From a virus, in IMG/VR virus record IMGVR_UViG_3300037493_003111, positions 1-42,765 of that record: a stretch of DNA of 42,765 bases; one strand, written 5' to 3'. The notes under the pieces were generated by a model. It was given only the letters and a program-made list of their open reading frames with translations, had not been told where the DNA came from and did not search any database. Below are positions 1 to 42,765 of this stretch, one piece after another. The first letter of the stretch is position 1. The number at the start of each line of letters is the position of its first letter. The translations under genes and the position numbers were made by a program.

Positions 1-224
1 TTCAGAGATGAAAATTTCAAAGAAAAATCTTTGGAAAGTGTGCTGATAGAAATCGCATCAAAGATTTCAAAAGTAAAATCAAGTCCTGCAAGTGGTAGGG
101 GTGCAAATTCAAAAACCACAACAAAAGAATCAGGTACAATTGATTTTTCTTCATTCAAAACTTGGGATGATTTTTTGAACGCAAATCAGGAATTGCGAAA
201 CCTACGAGTGGGCGATCCAAAACT
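1..224. repeat. Terminal direct repeat, left copy
   Basis: Bases 1-224 match 42542-42765 except for A at 97 versus C at 42638. The mismatch changes an AGG codon to CGG, both arginine, inside the scaffold gene. The reading frame continues across the junction, so this is either assembly overlap of a circular or permuted genome or a real terminal redundancy. The sequence alone does not decide between them. Confidence 0.95.
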
Positions 225-267
225 GAACAAGTATTATGAACAATTTAGGAAAACAAAAGGAGAATGA
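1..267 (+). CDS. Scaffolding protein, C-terminal part (continues from window end)
   Basis: This is the last 88 codons of the gene that starts with ATG at 41921; joined across the repeat the protein is 295 residues. The frame is open from base 1 to the TGA ending at 267. The visible part ends in a charged segment (K-T-K-G-E at the terminus), and the whole protein is rich in Glu/Lys helices. It lies between portal-side genes and the major capsid gene, the usual place of a phage scaffold (GP20-like minor structural family by general character). A TTG at 31 in this frame is only an internal leucine codon and not a start. Role as an internal scaffold for procapsid assembly is inferred from position and composition. 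Confidence 0.75.
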   Translation, partial: FRDENFKEKSLESVLIEIASKISKVKSSPASGRGANSKTTTKESGTIDFSSFKTWDDFLNANQELRNLRVGDPKLNKYYEQFRKTKGE

Positions 268-307
268 TTTAAAAAAATAAAATCATTAATTAAAAAAACA
301 AAAAAAA

Positions 308-1378
308 ATGAGTTCAACTTATGCTTCAACGGTATTGCAGGATGCAATTTATACTGCAATGAAAAAAGATACATTTCAATCATTTGAAACGCGTGGTTCA
401 GTTTACGGTGCATTAGACATCGCAACTGCACAAACCAATATCTTATTACCAAAATCAACAATTCAAAAAATCAAACAGGCAGAAAGCCAAGCGGAAAAAA
501 TCAATGTTTTCAAAAAAGAATCAGAAGGAACGGATGTTGCTTTTGCATGTAGTTTCTCAGGAAATGGTGCAACAGATCGAATGACATTAACCTATGAACC
601 ATTTGTTGAAGGATTCAGTTTATCCTATGGTGATATGAGTGCAAACATGTACACCTATGCAGAAATGTATCAGATGCGCTTTGAAGAAAAAATGAAATCA
701 ATGTACAAAAGAATTGATGAATATGTAGTTTCTATTTTGGAAGCAAATTATTCAGCAGGTGCAGGTGATTCATTTAATCTTTACAATAATGCATTTCAAG
801 TTCCTTTGGATGAATATGATTTATCAGCACAAAGATCAGCATTATGGTTAAACAAATTAAAATCTGATATTCGCAAGAATGATTTTTCAGGTGATAACAT
901 TCACGTATTAGGTGATTCTAATTTAGTTTCTGTTATGTCTGCAATGATTAATCAAGGAACAGGAACACAAACAAATTTAGGTTTTCAATTTCAAGGTGTA
1001 ACTTCAAATTTTACAAACCGTATCGTAAATAACAATGGTATTTATGCAACAGGTTTTGTATTTGAACAAGGTGCATTTGGAATCATTGATTGGATTGATC
1101 CATTATTCAGAGCAGGAAAAGAAATCGGAACAGATGAATGGACATCATTTATTGAACCGCGTTATGGCATGACAATAGGTGTGAAAGTTAAACGTGAATG
1201 TGCAGATAACACTTCTGTTTTTTCAGGAATGACAATGAGTGCAGATTTTCAAGAATCATGGCAGTTTGGTGTAATGGTTGCAGTTCCAATTGCATATTCA
1301 TCAGATGCGAATACTTTCATTTACAAATATGAATTAGATGCAGATAATAATGTTTTATCAGGATCAGGTTCATACTAA
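308..1378 (+). CDS. Major capsid protein, HK97-fold type
   Basis: A 356-residue protein right after the scaffold gene and ahead of a terminator. The N-terminal third is helical and charged, followed by mixed beta-rich sequence with many Gly/Ala/Phe residues and a conserved-looking C-terminal part, as in HK97-fold capsid proteins. Length and position (portal, scaffold, capsid) support the call; no catalytic motif is expected. The start follows a very A-rich leader without a Shine-Dalgarno site. I did not recognise the exact family from sequence alone, so the assignment rests mostly on synteny. The codon pattern is less extremely A+T-rich than the neighbouring tail fibre. Confidence 0.8.
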   Translation: MSSTYASTVLQDAIYTAMKKDTFQSFETRGSVYGALDIATAQTNILLPKSTIQKIKQAESQAEKINVFKKESEGTDVAFACSFSGNGATDRMTLTYEPFVEGFSLSYGDMSANMYTYAEMYQMRFEEKMKSMYKRIDEYVVSILEANYSAGAGDSFNLYNNAFQVPLDEYDLSAQRSALWLNKLKSDIRKNDFSGDNIHVLGDSNLVSVMSAMINQGTGTQTNLGFQFQGVTSNFTNRIVNNNGIYATGFVFEQGAFGIIDWIDPLFRAGKEIGTDEWTSFIEPRYGMTIGVKVKRECADNTSVFSGMTMSADFQESWQFGVMVAVPIAYSSDANTFIYKYELDADNNVLSGSGSY

Positions 1379-1400
1379 TCATAAATGATTAAATAAAAAA

Positions 1401-1432
1401 ATCCTTTACAGAAATGTAAGGGATTTTTTTTT
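1401..1432 (+). terminator. Intrinsic terminator after the capsid gene
   Basis: ATCCTTTACA (1401-1410) pairs with TGTAAGGGAT (1415-1424) around a GAAA tetraloop, ten pairs with one G-T wobble, followed by a run of nine T. It closes the terminase-capsid unit. Confidence 0.9.
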
Positions 1433-1443
1433 AAATTTGTCTT
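1432..1443 (+). promoter_or_regulatory. Promoter -7 element for the tail fibre, probably leaderless
   Basis: TAAATTTG at 1432-1439 matches the Bacteroidetes -7 consensus TAnnTTTG. Only TCTT separates it from the ATG at 1444, so the transcript would begin at or next to the start codon. No clear -33 TTG is seen at the expected distance because that region is the preceding terminator. The same eleven bases, TTTGTCTTATG, occur at 16621. Confidence 0.6.
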
Positions 1444-3450
1444 ATGTATAATAAAGTTAGATATACGCAACAACCTGCAATAAAATATTGGATTTGTGAA
1501 GATGCAATTTGGTTTTCAACTTTCAATCCTGTATTGCGTGAAAATGAAATTGGATTAGAAAAAGATTCATTAACTTTTCAATTTAAACTTGGTGATGGAA
1601 GCACAAGGTGGAATGATTTAAGTTATGTTTCTATTGGTGGTGGTAGTGGAGATTTACAACAAGTAACAGATTTAGGAAATACAACAACAAATGATATTCA
1701 ATTATTATTGAATGCTGAAACTATTTATGGTGCAGGTGGTGGAATTTTATTAGATAATAGTTCACGATTAAGAGAAGGAACAATTGATGCAGGTTTAGGT
1801 GGATCAAAAGGTATTGCACAAATTTGTGGTGTTGGTTATGAATTAAAGTGGGAAGCAGGAAGATTGTATGTAATGAATGGAAGTGGAAATGGAATTAGAT
1901 TTTCATTATATAATTTTAATATTCCACCAACTTCTGCTGATGATGATACAAAAGGATATGCAATAAATTCATTGTGGGTTTTAGATGATAACACAACTTA
2001 TATTTGTAATGATGCAACAACAGGTTCTGCAATTTGGGTGCAGTATTTTAATCCTGTTGCAGTCGATGGAGTAACAATTACAGGTGATGGAACATCAGGA
2101 AATCCATTGGTTTCTGTAAGTGGAAGTGGTGGAATATTGAAAGGCAGTACATCAGGAACAGATACATTTACAACAACAATTGCAGGAGTAACTGCATACA
2201 CAGATGGTGATGCATATTTAATTAGATTTACCAATGGAAACACAACGGGATGCACATTGAACATCAATTCACTTGGCGCAAAAGATTTATATCGAAATAA
2301 CGATGGGTTATTAATAGGCGGTGATATTATCAGCGGTGCTGAAATGTTTTGTATTTACAATTCAACTGCAAATACTTTTCAAGTAATAGGTACTGCACCA
2401 AATACATTATTGGCTTATGTTACCAATGATGATTCCGTAACAATTACAAAAGGAATGCCTGTATATGCATTTGGTGGAACAGGTGATAGAATGACTGTTA
2501 AAAGAGCATACAACACATCAGATTCAACTTCTGCGCAAACTGTGGGATTAGTTTTATCTACATCAATTGCATCAAATCAAAAAGGATTAATTATAATTAA
2601 TGGTTTGTTAGATGGATTAAGCATATTACCAACATCAACTTATGCTGATGGTGATGCAATTTATTTAGGTGCAACCGCAGGAACAATTACCAATGTAAAA
2701 CCATCAGCACCGAATCATTTAGTTTACTTAGGAGTTGTTACAACTGCGAATAATGGAAGCGCAGGGAGAATGTATGTAAGAGTGCAAAACGGCTATGAAA
2801 TTCAGGAATTACATAACGTGAAGATTACTGTTCCAACTTTAAATAACGAAGGAATTTTTTATAATACTTCAAATAGTCTTTGGGAAAACAAAGCAATAAT
2901 TTCTGCATTGTCGGGAACAAAATCCGAATTCGATTCAGCGTGCTCAGATGGAAATTTTGTTTTTGTCGGCGATGCCGTATTGAATCCTGAAGGATGGAAC
3001 GTGATTGTAAAAAGTGCGAATCAAGACGTTACTAATAGTGCTACACTTGTTACCGATACCGATTTACAATTCTCAGTAGTGGCGGGTGGTCATTATATGA
3101 TTGAAATGGATATTGTAATTTCGTGTAATAATACATCAAGCGATTATAAGAACGCATTTAATGTAAGCGCGGGAACAATGATGGGAACGGGATTTATGTT
3201 TGGACCAACGGCAACGGGGACGGCTCAAATAAATATCTATACCTCTAATACCGTAGCGACAAGCACAAGTTTAGTTTTAGGTACGGCGGTTGCAAACATT
3301 GATTTGTTATCAAGTACAAAAATTATATACTCATTTCAAGCGTCAGCAAATGCAACGTGTAGGTATCAATTTTCACAAAATATTGCGATTGCATTAACAA
3401 GCGCAAGAACGTGGAAAGGTTCGATTTTAAAATATAAAAGAATAGATTAA
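1444..3450 (+). CDS. Tail fibre / receptor-binding protein with Mtd-like N-terminus
   Basis: A 668-residue structural protein. Residues about 28-60 carry the pattern of the Mtd N-terminal family (N-P-V-L-x-E-N-E-I-G, then K-x-G-D-G-x-x-x-W-N-D-L), which forms the virion-attachment end in several phage fibres. Residues 65-320 are Gly/Thr/Asn-rich and beta-like. Residues about 321-450 look like the repeated fibre module of Bacteroidetes phages (K-G-M-P-V-Y..., G-D-A-I-Y-L-G). The C-terminal part from about residue 485 has a visibly different base composition with many CG dinucleotides, suggesting an exchanged receptor-binding tip. It starts from what looks like a leaderless promoter after the capsid terminator, so it is probably expressed separately from the capsid. 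Confidence 0.75.
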   Translation: MYNKVRYTQQPAIKYWICEDAIWFSTFNPVLRENEIGLEKDSLTFQFKLGDGSTRWNDLSYVSIGGGSGDLQQVTDLGNTTTNDIQLLLNAETIYGAGGGILLDNSSRLREGTIDAGLGGSKGIAQICGVGYELKWEAGRLYVMNGSGNGIRFSLYNFNIPPTSADDDTKGYAINSLWVLDDNTTYICNDATTGSAIWVQYFNPVAVDGVTITGDGTSGNPLVSVSGSGGILKGSTSGTDTFTTTIAGVTAYTDGDAYLIRFTNGNTTGCTLNINSLGAKDLYRNNDGLLIGGDIISGAEMFCIYNSTANTFQVIGTAPNTLLAYVTNDDSVTITKGMPVYAFGGTGDRMTVKRAYNTSDSTSAQTVGLVLSTSIASNQKGLIIINGLLDGLSILPTSTYADGDAIYLGATAGTITNVKPSAPNHLVYLGVVTTANNGSAGRMYVRVQNGYEIQELHNVKITVPTLNNEGIFYNTSNSLWENKAIISALSGTKSEFDSACSDGNFVFVGDAVLNPEGWNVIVKSANQDVTNSATLVTDTDLQFSVVAGGHYMIEMDIVISCNNTSSDYKNAFNVSAGTMMGTGFMFGPTATGTAQINIYTSNTVATSTSLVLGTAVANIDLLSSTKIIYSFQASANATCRYQFSQNIAIALTSARTWKGSILKYKRID

Positions 3451-3452
3451 TT

Positions 3453-3803
3453 ATGGGATTAATAATTAGCCAAGGAATGCCAACACAAATTACAAATGAA
3501 GATGGCATAATAAGTACGTTGGATGCGAAAAAAATTCACATCAAAGGAACGGATATTGAATTGCAATCGGTGTACGGTCGTGCGTCATTAATATGTTTAC
3601 AAGATGGGTTGACAATATCGGTTTCGGTTAAAACTTATATTGATTATTATTCATATAAAAATGCCAATGAATTAATGACCGACATCAATCAATTATCTTT
3701 TGATTTTGTGATTTCAGAAACGGAAACGCAATCGATTGACGTTGCTTTAGAATATGCAAAAAATAGATTCATCGAAATGGGTTACACCTGCGAAATAAAT
3801 TAA
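3453..3803 (+). CDS. Hypothetical protein downstream of tail fibre
   Basis: A 116-residue protein with no family I recognise. The N-terminal half is beta-rich, with repeated short hydrophobic stretches; the C-terminal part is helical (A-L-E-Y-A-K-N-R-F-I-E-M-G-Y). It starts three bases after the fibre stop and shares the CG-richer composition of the fibre tip, unlike the genes that follow. That shared composition suggests it travelled with the tip, for example as a fibre accessory or assembly factor. This role is an inference. Confidence 0.6.
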   Translation: MGLIISQGMPTQITNEDGIISTLDAKKIHIKGTDIELQSVYGRASLICLQDGLTISVSVKTYIDYYSYKNANELMTDINQLSFDFVISETETQSIDVALEYAKNRFIEMGYTCEIN

Positions 3804-3809
3804 ATTAAT

Positions 3810-4550
3810 TTGAAATATTTTATAATAGCATCAGGATTTAATTGCGCATCATTTGTGAAATCATGCTATGAATCATTAATTAAATTAGGAAATAATTATG
3901 AGTGGGAAGCAGAATTAATTGATGATGGAAGCACAGATAATTTTGAAACACAAAAGGCATTATTAAATTTGCCAAAAGATAATAGAATAAAAATAAGTTA
4001 TTTCAAAGATAATTTAGGTGCATCACATAGAAGATTTTTTTCAATACAAAATGCAAATTTAAGTGATGAAGATGTAATTATTTTATTAGGATTAGATGAT
4101 CAATTATTACCAAATGCATTAATACAAATTGATGCATATTATTCAACAGGTGTTTGGATGACATACGGAAATTGGATGAATCAATATAAACAATCATTAA
4201 CACCATTGTTTTTACGTTTCAATGATAAAATTCATTTAAACAGAAATTACAGAACAGAGAAATACAGATCAACTGCACCAAATACATTTAAGAAATTTTT
4301 GTTTAATCAAATGAGTGAAGAAGATTTTAAATTTAAAGGTGAATGGATTAAAGCAACAACAGAAAGTAATTTAATGTTTTCCTGTATGGAAATGTGCGGA
4401 AAAGAAAAAATTGGAGTTATTACAAAACCAATTTATTTATACAACAAAGGAAGAATTGACAATGCAAGATCAAGGTTTGGAGAAAAATATCAGAATGAAA
4501 TTTATGCAGATGTAGTTTCAAAACCAAAAAGAAATTTATTAATTAGATGA
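3810..4550 (+). CDS. Family 2-type glycosyltransferase (GT-A fold)
   Basis: A 246-residue protein. The N-terminus follows the GT2 pattern: a beta strand, a helix, then D-D-G-S-T-D at residues 38-43 (nucleotide-sugar binding), K-D-N-L-G-A-S at 66-72, and L-D-D at 95-97 in the position of the metal-binding DxD motif. It would transfer a sugar from a nucleotide sugar to an unknown acceptor. TTG at 3810 is the only sensible start; the next in-frame ATG lies beyond the catalytic core. Its end overlaps the next gene by four bases (ATGA), and it opens a cassette of sugar-transfer and methyl-transfer genes inside the tail region. The composition returns to the low-CG style of the phage. Confidence 0.85.
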   Translation: MKYFIIASGFNCASFVKSCYESLIKLGNNYEWEAELIDDGSTDNFETQKALLNLPKDNRIKISYFKDNLGASHRRFFSIQNANLSDEDVIILLGLDDQLLPNALIQIDAYYSTGVWMTYGNWMNQYKQSLTPLFLRFNDKIHLNRNYRTEKYRSTAPNTFKKFLFNQMSEEDFKFKGEWIKATTESNLMFSCMEMCGKEKIGVITKPIYLYNKGRIDNARSRFGEKYQNEIYADVVSKPKRNLLIR

Positions 4551-5461
4551 AAGTAATTTTTATTTCACATCAGGATTATGCAAACTTTTCATTTGATAAA
4601 AGTGAATCATTAAAATTATTTGGTGTTGATGCTGAATCATTCGTTTATAAAAAGCATCCATTTGGATATTCAGAACAAGCAAAAGTTGTTGATGAAACGG
4701 GAATGAAAAAACAAATTGCAGAAGCAGATGTAATTCATGTAATGCATTCATGTGGAACAATGTGGGATTTAGTAAAAGATACAGGAAAAAAAATTTATGT
4801 TTGGCATACAGGAACACGATACAGAACAGAACCTGAAAAACATAATTCACGATGGAATCCAATTATTGAAAAATCAATTTATGCATTAGGAGAATTTGAA
4901 AATCTTGGATGCAAAAACGGAGAATATTTTTCAATTACAATTAATACAGATAAAATAAAATTTGTTTCAAGCAATAATTCTAAAATAACATTTGGACATT
5001 TTCCAAGTAATCCGCAGGTAAAAGGAACAATGACAATTACAAGAACATTATCAGAAGTAAACCGCATAAGATTTAGAAAATTTGAACAAAATCTTTCTGT
5101 AAAAAGATGTGATTTTAATTCACAGTTAAAAAGGATTGCAGGAATTGATGTTTACATTGAGATGTGCGCGACAAGGCAAGGAACAAAGCCTTATGGATCA
5201 TTTGGAACAACTGCATTAGAATGTTCTGCAATGGGCAAACCTACAATTACAAATATGCTTTGGGAAAATGTTTACAAAAAGTATTATGGTGAACATAAAT
5301 TAATTATTGCAAATTCAAGTAGTGATTTAAAAAAAAGATTAATTGAATTTTGTGATATGAATTTAAATGAATTAAAAATAATGAGTGAAGAAGTTAGAAA
5401 TTTTGTTGAAGAAAAACATTCATATCAAGCAACAGGAAAAAGATTATTAAATTATTTATGA
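4547..5461 (+). CDS. Glycosyltransferase, GT-B / family 4-like
   Basis: A 304-residue protein. A Rossmann-like N-terminal half (strand K-V-I-F-I-S, later A-D-V-I-H-V-M-H) is followed by a C-terminal nucleotide-sugar-binding half with P-Y-G-S-F-G-T-T-A-L-E-C and A-M-G-K-P-T-I at about residues 214-235, the usual GT-4 acidic loop with the conserved glutamate. A short helical C-terminus follows. It overlaps the previous and next genes by four bases each, so translation of the cassette is probably coupled. The acceptor is unknown. Being slightly shorter than typical cellular GT4 enzymes suits a phage enzyme. Confidence 0.8.
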   Translation: MKVIFISHQDYANFSFDKSESLKLFGVDAESFVYKKHPFGYSEQAKVVDETGMKKQIAEADVIHVMHSCGTMWDLVKDTGKKIYVWHTGTRYRTEPEKHNSRWNPIIEKSIYALGEFENLGCKNGEYFSITINTDKIKFVSSNNSKITFGHFPSNPQVKGTMTITRTLSEVNRIRFRKFEQNLSVKRCDFNSQLKRIAGIDVYIEMCATRQGTKPYGSFGTTALECSAMGKPTITNMLWENVYKKYYGEHKLIIANSSSDLKKRLIEFCDMNLNELKIMSEEVRNFVEEKHSYQATGKRLLNYL

Positions 5462-5571
5462 CAGAAGCAGGGCAATATAATTTTGAACCAAAAGATCCTA
5501 AAAGTGGATGTTTGATTGTTACATTATTTACATTTATTTTTTGGATTACAATTTTATACATCATATCATGA
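5458..5571 (+). CDS. Small single-pass membrane protein
   Basis: A 37-residue ORF: a polar N-terminus (about 17 residues, with P-K-D-P-K-S-G) and then one hydrophobic segment rich in I, L, F and W running to the C-terminus. It starts with the ATG of an ATGA overlap with the upstream glycosyltransferase and ends in another ATGA overlap with the methyltransferase, so it fits exactly between two coupled genes. That phasing is the main support for it being real. It might tether or assist the glycosylation enzymes at the membrane, which is speculation. Confidence 0.6.
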   Translation: MTEAGQYNFEPKDPKSGCLIVTLFTFIFWITILYIIS

Positions 5572-6125
5572 CAAAAGAAGAATACATAAATAAGTTGCGT
5601 AAATTTAATTCAACAGAAAAATATATTTTAGAATTAGATTTTTTATTGGGATTAATACAACCATATCCAAATAATAAAATAATTGATTACGGTTGCGGTG
5701 TTGGTACTGCGGTTAAATATTACAGGAACATAACGCAAAGAATTTCGTTTATGGGTTTTGACATTGTTGATCATGTATCAACAGAAAAAACAAAAACACC
5801 TTTATGGTTTATTCAGGAATTAGAAAATTGTGATGTTGTTTATTTTTTACATTCATTTGCACATATTCCAAATATTTCAAAAGTATTATTAGAGATGCGC
5901 GAGAAAGTAAAAAAGAAAGTAATTGTAATTACACCAAATGCTCAATGGTTACGATTGCAGATAAATGAAAATTATATTCCTGATCCAACAGTTGTGATGC
6001 ATTATACACATGATGAATTAGTAGAAACATTTGAAGATGTTGGATTTAAAATTTCCATTAGCGGACAGTTTGGAATCCGCGCAAACAATCAACACGAAAG
6101 ATTATTTTTAGTTGCAAAGCCATGA
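5568..6125 (+). CDS. SAM-dependent methyltransferase, class I
   Basis: A 185-residue protein with motif I D-Y-G-C-G-V-G-T at residues 40-47, followed by an acidic strand end (G-F-D-I-V) and a motif-IV-like segment (C-D-V-V-Y-F-L-H-S) typical of small class I methyltransferases, then V-I-V-I-T-P-N. The start chosen is the ATG at 5568 because it overlaps the stop of the small membrane gene (ATGA); an upstream TTG at 5508 would run through that gene. Next to three glycosyltransferases it may methylate a sugar, as in O-methylated glycans. A DNA target is unlikely because there is no (D/N)PPY motif. Confidence 0.8.
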   Translation: MTKEEYINKLRKFNSTEKYILELDFLLGLIQPYPNNKIIDYGCGVGTAVKYYRNITQRISFMGFDIVDHVSTEKTKTPLWFIQELENCDVVYFLHSFAHIPNISKVLLEMREKVKKKVIVITPNAQWLRLQINENYIPDPTVVMHYTHDELVETFEDVGFKISISGQFGIRANNQHERLFLVAKP

Positions 6126-6883
6126 CAACAATCGTTTATCCTTACCTGCATAGATTATCACAAGGTGATGAATTAAAGTATTCAATTAGATCATTATGTA
6201 AATATGCCAAATTTGATTTTGATATTGTTTTAGTTGGTGATAAACCTGATTGGTATAATGGTAAATTTATTCCAACAACACCAATTAGAAATAAAAGATT
6301 TACACGCGCATTTGATATTGCAAAAAAATTAGAAATCATTTGTGAATCAAAAATAATTTCAGAAAATTTTATTTACATGTATGATGATCAGTATTTCATT
6401 AATGATGTTTATTTATCTGATTTAGAAAAATCAATTTCAATAAACGAAATCAAAGAAAGAAGAAAACCAAATGTAGGTTCAGAAGTTTGGCGCGAATTAA
6501 TGAGCAGAACAGTTGATGCATTAGTAAGTAATGGAAATGATATTGTTTACAATTATGAAACACATTTACCAAGAACATTAAATAAAAAAAAATTGAAATT
6601 AATTATTGATGCTTATGATTTGCATCATGTTCCATTACTATTTAATACTCTTTATTTTAATGAATATTTTGAACAACCTGAAATCATTCTTGAAAAAGAA
6701 AACAAAATTAAAGCAGGTATTTACAAAGCAATGACAAGTGATGAAATCCGTAATTTATGCGCAAGTAAATTAATAATGAATCATGGAGAAAAAGCATTTA
6801 ATCATCCGTTAAAATTATTTTTAAAGAATACATACCATAAAATTTGTAAATTTGAATTAAATTATAATAAAGATGATAAATAA
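6122..6883 (+). CDS. Stealth-type glycosyl/sugar-phosphate transferase-like protein
   Basis: A 253-residue protein. It opens with a GT-A-like strand-helix (V-Y-P-Y-L-H-R, then D-F-D-I-V-L-V-G-D), and residues 85-93 read Y-M-Y-D-D-Q-Y-F-I, closely matching the metal-binding conserved region 2 of Stealth proteins (hexose-1-phosphate transferases of capsule synthesis), followed by H-H-V-P near residue 168, reminiscent of region 3. It overlaps the upstream methyltransferase by four bases and the downstream structural gene by eleven. It probably transfers a sugar or sugar-phosphate within the same pathway as the two upstream transferases. Family placement is from motif resemblance only. Confidence 0.65.
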   Translation: MTTIVYPYLHRLSQGDELKYSIRSLCKYAKFDFDIVLVGDKPDWYNGKFIPTTPIRNKRFTRAFDIAKKLEIICESKIISENFIYMYDDQYFINDVYLSDLEKSISINEIKERRKPNVGSEVWRELMSRTVDALVSNGNDIVYNYETHLPRTLNKKKLKLIIDAYDLHHVPLLFNTLYFNEYFEQPEIILEKENKIKAGIYKAMTSDEIRNLCASKLIMNHGEKAFNHPLKLFLKNTYHKICKFELNYNKDDK

Positions 6884-8021
6884 TGCGCAAATAAAAGAAT
6901 GTTTTCAATGCCTTGTTGGATGGAAAGAATCTGCATCAGCAGGAACATGTTATGAAGAATTAACCGCTGATTTGAAACATTCAGATTCTGAAATTTATGT
7001 TAATGATTTACCTGCGGTGAAATTAGAAATCATCAATGAAATGTTAGGCAAAGATCAGAATGTTGTAAATAATTATTTAACTGAATTATATTCTGATTCA
7101 TCAATAAAAGTTGTTAGATCATTTATTACTACGCACAAAAAAAATAATTATGCAAAAGCAATTTTGGAAAATTATGATTTAGGAATTTATGCGCAGAACA
7201 TTAGAAGAAATGAAACAAAGCAAAATAGATTTGTTGGTTTTGAAATTATTCCACATAGTGGAAATTCAGTAAATGCACAAGTAATGCAAATAGGTGGAAT
7301 GTTTTCTTCAACACAGGAAATATTACCAATTTATTTTTATTCAAGCAAACAAGCAGATCCGATTTTAACTTTTAATGCAACCATAACAAAAGCAAATTCA
7401 TTAGTTTGGTTTGATTTATCTGTTGTTGCATCAGGAAGTGGATCATCATCTGATTCCTGCAATACATTATTAGAAATAATTGCAAAATCAATTAATGAAG
7501 ATTTAGGAAATAATGCAAGGTATTACATTGGATATTATGAAGGAGATTTAGATGCAAATAATTATTCTATTCAAACACAAACTTCATGTTTATCCTGTGG
7601 ATCACGCGCAAAAAAAATGAATTCATATGCGACAATAAGACCAATTGAAGTTAGATCAGGAAATATTTATAATGATGCAACATTATTTGATTTAACATCT
7701 GTTGGATATACAACAACAACTTATGGATTGCATATAAAATTGAATATTACCTGTGATATTTCACAAATCATTTGTGATAATAAAATGTTATTTGCAGAAG
7801 CGCAAAGATTACAACAGGCAATTACTATTCTATGGGATTGTTATAATTCAACTGCATTAAATAGAATTATGGCATCGAAAAAAGAAGATTTCAGATTAAT
7901 GGCAGAAAAATATGAAAGTGATTTAGGAGAAGTTTTAAAATCATTAACAGTTGATTTTTCAAATGTAGATCCAATTTGTGTTGGAAGTAAAAAATCAGTT
8001 TTTGGTTTAATGAATATGTAA
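6873..8021 (+). CDS. Putative structural protein (head-tail region)
   Basis: A 382-residue protein I do not recognise. The N-terminal 130 residues are helical with C-x-x-C near the start (E-C-F-Q-C), the middle is beta-rich and Ser/Gly-rich, and C-x-x-C appears again (C-L-S-C-G-S) at about residues 239-244. The C-terminal 90 residues are helical. It sits where connector and minor head proteins are found, directly before a gp10-like completion protein, and is translationally coupled to the upstream gene by an eleven-base overlap. A virion role is inferred from position. Confidence 0.6.
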   Translation: MINNAQIKECFQCLVGWKESASAGTCYEELTADLKHSDSEIYVNDLPAVKLEIINEMLGKDQNVVNNYLTELYSDSSIKVVRSFITTHKKNNYAKAILENYDLGIYAQNIRRNETKQNRFVGFEIIPHSGNSVNAQVMQIGGMFSSTQEILPIYFYSSKQADPILTFNATITKANSLVWFDLSVVASGSGSSSDSCNTLLEIIAKSINEDLGNNARYYIGYYEGDLDANNYSIQTQTSCLSCGSRAKKMNSYATIRPIEVRSGNIYNDATLFDLTSVGYTTTTYGLHIKLNITCDISQIICDNKMLFAEAQRLQQAITILWDCYNSTALNRIMASKKEDFRLMAEKYESDLGEVLKSLTVDFSNVDPICVGSKKSVFGLMNM

Positions 8022-8031
8022 AAAATTAGTT

Positions 8032-8511
8032 ATGCCATTATCAAGTTGGATTAATAAATTAGAAAATTTAGAAAATATTATTGCCGATGCAATGGAAGAT
8101 GCAGTTGATAATAGTGAAAATACCATTGTTGAGATGCAAAAAGATCGGATGGAATTAGGTATTGATACGAATGGAAAACCAATTGAATTTGTTGGACATT
8201 TGCGTAGTTCTGAATTAACTTCTAATGGTGCATACACAAAAAAATATGCAAATTATAAAACAAAAAAAGGTGGGCAAACTGCATTTGTTGATTTGGAATT
8301 AACAGGAAAATATAAAAATGGATTGAAAGCGAAAACACAAAAAACAAATGATTCTATTGATGTTGATATTGAATCAAATGTTGAATATGAAAAATATATC
8401 AAAAAGAATTATGATAATATTTATGGTTTGAGCAAATCACAGGAAAAAGAAATTAAAAAAGAAATTGCAAACAAAATAGAAGTTAAAGTAAAAAATTATT
8501 TAAGTTTATAA
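8032..8511 (+). CDS. Head-tail joining / tail completion protein (gp10-like)
   Basis: A 159-residue protein: a long N-terminal helix with acidic residues (I-A-D-A-M-E-D-A-V-D-N), a D-x-x-G-K-P segment, Y-T-K-K-Y-A-N-Y-K, then V-D-L-E-L-T-G-K-Y-K-N-G-L, the typical layout of HK97 gp10 / phage virion morphogenesis proteins, and a charged C-terminal helix. Such proteins close the head-tail junction. The next gene has the size and place of a tail terminator. Start is the first ATG after the previous stop, without a Shine-Dalgarno site. Confidence 0.6.
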   Translation: MPLSSWINKLENLENIIADAMEDAVDNSENTIVEMQKDRMELGIDTNGKPIEFVGHLRSSELTSNGAYTKKYANYKTKKGGQTAFVDLELTGKYKNGLKAKTQKTNDSIDVDIESNVEYEKYIKKNYDNIYGLSKSQEKEIKKEIANKIEVKVKNYLSL

Positions 8512-8515
8512 AATT

Positions 8516-9187
8516 ATGAGTTGCAATATTATTCCACCAATAAAACCAAATCCATTTCTTCATTACAACATAATAAATGAATTGCAGGTTGCATTAGCAT
8601 CCACAGGATATTTATCTTTGATTTATCCATTGGCATCATTGATGGAAATTAATATAAACAACAGGCGCGGAAATGTTCCTGTGATTTACGGACAACAAAC
8701 AGAAAGACCAAATGATTACATTCAAATGTTTCCTGATGGATCAGAAAACGGAATTTCATTTTTTGAAATACAGAGTGGTGATTATGATTTACAAAGAGGA
8801 ACACCTGATGGAGATTTAATTGATATTGTAATTAGAATTGTTATTACTGCAAATTTGAAAAACATCAAAACAGAAACATACGATTACACAGATGAATTAA
8901 TTTCAAGAACAATTTTAGCAATACAAAGTTCAACATTGAATCAAGATATTAATTCAATAAGAATCATTACAGATAAACCGAGAGTATTTGAAAAATACAC
9001 ATATTTGTTTAATGAATTGCAATCATTAGCATATCCATTTACAGGATTTGCAATTGAATTAGGAATGACAGTTGATTATAATTTTGAATGTGTAATACCT
9101 GATACATTTGATCAATTGCAAAGAATAACAGAAGAAGATATTCAGAGAATAACAGAAGATGGATTAATTAGAATAATAGAATCATAA
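8516..9187 (+). CDS. Putative tail terminator / minor tail protein
   Basis: A 223-residue protein with N-terminal helices, a central beta region (D-I-V-I-R-I-V-I-T-A), a helix with D-E-L-I-S-R-T-I-L-A-I-Q, and a further beta region (A-F-T-G-F-A-I-E-like), a layout seen in tail-terminator proteins. The C-terminus contains a short imperfect repeat: R-I-T-E-E-D-I-Q followed by R-I-T-E-D-G-L-I. I infer the role from its position directly after the completion protein and before tail genes. Confidence 0.5.
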   Translation: MSCNIIPPIKPNPFLHYNIINELQVALASTGYLSLIYPLASLMEININNRRGNVPVIYGQQTERPNDYIQMFPDGSENGISFFEIQSGDYDLQRGTPDGDLIDIVIRIVITANLKNIKTETYDYTDELISRTILAIQSSTLNQDINSIRIITDKPRVFEKYTYLFNELQSLAYPFTGFAIELGMTVDYNFECVIPDTFDQLQRITEEDIQRITEDGLIRIIES

Positions 9188-9203
9188 TTAAAAAATAAAA
9201 ATC

Positions 9204-9647
9204 ATGGCTGAGAAAATTAGTGGAATGGCATCAACAACATTAACACCAATGGATGTTGATTTAGATGCAGTAGAATTTGAAATAAATAATGCATTAGTAA
9301 CTGAAAAAATTACGCGCAAATTAATTCGCGGAAATTATAAAATTTATGTTGCTTTGATTACTCAATTGGAAAAAAATGCTCCAACTATTAATGCTATATT
9401 AGAAAATAGTATTGGAAATATTGTTTGGACAAAGAATGCAGATGGAGAATATGTTGGAACATTAAACGGTGCATTTACTCCAAATAAAACAATTTGTTTT
9501 GCAGGAGTAAATAATAATACCTTAAGTTCAATCCAATTATCATCACCGAATGTTAATGAAGTTACATTATTTACATACGATTCAACAAATGCAACATCTG
9601 ATGAATTATTATCTAATACATCAATTGAAATTAGAGTTTACGAATGA
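9204..9647 (+). CDS. Putative virion protein
   Basis: A 147-residue protein that looks mostly beta-structured, with no known motif I can name. It begins M-A-E-K-I-S-G-M and continues with a Thr/Asp-rich stretch. It ends four bases inside the next gene (ATGA). The location between tail-terminator-like and chaperone genes suggests a structural role, possibly a minor tail or decoration protein. Confidence 0.5.
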   Translation: MAEKISGMASTTLTPMDVDLDAVEFEINNALVTEKITRKLIRGNYKIYVALITQLEKNAPTINAILENSIGNIVWTKNADGEYVGTLNGAFTPNKTICFAGVNNNTLSSIQLSSPNVNEVTLFTYDSTNATSDELLSNTSIEIRVYE

Positions 9648-9880
9648 TTGAATTTATTTTAATTGGTTTTGTTGCTTACTTTTTAAAAGCAATGCAACCT
9701 GATGGATTTTTAAAATTCATTCCGAGATATTTTAAATTTGCTTGTTTTCCTTGTTACGCATTTTGGATTTCATTGATAACAATTACAATATTGAATGCGT
9801 TTGCAATTTATGATTTGAATTATTTAATTTCATTTCCTGTTGGAGCAATTGCAAATGCTATTTTCAAATACATGGAATAA
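9644..9880 (+). CDS. Small membrane protein
   Basis: A 78-residue protein with two likely membrane segments (residues about 2-16 and 37-60) around a basic, aromatic stretch containing C-F-P-C-Y. It overlaps the previous gene by four bases. Membrane proteins inside a tail cluster are unusual; it could be an early lysis or exclusion factor, but nothing in the sequence decides this. Confidence 0.6.
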   Translation: MIEFILIGFVAYFLKAMQPDGFLKFIPRYFKFACFPCYAFWISLITITILNAFAIYDLNYLISFPVGAIANAIFKYME

Positions 9881-9908
9881 AAAATAAAAGAAAAAAACAA
9901 AAACAAAC

Positions 9909-10328
9909 ATGAAAGATTACACAATTGGAAGAAAAACAACAGTCAAACTTTGTGAAAATTTAGATGAAATTTCAATCAAGCGGTGGACTGCGGTTCAACA
10001 GTACATGATTACAAAACAAACAGGATCTGATTTAGTTGATGTAAAAGATTTTTGGACAAAATTTTGTCAATCATTTGATGCAAATTCACCTTCACAAATG
10101 TTTATTCACGCGCATGATTGGGTGCATGGTTTATCATTGGTGGAACGTGGTGATAATCCTGATCAATTTATTTTTGGATTAATTACATTGGAAGAAGGTG
10201 AAGAAATGCATTCTTATGAACCTGATTTTTTGCGTGAAAAATTAAAGAGATTTAATAAAGCAGGATTAACACAGGGGGAAGTGAAACGAGAAGTAGAAAA
10301 TTTTATTTTAGGAATTCTCGCATCTTAG
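9909..10328 (+). CDS. Tail assembly chaperone, short form (gpG-like)
   Basis: A 139-residue protein two genes upstream of the tape measure, the classical place of lambda G. It begins with a short strand, then helices (K-R-W-T-A-V-Q-Q-Y-M) and an acidic C-terminal half. It ends with TAG at 10326-10328, downstream of a slippery heptamer, so a fraction of ribosomes should move into the -1 frame and make the longer form ending at 10699. Chaperones of this type coat the tape measure during tail assembly and are absent from virions. Name is by position and frameshift architecture rather than sequence identity. Confidence 0.75.
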   Translation: MKDYTIGRKTTVKLCENLDEISIKRWTAVQQYMITKQTGSDLVDVKDFWTKFCQSFDANSPSQMFIHAHDWVHGLSLVERGDNPDQFIFGLITLEEGEEMHSYEPDFLREKLKRFNKAGLTQGEVKREVENFILGILAS

Positions 10329-10699
10329 AAAATAAATTTCCTGATGAATACGAGAATTCCGAAATCGTTTACGAATCACAACAAATAGCATTATTACATG
10401 CTGATTTTATTTTATCAAATCCAAATAGAATAAACAAGGCATTGAAATTAAAAACCATTGAAAAAAGATCTAAAGATTTACAAAAGATTTTAGAAAAAAA
10501 ATCATTTACATTAAGTAAATCAATTATTTCATTGTGGGAAAACTTTGAAGAATTATGTATGACATTATCAAGGTTAGATGGTAAAATGACATTTACAGAA
10601 ATTGAATTATTATCTGCGTGGAATTTTTACAGATTAAAATCCTACCTTAGCAAAATAAATAAACCGCAACCTAAAAATGGAACGCAAGAAAACGAATGA
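9909..10699 (+). CDS. Tail assembly chaperone, -1 frameshift form (gpGT-like)
   Basis: The -1 frame is open from 10259 to a TGA ending at 10699. Shifting at A-AAT-TTT (10298-10304) joins 132 residues of the short form to 131 residues of the second frame, giving about 263 residues. The extension continues F-Y-F-R-N-S-R-I-L-E-N-K-F-P and ends in basic helices (K-L-K-T-I-E-K-R-S-K-D-L). The only independent start in this second frame would be a TTG at 10442 with nothing upstream to support it, so the region is better read as the T extension. The extension's last 23 bases overlap the next gene. Confidence 0.75.
10298..10304 (+). promoter_or_regulatory. -1 frameshift slippery heptamer A-AAT-TTT
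   Basis: In the zero frame the codons are AAT (10299-10301) and TTT (10302-10304), preceded by A, so X-XXY-YYZ holds with X=A, Y=T, Z=T. After slipping, both tRNAs can re-pair as AAA and TTT. The site sits near the end of the short chaperone frame, inside the overlap with the -1 frame. Confidence 0.75.
10311..10360 (+). promoter_or_regulatory. Frameshift-stimulating stem-loop
   Basis: GGAATTCTCG (10311-10320) pairs perfectly with CGAGAATTCC (10351-10360), ten Watson-Crick pairs with a 30-base loop. It begins six bases after the slippery heptamer, the usual spacer for a -1 stimulator, and is unusually G+C-containing for this genome. The short form's TAG lies within the loop. Confidence 0.8.
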
Positions 10700-10940
10700 G
10701 ATTTATATTTTCGATTTCAAAACTGCAATGGAAGTTGGGCGTTCAACAGGAACACGCGGAAAATCTTTTCTGTGGGATGATGTGGTTGATTTAACAGAAT
10801 CAAAAATTTTTACAAACTGTACAAACGTAAAAACCGTTTATACAGAGTTTACCATTAATGAACAATTTGATGTTGTGGATGGTGAGTGGAATGCCTATAT
10901 GATTAGGCATAAACTTGGCATAAATCAAAATCATGAGTGA
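10677..10940 (+). CDS. Small hypothetical protein before the tape measure
   Basis: An 87-residue protein with no family I recognise. The N-terminus is basic (M-E-R-K-K-T-N), followed by mixed strand and helix, and F-L-W-D-D-V in the middle. It starts within the last 23 bases of the chaperone extension and overlaps the tape measure start by eight bases, so it is translated in a coupled series. Its place suggests a tail-assembly accessory. Confidence 0.6.
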   Translation: MERKKTNEIYIFDFKTAMEVGRSTGTRGKSFLWDDVVDLTESKIFTNCTNVKTVYTEFTINEQFDVVDGEWNAYMIRHKLGINQNHE

Positions 10941-13900
10941 TATAAAATTTCTTTTAAATTTTGCACAAGGCGGTGATCTTAAAAAATCAATTGCAGATTT
11001 AAAAACATTGAATGCAGAATTGCAAAAAAATCAAGGATTGCAAAAGCAATTTGGTGATTCATTTTCCACATCTTCAAAATCAGTTACAAATTCATTGGAT
11101 CAAATATCTGCGAAAACAAAACAGATGAATGATGCAATGAAAACAACAAGTGATGCAAAAGAAATTGCAAAGTTGGTTGCTGAAATTGATAAGTTGCGCA
11201 GAGAATATGATAAATTAAGCCAATCAACAACACAGATGTTGATTGCAAATCAAAAGTTAGCGCAGGAAGAAGCAAAGACAAGGCAACAAAATTCAAAAGC
11301 AATTAAAGAAGAAAATAAATTACGTGATGATGCAATAAAAAAACAACAGAAAGAAGAAAAAGAAAGAACAAAATTGAATTCCATTTATGCAATGGAATCA
11401 AAAAGATTAAATGATTTAAGAAAAAAATATAAAGATTTAGCATTATCAGAAAATGCATCATCAAAAGAAACAAGAAAATTATTAAATGAAATTACTGCAT
11501 TAGATAATAAATTAAAAACAGTTGATGCAAGTGTTGGACAATTCCAAAGAAATGTTGGAAATTATGGTTCTGCAATGAAGGGATTTGGCACACAAATAAT
11601 GAGTGCGATAGGTGTTGGATCATTTATTACTGTTGTTGCTGATGCAGTCAAAACAAATGCGGAATTTGAGCAATCATTATCAGATTTATCAGCAATCACA
11701 GGTGCAACAGGAAAAGATTTAGAATTTTTCAGAGAAAGTGCAATTGCACAAACATTATCTGTTGAAGGTTCGACTGCATCCGCGCGTGATATGTTAGAAG
11801 CATATAAATTAATTGGAAGTGCAAAGCCTGAATTATTAGAAAATTCAGAAGCATTAGATTTAGTTGCGCAAAAATCTTTATTATTAGCAGATGCATCAGG
11901 ATTAGAATTACCTGATGCGGTTACACGTTTGACAGATGCAATGAATCAATTTGGTGCAGGTTCTGATCAAGCAGGAAAATTTGTTGATGTATTGGCATCG
12001 GGTGCAAAATATGGATCAGCAGAAATTCCACAAATCACAGAAGCATTATTAGAATTTGGTGCAGTTGCAAAAAGTTCAAATGTATCAATACAGGAATCAA
12101 CTGCATTGATTGAAGCATTAGCAGAAAAAGGAATTAAAGGAAGTGAAGCAGGAACAAAATTAAGAAATGTTTTAGTTTCATTGAGTGCATCAAAAGGTTT
12201 ATCAAAACAAGCGCAGGAATCATTTACAAGATTAGGAATTGATACGGATATTTTATCTGATAAAACATTATCACTTGATACACGTTTACGCGAATTATCA
12301 AAAGCAAAAGATGATGATGTTGCATTATTAAAAATATTTGGAAAAGAAAATATAGTTGCCGCGAAAACGGTATTAATGCAAACAGATAGAATAAAAGATT
12401 TAACAGAAGCAGTTGATGAAAATGGTGTTGCACAAGAACAGGCATCAATTAGAACAGATACATTAGCAGGTGAGTGGAAAAAACTTGGAAATGCGTGGGA
12501 TTCTGAGATGCTAAAAATTGGTGGTTCATCAAGTGGATTAAAAGATATTATAAAAACAATTCGTGAAAATTTAGGATTAATAATTAAGTCAGTTGTAAAC
12601 TTAGCAAAAGCATTTGCAATTTTTAAAACAGGTCAATTAGCAATGAAATTATTTTCATCTGCAACACAATTTGCAACAACTTCATTTTCTAAATTAAACG
12701 CAACAATGAAAGCAAATGTAATTGGATTGGTTGCAGTTGCGGTTTATGAATTATTAGATGCATTAAGTGTTTTTGAAACGAGAGCAGACATATTAGAAAA
12801 AAGATTAGGCAAAGTAAAAGACAAATCAGTTTTATATGAATCTTTTTTAAATGCAAAAAATAAAAAAGACAAAGATGAATTTAAAAAAAGAATTGATGAA
12901 TTAGATAAACAAGCAGAGAAAGAAACACAGTTATTGGAAGCAGGTGGAGAAGATGCAAAAAAGGTTCAAGAAAGAATTAATAAAGAGAAATTGGCAGAAC
13001 TTGGTGCATATAGAGATAAGGTAACTATGACCTATTTAATGCAACAAAAAGAAATTAAGAAAATTGATGAATTATTAGCATCAAGTAAATTTGCAACACA
13101 GGAAGGAGCAGGTGCACCATCTAATGCAGATGCTAAAAGACATGAAGATTTTATTGATAATTTGGAAGCAGAAAAACTTGCATATCAAAGAAGTAATATA
13201 GAATTAGCAAAAGAGAGGAAAGGAGCAATAGCAGAAACATTAAGAATTGGTCAGGAAATGACTGTTGCAAATAAAAAAGAAGTTACTCAACAAACCAATG
13301 ATGTAAAAACTGCAACAAAAGAACAAATTGCAAACCATAAGCAATTAGCATTAGAAAGAGAAAGATTAGCATTAGATTTAAAAAGATATTTAGAAGATTT
13401 AAATGCAGAAAATATTGAAGACGAAAGAAAAGAAGCATTAGAATTTGAAAGATTAAAATCAGAAAGAGAATTAGAAGATGCAAGGGCAAAATATGAAAAA
13501 TTAGGAACATTAACAGAAGAACAAACAATACAAAAAAATAAAATAATAGAGCAGTTGGAGAAACTGCATGTAAATAGAAAAGCAGAAATAAATAAAAAGT
13601 TTGATGATGAAGCATACAAACGTGAGAGAGAAAAATTAGAAAAATTAAATGAATTAAGAAATCTTGAATTAGAAACGCAGGAGTTTTATTATTCTGAATT
13701 TTTAGAAGATGCTTTTAAATCACGCGAAGATTTGCGTGAAGAATATGCAAATGCAGAAACAGAAGAAGAAAGAAAACGTATTGAAGAAAATTTTGAATTT
13801 AATCAGGAAGCAATAGAAGAAGCATTAGCATCTGAATATGATTTGAATGTTTCTGCAATTGAAAAACAAAGAGATTTTGAATTAACTGAAAAAGATTTGG

Positions 13901-14808
13901 AAGTAGAAGATAAAAGATTAATTGTAGAAAAAGCAAATTTAGAATTATTAAAATTAGGAGAAGAATATAATGATGGATTAGAAAAATTAAATGATGAACA
14001 ACTTAAAGATGTTGAAAAGACAGAAGAAAAAAAGAAAAAAATAATTGAAGATTTTGCAAATGAAACAATCAAAGCAACAATTAATCAAATTGAAGAAAAA
14101 ATAAATGCAAATATTGATGGAATTGAAAAAGAAATAAATTTGCAGGAAGATAATATTGATAGACAAAGAGAATTAGCAGAACGCGGTTTAGAAAATACAC
14201 TTGCATTTGAAAAACAAATACAAGCAGAAAATCAAGCGCGGTTAATTGAAGAACAAAAGCGTTTGGAGAAAATTAAAAAGATTGAAACGTATTATAATTT
14301 ACTTTCATCTTATGCGCAGGAAGATCCAAATACTGCACCTGCAAAAGCATTAGTTCAATTAGGAATTGCAGAAGCAATTGCATCAAGGTTTGAACATGGT
14401 GGAATTGTATCTGATGTAATAGCAAAACAGAATGGTGGAATCTTACAAGGTAATTCACATAGAAATGGTGGAATTTTAATTGAAGCAGAAGGAAGCGAAG
14501 GAATTTTTTCTAAAAAAGAAATGCAGAATTTAGGAAAAGATAATTTTTACGCATTGAAAAATGCATTATCAACACCTGTTGAAGGTAATTTTATGCGAAA
14601 TCAAAATGAATCAATGATGGCAGTTTTGCCACAACAAAAAACAATTGTTGATTTTTCAAGGTTAGAAAAGAAATTAGATTCAGTTGAAAAAGCAATACAA
14701 AATAAACCTGTTCCAACATTCACAATTGATCAACATGGAAACATGATTACAATGAGTGAAACAAAAAAATTAATTAAAGTAAATATTCAAAAAAGAAAAA
14801 GATTTTGA
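10933..14808 (+). CDS. Tail tape measure protein
   Basis: A 1291-residue protein, the largest in the genome. Residues 1-200 are coiled coil. Residues about 230-450 match the phage tail tape-measure core of the TP901 type (N-A-E-F-E-Q-S-L-S-D-L, A-I-T-G-A-T, A-E-I-P-Q-I-T-E-A-L, G-S-E-A-G-T-K-L-R-N-V-L). Hydrophobic segments occur at about 220-235, 555-570 and 595-610. From about residue 620 to 1130 it is almost continuous charged coiled coil, then a Gly-rich C-terminus with G-G-I-x repeats (about 1155-1185). It sets tail length and is ejected during DNA entry in this family. Confidence 0.92.
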   Translation: MSDIKFLLNFAQGGDLKKSIADLKTLNAELQKNQGLQKQFGDSFSTSSKSVTNSLDQISAKTKQMNDAMKTTSDAKEIAKLVAEIDKLRREYDKLSQSTTQMLIANQKLAQEEAKTRQQNSKAIKEENKLRDDAIKKQQKEEKERTKLNSIYAMESKRLNDLRKKYKDLALSENASSKETRKLLNEITALDNKLKTVDASVGQFQRNVGNYGSAMKGFGTQIMSAIGVGSFITVVADAVKTNAEFEQSLSDLSAITGATGKDLEFFRESAIAQTLSVEGSTASARDMLEAYKLIGSAKPELLENSEALDLVAQKSLLLADASGLELPDAVTRLTDAMNQFGAGSDQAGKFVDVLASGAKYGSAEIPQITEALLEFGAVAKSSNVSIQESTALIEALAEKGIKGSEAGTKLRNVLVSLSASKGLSKQAQESFTRLGIDTDILSDKTLSLDTRLRELSKAKDDDVALLKIFGKENIVAAKTVLMQTDRIKDLTEAVDENGVAQEQASIRTDTLAGEWKKLGNAWDSEMLKIGGSSSGLKDIIKTIRENLGLIIKSVVNLAKAFAIFKTGQLAMKLFSSATQFATTSFSKLNATMKANVIGLVAVAVYELLDALSVFETRADILEKRLGKVKDKSVLYESFLNAKNKKDKDEFKKRIDELDKQAEKETQLLEAGGEDAKKVQERINKEKLAELGAYRDKVTMTYLMQQKEIKKIDELLASSKFATQEGAGAPSNADAKRHEDFIDNLEAEKLAYQRSNIELAKERKGAIAETLRIGQEMTVANKKEVTQQTNDVKTATKEQIANHKQLALERERLALDLKRYLEDLNAENIEDERKEALEFERLKSERELEDARAKYEKLGTLTEEQTIQKNKIIEQLEKLHVNRKAEINKKFDDEAYKREREKLEKLNELRNLELETQEFYYSEFLEDAFKSREDLREEYANAETEEERKRIEENFEFNQEAIEEALASEYDLNVSAIEKQRDFELTEKDLEVEDKRLIVEKANLELLKLGEEYNDGLEKLNDEQLKDVEKTEEKKKKIIEDFANETIKATINQIEEKINANIDGIEKEINLQEDNIDRQRELAERGLENTLAFEKQIQAENQARLIEEQKRLEKIKKIETYYNLLSSYAQEDPNTAPAKALVQLGIAEAIASRFEHGGIVSDVIAKQNGGILQGNSHRNGGILIEAEGSEGIFSKKEMQNLGKDNFYALKNALSTPVEGNFMRNQNESMMAVLPQQKTIVDFSRLEKKLDSVEKAIQNKPVPTFTIDQHGNMITMSETKKLIKVNIQKRKRF

Positions 14809-16601
14809 TCTTAGAACATTACATAGATTTTTTGGATGGAAATGGATTTGTAAAAGTTCAACCACCACAAGAATGGAAAAAGTTTTCAATTCAATTAAGT
14901 TTTGAAGAAGGAAATGAAAGATTATCATCTTCAAATTTTAGTTGGGTTGGTGATAATGCAGAATATATTAATAATTATATTACAGGTGGATCAACAGGTG
15001 TTACCAATGGAATTTTTGAAGGATTACCTTATCAAATAAGATTTAATTGTGATAATATCCAATACACAATTTTGGATGCTTGTGTAAATTTAGCATCATC
15101 AGAAGCAAAGTATTCATGTGAAGAAGTTAATTTACCAATAAGAGAAAAAGGTAAAATTGATTTTTTAAATGATGTTGCAGATTCATTTAGGTTTGCATAT
15201 TTATTTGCAATTAGGCAAAACATTCCACCGTTTGGAAATCCTGTTGCAGGACAAATTACATACAATGATTTCATTGATGTTTGGTATGTACAGGGACAAT
15301 ATCCGCAAAAGTTTGAAATCATGTTGGCATCAGTAACATTATACGTTACATTGAAAGAAACATTTGAAGTTGTAAAAAGAATTGGTGATGTTGTAGCAGA
15401 TCTTTTTAATGTTCCGACAGGCGGAATTGTAAGCGCATTAAAATTAGTTTTATTAATTATTTATTTAGTTTTATTAATAATTGCTTTAATAGAATTATTT
15501 CAAAAGTTAATTGATTTAATTTTTCCTTTCGTTTATTTTCACCGCGCAATGTATGTTAAAACATTATTTGAAAAAGCCTGTGAATATTTAGGATTTAATT
15601 TTTCTTCATCAATTTTTGATGTAGGTGGATTAGGTTATAATGAATACATTTTACCTGAAAAAAATGAAGAAGGAAAAAAAGTTGGAAATAATAGTATTGA
15701 AACAGGTTTTTTTAATGGAACATTTGGTGATTTAATTAGAGGTTACAAAGAAAAATATAATGCTGAAATAAAAATTATTGGAAATACTTTACACTTTGAA
15801 CACGAAGATTATTTTATTGATCAATCAAATTTTGTTATTCCAAATGTTTACCAAAAACCGAATAATGAATTTACATACAATGCATCAGAAGTTCCTGCAA
15901 ATTATGTGATCAGTTACAGGTATGATGTTGCAGATTTAAATAATTTATCATTCAGATTTGGAACGCAATTTACTGCGAGAATTGAACCTGCAACAATTAC
16001 AAATAGACAAAATATTTTACTTAGCAATTTAGATGAAAGAAATATTCCGTTTACAATTCCAAACATAAAAACATCTGAAAGTGAATTAGAAAAAATAATG
16101 ACAAAAGTTTTTAATGGAATTGCTGAATTAGTAAATACAATTGCATCAGTTGTTGGAAATAGTACACCAATACCATTAATTCCTTTTGGTGGAAATCAAG
16201 ATGTTTTAATTTTAGATACGCATTTAACAAGTTCACCAAAAATTGGAATTTATCAAGGTGGTGGGAAAACAAATCCATTAAGCGTTTCAAATTATTTAGA
16301 TGCAGAAATTTTATGGAACAGATACCATGCATCAAGATCCGCGTATGGTTTTCCACCTTTTCAATCTAATCAATGGAAAATTTATAAAGATGTAGAAATT
16401 CCATTGTGTTGTGAAGATTATTTGATTTTAAAAAATAATAATTACGCAACATATCAAGGAAATGATGCAAGAATAGAATCTATTGATTGGAATCCTTATG
16501 ATCAAGTTGCTAAAATTACATTTAGAGTTAGAAATGTTTACACAACCAACTTGAAATTGATTGCAACAAATTCAGAAAATGTTTCAACGGTTTACCAATA
16601 A
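14805..16601 (+). CDS. Tail tip / baseplate-hub-like protein
   Basis: A 598-residue protein directly after the tape measure, the usual place of distal tail or hub proteins. Residues about 207-247 form a long hydrophobic segment (L-K-L-V-L-L-I-I-Y-L-V-L-L-I-I-A-L) that could cross a membrane; the rest looks like mixed beta. The start is TTG at 14805, overlapping the previous stop, because no ATG follows for a long stretch. The hydrophobic stretch is unusual for a tail tip and may act in host-membrane penetration, which is inference. Confidence 0.6.
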   Translation: MILEHYIDFLDGNGFVKVQPPQEWKKFSIQLSFEEGNERLSSSNFSWVGDNAEYINNYITGGSTGVTNGIFEGLPYQIRFNCDNIQYTILDACVNLASSEAKYSCEEVNLPIREKGKIDFLNDVADSFRFAYLFAIRQNIPPFGNPVAGQITYNDFIDVWYVQGQYPQKFEIMLASVTLYVTLKETFEVVKRIGDVVADLFNVPTGGIVSALKLVLLIIYLVLLIIALIELFQKLIDLIFPFVYFHRAMYVKTLFEKACEYLGFNFSSSIFDVGGLGYNEYILPEKNEEGKKVGNNSIETGFFNGTFGDLIRGYKEKYNAEIKIIGNTLHFEHEDYFIDQSNFVIPNVYQKPNNEFTYNASEVPANYVISYRYDVADLNNLSFRFGTQFTARIEPATITNRQNILLSNLDERNIPFTIPNIKTSESELEKIMTKVFNGIAELVNTIASVVGNSTPIPLIPFGGNQDVLILDTHLTSSPKIGIYQGGGKTNPLSVSNYLDAEILWNRYHASRSAYGFPPFQSNQWKIYKDVEIPLCCEDYLILKNNNYATYQGNDARIESIDWNPYDQVAKITFRVRNVYTTNLKLIATNSENVSTVYQ

Positions 16602-16616
16602 AGAAATAAAATAAAT

Positions 16617-16628
16617 TATATTTGTCTT
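16617..16628 (+). promoter_or_regulatory. Second leaderless-type -7 promoter element
   Basis: TATATTTG at 16617-16624 fits TAnnTTTG and is followed by TCTT and the ATG at 16629. TTTGTCTTATG is identical to the tail fibre start at 1436-1446. No clear -33 element is seen at the expected spacing. Confidence 0.5.
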
Positions 16629-16883
16629 ATGGAAAATAATTTTAATCCGAATGATATTGCAGACATGGGAAAAAAACTTTCAGAATTAATGAAAGGTGAT
16701 TTTCTAAAACATGCTGATAATTTACAAAATTTAGCGGATCAAATGGCAGTTGAAAAAAGTATTGATACAAGAATTGGTGAATACAAATTAAAAATTCAAG
16801 TTTCAAAAAATGGTCAAATAACAATTTCACCATCAGATAAAAAAGCAGTTGATTTAATATTAAATTTATTTTCAAATGATTGA
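16629..16883 (+). CDS. Small tail-region protein
   Basis: An 84-residue protein. The first 45 residues are helical (N-P-N-D-I-A-D-M-G-K-K-L-S-E-L-M), then a short beta hairpin (Y-K-L-K-I-Q-V-S-K-N-G-Q-I-T-I), then a helix. No family recognised. It appears to start from its own leaderless-type promoter and overlaps the next large tail gene by eight bases, so it may set translation of that gene. Confidence 0.6.
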   Translation: MENNFNPNDIADMGKKLSELMKGDFLKHADNLQNLADQMAVEKSIDTRIGEYKLKIQVSKNGQITISPSDKKAVDLILNLFSND

Positions 16884-19800
16884 TATTATATCATCAAAAT
16901 TTACAAATAACTTTTGTTCTATTGGATCAAATAATTTGATTGGTGGATTAGGTGGAAAAGTTGAAACAACAATTGATTTTATTGTTCATTGGGAAACGAT
17001 GAATTTAGATCTAACACTTTACAATAATTTGATTGGTAGAAATGATGGTGGAAGTTTTATTGCAGATGGTTTTCGTATTGGACAAACTATTTATGTTGAT
17101 TATATAGGTTTAGCATCATCATCACCAAATTCAGGTGAATTTGTAATTATAGGAATTGCAAATGATATTTTAACACTTGGAGAAATTACATCTTCAATAA
17201 GCAGTTCAACATTACAGAATGGAACATTACCATTTACTGCGGACATAGGAACATTTGATTATAATATTTATGGAACAACCAAAGTACAAAATATAAATTT
17301 TTATTTTGGATTAGTTGAAAATGCACAAGCACCAACATACGTTTCATTGTTAGATGGAGAAACGCAGAAATATACAAAATCAGGATTAGATGCTGATAAT
17401 TATGCAACATATTCATTGGATATTGCAAGTTCAAATAGATCATGGATTGCAGGAACAAGTGCAGATATTACTGCAACAACAATTACTGAATTAGGAGTTG
17501 GAACAAGTGGTGTTAGTACAGGATATGAGCAATATTTTCAAATTGTATTACCATTTTTTATTTCACCTGCATACCTTGATACTATTGTTGATACAAATGG
17601 AAATTTAAATGGAAATTTATTTTCTCAATTAGCAGGTGCAAACACTTTAAAATTTGTTTACAGAATTGAAGCAGGAACAGATAATTCAACAGTAATTTTA
17701 AATACTGATAACGGAAATATAAATGCATTTTTAAATGTTGGTAGTGTTGGTTTTTATGATCAATTTAGAAATACATCAACAACACCTGAATATGCGCTTT
17801 CATCAATTGTATACGAAGATGCAAATGGAAATCCTGTAAATGAATTAATAAAAAATGCAACAACATCTGTAACGATAACTTTAGTTTCTTCAAATGGAAG
17901 GTTTACAGATTCATTAACAAAATGTAATTTATCTATTTATGAAGTTCCATCAGATTTTAATGATGTAAAAAATAATGCGAATACTTTATTTGAAAACTTT
18001 GATGTTTCTATAATAGAAAATCAAGTAATGAGTGCAGTTGGAAATTCAGATAATAATATTTTAAATTGTGTTTTTGATTATACAAGTTCATCTGTTGGAG
18101 TATTGACGTTTGATTATTCACCACCAAATGCAAATAAAAAATATTTGATTGTTGTTGAATTATCACGCGCTGATGAAAATAATTTAGTTGATTCAGATGG
18201 AATGACATTGTTATGTGATTATAATGATTTTGCATACAGTATTGATTTATCTGAAATTTATTCTTCATTGAGTGGAATTTCTGTAAATGAACATTCATCA
18301 AATGAATTGCCAAGATCATTTACAAATTATAATGGTTGGATTGAAGATGGAGTTTTATTTACAAATATATTTAGGATTTATAAAGTTGGTGGATATAGTA
18401 ATGAATTAGATATTTCATTTAGAAATGCAGTTGTGAAAATAGAAGTTGAAAATTCTTCTAATTCATCACGCAATTTTACATTGGAAGAATTTACATTATT
18501 ACCACCAAATCAAGATACAGGAAGAACATTTTTATTACCAACAGGTGATGAAAAAAATGATTTATTAATTGAAGAATTAAATGATACATCAGGTTTCACA
18601 AGTTACATGATTAAATATGCAACAAAATTAAGATGGGAAACTTGGTTTACACAAGCAAACGCAGATCCTGATTTTAATCCTGCAACAAAAGATTGGAGTG
18701 AATATATTACAGGTGATTGGTCAATAAAAATGAACATGTATTTTAATTTACGCGGTGATGATTCATCAACAGGTGATTCTTACACGTTCGTAGTTAAACA
18801 TGGAACATCTGTTGGAATAAAAACTTATGATGATTATGATAACTGTGAAATTACAGGAATTATTGAAACATTTCATGAACCAACAATGACAGATTTAAGC
18901 GGTTATTTATCCAAGACTGCAAATACATTTGTTCGTGCAACATTTTACGGAAAAAAATTATTTCCTTGCGTTTGGAATCCATCAAGTGAATGTGAATACA
19001 CGCAAATTTTATCAGGATCAGGAAGTGCATCAGATTCAAATGGTGAAATTGATGCATTAGGTTGTCCTGAATTGTATGGAATAATTGAATTAGATGATTT
19101 GCAAAGTGGTGGAATAAATTTTATTAGACAAATTTCTACAATGTACGATCCTGAAACAGATACACCTTTCATTGGTGAATCAGGTGTTCGTGCAAAATTA
19201 ACTTTATATCCATATGCAACAAATCCATGTGCAGTTGTTGAAGCAGTAATTGATGTTGATCTAATTGATTTATCACGCGAATATAAATTGAGTGCAAGAA
19301 TTGGTGAATACTCACAAACGATTTGTATGGTTTCTCTTTTTTACGGATTAATTGGTGATTTAGAATTTGATGAATATATAAATATTGATTTAGTTGGATT
19401 TATTGAAACTGATCTTTTAATTTTTGGTGATGGTTTAAATATGTCGAACCAAACAAATATTTTATCATTTGTTCCACCTAAAATTGAATTGTTAAAACCT
19501 ATTAGTGCAATAAAAATATGTTGTGCGAGTGCAGGAAGAATTGATGATACAAAATCAGGTGATTATTATACAAATGCATCATTAATTGGATTAGATGAAG
19601 ATGATTTTTTATTTTTTGTAGCAGGTGGAACAGAAGCAACAACAACAAGTACAGGATTTAGTTTTACGAGTGGATCAGGAACAATGTCTTATGCAGGATT
19701 TAATGGTGATGTAATTATTGATTTTAAACCTGCATTAATTTCTACAACACTTGCAGGTGTTTTAAGTTATACAGATGCTTTATTAAATGGATTAACATTA

Positions 19801-19932
19801 CAAAATATATTAATAATCGGCAATGGAAAAGAATTACAAACATTTAATATTGTTTCATCTATGGTAGGAAATACAATATATTTTAATTCTGCATTTGTTG
19901 GTAAAATAAAAATTTGTTTAATCAATGTCTGA
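16876..19932 (+). CDS. Large minor tail protein
   Basis: A 1018-residue Ser/Thr/Asn/Gly-rich, beta-type protein without helices long enough for a coiled coil. I recognise no catalytic motif. Cysteines cluster in a C-terminal third segment around residues 695-740 (P-C-V-W, S-E-C-E-Y, G-C-P-E). It overlaps both neighbours by eight bases. Size and place after the hub-like protein suggest a tail-tip or side-fibre structural protein involved in host contact. Confidence 0.65.
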   Translation: MIDIISSKFTNNFCSIGSNNLIGGLGGKVETTIDFIVHWETMNLDLTLYNNLIGRNDGGSFIADGFRIGQTIYVDYIGLASSSPNSGEFVIIGIANDILTLGEITSSISSSTLQNGTLPFTADIGTFDYNIYGTTKVQNINFYFGLVENAQAPTYVSLLDGETQKYTKSGLDADNYATYSLDIASSNRSWIAGTSADITATTITELGVGTSGVSTGYEQYFQIVLPFFISPAYLDTIVDTNGNLNGNLFSQLAGANTLKFVYRIEAGTDNSTVILNTDNGNINAFLNVGSVGFYDQFRNTSTTPEYALSSIVYEDANGNPVNELIKNATTSVTITLVSSNGRFTDSLTKCNLSIYEVPSDFNDVKNNANTLFENFDVSIIENQVMSAVGNSDNNILNCVFDYTSSSVGVLTFDYSPPNANKKYLIVVELSRADENNLVDSDGMTLLCDYNDFAYSIDLSEIYSSLSGISVNEHSSNELPRSFTNYNGWIEDGVLFTNIFRIYKVGGYSNELDISFRNAVVKIEVENSSNSSRNFTLEEFTLLPPNQDTGRTFLLPTGDEKNDLLIEELNDTSGFTSYMIKYATKLRWETWFTQANADPDFNPATKDWSEYITGDWSIKMNMYFNLRGDDSSTGDSYTFVVKHGTSVGIKTYDDYDNCEITGIIETFHEPTMTDLSGYLSKTANTFVRATFYGKKLFPCVWNPSSECEYTQILSGSGSASDSNGEIDALGCPELYGIIELDDLQSGGINFIRQISTMYDPETDTPFIGESGVRAKLTLYPYATNPCAVVEAVIDVDLIDLSREYKLSARIGEYSQTICMVSLFYGLIGDLEFDEYINIDLVGFIETDLLIFGDGLNMSNQTNILSFVPPKIELLKPISAIKICCASAGRIDDTKSGDYYTNASLIGLDEDDFLFFVAGGTEATTTSTGFSFTSGSGTMSYAGFNGDVIIDFKPALISTTLAGVLSYTDALLNGLTLQNILIIGNGKELQTFNIVSSMVGNTIYFNSAFVGKIKICLINV

Positions 19933-21790
19933 TTTTGAATATACATATTCGCAGGTAAATGCGAATCCGATGCAATTTAAACACTTGCGAATAAATCAAC
20001 CTGCACCTTTTATTGAGAGTGAAGAACCTGAAAGTTTTGATTTATGTGATGATGAACCACAGGATTGTTGCAGTGATGAAACATTTAAATTATTGGTGTT
20101 GGCTGATCCTGTTTTTACGAATCCTGAAAGAAATGATTATTCATCTTTTTTATATAAAGTTTTCGGAAATAATACAGTTGCATTTTCATTGGAAAAATGG
20201 AATGTTTCAGCGTGGGATGAAGTTGTTGCTGATTTAACTGTTGGTGGATATGGAACATTTTTTCCTGCGGGATCATTGCAAACAGGAATTAATTTCATGA
20301 AGTTTACAGGATTTCAAATTGAATGGAGATATGTATTAATAAATTTTGGTGAAGGAATTTACAGAGTAAAAGCATCAGGAACATTTTTTGCAAATGAATG
20401 GAGTGATTGTTCAAGAATGTTTTGCTTGAAAGAATATTCAACAAATTCTGCAAATCAAACTGTAAGATTTGAATGGACAAATAATGGAATTATTTCTTTT
20501 GCAAATCCAACAACAGGAAGATTTAAAACAACAAATTTTCTAAATATTGATTGGCAGGATATGATTCGATTAACAGGAATTTTTGGTTTTCCTGAAGATC
20601 AACAAGACGTTATTGATTTGAGTTATCAAGTAGGAAATCATTTAGAAATTGAGAGAATACGAGATAAAACAAATTATAATTACACTTTCAAAAGTGGATA
20701 TTATCCTGATTGGATTCATTATTTATTAAAAGATATTTCTTTTAAATCAAATGGATTATTGGTTACTGATTATAATAAATTAGGTAAGCATAATTTCATT
20801 CGTAAAGCAGTATTAAAAGATTCAGATGGATATACACCTGATTATGCAAACGTATATCAAAAAAAATATAAAGTTGAAGTTAAATTCAGAGATAAATTAG
20901 ATGATTTAGGTTATTCAAAACATTGTGAAATAAATCAAAGCCATTGTAAAGGTGTTACAATAAAAGATTCAAATGGAAATACTGTTACAGTAAAACCGAG
21001 TGGATCAATTTATGTTTTACCAACAAGCGGTGGTGGTGGTTGTGATGATATTCAGATTTCAAATTCAAATGATTCTTATCAAGAAACAATTACTTGTGAA
21101 GAAAGTCCGTTTGAATTACCTGATATTAATTTAACGCAACCAAATGGAGATGTTGAATCAAATCCATCAATGATAAATTTATCATGTACGTTGATTGAAA
21201 ATTTAGCAACACAGGATTTGAATGATGATTTAACACCAACACAAATTAATCAAATCCAAAGACAACAAACAACAAAAACTAATCAAAGTACGAGTTATAG
21301 AACAGGTGATGATGGTGATTTAGAAATGGGAATTGGTGCAAATTTTTCTACACTTTCAGATAATAATATTTTCGGAAATACAAATAGATTTACTGATGAA
21401 ACAGGTGCGCAAACATATACTAATAATTTTGTTTTAGATCATTTGACAGGTTTGATGTGGCATAAAATCCCTAATGCAGTTGATACATGGAATAATGCAA
21501 TAGATGGATGTTTAGCCTACACAGGTGGAACATTTACAGATTGGTTTTTAGCAAATATTAATCAGCATAATACCATAATATCTTGGGAAGTTGGAGCAAT
21601 AGGTTTAAATTATGCACCATTTTCAATATCATCTGCGGAATTTTATTGGACAAGTACAACTACACCATCATCTACAACAACTGCTATTAGATTAAATAAT
21701 ATAAGTTCTTTACCTGTTGCTCAAATAAAAACAAATACGAGTAAATATTTATATTGTCGCAAATGGATTCCATCAGATTTTGGATTATAA
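19925..21790 (+). CDS. Tail protein with Lcl/DUF1566-type C-terminal domain
   Basis: A 621-residue protein. The N-terminus has an acidic, Cys-rich patch (D-D-E-P-Q-D-C-C-S-D-E). Residues about 495-615 match the Lcl C-terminal/DUF1566 pattern: V-L-D-x-L-T-G-L-M-W, W-N-N-A-I-D-G-C, a D-W-F-L-x-N motif like D-W-R-L-P-N, F-Y-W-T-S-T-T, and a final Y-L-Y-C-R-K-W. Such C-type-lectin-like or related domains are found on surface and phage receptor-binding proteins, so this is probably a host-contact protein. Just before the domain is a Gln/Asn/Thr-rich linker (residues about 430-460). Confidence 0.75.
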   Translation: MSDFEYTYSQVNANPMQFKHLRINQPAPFIESEEPESFDLCDDEPQDCCSDETFKLLVLADPVFTNPERNDYSSFLYKVFGNNTVAFSLEKWNVSAWDEVVADLTVGGYGTFFPAGSLQTGINFMKFTGFQIEWRYVLINFGEGIYRVKASGTFFANEWSDCSRMFCLKEYSTNSANQTVRFEWTNNGIISFANPTTGRFKTTNFLNIDWQDMIRLTGIFGFPEDQQDVIDLSYQVGNHLEIERIRDKTNYNYTFKSGYYPDWIHYLLKDISFKSNGLLVTDYNKLGKHNFIRKAVLKDSDGYTPDYANVYQKKYKVEVKFRDKLDDLGYSKHCEINQSHCKGVTIKDSNGNTVTVKPSGSIYVLPTSGGGGCDDIQISNSNDSYQETITCEESPFELPDINLTQPNGDVESNPSMINLSCTLIENLATQDLNDDLTPTQINQIQRQQTTKTNQSTSYRTGDDGDLEMGIGANFSTLSDNNIFGNTNRFTDETGAQTYTNNFVLDHLTGLMWHKIPNAVDTWNNAIDGCLAYTGGTFTDWFLANINQHNTIISWEVGAIGLNYAPFSISSAEFYWTSTTTPSSTTTAIRLNNISSLPVAQIKTNTSKYLYCRKWIPSDFGL

Positions 21791-21802
21791 AAAAAATAAA
21801 AT

Positions 21803-22036
21803 ATGAATTATAAATTTTCCGATTTTAATGTAGAAATAATTAATCCAACAATAACTGTTGTTAATGTTTCTGATAAAATACAATTAAAATATTGCGTGGT
21901 TTCAATTCTATTAGTTGATCAAGTAGGAACGAAATTTGGATTTACATTTCCTGATTTATTTACCTATGTGAACACTTGGGAAGATGATGAAATTGATGCG
22001 TGGGTTAGTAAACAATTAGTGAAATATCAAGTTTAA
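21803..22036 (+). CDS. Small hypothetical protein
   Basis: A 77-residue protein with a beta-like N-terminal half (I-T-V-V-N-V-S-D-K) and a short helical C-terminus (D-E-I-D-A-W-V-S-K-Q-L-V). I do not recognise it. It lies between the last large tail gene and a membrane protein of the lysis end, with an A-rich leader. Confidence 0.55.
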   Translation: MNYKFSDFNVEIINPTITVVNVSDKIQLKYCVVSILLVDQVGTKFGFTFPDLFTYVNTWEDDEIDAWVSKQLVKYQV

Positions 22037-22047
22037 AATAAAAAGCA

Positions 22048-22419
22048 ATGGATGAAATAATAATACAATTTTTGCAATACGGTGTATTGGGTTTGTTCCT
22101 TATTATTTTCACATGGGCAATTATTTATTTATATAATAGAGTAAAGACATTAGGCGAAGAAAAAGAAGATATAATAAAAGAAATTTTAGATAAGAAAAGC
22201 AAAGAAATAAAAGAATTGATTTTTAATAAAGATTCTGAAATAAAAGAATTAAATTTAAAAATTGAATCACTTTTAAAAAACGCAACAGAAAGAGAAAAAG
22301 AAATTTCAAAAGATCGTGCTGATGATATGGAAAAACTAATAAATATTATAAATTTAAATACAAACGTAATTCAAAACTTTGACCATGCAATACGAGAATT
22401 TTACAGAAAAACGAGATAA
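22048..22419 (+). CDS. Membrane-anchored coiled-coil protein
   Basis: A 123-residue protein: one N-terminal membrane segment (residues about 4-29, G-V-L-G-L-F-L-I-I-F-T-W-A-I-I) followed by about 75 residues of charged coiled coil with heptad-like E/K/I/L spacing. The layout fits a phage holin-associated, spanin-like or membrane scaffold protein. Being at the start of the lysis cluster supports a lysis role, without proof. Its 3' end overlaps a 56-residue ORF by 35 bases. Confidence 0.55.
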   Translation: MDEIIIQFLQYGVLGLFLIIFTWAIIYLYNRVKTLGEEKEDIIKEILDKKSKEIKELIFNKDSEIKELNLKIESLLKNATEREKEISKDRADDMEKLINIINLNTNVIQNFDHAIREFYRKTR

Positions 22420-22555
22420 AAAAAATTATCGCAAAGGATCAACATTATTAAATAATGTTACCAAGATGAATCAACGCATTTGTGAAAGTGCAATTGAATC
22501 ATGTAAAGAATTAGTTGAATCAATAAAAGATAATAAACAAAAGAAAATTGCTTGA
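22385..22555 (+). CDS. Small basic protein
   Basis: A 56-residue ORF starting with ATG inside the end of the coiled-coil gene and ending TGA at 22553-22555, overlapping the nuclease's TTG start by four bases. The first half is basic and polar (E-K-R-D-K-K-N-Y-R-K), the second helical with C-K-E-L-V-E-S-I-K. It fills an otherwise unexplained gap with exact coupling at both ends. No function can be assigned. Confidence 0.6.
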   Translation: MQYENFTEKRDKKNYRKGSTLLNNVTKMNQRICESAIESCKELVESIKDNKQKKIA

Positions 22556-22893
22556 AAAATTTAGAAAGTAAACTTCAAATTTTTTGCGTAAAATTATTTC
22601 GTTTAAAATATCCAAAATTGATTTTATTTGCAATACCTAATGGTGGGCAAAGAAATTTAATTACTGCATCAATTTTAAAAGCAGAAGGAACAACAAGTGG
22701 TGTTCCTGATCTATTCCTTGCATATCCAAAAGGAAATTTTGCAGGATTATTTATTGAAATGAAATCTGAAAAAGGAGTTGTTCAACCATCACAAAAAGAA
22801 ATGATAAAAAAATTATCTGATGCAGGTTACAAATGTGTTATATGCAGAAGCATTGATGATTTTACAAATGAAATTGAAAACTATTTAAAATAA
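22552..22893 (+). CDS. VRR-NUC domain nuclease
   Basis: A 113-residue protein covering a whole VRR-NUC (PD-(D/E)XK-type) domain: I-P-N-G-G at 28-32, L-K-A-E-G at 42-46, G-V-P-D-L with the metal-binding Asp at 53, I-E-M-K-S-E-K-G with the catalytic E69 and K71, and Q-P-S-Q-K-E at 78-83. Stand-alone VRR-NUC proteins in phages cut branched or flapped DNA and are common next to lysis or packaging genes. The TTG start at 22552 is set by the ATGA-like overlap (TTGA) with the upstream stop; no ATG exists before the motifs. Confidence 0.9.
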   Translation: MKNLESKLQIFCVKLFRLKYPKLILFAIPNGGQRNLITASILKAEGTTSGVPDLFLAYPKGNFAGLFIEMKSEKGVVQPSQKEMIKKLSDAGYKCVICRSIDDFTNEIENYLK

Positions 22894-22898
22894 AAAAA

Positions 22899-23426
22899 AT
22901 GGAAAGAATTAAAATTGATATTATAAGAGAAAACATAGTTAAATATTGCGCAGGTGAATTAAATGAATGCGAAGATCCAAAAGGATCGAATAAAACTAAA
23001 TACGGTTTATGGTTTGGGTTTAATGGTGTTGCTTGGTGTTGTATGTTTGTTTCTTGGATTTTTGATTCAGCAGGTTTTCCAATAAGAATTGCAGGAAATA
23101 GAAAAGGATTTGCACATACAAGATACATAATAGAGTTTGCAATTAAATACAATTTATTTACTGATAATCCAAAAACAGGTGATATTGCAATGCTTGATTT
23201 TAAAAAAGATAAATACATTGATCATATTGGAATATTTAAAGAGTTTGATGCAATTAAAAAATTTCCATTAATTTATGAAGGAAATACAAGTGCAGATTCT
23301 AATGGTTCACAGGATAACGGTGATGGTGTTTATTTAAAAAGAAGAAATCCTGCTTTTGTTTTCAAATATATTGATACGGAAAAATTAATAAATAAATTGA
23401 TTGAATTAAAATTAATTGAAGCGTGA
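22899..23426 (+). CDS. Endolysin, CHAP/NlpC-P60-type cysteine peptidase
   Basis: A 175-residue protein. A-W-C-C-M-F-V-S-W at 45-53 carries the nucleophile cysteine at the helix start, D-H-I-G-I-F at 108-113 carries the histidine, and Y-E-G-N-T at 126-130 the third polar position, the CHAP order Cys-His-Asn/Glu. G-D-I-A-M-L-D before the histidine is also typical. No signal peptide, so export would depend on the holin encoded next. It would cleave peptidoglycan cross-links or stem peptides at lysis. The downstream holin-like gene starts within its last codons. Confidence 0.85.
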   Translation: MERIKIDIIRENIVKYCAGELNECEDPKGSNKTKYGLWFGFNGVAWCCMFVSWIFDSAGFPIRIAGNRKGFAHTRYIIEFAIKYNLFTDNPKTGDIAMLDFKKDKYIDHIGIFKEFDAIKKFPLIYEGNTSADSNGSQDNGDGVYLKRRNPAFVFKYIDTEKLINKLIELKLIEA

Positions 23427-23677
23427 AAAAAATAAAATGGTTATTTAGTGAATTGATTAAATTATTGAGTGATGAAAAAAGTTATTTTTCAAAGAAGCGC
23501 GTTGAAAGTTTTATTATTTTCTTAGCGGTTTTGATTACTTATGTTTGGTATTGTATTGTAAACATTACAACAATGAGTGCAACAGATTTTACATTAGTAA
23601 GTGGTGCAATGATGGTTTATGGTGGATATACTGTAAACAGTATTCAGAAGGAAAAGAAAATGAATAAAGAAATATGA
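23423..23677 (+). CDS. Putative holin
   Basis: An 84-residue protein with a basic N-terminus, two hydrophobic segments (about residues 30-46 and 53-70) separated by a short loop, and a charged C-terminal tail (K-E-K-K-M-N-K-E). This is the size and topology of a class II or phage_holin-type protein, and it sits directly after the endolysin. GTG at 23423 is the start, in a GTGA overlap with the endolysin stop. It would form the membrane lesion that releases the endolysin. Confidence 0.7.
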   Translation: MKKIKWLFSELIKLLSDEKSYFSKKRVESFIIFLAVLITYVWYCIVNITTMSATDFTLVSGAMMVYGGYTVNSIQKEKKMNKEI

Positions 23678-23985
23678 AATTGAGTAAAAATATAATTTTG
23701 ATTTCAATAATTATTTTGTTGATCATAATTATTTTTGTTTTGTTAGCGCAACCAAAAAGAATTGAAACAATTATTCAATCTGATGAAAATGATTTAAGGA
23801 TAATTGAACATTTTGAAAAAGAAAACGAGAAATTAAAATCTAAAAATTTATTATTAGAGAATAAAATTGATTCCGTATCACAAGAAAAAAATAAACTAAA
23901 ATATGTTTACAAAGAAAAATACATTCTTATTGATCGTAATTCAATCAATACTAATGATTCAATCATTCGGGCAAATCTTAATTGA
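23674..23985 (+). CDS. Inner-membrane spanin-like protein (Rz-like)
   Basis: A 103-residue protein: N-terminal membrane segment (residues 7-26, almost all I/L/V) followed by periplasmic charged coiled coil (residues about 30-85). This is the Rz topology. It starts in a four-base overlap with the holin, and its last 83 bases overlap a second reading frame, as in many Rz/Rz1 pairs. It likely spans the periplasm together with the next protein and completes outer-membrane disruption. Confidence 0.65.
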   Translation: MKLSKNIILISIIILLIIIIFVLLAQPKRIETIIQSDENDLRIIEHFEKENEKLKSKNLLLENKIDSVSQEKNKLKYVYKEKYILIDRNSINTNDSIIRANLN

Positions 23986-24319
23986 AAAAGGTGATACATT
24001 ATCCTGTTACACCAATAAAGAAATAAAGCAGATCACAAAGAAAATCATTCAGGGAAATGAATGTAATGCATTATTAAAGATAAGTGATACAGAAATCCAT
24101 TTACTTAATGAAGTTGTTTTAAATCAAAAGGAAATCATAAAAAATGATTCATTAATTAGTATTGAGAAACAAAATATGATTAATGAAAGAAACATTATCA
24201 TTGAAAACAAAAACAAATTAATATTGGATCAGGAAAAGGAAATTAAAAAACAAAAAAGAAATAAATTTATTTTATCAGCAATTTTTATTTCATCAACAAT
24301 TTATTTTATCATTAAATAA
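23903..24319 (+). CDS. Second spanin-like protein (Rz1 position)
   Basis: A 138-residue protein in another frame, starting 83 bases before the previous gene ends. It has an N-terminal signal-like segment (L-L-I-V-I-Q-S-I-L-M), a central coiled coil, and a C-terminal hydrophobic segment (F-I-L-S-A-I-F-I-S-S). There is no lipobox cysteine after the signal segment, so it differs from standard Rz1 or u-spanin lipoproteins. Position supports a lysis role; the exact topology is unclear. Confidence 0.55.
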   Translation: MFTKKNTFLLIVIQSILMIQSFGQILIEKGDTLSCYTNKEIKQITKKIIQGNECNALLKISDTEIHLLNEVVLNQKEIIKNDSLISIEKQNMINERNIIIENKNKLILDQEKEIKKQKRNKFILSAIFISSTIYFIIK

Positions 24320-24322
24320 TTT

Positions 24323-24330
24323 TATATTTG
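24323..24330 (+). promoter_or_regulatory. Isolated -7 promoter-like element
   Basis: TATATTTG fits TAnnTTTG just after the lysis cassette and about 50 bases before a terminator. No gene follows except a five-codon ORF (ATG at 24338), so a short RNA could be made. No good -33 element is seen. Confidence 0.35.
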
Positions 24331-24382
24331 TTTAATTATGTTTTGGCTGACATGATTTGTTTTATTGTTTATTTCTTTCGTG

Positions 24383-24418
24383 ATCCGATCCCTAAAAAGG
24401 TCGGATTTCGTTTTTTTT
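24383..24418 (+). terminator. Intrinsic terminator ending the late genes
   Basis: ATCCGA (24383-24388) pairs with TCGGAT (24401-24406), extended by CC/GG past one bulged T, then TTCG and eight T. It separates late genes from the early region. The 24320-24557 stretch otherwise holds only promoter elements. Confidence 0.85.
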
Positions 24419-24504
24419 GCCTGTTTTCAAGGTATTTGAGTAAAATTATTCTATTTAAAAATCAAGCAGTTAGCGTTTATTTTAAAAATAATTTACTTTT
24501 TTTG

Positions 24505-24534
24505 TTGCGCATATCAATTTTTGATATATCTTTA
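24505..24534 (+). promoter_or_regulatory. Early promoter with palindromic operator (copy 1)
   Basis: TTG at 24505-24507, 19-base spacer, -7 element TATCTTTA at 24527-24534. The spacer contains ATATCAATTTTTGATAT (24511-24527), a perfect seven-base palindrome around TTT. The arrangement is repeated at 26370-26399. It drives the gene at 24558. Confidence 0.75.
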
Positions 24535-24557
24535 CATCATAATTAAAAACAACCACT

Positions 24558-24770
24558 ATGAAAGCAACAAAAAAAATCAAAAAAGTTTATCCTGATCAAT
24601 CAACAAGAGTTGAATTTATGAATTCAAATGAATATGCAAGAATTGAATTAAATGGATCAACTTATTCAATTGTTGATACTGCAAACCAATGTAGATTTGC
24701 AACATCATCAGAATTGAAAGCAAAGAATTATTTAGCAAAAACTTTGAAATACGCAGGAATCATTAAATAA
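24558..24770 (+). CDS. Small early protein
   Basis: A 70-residue basic protein, first gene of the early region, with a lysine-rich start (M-K-A-T-K-K-I-K-K-V) and mixed strand/helix after it. No family recognised. It follows the operator-bearing promoter and has AACAACCAC at 24548-24556 two bases from the ATG instead of a Shine-Dalgarno site. First early genes in phages often encode host-takeover proteins, which is only a contextual hint. Confidence 0.6.
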   Translation: MKATKKIKKVYPDQSTRVEFMNSNEYARIELNGSTYSIVDTANQCRFATSSELKAKNYLAKTLKYAGIIK

Positions 24771-24807
24771 TAAATCAAATTAAAAACAACCACTAATAAA
24801 AACAACC

Positions 24808-25101
24808 ATGACAAATCAAGAAATCGCATCAACAATTTTACACCAATTAGGTGGAAATAAATTTATCGCAATGACAGGATCAAAAAATTTCATCTGCGGA
24901 AATAGATCATTAACTATGCAATTGACAAGAAATTTAGCAGGTGCAAAATATTTGCGTATCACATTAAATGGAAATGATTTATACAATATGGAATTTATTG
25001 CCAATAAAGATTTGAAAGTAAAAGTAAAACACGAAGATGTTTATAATGATATGTTGCAAGTGATGTTCACGAAATCAACAGGTTTATACACTTATTTATA
25101 A
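24808..25101 (+). CDS. Small early protein
   Basis: A 97-residue protein beginning M-T-N-Q-E-I-A-S-T-I-L-H-Q-L-G-G-N-K-F, a helix followed by beta strands (Y-L-R-I-T-L-N-G-N-D-L-Y), a layout seen in many Bacteroidetes phage early proteins. Function unknown. Two copies of AACAACC precede the ATG (24785 and 24801), the first directly followed by ACTAA. Confidence 0.6.
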   Translation: MTNQEIASTILHQLGGNKFIAMTGSKNFICGNRSLTMQLTRNLAGAKYLRITLNGNDLYNMEFIANKDLKVKVKHEDVYNDMLQVMFTKSTGLYTYL

Positions 25102-25115
25102 AAATAAAAATCATC

Positions 25116-25139
25116 ATGGGGATCTTAAAAAATCCCCAT
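25116..25139 (+). other. Intergenic hairpin
   Basis: ATGGGGAT (25116-25123) pairs perfectly with ATCCCCAT (25132-25139) around an eight-base loop. It lies between two early genes and is followed by TT then A-rich sequence rather than a T-run, so it is more likely a processing or attenuation hairpin than a full terminator. Confidence 0.6.
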
Positions 25140-25161
25140 TTAACAAACAAAAAAAACAACA

Positions 25162-25347
25162 ATGAAAGATTTATTTGAAACTCCTGAAAAACTACCTTTA
25201 AAAGTAAAGGAATTGATTGAAAATTCAATCTGCGAATCTTATGATGATTGCGCGAAATTACAAACGCAATTGAAAAAATTAGGATTTACATTTGATTACG
25301 GATTAGACGCAACACCGATTAATTTGAGAAAAATAAAAAAGTTATGA
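25162..25347 (+). CDS. Small early protein
   Basis: A 61-residue protein, helical N-terminus (L-P-L-K-V-K-E-L-I-E-N-S) followed by a second helix and G-F-T-F-D-Y-G-L-D-A-T-P. I do not recognise a family. Its stop overlaps the next start (ATGA), so the two are probably co-translated. Confidence 0.6.
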   Translation: MKDLFETPEKLPLKVKELIENSICESYDDCAKLQTQLKKLGFTFDYGLDATPINLRKIKKL

Positions 25348-25601
25348 TAAAAATTAATTTAGAAATGATTCAAAAAGGTTATGAATCTATAAAGAAAAAA
25401 AATGATCCTAATTTTTCACAATTATTAATTTCAAAAAAATTAAAAATTCAGGTTATGAAATTAAACAGAATTCTGAGAAGTAAAAATAAATCAATTGATC
25501 TTATTGTATTATTGAAACTTTCAAATTTCTGTGGATTGCCAATTGATGAAATTACCAATATAAATGAAGTACAAAACAAACTAAAAAAACAAATAAAATG
25601 A
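25344..25601 (+). CDS. Putative helix-turn-helix regulator
   Basis: An 85-residue basic protein. Residues about 20-72 resemble an XRE/Cro-type layout: L-L-I-S-K-K-L-K-I-Q-V-M-K-L-N-R-I-L-R (helices 2-3), then I-D-L-I-V-L-L-K-L-S-N-F-C-G-L-P-I-D-E-I, where the last stretch matches the usual end of these domains. It overlaps both neighbours by four bases. It is the best candidate in this region for a protein binding the ATATCA-N5-TGATAT operators at 24511 and 26376, which is an inference. Confidence 0.5.
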   Translation: MIKINLEMIQKGYESIKKKNDPNFSQLLISKKLKIQVMKLNRILRSKNKSIDLIVLLKLSNFCGLPIDEITNINEVQNKLKKQIK

Positions 25602-25831
25602 AACACTTAACCGCAGAAATTTATGCATACTTAGAAAAGTATTCAATTAAAGATTATTCAATTGAAGTGATTTACAAATATGAAATTGGACATTTAAAAT
25701 TAATTTGGGATCAGGATTACATAAGATGCGAAATGATTATTTTTACCAATCAAATTGGATCAGTTGAAAAATTATTATCAGAAAAATTTGAAATGATTAA
25801 AAGTATATTAATTAATAACCTAACAAAATAA
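25598..25831 (+). CDS. Small early protein
   Basis: A 77-residue protein with mixed helix and strand (I-E-V-I-Y-K-Y-E-I-G-H-L-K-L-I-W) and a helical C-terminus. No family recognised. It starts in an ATGA overlap with the HTH-like gene, so the two probably work or are controlled together. Confidence 0.55.
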   Translation: MKHLTAEIYAYLEKYSIKDYSIEVIYKYEIGHLKLIWDQDYIRCEMIIFTNQIGSVEKLLSEKFEMIKSILINNLTK

Positions 25832-25835
25832 AAAA

Positions 25836-26111
25836 ATGGAAGCAATAAAAAACGAATCAGAAGAAATTGTAACAACAGATGTTGCAGTAATGGAATCAAA
25901 AATTGAAACACCGCAGAAAAAAAAGCAGGTTGTTCAGATAATAGAAGTTGAAGAATTTGCAGGTGAAAAAAAATATTTCATCAATGTAAATGGATCAGCA
26001 CAGGTTGTTAAATTTACATTACAAGAAGCAGAAATTGAATTTACCAAATATGTTGATTCAATTAAAAACGGATTACCAAAAATTAACATTATTAAAGCAG
26101 AAGAAATATGA
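25836..26111 (+). CDS. Small acidic early protein
   Basis: A 91-residue protein with a Glu/Val-rich, probably disordered N-terminal third, a basic patch (Q-K-K-K-Q-V), and a compact C-terminal part (K-Y-F-I-N-V-N-G-S-A-Q-V-V-K-F-T-L-Q-E-A). Unknown function. It overlaps the next gene by four bases. Confidence 0.55.
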   Translation: MEAIKNESEEIVTTDVAVMESKIETPQKKKQVVQIIEVEEFAGEKKYFINVNGSAQVVKFTLQEAEIEFTKYVDSIKNGLPKINIIKAEEI

Positions 26112-26296
26112 ATGCAACTAAATCAATGATGAAATCCGATATTAAAAAAATAAAAGGATTAATAAAGGATCATGAAGAAAATAATCTGCTTTCAATCTTT
26201 GCAATTATTCAACTGCAAAACGGTATTGAATGCGTGAATAAATCAGATTTTGATGAAATTTCCGCTATTTTATTGCTTTCGATCAAAAATAATTGA
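26108..26296 (+). CDS. Small early protein
   Basis: A 62-residue protein made of two or three helices (K-S-D-I-K-K-I-K-G-L-I-K-D-H, A-I-I-Q-L-Q-N-G-I). It is the last gene before a terminator and closes the first early unit. No function can be given. Confidence 0.55.
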   Translation: MNATKSMMKSDIKKIKGLIKDHEENNLLSIFAIIQLQNGIECVNKSDFDEISAILLLSIKNN

Positions 26297-26302
26297 AAAA
26301 TA

Positions 26303-26337
26303 ATTGGGTTAATTTTCAGCAAGTTAGCCCAATTTTA
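26303..26337 (+). terminator. Hairpin terminator of the first early unit
   Basis: ATTGGGTTAA (26303-26312) pairs with TTAGCCCAAT (26324-26333), ten pairs with one wobble, followed by TTTT. The T-run is short, so termination may be partial. Confidence 0.65.
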
Positions 26338-26369
26338 ACAAAATAATTGATTTTTTTTTATGTTGGATG

Positions 26370-26399
26370 TTGCACATATCAAAAAATGATATATCTTTG
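26370..26399 (+). promoter_or_regulatory. Early promoter with palindromic operator (copy 2)
   Basis: TTG at 26370-26372, 19-base spacer, -7 element TATCTTTG at 26392-26399. ATATCA (26376-26381) and TGATAT (26387-26392) form the same palindrome as at 24511, with a different five-base centre (AAAAA). It sits right after a terminator and drives the gene at 26434. Confidence 0.8.
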
Positions 26400-26433
26400 T
26401 AAGGTAATAATTAATCAAATAAAAACAACCACC

Positions 26434-26676
26434 ATGAACGCAGTAACAAAATTTGAAACAGGAAACATTTACCAAATGAATTTTATTGGTGATTCAGAAT
26501 TAAAAGTAAATTACATTTGTACAAAGATCACAAAAACATCTGCTACATTTGAAAAATTCATGAATCCTGAAATTAAGATCACAAAAAAAATCAGAATTTC
26601 TGATTCAGTTGAATACATTTTAACAGATTCATATTCATTTGCACCAATCATCCGCGCATCAAGAATTGTAGGATAA
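26434..26676 (+). CDS. Small early protein
   Basis: An 80-residue protein: beta-rich with K-F-E-T-G-N-I-Y-Q-M-N-F-I-G-D-S at its start and K-I-T-K-K-I-R-I-S later. The ATG at 26434 is chosen because AACAACCAC (26424-26432) lies just before it; an upstream TTG at 26347 would start before the promoter and be outside the transcript. First gene of the second operator-controlled unit. Function unknown. Confidence 0.65.
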   Translation: MNAVTKFETGNIYQMNFIGDSELKVNYICTKITKTSATFEKFMNPEIKITKKIRISDSVEYILTDSYSFAPIIRASRIVG

Positions 26677-26715
26677 AAAAATCAAATTAAAAACAACCAT
26701 AAAAAAACAACCACC

Positions 26716-26958
26716 ATGAAAACTACAATTAAATTTAACATTATCGGAAATCATGAAAAACATTCAGGTATTGCAGAAGTATTTGATTTTACAACATCAG
26801 GTTATGTTTCAGCACAATTTTACTTTAATGATTCTGATGTAAAAACAAATAGTATTGGCAAATTTTCAATTGATGGAAAAAATTATACATTATTTGAAAA
26901 CTATATTGATTCAGCAAGTAATGATTATTATTATTTTGCAATACAAATTTTTAATTAA
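26716..26958 (+). CDS. Small early protein
   Basis: An 80-residue, mostly beta protein (K-F-N-I-I-G-N-H, F-S-I-D-G-K-N-Y-T-L-F). Two AACAACC copies precede it (26692 and 26706), the first followed by ATAA. No recognised family. Confidence 0.6.
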   Translation: MKTTIKFNIIGNHEKHSGIAEVFDFTTSGYVSAQFYFNDSDVKTNSIGKFSIDGKNYTLFENYIDSASNDYYYFAIQIFN

Positions 26959-26985
26959 TAAAAACAACCACTAAAAACAACCACT

Positions 26986-27183
26986 ATGGCAAATATGACT
27001 TATTGCAGATTCCAAAATACATTATTAGATTTACAGGACTGCGAAGAAAGAATTACTGATTTTAATTCATTACAAGATGCACAAGAAGAATTAAGCGCGG
27101 ATGAATTTAGAGCATTGATTAGGTTATTAAAATTATGCAAAAACATTGCAGAAGATAATGAATATTTATTTGAAGAAATGTAA
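26986..27183 (+). CDS. Small acidic helical early protein
   Basis: A 65-residue acidic protein that looks all-helical (L-D-L-Q-D-C-E-E-R-I, L-S-A-D-E-F-R-A-L-I-R-L-L). Its leader has tandem AACAACCAC copies at 26963 and 26976, separated by TAA. Function unknown; the acidity would suit a DNA-mimic or host-inhibitor protein, but that is a guess. Confidence 0.6.
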   Translation: MANMTYCRFQNTLLDLQDCEERITDFNSLQDAQEELSADEFRALIRLLKLCKNIAEDNEYLFEEM

Positions 27184-27190
27184 AATAAAG

Positions 27191-27221
27191 TTTGCAAAAT
27201 CAAAATAAAGATTTATCTTTG
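27191..27221 (+). promoter_or_regulatory. Early promoter without the full operator
   Basis: TTTG at 27191-27194 and TATCTTTG at 27214-27221 with a 19-base spacer after TTG. The spacer has only AAATC/GATTT inverted elements with a longer centre, so it looks like the same promoter type lacking the palindrome. It drives the gene at 27242. Confidence 0.65.
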
Positions 27222-27241
27222 TAGAAATAAAAACAACCACC

Positions 27242-27418
27242 ATGAAAAATTCAAAAACACAAGTAAAAAAAATTGATGCAAATGCCAAGTTAATTGCATC
27301 TGCTCCTGAATTATTAGAAGCATTGAAAGAAGCGCAAAGGTTAATTGAAAAACATTTACCAAATGAATTAACGGCGCATGATCTAATTAATAACGCAATC
27401 AGAAAAGCAACTATTTAA
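27242..27418 (+). CDS. Small phage protein (A-P-E-L-L-E-A-L type)
   Basis: A 58-residue protein containing N-A-K-L-I-A-S-A-P-E-L-L-E-A-L-K-E-A, the hallmark of a very common short phage protein family of unknown function, followed by L-I-E-K-H and a second helix. AACAACCAC at 27232-27240 precedes the ATG by one base. It is the first gene behind its own promoter. Confidence 0.75.
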   Translation: MKNSKTQVKKIDANAKLIASAPELLEALKEAQRLIEKHLPNELTAHDLINNAIRKATI

Positions 27419-27449
27419 AATAAATAAAACAACCACTAAAACAACCACT

Positions 27450-27779
27450 ATGAAACTTACTTTAAATTTTCCATCAACACTTGATCAGTTAGAATTTTAT
27501 TCTGCTGAAACAGGATCTTTTTTAATGACATCGAAAGAAAAATATACTCATTTTTTATTCCATTTTGATGTAATAAATGAAAGTGAAATCAAATTAACTT
27601 ACATATCTTTTGATGGTGGAAATCTGATTGAAATTGATGAATACGTTGAATTATTTAATCCTTACTTTGAAGCAATTTTAAAACTGCATACAGATGCTAT
27701 TTTTAAGATATGGCATGATCAATTTGATGAATTGGATGAAACTACCTATGAAGAAACTGTATCACCACAGTGCAGATAA
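27450..27779 (+). CDS. Small acidic early protein
   Basis: A 109-residue acidic protein with beta-rich N-terminal half (L-T-L-N-F-P-S-T) and a D/E-rich C-terminal third (D-Q-F-D-E-L-D-E-T-T-Y-E-E). Tandem AACAACCAC copies at 27428 and 27440, separated by TAA, precede it. Not recognised. Confidence 0.6.
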   Translation: MKLTLNFPSTLDQLEFYSAETGSFLMTSKEKYTHFLFHFDVINESEIKLTYISFDGGNLIEIDEYVELFNPYFEAILKLHTDAIFKIWHDQFDELDETTYEETVSPQCR

Positions 27780-27810
27780 AAAACAAATAAAACAACCTAA
27801 AAAAACAACC

Positions 27811-28569
27811 ATGAAAAACTTCAACAACTATTTATTCAGATGCTCTGCATTAGGTAAGTTAATGACTGATCCGCGTTCTAAATCTGAAACACTTTCAGAA
27901 ACAACAAAAACATATTTAAATGAAATATTTTTGCAGGAAATTTATCAGCGCAAAAAAGATATTTCAAATAAGTACATGGAAAAAGGATTGATGTGTGAAG
28001 AAGATTCATTGAGTTTATACTCTGAAATGAATAATACTTTTACAATAAAAAATAAAGATAAATTTTCAAATGATTTTATTATTGGAACACCTGACATATT
28101 AGGAAAAAATAATGTTGATGATATAAAAACATCTTGGAATTTATTTACATTTTTTGATGCAGAAGTAACAAAGGATTATGATTGGCAATTAGAAGGATAT
28201 TCAATTTTGACAGGCAAAGAAGAAAAAAGATTGGTTTATGTATTGGTAAATTCACCTGCAAATTTAATCACAGATGAAAAGCGCAGGTTAGGATGGCAGT
28301 TAAATGATTTAGAAGGAACATCAGAATTATTCATTGAGAAAGCGCAACAGATTGAAAGAAACATGATCTTTGATTTAGCAGAATTCAAAAAAGAAAATCC
28401 ATTTTTTGAAATGCATACACCTGATGCAGATTGGAATTTTGATATTGAAAAAAGTAAAAGAATTAAAATTTTTAATGTTGAAAAGAAAACAGAAGAAGAA
28501 AGAAATAAATTAATAAATCGTATTACAGAATCAAGAAATTACTTAAATTTACTATTAGAAAACAATTAA
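27811..28569 (+). CDS. YqaJ-like / PD-(D/E)XK recombination exonuclease
   Basis: A 252-residue protein. It starts with R-C-S-A-L-G-K-L-M-T-D-P-R (residues 10-22), the substrate-end helix of YqaJ-type viral recombinases, then K-G-L-M-C-E-E-D (58-65), G-T-P-D-I with the metal-binding Asp at 95, V-D-D-I-K-T at 102-107 as the (D/E)xK motif, and W-Q-L-E-G-Y at 125-130. It would resect double-strand ends to 3' single strands for the RecT protein encoded shortly downstream. The start at 27811 is fixed by AACAACC directly in front; an upstream TTG at 27694 lies inside the previous gene. Confidence 0.8.
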   Translation: MKNFNNYLFRCSALGKLMTDPRSKSETLSETTKTYLNEIFLQEIYQRKKDISNKYMEKGLMCEEDSLSLYSEMNNTFTIKNKDKFSNDFIIGTPDILGKNNVDDIKTSWNLFTFFDAEVTKDYDWQLEGYSILTGKEEKRLVYVLVNSPANLITDEKRRLGWQLNDLEGTSELFIEKAQQIERNMIFDLAEFKKENPFFEMHTPDADWNFDIEKSKRIKIFNVEKKTEEERNKLINRITESRNYLNLLLENN

Positions 28570-28581
28570 AAAAAAACAACC

Positions 28582-28986
28582 ATGAAACAATTAAAAACAC
28601 ACGAAACATTACAAAAAGTAAAAAATTTATTAGAAAAAATTGATATTGTTAAAGTAAATGATTTTGAAATAATTTTAAATGAAAATCACTTACATTCAAT
28701 GAATTTTTATTACTTTGTTTATTCAGGATGCTTTGAAAAATTACGAAGAGGTGTTTATAAAAAAACAGTTAATTTTTACACAAAAACCATTCCTGAAATT
28801 TATAGAATTTCAACTGATATGCTTTTAGCAAAAAGAGAAATTAAAAAAAATGAAAAAAATAAATCTACTGTAATAAATCCAAATATTGTTTTAGGTGAAA
28901 ATTTAGAAACAGAAAAATTAATTTTAATTTTAAAATCAAGAGGATTTAAAGTTTTAAAGGAATGCAAAACTTGGGAAGAAATTTAA
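28582..28986 (+). CDS. Hypothetical protein between exonuclease and RecT
   Basis: A 134-residue basic protein: helical N-terminus, mixed middle (M-N-F-Y-Y-F-V-Y-S-G-C-F-E-K-L-R-R-G-V-Y-K-K-T), and a C-terminal part that could be a winged-helix-like unit (L-I-L-I-L-K-S-R-G-F-K-V-L). AACAACC at 28575-28581 touches the ATG. Being between the two recombination genes suggests a link to recombination or DNA binding. Confidence 0.6.
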   Translation: MKQLKTHETLQKVKNLLEKIDIVKVNDFEIILNENHLHSMNFYYFVYSGCFEKLRRGVYKKTVNFYTKTIPEIYRISTDMLLAKREIKKNEKNKSTVINPNIVLGENLETEKLILILKSRGFKVLKECKTWEEI

Positions 28987-29030
28987 AAAACAATAAAAAA
29001 AATATTTAAAAACAAATTAAAAAAAAAGCC

Positions 29031-29933
29031 ATGAACACAAATCAAATTACAACCAAATCTTTTTTTGAAAAAGATAATGTGAAACAAAAATTCGCTGAAA
29101 TCTTAGGAAAAAAATCAACTGCATTTATTACATCAGTAATGCAAATTGCATCGCAGAATGAAATGTTATCAAAAGCAGATCCAATTTCAATTTATAATTC
29201 TGCAATTTTATCTGCAACATTAGATTTACCATTGAATAATAATTTAGGTTTTGCATACATCATTCCATTCAATAATCGACAACCTGATGGATCAACAAAA
29301 GTTGTAGCACAGTTTCAAATTGGATATAAAGGATTCATTCAGTTAGCGCAGAGAAGTGGATTATTTAAAACAATTTCATCAACACCGATTTACGAAGGAC
29401 AAATAAAAAATCATAATCCACTAACAGGAATTGAATTTGATTTTACTGTTAAATCTGATAAGGTAATTGGTTACGCATCATATTTTGCATTGTTAAATGG
29501 ATTTGAAAAAACACTTTATTTAACTGTTGAAGAATTAAAAAAACATGGTGCAAAATTTTCAAAAACATTTAATAATAGAAATGGTTTATGGAATTCTGAT
29601 TTTGATTCAATGGCAACAAAAACAGTTATTAAATTACTGCTTTCAAAATATGCACCATTATCAATTGAGATGCGCAAAGCAATTACAACAGATCAAGCAG
29701 TAATAAATGATGAAGATGCAATTGATATTACTTATGTTGATAATGAACAGGAAATTTTGGATCATGAAAAAGTAAGCGAAAGAAAGGAAGCAGAAAGAAT
29801 TGTTGTATTTATTGAGAAAGCAAAAAATTTAGATGAATTAAGTGTTGTTGAAGAACATTTGCAGGATGATTTGCAGAGAGAATTATACAATAAGAAAAAA
29901 GAAGAATTGAAAACAAAATCAGAAAAAAAATAA
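29031..29933 (+). CDS. recT: RecT-family single-strand annealing protein
   Basis: A 300-residue protein with the RecT pattern: S-K-A-D-P-I-S-I-Y-N-S-A-I-L-S-A and D-L-P-L-N-N-N-L-G-F-A-Y-I-I-P-F at about residues 48-84, F-Q-I-G-Y-K-G-F-I-Q-L-A-Q-R-S-G at 98-113, G-Y-A-S-Y-F-A-L, and W-N-S-D-F-D-S-M-A-T-K-T-V-I-K. The last 60 residues are a charged helical tail. It anneals complementary single strands during phage recombination, with the YqaJ-like exonuclease as its partner. Its leader uses an A-run and GCC instead of AACAACC. Confidence 0.92.
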   Translation: MNTNQITTKSFFEKDNVKQKFAEILGKKSTAFITSVMQIASQNEMLSKADPISIYNSAILSATLDLPLNNNLGFAYIIPFNNRQPDGSTKVVAQFQIGYKGFIQLAQRSGLFKTISSTPIYEGQIKNHNPLTGIEFDFTVKSDKVIGYASYFALLNGFEKTLYLTVEELKKHGAKFSKTFNNRNGLWNSDFDSMATKTVIKLLLSKYAPLSIEMRKAITTDQAVINDEDAIDITYVDNEQEILDHEKVSERKEAERIVVFIEKAKNLDELSVVEEHLQDDLQRELYNKKKEELKTKSEKK

Positions 29934-29952
29934 ATACTTAAAAAATTAGTAT

Positions 29953-29960
29953 TACCTTTG
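29953..29960 (+). promoter_or_regulatory. -7 promoter element before the leader ORF
   Basis: TACCTTTG matches TAnnTTTG; no TTG is found at the expected -33 distance. It sits 18 bases before the ATG at 29979. Confidence 0.5.
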
Positions 29961-29978
29961 AAAAAATAAACAACCACA

Positions 29979-30080
29979 ATGAAAAAATTTTCGATTGATC
30001 CCTTTTTCCTGCTGATGCTTTACGTGGTTGTTTTGCTAACAGTGAAGAAGGGATTTCTTTTTTTAAAAACAAATTTGTAA
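29979..30080 (+). CDS. 33-residue hydrophobic leader peptide
   Basis: An ORF of 33 codons with AACAACCAC (29969-29977) one base ahead of the ATG, the same signal as real early genes. The peptide has a basic start, a hydrophobic core (F-F-L-L-M-L-Y-V-V-V-L-L) and a basic end, so it would insert in the membrane if made. An intrinsic terminator (29998-30064) lies inside the ORF, ahead of its stop codon, so translation and termination should interfere. It may be a leader peptide, a small membrane protein, or part of a small RNA. Confidence 0.5.
   Translation: MKKFSIDPFFLLMLYVVVLLTVKKGFLFLKTNL
29998..30064 (+). terminator. Terminator/attenuator inside the leader ORF
   Basis: ATCCCTTTTTC (29998-30008) pairs with GAAGAAGGGAT (30044-30054), eleven pairs with one wobble, followed by TTCTTTTTTT. 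The stem can extend by CTG/CAG (30009-30011, 30040-30042). It precedes the replication genes. Confidence 0.7.
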
Positions 30081-30116
30081 ATTCAAAAAATATTAATTAA
30101 TTTTACAATATAAATT

Positions 30117-30209
30117 CACCGACCAATGAAATCAAAATTATTAATTTTAAATAATCCCTCTTTTGGGCAAATGCGGATCTTGGTCGGTGCGCTATGCTTA
30201 ATTGAGGGA
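30117..30209 (+). promoter_or_regulatory. Candidate pseudoknot in the leader of the replication gene
   Basis: CACCGACC (30117-30124) pairs with GGTCGGTG (30182-30189), and TCCCTC (30155-30160) pairs with GAGGGA (30204-30209). The arms interleave, so both helices together form an H-type pseudoknot. The second helix ends 10 bases before the ATG at 30220. It could control translation or be part of a replication origin. Confidence 0.5.
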
Positions 30210-30219
30210 ATTTTTATTT

Positions 30220-30888
30220 ATGGCAGAAGGTAAAAAATCTTTTATTGCTTATTCAGATTGGAACGGAATGTTTCAAGCATTACCTAATGATGTTGCAGGA
30301 AAACTGATAAAACACATCTTTCTTTATGTTAATGATGAAGATCCAACATCTGATGATTTTATTATTAATGCACTTTTTGAGCAAATCAAATCTACATTAA
30401 AAAGAGATTTAAAGAAATGGGAATCACAAACTAAGCAGAGAAGTGAAGCAGGAAAAAAATCCGCTGAAATGCGTTCAACTAAATTCAACGAGCGTTCAAT
30501 TCCGTTGAACGAAAAAGCACGAAAACCAACTGTAAGTGTAAGTGTAAGTGATAATGTTAATGATAATGTACTTTTAATAAAAAGTGATTTAGAAATTAAA
30601 TTAATTGAATTTTATAAATTTAGAAAAGAATTAAAAAAACCAATTGTTGAATCTTCAAAAGAACAATTTTTACAGAAATTAAAAACACTATCAAATAATA
30701 ATGAATCAAATGCAATTAAAATATTGAATCAATCTATTGCCAATGGTTGGCAAGGTATATTTGAAATAAAAACAATTGAAAATGGAAACAACTCAACAAA
30801 ACTTAACGGTGATCAGCGCGACAAAGCACTTGCCGAATGGAAATTATTTGGAAAAAATATTAAAAGCGAATTCAATCCCGAAAATTAG
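30220..30888 (+). CDS. Replication-region protein, DUF6291-like
   Basis: A 222-residue protein. The first 70 residues (S-F-I-A-Y-S-D-W-N-G-M-F-Q-A-L-P-N-D, then G-K-L-I-K-H-I-F-L-Y-V-N-D) fit the DUF6291 type found in replication modules of phages, followed by a basic, repetitive linker (V-S-V-S-V-S-D) and a C-terminal helical domain. The ATG at 30220 is chosen because it follows the leader structure; a TTG at 30202 lies inside that structure. It probably takes part in replication initiation. The next gene begins 107 bases before its end. Confidence 0.65.
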   Translation: MAEGKKSFIAYSDWNGMFQALPNDVAGKLIKHIFLYVNDEDPTSDDFIINALFEQIKSTLKRDLKKWESQTKQRSEAGKKSAEMRSTKFNERSIPLNEKARKPTVSVSVSDNVNDNVLLIKSDLEIKLIEFYKFRKELKKPIVESSKEQFLQKLKTLSNNNESNAIKILNQSIANGWQGIFEIKTIENGNNSTKLNGDQRDKALAEWKLFGKNIKSEFNPEN

Positions 30889-31573
30889 GGATTTGCAACA
30901 AACCGAATTAGAAACCATTGAACAAACATTTAGGTATGTTTTCCTGCTGATAGGATTAAGGCGCGAAAATCAACCATCAGAAGCGGAATCAATGGTTTTG
31001 GCAAAGTTTGTATTGGATTACTTAGGTAAGTACACCACAGAAGATATAAAACTTGCTTATGAATTAGCAGTTGCAAAGCAATTAAAAGTTGATGTTAGAT
31101 GCTTTCAAATGTTCACCGCGCAGTATTTAGGTGAAATCATGGATGCATATTCAATTCATTTATCAAATGCAAAAATGTACCAAAGGAGAGAAGAAGAAAA
31201 AAAGAAATTAGCAGAAGAAAAAGTTTACACAGAAGAAGAAAAGAAAAAAATTGATGAATCATTTTTTAAAACAATGGTAATTGATGAGTTTGAAAGTTAT
31301 AAAAAAACAGGTCAAATAAATATATTTCCAATTTCTGTTGGTTTAGTTTACAAAACAATGAAGGAAAAAGGATTGATTATTATTTCAGAAAAAGAAAGGC
31401 GCGAAATTTATGATGAATTTAGATTTAAAATAATTTCTGCAAAAATGGAAAAACCAATTGATCTTAGTGATATGATTACTCAGGATGAAGAAAGCAGGAT
31501 AAAAATAAATTGCCAATTAAGAGTTATTACAAACACATTTGAAAAAATGAAAAAAGAAAATTATGAGTTTTGA
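30782..31573 (+). CDS. Hypothetical replication-region protein
   Basis: A 263-residue helical protein. Notable parts: A-K-F-V-L-D-Y-L-G-K-Y-T-T-E-D-I-K-L-A-Y-E-L-A-V at about residues 83-106, a central Lys/Glu-rich helix (R-R-E-E-E-K-K-K-L-A-E-E-K), and a C-terminal helical part. It has no Walker motif, so it is not an obvious helicase or loader ATPase. The first 107 bases overlap the previous gene in another frame, an unusually long overlap; ATG at 30782 is preferred over the TTG two codons upstream. Confidence 0.6.
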   Translation: METTQQNLTVISATKHLPNGNYLEKILKANSIPKIRDLQQTELETIEQTFRYVFLLIGLRRENQPSEAESMVLAKFVLDYLGKYTTEDIKLAYELAVAKQLKVDVRCFQMFTAQYLGEIMDAYSIHLSNAKMYQRREEEKKKLAEEKVYTEEEKKKIDESFFKTMVIDEFESYKKTGQINIFPISVGLVYKTMKEKGLIIISEKERREIYDEFRFKIISAKMEKPIDLSDMITQDEESRIKINCQLRVITNTFEKMKKENYEF

Positions 31574-31832
31574 AAAATTGAAATCAGAAGAATTTAAAAA
31601 TGTTTACAAAACATTAGAAAATTCAAGAAGTGAAAATATAAAGCCAAATTTATTTGTAAAGTTTGAAGCGACATCAAAAGAAATTTACAATTGGTTTAAT
31701 GAATTTGCTGAAATGGAAAACATAATTGATGATCCGAAAAGAATAAAAATTGTAAATTATCAAGGTGAAAAACTTAATTTGATGATGTTTATTAATAAAA
31801 AGGAAAAAGAATTTTTAAGAAATAATTGTTGA
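31563..31832 (+). CDS. Small hypothetical protein
   Basis: An 89-residue, helix-rich charged protein (F-E-K-L-K-S-E-E-F-K-N-V-Y) with N-W-F-N-E-F-A-E-M in the middle. It overlaps the upstream gene by eleven bases, so it is probably co-translated with it. Not recognised. Confidence 0.55.
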   Translation: MSFEKLKSEEFKNVYKTLENSRSENIKPNLFVKFEATSKEIYNWFNEFAEMENIIDDPKRIKIVNYQGEKLNLMMFINKKEKEFLRNNC

Positions 31833-31873
31833 AAAAAGAATCAAATAAAAGTAAACGGAATCAAAATTTATTC

Positions 31874-31881
31874 TATATTTG
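31874..31881 (+). promoter_or_regulatory. -7 promoter element before the wall hydrolase
   Basis: TATATTTG matches TAnnTTTG, 16 bases before the ATG at 31898. No good -33 element at the expected distance. Confidence 0.45.
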
Positions 31882-31897
31882 ATAAAAAAAAACAACC

Positions 31898-32260
31898 ATG
31901 ATCCCACTAATTGCAAAAATATTTTTCGTTTCAACCTGCAACATTTATTTTTTTGCGGTGAAATATGAAATCAAATTTCCTGAAATTGTTGTTAAGCAGT
32001 TTATCTTAGAAACAGGAAATGGTGGATGCACCAACTGTTCCTTTGATGGAAATAATTGCTTTGGATTTTATACTGATCATTATTTAAAATTTAAAAACTT
32101 TTCTGAATCAATTAAATATTATAAACAATTTCAGGATAAATACATGCCAAAAACAATTTGTACTGAAAGTGAATATTATAATTGGCTAATTGATTATGGT
32201 TATGCATCAGCAAAAAATTATGTTCCAACATTAAAAAAAATAAATATTAAATGGAATTGA
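31898..32260 (+). CDS. Glucosaminidase-type peptidoglycan hydrolase
   Basis: A 120-residue protein with a hydrophobic N-terminus (residues 3-20) that may anchor or export it, then a compact glucosaminidase/FlgJ-like domain: F-P-E-I-V-V-K-Q-F-I-L-E-T-G-N-G at 27-42 with the probable catalytic Glu at 38, N-N-C-F-G-F at 52-57, F-S-E-S-I-K-Y-Y, and Y-G-Y-A-S with a final P-T-L-K-K-I. Two cysteines (44 and 47, C-T-N-C) are extra. It sits far from the lysis cassette behind its own promoter element and AACAACC leader, so it may act early, for example in remodelling the wall. Confidence 0.75.
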   Translation: MIPLIAKIFFVSTCNIYFFAVKYEIKFPEIVVKQFILETGNGGCTNCSFDGNNCFGFYTDHYLKFKNFSESIKYYKQFQDKYMPKTICTESEYYNWLIDYGYASAKNYVPTLKKINIKWN

Positions 32261-32337
32261 AGGATAAAATAAAAATTATTGCATTTGTAATTGGATTAGT
32301 TACTGCAATGATTGTAATGAAATATTATAATAAATAA
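32251..32337 (+). CDS. 28-residue membrane peptide
   Basis: An ORF starting with ATG in the last codons of the hydrolase gene. The peptide is M-E-L-K-D-K-I-K then a hydrophobic segment (I-I-A-F-V-I-G-L-V-T-A-M-I-V-M) and K-Y-Y-N-K. The clean single-pass pattern and overlap support it, but it is too short to be sure. Confidence 0.45.
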   Translation: MELKDKIKIIAFVIGLVTAMIVMKYYNK

Positions 32338-32352
32338 ACAAAATCAAAAATT

Positions 32353-32724
32353 ATGGTAATTAACTTTGAAGAAATCACGCATGAATTAACACCTGATGAA
32401 GAATTTAAAATTGTTCCGATTATTGTAAACAGATTCAAATCAACGCAGGGAAAAGAAAAAATTGTAACAAATAAAAAAATGATTGAAGGGATTCATAAAA
32501 TGTGCGGATTCAAAACATCAGAACCGAGAATTAGAAAAATGATCCAATTCATCAGGGATAAAAATTTATTAAATGATTTAGAAATTTTAGCAACATCACA
32601 AGGATATTATTCAACGGATGATAATAATGAAATTGTTACTTGGATCAAATCAATGCGCAACAAAATTAATGCAATGACAAAAACCGCAGATGAAGTTGAA
32701 TATAGATTAATGAAAAAACAATGA
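32353..32724 (+). CDS. Hypothetical protein, possible winged helix
   Basis: A 123-residue protein with helices in the order of a winged-helix domain (K-M-I-E-G-I-H-K-M-C-G-F, then E-P-R-I-R-K-M-I-Q-F-I-R-D-K-N-L-L), a following hairpin-like stretch (S-Q-G-Y-Y-S-T), and a basic C-terminal helix. DNA binding is plausible, unproven. The leader has ACAAAATCAAAAA at 32338-32350, shared with two other genes. Confidence 0.5.
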   Translation: MVINFEEITHELTPDEEFKIVPIIVNRFKSTQGKEKIVTNKKMIEGIHKMCGFKTSEPRIRKMIQFIRDKNLLNDLEILATSQGYYSTDDNNEIVTWIKSMRNKINAMTKTADEVEYRLMKKQ

Positions 32725-32891
32725 AAGCAAAAACAATTGAAGAGTTGATAAAACATAGAATTGAAGTTTATAAAGAGGCAATGAAAAAAGAAGAAGTAAA
32801 AACAGATATGTACTCTCAAATGTATTTGAGGGGAGCAATAGAAGAATTAAAATTTATAGAACAAAATATTATTCAAATAAAAAACAAATAA
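32721..32891 (+). CDS. Small helical protein
   Basis: A 56-residue, all-helical charged protein (I-E-E-L-I-K-H-R-I-E-V-Y-K-E-A-M) starting in a four-base overlap with the previous gene. No family recognised. Confidence 0.5.
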   Translation: MKAKTIEELIKHRIEVYKEAMKKEEVKTDMYSQMYLRGAIEELKFIEQNIIQIKNK

Positions 32892-32955
32892 AGAATAAAA
32901 AATAAATTGTTTATAATTTCTAATTAAATAAAGTTTACTGATTCAATAATTAAAG

Positions 32956-32963
32956 TATATTTG
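32956..32963 (+). promoter_or_regulatory. -7 promoter element before the lipoprotein
   Basis: TATATTTG fits TAnnTTTG; a weak TTTAC lies near the expected -33 position. It leaves a leader of about 35 bases. Confidence 0.5.
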
Positions 32964-33000
32964 AAATTCAAAAAATAAACAAAATCAAAAAAAAAGCCAA

Positions 33001-33231
33001 ATGAAAAAAACAATTTTAACCATTGCAGTTATTTCTGCATTAACTTTTTCCTGCAAAAAAGATGAACCATGTAACTGTGGAGTAATTCAATCAGATAATG
33101 CGCAAAATTATAGTGTAGTTATTAAAAATGAATGTAGTGGTAATAGCAAAGAATTTGTTCTTAATCAAAGTGATTGGATGACTGCTTATGTAGGAAATAA
33201 TTATTGTATAACCAATAGTGGTAAATGGTAA
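33001..33231 (+). CDS. Small lipoprotein
   Basis: A 76-residue protein: signal peptide M-K-K-T-I-L-T-I-A-V-I-S-A-L-T-F-S-C with the lipobox cysteine at residue 18, followed by K-K-D-E-P (charged residues after Cys, as in exported Bacteroidetes lipoproteins) and a small Cys-containing domain (C-N-C-G, N-E-C-S-G, N-Y-C-I). Phage lipoproteins often act in superinfection exclusion by masking a receptor, a plausible but untested role. It has its own promoter element. Confidence 0.75.
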   Translation: MKKTILTIAVISALTFSCKKDEPCNCGVIQSDNAQNYSVVIKNECSGNSKEFVLNQSDWMTAYVGNNYCITNSGKW

Positions 33232-33253
33232 TAATAAAATAAATAAAAATAAT

Positions 33254-33430
33254 ATGGAAGCAGTAAACACAATAAAAGCGGAAAAACCAAAAGGTGGAAA
33301 ACGCGCAGGATCGGGTGCTAAAAAAAAGTATGGTGAAGAAACCGCAACAATTTCTTTTAGATGTCCTGAATCAAAACTTGAAGAATTAAAAATATTAGTG
33401 AATAATTTATTAATCACTTGGAAAAAGTAA
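33254..33430 (+). CDS. Small basic DNA-binding-like protein
   Basis: A 58-residue basic protein: K-P-K-G-G-K-R-A-G-S-G-A-K-K-K-Y-G-E (a flexible basic arm like those of phage G-A-G-R-K-type proteins) followed by T-I-S-F-R-C-P-E-S-K-L-E-E-L-K-I-L-V, which resembles a ribbon-helix-helix unit. ATG at 33254 is preferred over a GTG at 33218 inside the lipoprotein gene. Probably a small transcription factor. Confidence 0.6.
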   Translation: MEAVNTIKAEKPKGGKRAGSGAKKKYGEETATISFRCPESKLEELKILVNNLLITWKK

Positions 33431-33452
33431 ACAAATTAAAATAAAACTAATT

Positions 33453-33935
33453 ATGTCAGCCAACAACATAATAAAAAGTAATTTAACGCATGACCATAAA
33501 CACAAAGTTGCTTATGCGTATTACATCGAAAATACACCAATGATAACAATTGCAAAAAGGTATAATTTATGCAATAAAAGAATAAATGAATGGCTGAAAG
33601 AAGTTGTTTCTGATGTTGGTTTGACAAAAGCATATTTGCCTGATTCATATTACAACAAAACAGTAAAAGCACATAATTATTTATTTGGAAAATTTAAAGG
33701 ATATTCAGAACACCTAAAAAATGAAATGGATTTTGGAACAATAGATTATCAGGAAACAATTACTGATGAAATAAAAAACAAAATCATTCAGGAAGGTAAA
33801 GAATTTTCAAATATTCAAATTGATCGCACAAGTTTTGAAGAAAGATTTGATAAATACAAAACATTGAAAAATGATGATCCTATTGAAATGCAAATTATAA
33901 TTCAAAAGAAAATGTTATTCAGTAAAGAAAATTAA
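33453..33935 (+). CDS. Helix-turn-helix protein
   Basis: A 160-residue protein. Residues about 17-50 (V-A-Y-A-Y-Y-I-E-N-T-P-M-I-T-I-A-K-R-Y-N-L, then K-R-I-N-E-W-L-K-E-V) have the layout of a helix-turn-helix as in transposase or small-terminase-like proteins. The C-terminal half is helical and charged. It is distant from the terminase genes, so a regulatory role is more likely than packaging. Confidence 0.5.
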   Translation: MSANNIIKSNLTHDHKHKVAYAYYIENTPMITIAKRYNLCNKRINEWLKEVVSDVGLTKAYLPDSYYNKTVKAHNYLFGKFKGYSEHLKNEMDFGTIDYQETITDEIKNKIIQEGKEFSNIQIDRTSFEERFDKYKTLKNDDPIEMQIIIQKKMLFSKEN

Positions 33936-33936
33936 A

Positions 33937-34284
33937 ATGGAAAATATAGAAGAACCAAAAAACGAAAAACCAAAAATCTTCGTTACAGAAGATGATATAA
34001 AATCACAGTTGGTAAAATTACCTTATCAGAAAACAAGGCAATATGTAAACTTAATCAACAAAAATATTGATCGGTTTGCAATTATTATTGTGCGACCATT
34101 TAAACCTGTTAAACTTACTGTAAAATTACATCCTAAGCATATCATCCAAGTAAAAGCAGGATGGATTCAATCAATTGAAATCTGCGAAGAAAAAGATTTG
34201 ATTGAAGTAAATGGTGATTTATATCACAAGCAGGATGCAAAGCGAATGAAGGTAATTGAAAATAAAAACGAAAAAGTAGTTTGA
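33937..34284 (+). CDS. Hypothetical protein
   Basis: A 115-residue protein with a charged N-terminal arm (E-E-P-K-N-E-K-P-K) and a beta-rich centre (F-A-I-I-I-V-R-P-F-K-P-V-K-L-T-V), ending in a basic tail. No known motif. It follows the HTH gene almost directly and precedes a promoter-like element. Confidence 0.5.
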   Translation: MENIEEPKNEKPKIFVTEDDIKSQLVKLPYQKTRQYVNLINKNIDRFAIIIVRPFKPVKLTVKLHPKHIIQVKAGWIQSIEICEEKDLIEVNGDLYHKQDAKRMKVIENKNEKVV

Positions 34285-34293
34285 TTTATTTTT

Positions 34294-34301
34294 TATATTT
34301 G
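34294..34301 (+). promoter_or_regulatory. -7 promoter element upstream of the ParB-Mom segment
   Basis: TATATTTG matches TAnnTTTG; no clear -33 element. ACAAAATCAAAAA follows at 34317-34329. It could transcribe the small basic gene at 34337 and the ParB/Mom genes. Confidence 0.5.
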
Positions 34302-34336
34302 TATTGTAAACGTATCACAAAATCAAAAAAATATTT

Positions 34337-34471
34337 ATGCCTTACGCATCCAAAAAACAACAAAAATATTTTCATACAAAAGAAGGAATGAAAAAAGTAG
34401 GTATGAAAGTAGTAAAGGAATTTGATCAGGAATCAAAAGGTAAAACAATTCCGAAAAAAATAAAAAAATGA
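34337..34471 (+). CDS. Small basic phage protein (M-P-Y-x-S-K-x-Q-Q type)
   Basis: A 44-residue protein starting M-P-Y-A-S-K-K-Q-Q-K-Y-F-H, a pattern seen at the start of many tiny phage proteins of unknown function, followed by K-V-V-K-E-F-D-Q-E-S-K-G-K and a lysine-rich end. It ends in a four-base overlap with the ParB-like gene, so the two are coupled. Confidence 0.7.
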   Translation: MPYASKKQQKYFHTKEGMKKVGMKVVKEFDQESKGKTIPKKIKK

Positions 34472-35082
34472 AAATGAATACAATGCAAATTGAATTAGTT
34501 GAAATTGAGAAAGTGAAAACAAATCCAAATAATCCGCGTATTATTAAGGATGATAAATTTAAAAAATTAGTAAAATCAATTCAGGAATTTCCTAAGATGC
34601 TTGAAATTAGACCAATTGTTGTTAATGATCAGATGATTGTATTAGGTGGAAATATGAGATTGAAAGCGTGTATTGAAGCAGGATTAAAAAAAATTCATGT
34701 GATTAAAGCGAATACGTTATCAGAAGAACAACAGAAAGAATTTATAATAAAAGACAATGTTGGATTTGGTGAGTGGGATTGGGAAATGATAACAAATGAA
34801 TGGGGTGCAGAAACATTATCAGATTGGGGTTTGGATGTTGGTGGTTTTGATTTAGATAGTGATGAATTAACAACTGATTTTAGTTTGCCTGATGGAGACA
34901 AATCACCATTTCAGCAAATAACTTTTACACTTGCAAATGAACAAGCGGATCAGATTAAAAACGCAATAGCAGATATTAAGGAAACGGAAGAATATAAGTA
35001 TGTTGAAACAATGGGAAATGAAAATAGCAATGGAAATGCTTTATATTTAATTATTATGCAATGGAAAGAGAATACAAAATAA
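34468..35082 (+). CDS. ParB-like nuclease-domain protein
   Basis: A 204-residue protein. Residues 7-90 carry the ParB/Srx-type pattern: N-P-N-N-P-R at 19-24, K-L-V-K-S-I-Q-E-F, R-P-I-V-V-N at 48-53, V-L-G-G-N-M-R-L-K-A at 58-67. In phages this domain usually precedes a DNA methyltransferase domain; here it stands alone, followed by an acidic middle and a C-terminal strand-helix. The next gene, a Mom-family protein, begins 22 bases before its end, so the ParB-like protein may guide or assist DNA modification, binding DNA or a nucleotide. Confidence 0.8.
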   Translation: MKMNTMQIELVEIEKVKTNPNNPRIIKDDKFKKLVKSIQEFPKMLEIRPIVVNDQMIVLGGNMRLKACIEAGLKKIHVIKANTLSEEQQKEFIIKDNVGFGEWDWEMITNEWGAETLSDWGLDVGGFDLDSDELTTDFSLPDGDKSPFQQITFTLANEQADQIKNAIADIKETEEYKYVETMGNENSNGNALYLIIMQWKENTK

Positions 35083-35750
35083 ACGAACAATTAAAAAATG
35101 TATTAGTTAAAGTTATAGATAGTAAAGTTGCAAAAGAATATACTATTAAAAACCATTACATGAAAACATTTCCTATTCCTAAAGTTTGTTTTGGAGTATT
35201 TTATAATAAAAGATTACATGGAGTTTTAACATTTGGATTATCTACATCAACTAAACAAAAATTACAAAAAATAATACCAAATATAGAAGATGGTGAATTT
35301 ATAGAAATGCAAAGAATGAATATATCTGATATACTTGGTAACAATGCAGAAAGTTTTGTGCTTGGTAAAGTTTATGAATTATTTAAAAAAAATACAAAAA
35401 TAAAAATCATTTTAACACATGCAGGTGGATGTAAAAATGATTGTGGCATTGTTTATCAATCATCATCTTGGATGTATTTTGGAAAAGAAAAATGCGATGA
35501 TTTTTATTTAACTGAAAATGGAGAATATAAAAATATAATTGCACCAATGCGTTTTGGTAGAGTTCCAAAAGGAATAAAAGGTGGACAAGCAATAGGAGAA
35601 GCATTATTTGGTTCGGGTAAAATAATAAATTCTTTTAGATATTTATATTTATATCCTTTAAATAAAGGATTAAGGTCTTTTTTATCTAAAAAAGAACAAC
35701 AATATCCAAAAGATAGTTTAAATTTTAGAAAAAACCAAGAATGGATTTAA
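35061..35750 (+). CDS. Mom-family DNA modification protein, paralogue 1
   Basis: A 229-residue protein of the GNAT-like Mom type: V-K-V-I-D-S-K-V-A-K-E-Y-x-x-K-N-H-Y at 16-33, F-G-V-F-Y-N-K-R-L-H-G-V-L-T-F-G at 44-59, E-M-Q-R-M near 76, and G-I-V-Y-Q-S-S-S-W near 129-137 in place of the second paralogue's G-T-I-Y-R-A-S-G-F. Mom of phage Mu converts adenine N6 to a carbamoylmethyl form that blocks restriction. The C-terminal 60 residues are basic. It ends four bases before a tRNA-like element. The two paralogues are clearly diverged. Confidence 0.75.
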   Translation: MEREYKINEQLKNVLVKVIDSKVAKEYTIKNHYMKTFPIPKVCFGVFYNKRLHGVLTFGLSTSTKQKLQKIIPNIEDGEFIEMQRMNISDILGNNAESFVLGKVYELFKKNTKIKIILTHAGGCKNDCGIVYQSSSWMYFGKEKCDDFYLTENGEYKNIIAPMRFGRVPKGIKGGQAIGEALFGSGKIINSFRYLYLYPLNKGLRSFLSKKEQQYPKDSLNFRKNQEWI

Positions 35751-35754
35751 AAAT

Positions 35755-35804
35755 GGGGATAACCAATAGGGGTTTTATAGTTAGTTCGAACCTAACTATC
35801 TCCA
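35755..35804 (+). other. Minimal tRNA-like element A (acceptor plus T-arm)
   Basis: GGGGATA (35755-35761) can pair with TATCTCC (35797-35803), seven pairs with one wobble. Directly inside is a perfect T-arm: GTTAG (35780-35784), T-loop TTCGAAC (35785-35791), CTAAC (35792-35796). Only 18 bases fill the place of the D and anticodon arms, with a possible short AACC/GGTT hairpin. The spacing from T-loop to the end is that of a tRNA. An alternative eight-base pairing (35711-35718 with 35794-35801, followed by CCA) competes with the T-stem. It may be a relic, a mini tRNA-like structure or chance. Confidence 0.4.
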
Positions 35805-35814
35805 CAAAATAAAT

Positions 35815-36588
35815 ATGGGCAGAGCAAAAGAAATAATAGTTAAAGTAATACCATCAAAGGTTGCTAATGAGTTTGTGAAAAAAAACCACTATTCAGGTAA
35901 AGTAGTTCCAAATAGTAATTTACATTTTGGTTGTTTTTTAGATGATAAATTGCATGGAGTGATGAGTTATGGAAGTCCAATAAATAAAAAAGGATCAATT
36001 AATTTAGTTGAAAATACGGGTTGGAATGAAATGTTAGAACTAAATAGAATGGCTTTCGATGATTATTTGCCTAAATATTCTGAAAGCAGATGTATTGCAA
36101 TAAGTATTAAGTTAATTAAAAAAAACGCACCACAAATAAAATGGATTTTAAGTTTTTCAGATGGTACTCAATGCGGTGATGGTACTATTTACAGAGCGAG
36201 TGGTTTTAAATTAGTAGGTATAGCAAAAAGCGGACAAGTTTTTAAATTTAATAATGAAGTTTTACATGGAAAAATATTGTGGGATAGATGCTTAGTAACA
36301 GGATGGACTGTTTCAGATAAAGAGATGCAAAATTTAAGAGATAAAGGAAATACAATAGAAAGATTAATTGGCAATCAATTAAAATATATTTATTTAATTG
36401 ACAAAAATTGTAAAATAACCTTACCAATTTTACCATTTAGTAAAATAGATGAGTTAGGAGCAGGAATGTATAAGGGAAAAAAAATATCTTTGAATGATAG
36501 GAAGCAACAAGCGAGAGAAGTTAATGTGGATAAACGCAATACATCCTGTATTGAAATAGGCGGTTCGAGTCCGACCTTCTCGCTCTAA
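35815..36588 (+). CDS. Mom-family DNA modification protein, paralogue 2
   Basis: A 257-residue protein: V-K-V-I-P-S-K-V-A-N-E-F-V-K-K-N-H-Y-S-G-K at 9-29, L-H-F-G-C-F-L-D-D-K-L-H-G-V-M at 36-50, E-L-N-R-M-A-F-D-D near 79-87, and S-D-G-T-Q-C-G-D-G-T-I-Y-R-A-S-G-F near 116-132, matching Mom-type adenine modification proteins. Later P-F-S-K-I-D-E-L-G-A-G-M-Y-K-G marks the end of the conserved part. The last 25 or so residues are translated from a tRNA-like sequence (element B), giving the odd terminus G-G-S-S-P-T-F-S-L. It would modify adenines in phage DNA to resist restriction. Confidence 0.8.
   Translation: MGRAKEIIVKVIPSKVANEFVKKNHYSGKVVPNSNLHFGCFLDDKLHGVMSYGSPINKKGSINLVENTGWNEMLELNRMAFDDYLPKYSESRCIAISIKLIKKNAPQIKWILSFSDGTQCGDGTIYRASGFKLVGIAKSGQVFKFNNEVLHGKILWDRCLVTGWTVSDKEMQNLRDKGNTIERLIGNQLKYIYLIDKNCKITLPILPFSKIDELGAGMYKGKKISLNDRKQQAREVNVDKRNTSCIEIGGSSPTFSL
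36511..36584 (+). tRNA. tRNA-Gly(TCC)-like cloverleaf, element B, overlapping the Mom gene end
   Basis: Folds on the + strand as: acceptor GCGAGAG (36511-36517) with TTCTCGC (36577-36583), six Watson-Crick pairs plus one wobble; D-arm GTT/AAC (36520-36522, 36533-36535) with GG in its loop; anticodon stem CAATA/TATTG (36537-36541, 36549-36553) with seven-base loop CATCCTG; five-base variable region; T-arm GGCGG/CCGACC with one bulged A and loop TTCGAGT (36564-36570); discriminator T at 36584. Anticodon TCC, T73, G1:C72, C2:G71 and C35-C36 are glycine features. Oddities: A at positions 8 and 33 instead of T, no encoded CCA. It may be non-translating or a relic. Confidence 0.55.
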
Positions 36589-36607
36589 AAACAGAAAGTT
36601 TTTAATT

Positions 36608-36976
36608 ATGGCACAAAAAGATTTAATACCATTTGTAAAAGGACAGTCAGGAAATCCAAAAGGAAGACCGAAAGGAATACCAAATTCAAAACAAAGATTT
36701 TTAAGATTACTTGAATTAACACAAAAGAAAAAAAATCCTGTTACAGGTGAGATAGAAGAATTTACTGTTGCTGAACAAATGGATATGGCAATAATATCAA
36801 AAGCATTGAAAGGTGATATTAATGCATATAAAGAAATATTAGATCGTCTTGAAGGGAAATCAAAATCACAAATAGATGTAACAACAGATGGTGAAAAAAT
36901 TATTCATGAAGTTGATTATTCAAAATTATCAAGTGAAGTTTTATTATCAATTGTAAATGCATCAAGAAGAAAATAA
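36608..36976 (+). CDS. Small terminase subunit-like protein (DUF5681 type)
   Basis: A 122-residue protein starting with F-V-K-G-Q-S-G-N-P-K-G-R-P-K-G (residues 8-22), the hallmark of DUF5681 proteins that precede large terminases, then helical DNA-binding-like sequence (S-K-Q-R-F-L-R-L-L-E-L), K-A-L-K-G-D-I-N-A-Y-K-E-I-L-D-R-L-E-G-K, and a short C-terminal helix. It overlaps the large terminase start by 20 bases. It would recognise the packaging start and stimulate the motor. Confidence 0.8.
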   Translation: MAQKDLIPFVKGQSGNPKGRPKGIPNSKQRFLRLLELTQKKKNPVTGEIEEFTVAEQMDMAIISKALKGDINAYKEILDRLEGKSKSQIDVTTDGEKIIHEVDYSKLSSEVLLSIVNASRRK

Positions 36977-38384
36977 TTTACCACAAATAGATTTAGATCA
37001 GGTTTTAGCAGAATTATGCAAACGTGAATTTTATTTTTTCTTACAGGAATTTTGGGATGAAGTAATTCATGAAATTCCAATTTACAATTGGCACATTAAA
37101 TTTATTTGTGATGAATTGCAAGAAATAGCAATTAGAATAAAAGAAAGAAAACCATCTTTATTTGAGTATTACATAATAAATGTTCCACCTGCATCAAGTA
37201 AATCAACAATCATTTCACAAATGTTTACTGCATGGTGTTGGACAATTGATCCAACACAAAGATTTATCTGTGCATCATATTCGCAAACAATTTCAAGAAA
37301 AGATGCATCTTTTTTTCAATTAATTATTAATTCAGATAAATACAAAAAATATTTTCCTGAAATAGGATTAAATAAAGATGCAGTTGATTTAATTAAAAAT
37401 TCAAAAGGTGGTGAAAGATTTGCAACATCAGTTGGTGGATCTGTTACAGGGCAACATGCACATTGCATTATTATTGATGATCCTTTGAATCCACAACAAT
37501 CAACATCAGAAGCAGAAAGAAACAATGCGAATGCGTGGATGATTGGAACATTACCAACAAGAAAAGTTGATCCGCTTTTAACACCGACAATTATTGTAAT
37601 GCAAAGATTACATGAAAATGATGTAACAGGATTTATTTTAGATAGAGTAAAAAATGTAAAACATATTTGTTTACCTGCGGAATTAGATTCAAATATTCGA
37701 CCATTAGCAGTTGCAAAAAATTATATTGATGGATTATTAGATGTAAAAAGATTAAGCCAAGAAATTTTAAATCAAAGAAAAATTACATTAGGATCTTATG
37801 GTTACGCAGGGCAAATGCTACAAAATCCTGCACCAAGTGAAGGTGGTATTTTTAAAAAACAATGGTTTAAAATTATTGATTCAAATTCTGTTCCACATAT
37901 AAAAACAGATTTTGTAATTGATACTGCATACACGTCAAATGAAAAAAATGATCCAACAGGAATGTTGGCATACATAATTTCAGGAAATAATTTATACATC
38001 ACAAATTTTAAAAAAGGACATTGGGAGTTTTTGGATCAATGCAAACAGTTAGTTGAATTTGTAAATGAAAATAATTATTCAAGAAATTCTATAATAGAAG
38101 TTGAACCGAAAGCATCAGGAAAAGATGTTGTGAATACTTTAAAAAAGCAAACAGATTTAAATATTAAAGAAGCATTAAATCCAACAAAAGATAAAGAAGC
38201 AAGGGCAAATGATATTGCACCTTATGTAGAAGCAGAAAGAGTTTATTTAGTGCGCGGTGGATGGAATGATGATTTTATTATTCAGTTGGCAACATTTCCA
38301 AATGCAAGGAATGATGAAGAAGTTGATTGCTTAGTAATGGCATGTCATAGGGCATTTAAAAAGAAAAAAGTTATACGAATGTAA
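36957..38384 (+). CDS. terL: Large terminase subunit
   Basis: A 475-residue packaging motor. Walker A variant V-P-P-A-S-S-K-S-T at residues 76-84, Walker B I-I-I-D-D-P with the catalytic acidic pair near 170-175, and coupling-like segments in the ATPase half (T-P-T-I-I-V-M-Q-R-L). The nuclease half has D-T-A-Y-T-S-N near 321, E-V-E-P-K-A-S-G near 381 and N-D-E-E-V-D near 452, the acidic triad of RNase H-like terminase nucleases. It cuts and pumps phage DNA into the procapsid with the small subunit encoded just upstream. Confidence 0.93.
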   Translation: MHQEENNLPQIDLDQVLAELCKREFYFFLQEFWDEVIHEIPIYNWHIKFICDELQEIAIRIKERKPSLFEYYIINVPPASSKSTIISQMFTAWCWTIDPTQRFICASYSQTISRKDASFFQLIINSDKYKKYFPEIGLNKDAVDLIKNSKGGERFATSVGGSVTGQHAHCIIIDDPLNPQQSTSEAERNNANAWMIGTLPTRKVDPLLTPTIIVMQRLHENDVTGFILDRVKNVKHICLPAELDSNIRPLAVAKNYIDGLLDVKRLSQEILNQRKITLGSYGYAGQMLQNPAPSEGGIFKKQWFKIIDSNSVPHIKTDFVIDTAYTSNEKNDPTGMLAYIISGNNLYITNFKKGHWEFLDQCKQLVEFVNENNYSRNSIIEVEPKASGKDVVNTLKKQTDLNIKEALNPTKDKEARANDIAPYVEAERVYLVRGGWNDDFIIQLATFPNARNDEEVDCLVMACHRAFKKKKVIRM

Positions 38385-38393
38385 AACTACATT

Positions 38394-38669
38394 ATGAAAA
38401 GCATTGAAGAAATAAAAAGGATTGCAGGAAATTTAGAAAACATTTTGCAGGAGGGATGCGAAAAAGGTTTGAATGATGAAGCATTTATAAAAATGAGAAA
38501 TGAATTAATAAAAGAATTTCCAATGAATGCACAAATTGAAAATCATGATTTAATTTTGTGGATCAGAAAAAATAAATCAAATAAAGATTTTAGTATTGAT
38601 TCAATTATTGAAAAAATAAACAGAATAGAAAAAGCAAATTTGATTGAATCAAAAAATAATTTAAAATAA
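38394..38669 (+). CDS. Small hypothetical protein
   Basis: A 91-residue helical protein (S-I-E-E-I-K-R-I-A-G-N-L-E-N-I-L-Q-E-G, later D-L-I-L-W-I-R-K-N-K) between terminase and the next structural gene. No known motif; a packaging accessory is possible from position. Confidence 0.5.
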   Translation: MKSIEEIKRIAGNLENILQEGCEKGLNDEAFIKMRNELIKEFPMNAQIENHDLILWIRKNKSNKDFSIDSIIEKINRIEKANLIESKNNLK

Positions 38670-38750
38670 AAAGTTTGCAAAATCAATTAGTAAAATATTT
38701 CAGTAAATAAAAATGTTAAAAATAAAAACATTCATTCAGATATAATTTTA

Positions 38751-38783
38751 TTTGTTTTATATTAAACAATTATTTTACATTTG
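38751..38783 (+). promoter_or_regulatory. Promoter for the structural gene at 38824
   Basis: TTTG at 38751-38754 and TACATTTG at 38776-38783 fit the -33/-7 pattern with a 21-base spacer. A weak hairpin (AATGTT 38712-38717 with AACATT 38727-38732) lies upstream. The 154-base gap from 38670 to 38823 is otherwise empty. Confidence 0.6.
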
Positions 38784-38823
38784 TGTATTCGTAGTTTTCG
38801 CAAAAAACTAAAAACAAAAAAAA

Positions 38824-39456
38824 ATGAGTTCAATAACATGTGTATGTGATGATCCAATTCAAAACATTCCCAATGACAAATGTGATGCTTTACAATTCGG
38901 AAATCAAATTGTAAAAATATTCGCGCAAAAAATGACAGGTACTGATTTTGATGGAACAGGTGGAAACACAATTACCGTTGAAGCAGATTGGTTAACAAAA
39001 TTAGCATCAGATGATGATGATCGTATTGTTGTTATTCCAAGTTTAAGCGGTGCGGTTCGACCAAGTGCAGAACCAAATATGGAAGAAGGAAATGATGTTC
39101 CTTATGGTGGTGTTGAAATTATCGACAGACCACAAGAAATAACTTTCAATCTAAAATATTTTTCAACACCAACTTTTGAAAAAATGGATCAAGTTGCTTG
39201 TTGGGGTTTGATTAGATTTTGGTTTCTTGATAACAATGATTACCTATGGTGTTCTGATGTTACAACAGGTGCAGGAATTGAAGATGCATCATTGATTTTA
39301 ACAACAATGAGCCAAGCAGGAATTGGAACAAAAAACAAATCTGAGAATAATAAAATTGCTTGGAACAATTTATGCCAACCGCGTTCTGCAAGTGGTTTGA
39401 AATTATCTTTCTTAAAAACACTTGAAGGTTCTGATGCATCAGGTTCGACAATCTAA
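38824..39456 (+). CDS. Structural protein, possible major tail or decoration protein
   Basis: A 210-residue protein with C-V-C-D-D-P near the start, a Gly/Thr-rich segment (T-G-T-D-F-D-G-T-G-G-N-T), a beta-rich middle with I-T-F-N-L-K-Y-F-S, and G-I-G-T-K-N-K-S near the end. I do not recognise the family. Its own promoter, 40-base leader and balanced composition suggest high expression, so it could be a major tail tube or capsid decoration protein, placed unusually between terminase and portal. Confidence 0.55.
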   Translation: MSSITCVCDDPIQNIPNDKCDALQFGNQIVKIFAQKMTGTDFDGTGGNTITVEADWLTKLASDDDDRIVVIPSLSGAVRPSAEPNMEEGNDVPYGGVEIIDRPQEITFNLKYFSTPTFEKMDQVACWGLIRFWFLDNNDYLWCSDVTTGAGIEDASLILTTMSQAGIGTKNKSENNKIAWNNLCQPRSASGLKLSFLKTLEGSDASGSTI

Positions 39457-39465
39457 AAAAACAAA

Positions 39466-41256
39466 ATGAGTATTGACAATTATAATATTCAAGAAATTTT
39501 GGAAAATCCAAAGTCTTATGTAGAAATTCATAAGGCTTTGGAAATCCAAAAGCAACAAAGATTACACGTTACAGGGCATGGATATCACGATTGGTGGTTG
39601 AAACGCGTTATTAATTTGGAATCAGAACGCGCATACGAAATTAAAAAAGAAATCTGCGCAATCACAACACCGCGAATGATGGAAGCGGTGAAGAAACAAT
39701 ATTATAAAATATTTCGTGCGAAGGGCAGAGTATTTAATTACAACCTGAATGAAACACAAAGAAATTTTTTCAATGATAAATTAAAAGATGTTTGTCATGG
39801 TTTATCAATGGATGATGTTATGCAGGTAATTTGGCATGATGGAATGTTTGAAGATCAACATGCATTAATTGGTGTAGAATTAGAAGCAGAAGAAGATTTA
39901 AAAAATGGTGAAGCAGAACCATACATTGTATTATATCCAACACAAGAAATTCATGATATATGCATTGAAGGTGGTGAAATAGAATATTTAGTTTTAAAAA
40001 CAAGAGTTGAAAAATTAGGTGTTAAAATTGATGCATTAAGATTTATTGATGAATATGTAGATTCGGTTTATATCAAACAAGGTTCAACGTGGGTTATTAA
40101 TACAAAAGAAGATGGATTACCTGATACATTAAAAAATGAATTTGGAAAAGTTCCATTTACTCAGTTGTCGAATACATACACATCAATGTTTTCTTGGTTT
40201 CTAAAAAATTCACCAATTACAAATGTACTATCTGATTTAAAAAAATATTTATCAATTTCAGATGATCATTATTTAACTGTAAAATATCATCAGCATCCTT
40301 TGTTTTATTCATATCCTGTTACATGTCCAACTTGTAACGGATCAAAAGAAATTGAAAAGGTGCAAATGTTTGCAGATGAAACATTGATAAATGCAGGTGA
40401 AAATTTAGGATCACAAACAATAGATTGTGGAACATGTAATGCACAAGGTGTTGTTCCACATTGGAAGCGCGACATCACGCAAGGTATTACTTTGCCAATT
40501 GTTGAAGCATACGAAACAAATGGATTTCCACAGGCACAAGCACCTGCGGGATATGTTACACCACCAATTGAAACATTAGAAGATCAGAGAAAAGAATTAT
40601 CTGAAATTGAAAGAGCAATTGAAAAAGGTGTATTAGGAATTGAAGGAATTTTTGACAGAACATCAGGTGGAAATGAAACTGCAACAGGGCGCGAATTAGA
40701 TATGCAACCATTGATTGATACATTATCAAGTTATTCATCAAATGCAGAAAGCGTTCGTAAATTCTTAACTGATTTATTAGGTAAAATTTATTTTGGTGCA
40801 AATTGGAAGGGATGCGAAATTTTTTACGGAAGAAAATATTTTGTCAGATCAGAAGATAATATTATGCGCGAATTAGAACAAGCGCGAAAATCAGGTGCAA
40901 CAATTTCTTACTTGAAAGAATTGCAGGATGAATTAACGTATATTAGATTTGAAAGAAATCCTGAAGCATTAACACAGGCAATGATTTTAAATGAAATTGA
41001 ACCATTCAACGGATATACATTTACAGAAATGAATTCATTTTTATTTATTAATAGAGATGATTATGTAGTGAAAACAAATTTTAATGATTATGTAGAAAGG
41101 TTTGAAACTGATAATGGAAGAATTATTGATTACGTTAAAAGTGGAACAAATTATAAAAAGAAGTTACAAGAAATAAAACTAAAATTCACAGAATATGCAA
41201 GAGAAACAGAAACAGTTACGCAAATCAAATCAAGTCCAAATCCAAGTTCTGAATAA
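39466..41256 (+). CDS. Portal protein
   Basis: A 596-residue protein with the general layout of phage portals: N-terminal helical wing with D-W-W-L-K-R-V and R-M-M-E-A-V-K-K-Q-Y, a beta-rich centre (Y-I-V-L-Y-P-T-Q-E-I), and a long C-terminal helical part (E-I-E-R-A-I-E-K-G, R-K-F-L-T-D-L-L-G-K). It lies after terminase and before scaffold and capsid. An insert at about residues 287-328 has C-P-T-C-N-G-S and C-G-T-C-N-A-Q-G, a DnaJ-like pair of C-x-x-C knuckles that could bind zinc, unusual for a portal. The next gene starts inside its last 62 bases. Confidence 0.75.
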   Translation: MSIDNYNIQEILENPKSYVEIHKALEIQKQQRLHVTGHGYHDWWLKRVINLESERAYEIKKEICAITTPRMMEAVKKQYYKIFRAKGRVFNYNLNETQRNFFNDKLKDVCHGLSMDDVMQVIWHDGMFEDQHALIGVELEAEEDLKNGEAEPYIVLYPTQEIHDICIEGGEIEYLVLKTRVEKLGVKIDALRFIDEYVDSVYIKQGSTWVINTKEDGLPDTLKNEFGKVPFTQLSNTYTSMFSWFLKNSPITNVLSDLKKYLSISDDHYLTVKYHQHPLFYSYPVTCPTCNGSKEIEKVQMFADETLINAGENLGSQTIDCGTCNAQGVVPHWKRDITQGITLPIVEAYETNGFPQAQAPAGYVTPPIETLEDQRKELSEIERAIEKGVLGIEGIFDRTSGGNETATGRELDMQPLIDTLSSYSSNAESVRKFLTDLLGKIYFGANWKGCEIFYGRKYFVRSEDNIMRELEQARKSGATISYLKELQDELTYIRFERNPEALTQAMILNEIEPFNGYTFTEMNSFLFINRDDYVVKTNFNDYVERFETDNGRIIDYVKSGTNYKKKLQEIKLKFTEYARETETVTQIKSSPNPSSE

Positions 41257-41590
41257 CAGACAGGAAGTAATTAAAGAAATCATTCGCGACAAGTCAACCG
41301 CAGAAAGATTATTGAAATTTACAAGAACATATAGAGTTGTTCAACAAATTGAAAAGCCAAAGCAAAGAGTAATTGATGTTCAATTACCAAAAACATTTAT
41401 GGATGATCCACAACCAAGTGTTGTTGAATTAACACCAAAAGAAAATTCAGAAGAATTAAAAACAACTGAAATTATTGCAATGGTAAAAACAATTAATTCA
41501 TTGGAAGAATTGGAACAATACATGGATCATGAAATGAAAACAGTTAGAACAACTGCGGAAAAAAGATTTAAAGAATTAAGTAAAAAATAA
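41195..41590 (+). CDS. Hypothetical protein between portal and scaffold
   Basis: A 131-residue charged, helical protein, beginning Q-E-K-Q-K-Q-L-R-K-S and ending in T-I-N-S-L-E-E-L-E-Q-Y-M-D-H-E-M-K. It overlaps the portal gene by 62 bases in another frame. Position suggests a head-assembly accessory; no motif identifies it. Confidence 0.6.
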   Translation: MQEKQKQLRKSNQVQIQVLNNRQEVIKEIIRDKSTAERLLKFTRTYRVVQQIEKPKQRVIDVQLPKTFMDDPQPSVVELTPKENSEELKTTEIIAMVKTINSLEELEQYMDHEMKTVRTTAEKRFKELSKK

Positions 41591-41594
41591 AAAT

Positions 41595-41918
41595 ATGGCT
41601 TGGTATAAACAATTAGATAACTTAGGAAAACCAACAGGTTTCAAAAGATTTTTTACTGAATCACAAGAAAAAGGTTTGAGTGATATTCAGAAAAAAACTA
41701 AGCGCGTGAGATGGATAAAAACCAATGAACCGCAACAAGAAAAAACTGAAAAAGAAATTGTTTCTAAATTAGAAAAGCCAACAAAAACAATTACTTTATT
41801 AGATGTAAATGAAACAAATGATATTCATAAATTGAATTTGTTTTTATTTAGAACAGATAATGAAAGAATAAAGAAAGCAATAAACGAAAAAATCATAAGT
41901 CTAACTAAAACAAATTAA
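41595..41918 (+). CDS. Hypothetical protein before scaffold
   Basis: A 107-residue basic protein with W-Y-K-Q-L-D-N-L-G-K-P-T-G-F-K-R-F-F at its start and a C-terminal segment (D-I-H-K-L-N-L-F-L-F-R-T-D-N-E-R-I-K-K-A-I) whose layout resembles the end of the preceding protein, suggesting an ancient duplication. The scaffold gene follows at once. Confidence 0.55.
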   Translation: MAWYKQLDNLGKPTGFKRFFTESQEKGLSDIQKKTKRVRWIKTNEPQQEKTEKEIVSKLEKPTKTITLLDVNETNDIHKLNLFLFRTDNERIKKAINEKIISLTKTN

Positions 41919-41920
41919 AA

Positions 41921-42765
41921 ATGTCAAACGAAATTGGTCTTTTAGCGAAGGTGTTACAAACAAATGAAGAAGAATTAAAAACAAAATTATCTGATGAAAA
42001 TGGTGTTAAAGAAATTGAAACGCGCATTGGTAATTTAAAAGTTTTTAAATCGAATGAAGAATTTACTTCAATGATGAACAATTACAAAACATCTTTAAAA
42101 GATACTTTGTATGCGGAACAAAAAGGAAGTATTCATGAATCATTGGAAAATTCATTGATTAATAAATTTGGTTTATCAGAAGTGAAACGCGGTGAGCATT
42201 TCAAAACAACTGATGAATTAATAAATAAAATCATTGAAGAAAAATCAAAAGTTTCAAAAGCAAGTGCAGATGGAAATGATAAGGAATTAGAAAAAGCACA
42301 AGCAAAAATTCAAGAATTAAATTCATTGTTTATTGAAAAAGAAAACACAATGAAAAAAGAATACGGATCAAAATTAAAAGGAATGCAAATCAATGCATCA
42401 TTATCAGGAATCAAATCAATTATTGATGAACCTGATGATATTATTGATGGCAAATTAGATTTCATAAAATACCAATTTGAAAAGGAATTTTCATTGGTAG
42501 AAAAAGATGGAAAGTTTATTGTTTACAAAGGTGAAGAAGTTTTCAGAGATGAAAATTTCAAAGAAAAATCTTTGGAAAGTGTGCTGATAGAAATCGCATC
42601 AAAGATTTCAAAAGTAAAATCAAGTCCTGCAAGTGGTCGGGGTGCAAATTCAAAAACCACAACAAAAGAATCAGGTACAATTGATTTTTCTTCATTCAAA
42701 ACTTGGGATGATTTTTTGAACGCAAATCAGGAATTGCGAAACCTACGAGTGGGCGATCCAAAACT
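41921..42765 (+). CDS. Scaffolding protein, N-terminal part (runs off the window)
   Basis: ATG at 41921 after an A-rich leader. The frame is open to the window end and continues at base 1, where it ends at 267; total 295 residues. Residues 1-120 are acidic and helical (L-Q-T-N-E-E-E-L-K-T-K-L), residues about 125-160 form a coiled coil (E-L-E-K-A-Q-A-K-I-Q-E-L), followed by I-N-A-S-L-S-G-I and a mixed C-terminal half. Helix-rich composition and position directly before the major capsid gene support a scaffold of the GP20-like kind. Confidence 0.75.
   Translation, partial: MSNEIGLLAKVLQTNEEELKTKLSDENGVKEIETRIGNLKVFKSNEEFTSMMNNYKTSLKDTLYAEQKGSIHESLENSLINKFGLSEVKRGEHFKTTDELINKIIEEKSKVSKASADGNDKELEKAQAKIQELNSLFIEKENTMKKEYGSKLKGMQINASLSGIKSIIDEPDDIIDGKLDFIKYQFEKEFSLVEKDGKFIVYKGEEVFRDENFKEKSLESVLIEIASKISKVKSSPASGRGANSKTTTKESGTIDFSSFKTWDDFLNANQELRNLRVGDPK
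42542..42765. repeat. Terminal direct repeat, right copy
   Basis: Second copy of the 224-base repeat at 1-224, with C at 42638 in place of A at 97. It lies wholly inside the scaffold gene. Confidence 0.95.

Follow-up and report, generated by a model that had tools for sequence, protein, structure and literature searches.

A predicted -1 ribosomal frameshift with an unusual slippery signal in a putative phage tail assembly chaperone gene

A short ORF near the tape measure gene of the window (the whole 42,765-nucleotide stretch of DNA analysed here, from an uncultivated phage) ends inside an open -1 frame. The locus raises the question of whether ribosomes join the two frames into one protein and, if so, by what signal. 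We consider it very probable, judging from the nucleotide sequence, that this putative tail assembly chaperone gene uses a programmed -1 ribosomal frameshift on A-AAT-TTT, aided by a stem-loop. The majority of ribosomes would terminate at the TAG at 10326, and their product would be a short chaperone of 139 aa. A minority would be slowed by the 10-bp stem-loop that follows the heptamer after six bases, slip one base back on A-AAT-TTT and read on to 10699; the long chaperone made in this way would have 263 aa. The roles of the two products in tail assembly are taken from lambda gpG/gpGT; on this analogy, many short and few long copies may coat the tape measure and recruit the tail tube protein. 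We infer the slipping itself, its rate and the chaperone role from the features described below (Table 1).

Table 1. Features of the putative chaperone locus and the neighbouring tape measure gene
Feature	Positions	Strand	Basis
Zero-frame ORF from ATG 9909, putative short chaperone (G-like), 139 aa	9909..10328	+	PHROG 8914 and family HMM matches
Slippery heptamer A-AAT-TTT (AAATTTT)	10298..10304	+	sequence
Predicted -1-frame extension (T-like half), 131 aa	10304..10699	+	family HMM gain, coding score
Six-base spacer ATTTTA	10305..10310	+	sequence
5' arm of stem, GGAATTCTCG	10311..10320	+	sequence, fold
Zero-frame stop TAG, within loop	10326..10328	+	sequence
3' arm of stem, CGAGAATTCC	10351..10360	+	sequence, fold
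Small ORF between chaperone and tape measure, 87 aa	10677-10940		
Tail tape measure protein, 1291 aa	10933..14808	+	PHROG 1533 1.3e-54; Pfam PhageMin_Tail 2.2e-30

Heptamer, spacer and stem-loop

The heptamer, the six-base spacer and the perfect ten-pair stem are present base for base as the initial annotation described them, and the heptamer indeed lies just before the zero-frame stop. The zero-frame codons read GAA AAT (10299-10301) TTT (10302-10304) ATT TTA GGA ATT CTC GCA TCT TAG, and the 10-bp stem closes a 30-nt loop that contains the stop. After a slip the A-site codon would again be UUU, and the P-site AAU would re-pair to AAA. The layout is that of a canonical -1 signal, with an X_XXY_YYZ heptamer in the zero frame and a structure about 5-8 nt downstream (here after a 6-nt spacer). 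Frameshift stimulators usually start 5-8 nt downstream, and an E. coli survey of all heptamers counts R_RR.U_UU.Y heptamers with the notable, shift-prone exceptions (PMC4066793). A search of the literature on AAATTTT as a frameshift site of phage tail genes brought up nothing relevant among the papers listed.

By itself the heptamer is weak evidence, because this AT-rich genome abounds in canonical heptamers: 211 occur in frame among the 12,278 codon positions of the genes scanned, 20 of them AAATTTT, and the probability of meeting any canonical heptamer by chance within the 23-codon overlap is about 0.33. The structure exceeds chance expectation. The hairpin folds at -18.2 kcal/mol (z -4.4 against dinucleotide shuffles, 0/200 equally stable), the 60 nt beginning 5 nt past the heptamer reach a z of -5.06, and the fold downstream of 10298-10304 is the most stable among all 211 in-frame canonical heptamers. 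The whole window contains five perfect 10-bp stems that enclose loops of 3-40 nt; the one at the predicted frameshift site has 5/10 G+C, the other four at most 2/10. A search for a pseudoknot between the loop and downstream sequence gave pairings no better than those in shuffles.

The stem-loop could instead have nothing to do with frameshifting and be a transcription terminator, or a GAATTC site that is repeated by chance; the heptamer alone would then have to cause the slipping. GAATTC is present in both arms, but the four pairs that flank it match too, the position suits the heptamer, and the + strand has no U-run after the stem, so we regard this explanation as improbable. The combination of AAATTTT and hairpin is known in one genome only; a second was not found.

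Reading frames and the encoded family

The -1 frame is open from 10259 to 10699, in agreement with the initial annotation, and a slip would yield a 263-aa fusion whose junction reads ...E-V-E-N-F/Y-F-R-N-S... (slash at the junction), with F-Y-F-R-N-S across it as first written. Both halves are homologous to one protein family. The zero-frame half matches PHROG 8914 at positions 1-131 (2.5e-5), which is the first half of the family only, while the match of the fusion spans the family from end to end (2.3e-9, residues 1-252 to 1-247 of 250). Against an HMM of the family from which the window was left out, the zero-frame ORF is recovered at 4e-7, and the fusion scores 43.5 bits versus 25.0 for the first half alone, a score reached by 0/2000 shuffled and 0/1544 unrelated natural second halves. 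The family alignment runs continuously across the junction, which falls at KKK codons where ten relatives are split by -1 as well.

These matches uphold the earlier identification as a tail chaperone, as the fusion corresponds to full-length PHROG 8914, a family whose member in Flavobacterium sp. phage 1/32 bears the annotation of a frameshifted tail assembly chaperone. The anatomy is that of lambda-type G/GT genes: the ORFs overlap, and a frameshift towards the end of the first would join them. According to PMC5009743, lambda gpG/gpGT (Xu, Hendrix and Duda) comprises a short and a -1-extended chaperone from one gene near the tape measure. In its sequence the window shows the same layout. Frameshifted tail chaperones are a known kind of gene, and the window gene is a further member, with an ordinary predicted -1 frameshift on an unusual signal.

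Moderate-confidence structure models searched against the PDB, solved tail chaperones included, gave no fold match with E <= 0.001. A fold search of BFVD returned three matches, of 246, 242 and 158 aa, and two of these lengths would fit the products of phage 1/32.

The -1-frame ORF could also be a second gene with a start of its own, TTG 10442, perhaps reached by reinitiation past the zero-frame stop, an alternative that the initial annotation had itself named. The 85-aa ORF from this TTG accounts for 14.3 of the 16.9 bits with which the C-terminal part matches the family, yet it starts 114 bases past the zero-frame stop, and the -1 frame between that stop and TTG 10442 contains no ATG, GTG or TTG. 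The codon use of this stretch (10331-10441) is nevertheless that of a real gene. In the -1 frame it scores 0.328 per codon, a value that lies in the range of in-frame segments and exceeds those of every off-frame segment and of all 38 open off-frame ones; the remaining two frames contain stops and give -0.84 and -1.41. Coding-like codon use ahead of TTG 10442 therefore argues against an independent start, as do the unbroken family match over the junction and the relatives with an A-run at this point, 15 of which read through it as one ORF and 11 of which are split by -1. The 46 residues directly after the junction match the family moderately on their own (equalled by 23/500 and 17/500 shuffles), so it is codon use and the continuous alignment that carry the case. 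On this evidence we judge a separate start very unlikely.

Tape measure and other genes of the window

The chaperone gene was first described as lying just upstream of the tape measure. The two are close, but they are not adjacent genes, since the small 87-aa ORF intervenes. A place shortly upstream of the tape measure is what PHROG 8914 members have. Positions 11365-12615 of the tape measure gene are 48-66% identical to L048, L049, L023 and other phages that have no matching chaperone upstream, which suggests modular exchange of putative tail genes. L023, L029 and L032-L036, whose chaperone genes are laid out differently, were excluded from the comparison. Three of them (L029 4488-5445, L032 4274-5177, L034 3368-4280) encode a short single-ORF protein with an (S/T)I(D/E)ELPIYNW-like motif that overlaps the upstream tail gene in another frame, a layout unlike that of the window.

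A block between the capsid-side and tail genes (3810-6883) codes for a glycosyltransferase of family 2 (Pfam 1.5e-8), for a methyltransferase (1.9e-10) and for a protein resembling Stealth CR2, whose match (2.2e-6) stays below the Pfam cut-off; there is also a weak glycosyltransferase match at 4547-5461. The block is possibly a virion or host surface sugar module. The adjoining genes at 35061-36588 encode two Mom family proteins (Pfam Mom 1.7e-36 and 7.2e-50); beside them, at 34468-35082, is a gene for a ParB-like protein, and a role in DNA modification is possible. A RecT family protein is encoded at 29031-29933 (Pfam 9.1e-44).

Slippage signals in relatives

Close relatives of the window were sought among phage records by DNA and by chaperone, and in single-protein scans, and none was found; a tape-measure scan of 80 loci met this chaperone type in 0 of them. 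A family search of 396 order and 395 phylum genomes around a Gilvibacter genome yielded few matches. The 27 relatives compared, which were drawn from phage records, IMG/VR contigs and bacterial genomes, are not all independent (L022 is close to L028, and L024 to L025). An A9-A11 run occupies the junction codons in 26 of the 27, comprising the 15 single-ORF and 11 split genes mentioned above; the exception, L136, is a distant single-ORF member. The window has AAATTTT here and no A-run of nine or more, which membership of PHROG 8914 does not require. Structure downstream of the run is unremarkable in the 24 A-run relatives that were folded (z -1.4 to +1.5).

A close parallel is phage 1/32 (F132_37/F132_38, KJ018210), which shares with the window the family, the -1 relation, the junction and the position upstream of the tape measure, and whose CDS is annotated as joined and frameshifted. 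It has A10 and no downstream structure (z -0.9), whereas the window has AAATTTT and the strong stem-loop (z -5.06). Fpv5 gp07, tant8-1 gp49 and P2559Y_0014 are full-length homologues of the fusion. Unlike the window, they hold the full-length product in the zero frame; they keep A10-A11 at the junction and would make a shortened product if slippage occurs.

In 12/14 single-ORF loci, no A-run as long as nine occurs anywhere in the retrieved sequence except the run at the junction, although one in four of the remaining lysine codons of these genes is AAG. We read the run as a putative slippage site that is kept for two products, whichever frame holds the long one. The tree implies at least four to five changes between split and single-ORF forms, and a pair that differs in this way, L016 (A10, split) and L018 (A11, single), shares 82% identity. 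Some of these differences in phase could stem from sequencing errors in homopolymers. The window, at about 25% identity, forms a long branch of uncertain placement. The A-run members perhaps rely on RNA polymerase slippage, which works in either frame and would let split and single-ORF forms interconvert freely. By this comparison of sequences, the PHROG 8914 family appears to use mostly homopolymer slippage, and evolution seems to have exchanged one slippage signal for another, the two being a bare A-run and a structured heptamer.

Since several relatives have the full-length protein in a single frame, the window gene might be a broken gene or an assembly indel whose true form is one ORF as in Fpv5 or P2559Y. 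We hold this to be highly unlikely: the frame changes exactly at the conserved slippage position of the family, ten relatives have the same -1 split, the site has just four A's and four T's with no long homopolymer, and it combines an in-frame heptamer and six-base spacer with the strongest downstream fold of 211. A long product made by transcriptional slippage, as proposed for the 26 relatives whose A9-A11 is of a length prone to RNA polymerase slippage, and with a precedent in Thermus dnaX (described in PMC5009743), is hardly credible here, given that the longest homopolymer at the site is four, where about eight or more are expected, and that the hairpin is absent from 24/24 folded A-run relatives.

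Programmed ribosomal frameshifting on A-AAT-TTT thus remains our reading of the window gene. The lambda gpG/gpGT heptamer is of the GGGAAAG type, as against AAATTTT in the window. This comparison with other phages, drawn in the initial annotation, matters less than the contrast with the structureless A-runs of the gene's own family, which is the informative one. We tentatively propose that one Bacteroidota phage chaperone family may use two signals at one codon position, bare A9-A11 in most members and a ribosomal -1 site with stem-loop in the window.

The gene adds a well-supported predicted frameshift gene with an R_RR.U_UU.Y signal and a hairpin, and the family offers a natural comparison of homologous genes that face the same two-product problem, apparently solved by a bare A-run in some and by a structured ribosomal site in others. 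The change of signal within the family is the part worth following up, and dnaX provides the precedent: PMC5009743 describes two products from this one gene, by ribosomal frameshifting in E. coli and by transcriptional slippage in Thermus. Unlike the chaperone, dnaX is a DNA polymerase gene, and the parallel is a proposed one; if true, the two-signal family would be its tail-chaperone counterpart. Many chaperone genes annotated as single ORFs would then make a second, shorter product, and the single-ORF tail chaperones of Flavobacterium and Croceibacter phages with a conserved A10-A11 may hide one.

Follow-up and report, generated by a model that had tools for sequence, protein, structure and literature searches.

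The locus raises the question of why tRNA-like elements should be interleaved with a ParB-like gene and two genes of the Mom family, and whether these RNAs serve the Mom proteins. The stretch analysed (hereafter, the window) is the whole of the 42,765 nt virus record IMGVR_UViG_3300037493_003111. The answer that we favour, at a probability of a little under 0.8, is that ParB-Mom1-RNA(Ala)-Mom2-RNA(Gly), in this order, is an aminoacyl-tRNA-dependent DNA hypermodification system.

Gene content of the module

A sequence-only reading of the window had proposed a ParB-like gene and two Mom genes running in one direction. Pfam confirms all three on the plus strand, and the boundaries given for both RNA elements proved exact (Table 1).

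Table 1. Features of the module and their supporting matches
Feature	Position	Strand	Evidence
ParB_N-domain gene	34468..35082	+	Pfam ParB_N 2e-6; opens the module
Mom1 paralogue	35061..35750	+	PF25680 1.7e-36, 126.3 bits
Ala-type minihelix RNA, 50 nt	35755..35804	+	7-bp acceptor, 5-bp T stem
Mom2 paralogue	35815..36588	+	PF25680 7.2e-50, 169.9 bits
Gly-type tRNA-like RNA	36511..36584	+	acceptor GCGAGAG/TTCTCGC; member of a 62-row covarying family

Both Mom scores exceed the curated PF25680 cut-off of 27.1 bits. By motif (NAES versus NSES in Mu), Mom1 Ser98 (35352-35354) corresponds to the catalytic Ser124 of Mu Mom and is unchanged across 9 sequences; the counterpart in Mom2, Ser91 (36085-36087), is unchanged across 35. 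The AlphaFold model of Mom1 (pLDDT 77.7) has Mu Mom 8bv8 as its top PDB match (Foldseek 1.7e-11), and that of Mom2 (pLDDT 92.1) aligns to the same structure with a VIA-align Z of 21.5 and rmsd 3.2 over 194 residues. As modelled, Mom1 and Mom2 share the GNAT-like fold of Mu Mom together with its catalytic Ser. Most of the other structural matches listed are acyltransferases of the GNAT type, in many cases from crystals containing CoA; the absence of an aminoacyl-tRNA transferase among the matches listed for Mom1 and Mom2 says little. The conserved Mom2 protein stops at about 36510 and the remainder of its ORF crosses the Gly-type RNA gene.

The ParB gene is a regular companion: where at least 500 nt of upstream sequence is present, mom is immediately preceded by a ParB homologue in 74/74, 49/52 and 34/34 related loci. 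Among the loci listed for the RNA pattern, on the other hand, ParB was found in only 76 of 120.

A Gly-type RNA and an Ala-type minihelix

Alignment A1 holds 62 of 67 unique Gly-type strings, leaving out antisense palindrome duplicates (L059, L068, L053) plus L087 and L100. Across these 62 distinct elements 99.5% of 1240 cells are paired, with 384 double-sided changes against a shuffle mean of 102.9, and structures slid along the same alignment pair at just 35-48%. Covariation spans the acceptor, D, anticodon and bulged T helices, of which the D, anticodon and T helices, as well as the bulge, were outside the selection criteria. A first model with a canonical 5-bp T stem containing mismatches was replaced by the bulged stem, since the bulged register pairs and covaries.

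G1-C72 and C2-G71 occur in 62/62 rows of A1, G3-C70 in 61/62 (one GU) and U73 in 62/62, features that are partly there by construction given that rows were selected on acceptor stem, GCG and U73. C35 is found in 62/62 rows and C36 in 61/62, these two having been selected only as a "CC" in the middle; the one row departing from C36 is that of the window, which does have CC but is displaced by one position in the alignment. The part of PMC9976931 consulted (Table 1) gives U73, G1-C72, C2-G71, G3-C70, C35 and C36 as the bacterial glycine identity set. Judged by sequence, the conserved positions of the Gly-type RNA are this set and the RNA is a tRNA-Gly derivative. In the window, C35C36 fall at 36545-36546, the bulged A of the T stem at 36574 and U73 at 36584; CCA is not encoded. 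The element scores 50.4 bits with model R1, of which it is a training row. A descriptor composed with knowledge of the family (GCG start, 7-bp acceptor, bulged T stem, CC, U73) matches the window at this element only, against 0.00 matches per copy in 100 first-order Markov copies.

The second RNA is shorter. In the window it carries G3.U70 (35757/35801) and A73 (35804) and encodes no CCA, and both the D arm and the anticodon arm of tRNA-Ala are absent, with an 18-nt linker in their place. Linkers are 16-18 nt long across loci, with 27 nt in L100. All 156 of 156 cells (100%) are paired in 13 distinct Ala-type elements, and in their alignment (A4) G2-C71, G3.U70, G4-C69 and A73 are present in 13/13 rows and the linker motif ACCAATAGGGG in 12/13. 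The bacterial alanine identity set is A73, G2-C71, G3.U70 and G4-C69 in the same table (PMC9976931, Table 1). The window minihelix scores 73.0 bits with model R2 (training row). The Ala-type descriptor matches the window twice, once here and once by chance (28030-28084), and is matched 0.18 times per Markov copy; the window minihelix alone is therefore not significant, and conservation decides. Two of 31 matches in the Ala-pattern scan lacked a T arm and were discarded as chance. Single-sequence folds of the two elements are only mildly stable (z -0.99 and -1.97), and for the minihelix such folding gave no information. The glycine features noticed earlier are confirmed for the 36511 element; the 35755 element has the identity of alanine, not of glycine.

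Departures from translating tRNAs

ARAGORN calls no tRNA in the window, and no Rfam family reaches its gathering score there; even at E ≤ 10, Rfam returns only five unrelated weak matches over 34400-36700, none of them tRNA. Both elements thus escape standard tools. The T stem is broken by the bulged A in 62/62 Gly-type rows. Read in the canonical register, at most 3 of 5 T-stem positions are paired in 34/36 Mom-linked genome elements (all but L141 among 37 R1 matches with E ≤ 0.1), versus 4 or 5 of 5 in 16/16 control R1 matches from 10 genomes, these controls being our choice from 35 such matches; the two copies in L143 have canonical T stems. The anticodon loop has 8 nt in 41/62 Gly-type rows and the normal 7 nt in 21/62. 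For the window a 7-nt reading (CATCCTG) is possible, in which position 33 is A rather than U. Fifteen aligned elements (A8) have no D arm, having been chosen by us as D-armless from length and reading. CCA is encoded in both elements of phage Y8A and in 22/36 genome elements, and in 0/62 of the Bacteroidota-type ones.

Partnership of the RNAs with Mom genes

Both RNA families adjoin mom, mostly directly 3′, in phages and in bacterial genome contigs of many phyla. A Gly-type element lies within 200 nt of the domain end in 99 of 101 mom2 domains, and in the remaining two it starts 179-190 nt past the matched region; an Ala-type element stands beside 25 of 26 mom1 domains. The sequence-only reading had named a lack of tRNA-like sequence beside related Mom genes of other phages as grounds for refutation; the outcome speaks strongly in its favour.

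The same partnership emerges from the RNA side. Scanning viral contigs with the Gly-type pattern alone gave at least 120 matches, treated as a sample; among the matches listed, 108/120 have a Mom within 400 nt, at a median distance of 14 nt in these 108 cases, always on the same strand, with the RNA 3′ of Mom in 89 and 5′ in 19. A perfect 7-bp acceptor beginning with GCG is present in 114 of the 120 listed. The Moms so reached include ones with only a distant relationship to Mom2: for 67 ORFs, a few being contig-end fragments, the Mom2/Mom1 profiles give no more than 150 bits. These ORFs form 21 clusters, and in 54 cases the nearest Moms are those of Polaribacter phage P12002L or Listeria phage LP-114. 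All 10 distant Moms tested beside a Gly-pattern RNA belong to PF25680.

Each RNA type keeps to its own paralogue. In 80 Mom2-found loci the Ala model matches exactly the 4 that also have mom1, and of 55 genome loci it picks out the 2 that contain mom1 and no others (L125 at 2.4e-12; L164 at only 0.071). By these sequence matches, the Ala-type RNA goes with Mom1 and the Gly-type with Mom2, and the amino acid carried probably differs between the two paralogues.

Model R1 also scores cellular tRNA-Gly and so cannot by itself prove the link genome-wide. A bulged-T descriptor (GC start, CC, U or A at base 73) is matched near mom in 33/55 genome loci and 5 times elsewhere in 526,548 strand-nt; stripped of its letter filters it gives 35 loci near mom and 103 matches elsewhere. 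The D-armless model R3, searched in 894 genomes (140, 385 and 369) with only some 13-37 candidates scored per genome, returned 4 matches, all training loci beside mom, and none new.

Some loci depart from the pairing. Models R1-R3 find no element at Mu mom and 16 other isolate mom loci, L105 of phage Y8A among the 16 and some near a record end, which indicates that not every Mom needs one, unless a host tRNA serves there. A 3′ element is absent from 13/55 genome loci, including L172, cut at the contig end, and L173, a partial mom; nine of the 13 are in the tree, all within a single Bacillota-rich subclade in which the remaining members do carry the element. Among the Gly-pattern matches listed, 12/120 are not near Mom. 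In eight of these the contig extends less than 200 nt on the 5′ side (L238, L249, L269, L282, L293, L308, L326 and L349; L282 additionally lacks an acceptor stem), and L248 has its Mom 1303 nt away. The other three have room on the 5′ side: L335 has a C5 methyltransferase as neighbour, L315 has none known, and in L291 a DruA takes the place of Mom beside the same RNA. Further relatives of this DruA were not found in viral contigs, and only distant ones in phage records. R1 and ARAGORN find no element at the Pelagibacter phage DruA gene, nor at the ParB loci of Leptospira phage LE4 (with an ATPase-like/GNAT protein) and Bacteroides phage BS-TP3 (with a methyltransferase).

Alternative explanations

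The elements might be cis-acting structures of mom mRNA, involved in processing, stability or translational control in the manner of Com/mom in Mu, an account that we consider improbable. Most elements do abut mom, and in 26/36 distinct same-strand cases the mom2 stop codon lies inside or past the element, so that RNA maturation would cut the mRNA. A cis-acting element, however, shares the strand of the gene that it controls, and 44 of 80 elements (about half, in Bacteroidota-type phages) are antisense to mom, which makes them RNA genes rather than mRNA parts. A -7-like box of their own, TAnnTTTG within 60 nt upstream, precedes 22/28 distinct antisense elements versus 4.0% of random windows. 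Sense-strand elements lack a clear promoter box of their own (TAnnTTTG in 12/36, mostly inside mom), and the form with an upstream TTG is found in 0/36 sense versus 10/28 antisense elements. Nor would a cis element need a glycine or alanine identity set, or CCA.

We give an equally small chance to the RNAs being structural cofactors or DNA guides, bound by Mom or ParB without donating amino acids. The bulged A and the D-armless shape do resemble a protein-specific handle, and nearly all loci reached from Mom1 or Mom2 have ParB immediately upstream, but no variable guide-like stretch was noticed in the RNAs, and what is conserved is what synthetases read, plus base 73 and often CCA.

Slightly less credible still is that these are ordinary translation tRNAs of the phage, or decaying copies, lying near mom by chance. 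ARAGORN labels some relatives tRNA-Gly(TCC), and R1 gives 36.6-57 bits to the 16 controls, taken to be cellular tRNAs, so the Gly type is indeed related to tRNA-Gly. Decay, though, would not preserve compensated helices, C35C36 and U73 alongside a bulged A that is retained in 62/62 rows, decoding is not expected of D-armless forms or of a 50-nt form without anticodon, and the Mom linkage held in the reverse, RNA-first search among the matches listed.

No better placed than chance tRNAs is a decoy function, with tRNA mimics absorbing host anticodon nucleases, tRNA-sensing defences or synthetases in infection. Phages do counter tRNA-cleaving defences with tRNAs and the Gly types retain an anticodon loop; the minihelix, however, has no anticodon, and the Ala type follows one Mom paralogue, as a decoy need not. 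Integration-site remnants seem unlikely, the elements lying on either strand beside mom and many having no D arm.

A proposed route from charged RNA to modified DNA

Returning to an aminoacyl-tRNA-dependent system, each Mom paralogue would have its own small RNA, retaining only what an aminoacyl-tRNA synthetase needs. Host GlyRS would charge the Gly-type RNA and host AlaRS the alanine minihelix, after addition of CCA to those RNAs that do not encode it. The charged RNAs would be barred from EF-Tu and the ribosome by the break in the T stem, the place of EF-Tu binding, together with the changes to the anticodon loop and the loss of arms. We infer from RNA identity and linkage that Mom, through its GNAT fold, may then move the aminoacyl group from the RNA onto the adenine N6 amine of phage DNA; the earlier idea of aminoacyl-tRNA-like donors for the Moms is to that extent supported, charging and transfer to DNA being its conditional steps. 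With glycine, the new alpha-amine could attack purine C6 in a Smiles-type shift via a five-membered ring, which would convert N6-glycyladenine to the known Mu base, alpha-N-(purin-6-yl)glycinamide; the alanine route would give alaninamide. ParB probably aids DNA choice or access.

With less assurance than for the module itself, we lean towards a wider proposal: a widespread phage class would write amino acids onto DNA by means of dedicated, ribosome-excluded tRNAs, including a natural 50-nt alanine minihelix. On adenine N6, glycine would be placed by one Mom paralogue and alanine by the other, with an intramolecular rearrangement forming the amide. Such a route, using host tRNA-Gly, would account for the origin of the Mu mom base, and DruA may be another tRNA-dependent enzyme. 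No report of a reaction class in which tRNA is the amino acid donor for DNA was found in the literature searched. If true, such a donation would supply the missing donor of the Mu modification, a question decades old. It would likewise provide natural minimal tRNAs, the alanine minihelix among them, and a case of a phage shielding charged tRNA from EF-Tu. The tRNA-donor reading may also bear on DruA of the Druantia defence system.

Comparison with known systems

Mu Mom (8bv8) has PF25680, the fold (Z 21.5) and the catalytic Ser in common with the window Moms. Unlike the window, Mu has neither an RNA element nor a ParB next to mom by the models used, and its mom is regulated by Com. The Mu product, an N6-carbamoylmethyl (glycinamide) adenine, is an amide derived from glycine; the title of Swinton 1983, as cited in PMC3874153, gives the Mu base as a glycinamide.

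Another parallel is with Staphylococcus, where the acceptor of the Fem transferases is peptidoglycan, whereas that proposed for Mom is DNA. As far as is known, the tRNAs-Gly that serve Staphylococcus peptidoglycan are complete isoacceptors rather than reduced RNAs with genes next to the transferase. The portion of PMC4052509 consulted describes a non-proteinogenic tRNA-Gly with T-stem changes at EF-Tu contacts that feeds these transferases.

A classic minimal substrate of AlaRS consists of acceptor and T arm with G3.U70 and A73, as does the window minihelix. CmoX, whose phage base likewise gains a small carbon unit, has donor chemistry of another kind. In the parts of PMC12783734 consulted, its carboxymethylcytosine is a hypermodification handle made at cytosine C5, with no tRNA seen, whereas the target proposed for Mom is adenine N6. 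The alanine RNA of the window differs from its known counterparts in being naturally encoded. AlaRS charges alanine minihelices, and those known are, to our knowledge, laboratory constructs.

Two RNA elements in the Mom module

The sequence-only reading proposed that two tRNA-like elements beside paired Mom genes may supply or regulate a glycyl-tRNA-like donor for DNA modification. The coordinates that it assigned to both elements are exact; standard tRNA tools run on the window detected neither.

Features of the Mom module in the window, which is the entire virus record (42,765 bases)
Feature	Position	Strand	Remark
ParB_N gene	34468-35082	+	first in module
Mom1	35061-35750	+	next after ParB_N gene
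50-nt element (Ala type)	35755-35804	+	between Mom1 and Mom2
Mom2	35815-36588	+	conserved region reaches about 36510
74-nt element (Gly type)	36511-36584	+	after conserved part of Mom2
DUF5681 gene	36608	+	occupies small-terminase place
Large terminase	36957	+	after DUF5681 gene

Over 36511-36588 the Mom2 ORF runs on through its RNA gene, and of 36 distinct same-strand cases, 26 have the mom2 stop codon within the RNA element or past its end. Given this overlap, maturation of the same-strand RNA could cut the mom mRNA.

Conservation and linkage to Mom

Both elements are conserved RNAs. Scans of viral contigs provided the best 80 of 464 Mom2-related loci, some of them near-identical, and 22 Mom1 loci. 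Across these loci, a GCG...CGC-U element lies within 200 nt of 99 of 101 mom2 domains, and for the remaining two (L013, L043) the Gly-type RNA model places an element 179-190 nt beyond the matched region. The 62 distinct Gly-type elements align over acceptor, D, anticodon and T helices with 99.5% of 1240 cells paired and double-sided changes in 384 cells vs 102.9 in shuffles; slid-structure controls are 35-48% paired. The model finds one match in each of the 80 loci, mostly training rows or their copies, and none other at E ≤ 1 (423,702 bases). The Ala type, an acceptor plus T-arm minihelix, follows 25 of the 26 mom1 domains with enough downstream DNA, and its 13 distinct elements show 100% of 156 cells paired and 32 double changes. 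The sole domain among the 26 without it is a third, distant Mom homologue (L086:556-978) in a phage already harboring Mom1 and Mom2; no element was detected behind it.

The RNAs belong with Mom. A genome scan using a Mom2 alignment returned 55 loci from many phyla, 36 of them matched by the Gly-type model at E ≤ 0.1; a bulged-T structural descriptor adds five (L154, L166, L171, L174, L176) and one, with 6/7 acceptor pairs, was recognised by eye (L157), giving 42 of 55, among which L131 (~330 nt) and L136 (~1.3 kb) have the element more distant from mom. Thirteen of the 55 present no element 3′ of mom, including one cut at the contig end (L172) and one with only part of mom (L173). Upstream of parB-mom, Bacillota loci without a 3′ element carry a gene resembling tRNA-Gly whose T stem has a mismatch (L145, 1206-1280) or a canonical-looking tRNA-Gln (L128 and L129, 1749-1823).

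In the reverse test, viral contigs scanned with the Gly-type RNA pattern alone yielded at least 120 loci. Among the matches listed, 108 of 120 lie on the same strand as a Mom no more than 400 nt away (RNA 3′ of Mom in 89, 5′ in 19), 101 of these Moms being nearest Mom2 by profile and 7, weakly, nearest Mom1; no strong Mom1 or Ala-type element occurs across those 120. Numerous Moms in RNA-pattern loci are just distant relatives of the window's, and all ten tested are PF25680. Of the 31 Ala-pattern matches, 29 sit 14 nt or less from a Mom, the loci having mom1 (28), mom2 alone (1) or neither (2). Two of the 31 matches were attributed to chance.

Each RNA type accompanies its own Mom paralogue. 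In a tree with some long branches elsewhere, Mom1 and Mom2 form separate clades (support 100/99 each). From the 80 Mom2-found loci (best 80 of 464), the Ala-type model picks out L036, L037, L060 and L077, which are the four that carry mom1. In the genome set of 55 it picks out L125 and, with a weak score, L164, again the mom1-bearing pair. Three loci (L210, L211, L213) show the order mom2-mom1 followed by both RNAs in tandem, CCA encoded.

RNA genes and aminoacylation identity

Sequence features indicate that the elements are RNA genes. According to the Gly-type model, 44 of 80 are antisense to mom and 36 sense; the latter may be co-transcribed with mom. Within 60 nt upstream, 22 of 28 distinct antisense elements have TAnnTTTG, the -7 box of Bacteroidetes, vs 4.0% of random windows from the same loci, and in 10 of 28 a TTG also precedes it with a spacing of 15-22 nt vs 0.6%. 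Twenty-two of the 36 genome elements encode CCA, but none (0 of 62) of the Bacteroidota type does, and these would need it added. In the isolate Psychrobacter phage Y8A, ParB and Mom2 are followed by a tandem pair of D-armless elements that encode UCCA; its authors, who used tRNAscan-SE, list no tRNA genes (PMC10434257).

Judged by sequence, both RNA types carry aminoacylation identity elements. Table 1 of PMC9976931 gives the bacterial tRNA-Gly set as U73, G1-C72, C2-G71, G3-C70, C35 and C36. Invariant in the 62 Gly-type rows are G1-C72, C2-G71, C35, U73, the T-stem closing pair and a bulged A; G3-C70 is kept in 61 (GU in one), as is C36, for which the single departure is due to the alignment slipping in the row of the window itself. 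The tRNA-Ala set of the same table (A73, G2-C71, G3.U70, G4-C69, G20) is invariant in all 13 minihelices except for G20, which would fall in the D loop that they lack.

The RNAs do not look built for the ribosome. The T stem has its bulged A in 62/62 Bacteroidota-type rows, and in the canonical register 34 of 36 genome elements form at most 3/5 pairs, while 16 control matches of the same model (10 genomes, same set) form 5/5 (15) or 4/5 (1). Both exceptions come from L143. The anticodon loop has 8 bases in 41 of 62 Gly-type rows and 7 in 21. In 15 aligned elements (genomes, phage Y8A, viral contigs) the D arm is missing, and their bulged acceptor-T structure also covaries.

Other loci and enzymes

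Tandem mom2 duplications occur in Bacillota, mainly in Clostridia, Lachnospiraceae among them (L133, L135, L137-L141, L143, L144, L146), with one Gly-type element by the model, or two with canonical T stems in L143. An odd element 3′ of another Mom2 (L124:3224-3320) has D and T arms, no anticodon arm, a different acceptor and encoded CCA.

At L291, where Mom is absent, a Gly-type element (6284-6350) sits at the 3′ end of a DruA-domain ORF (5227-6366; PF14236, 8.3e-28), perhaps a second enzyme family using this RNA. The preceding gene is ParB-like by eye; the fragment tested had no Pfam match. The post-ParB gene upstream of the terminase genes varies among phages: Mom in some, a methyltransferase in Bacteroides BS-TP3 and, in Leptospira LE4, a GNAT-annotated protein whose N-terminus is ATPase-like (L384, L385 comparison). 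This position resembles a slot in which DNA-modifying enzymes are exchanged.

Proposed mechanism and comparison with known systems

Mu Mom (8bv8) is the best structural match of both the Mom1 and Mom2 models, and Mu Ser124 is conserved as Ser98 and Ser91, respectively. The title of Swinton 1983, a reference in both PMC3874153 and PMC4461284, gives the Mu product as alpha-N-(deoxyribofuranosylpurin-6-yl)glycinamide. We propose that adenine N6 would attack a glycyl ester on the RNA, and that the free alpha-amine would next attack C6, expelling the amide nitrogen and leaving the Mu-type glycinamide; alanine would give alaninamide by the same route. The literature searched, with most subscription journals and bioRxiv beyond reach, contained no tRNA-Mom link, and earlier publication is possible.

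Models of the Gly-type, Ala-type and D-armless forms found no such RNA at Mu mom or 16 further isolate mom loci, where the ParB neighbour is also absent. The dedicated RNA may therefore be a specialised supply where host tRNA-Gly falls short. A parallel case, described in PMC4052509, comes from S. aureus: T-stem positions 49-65 and 51-63 let three tRNA-Gly evade EF-Tu, which allows them to supply Fem enzymes.
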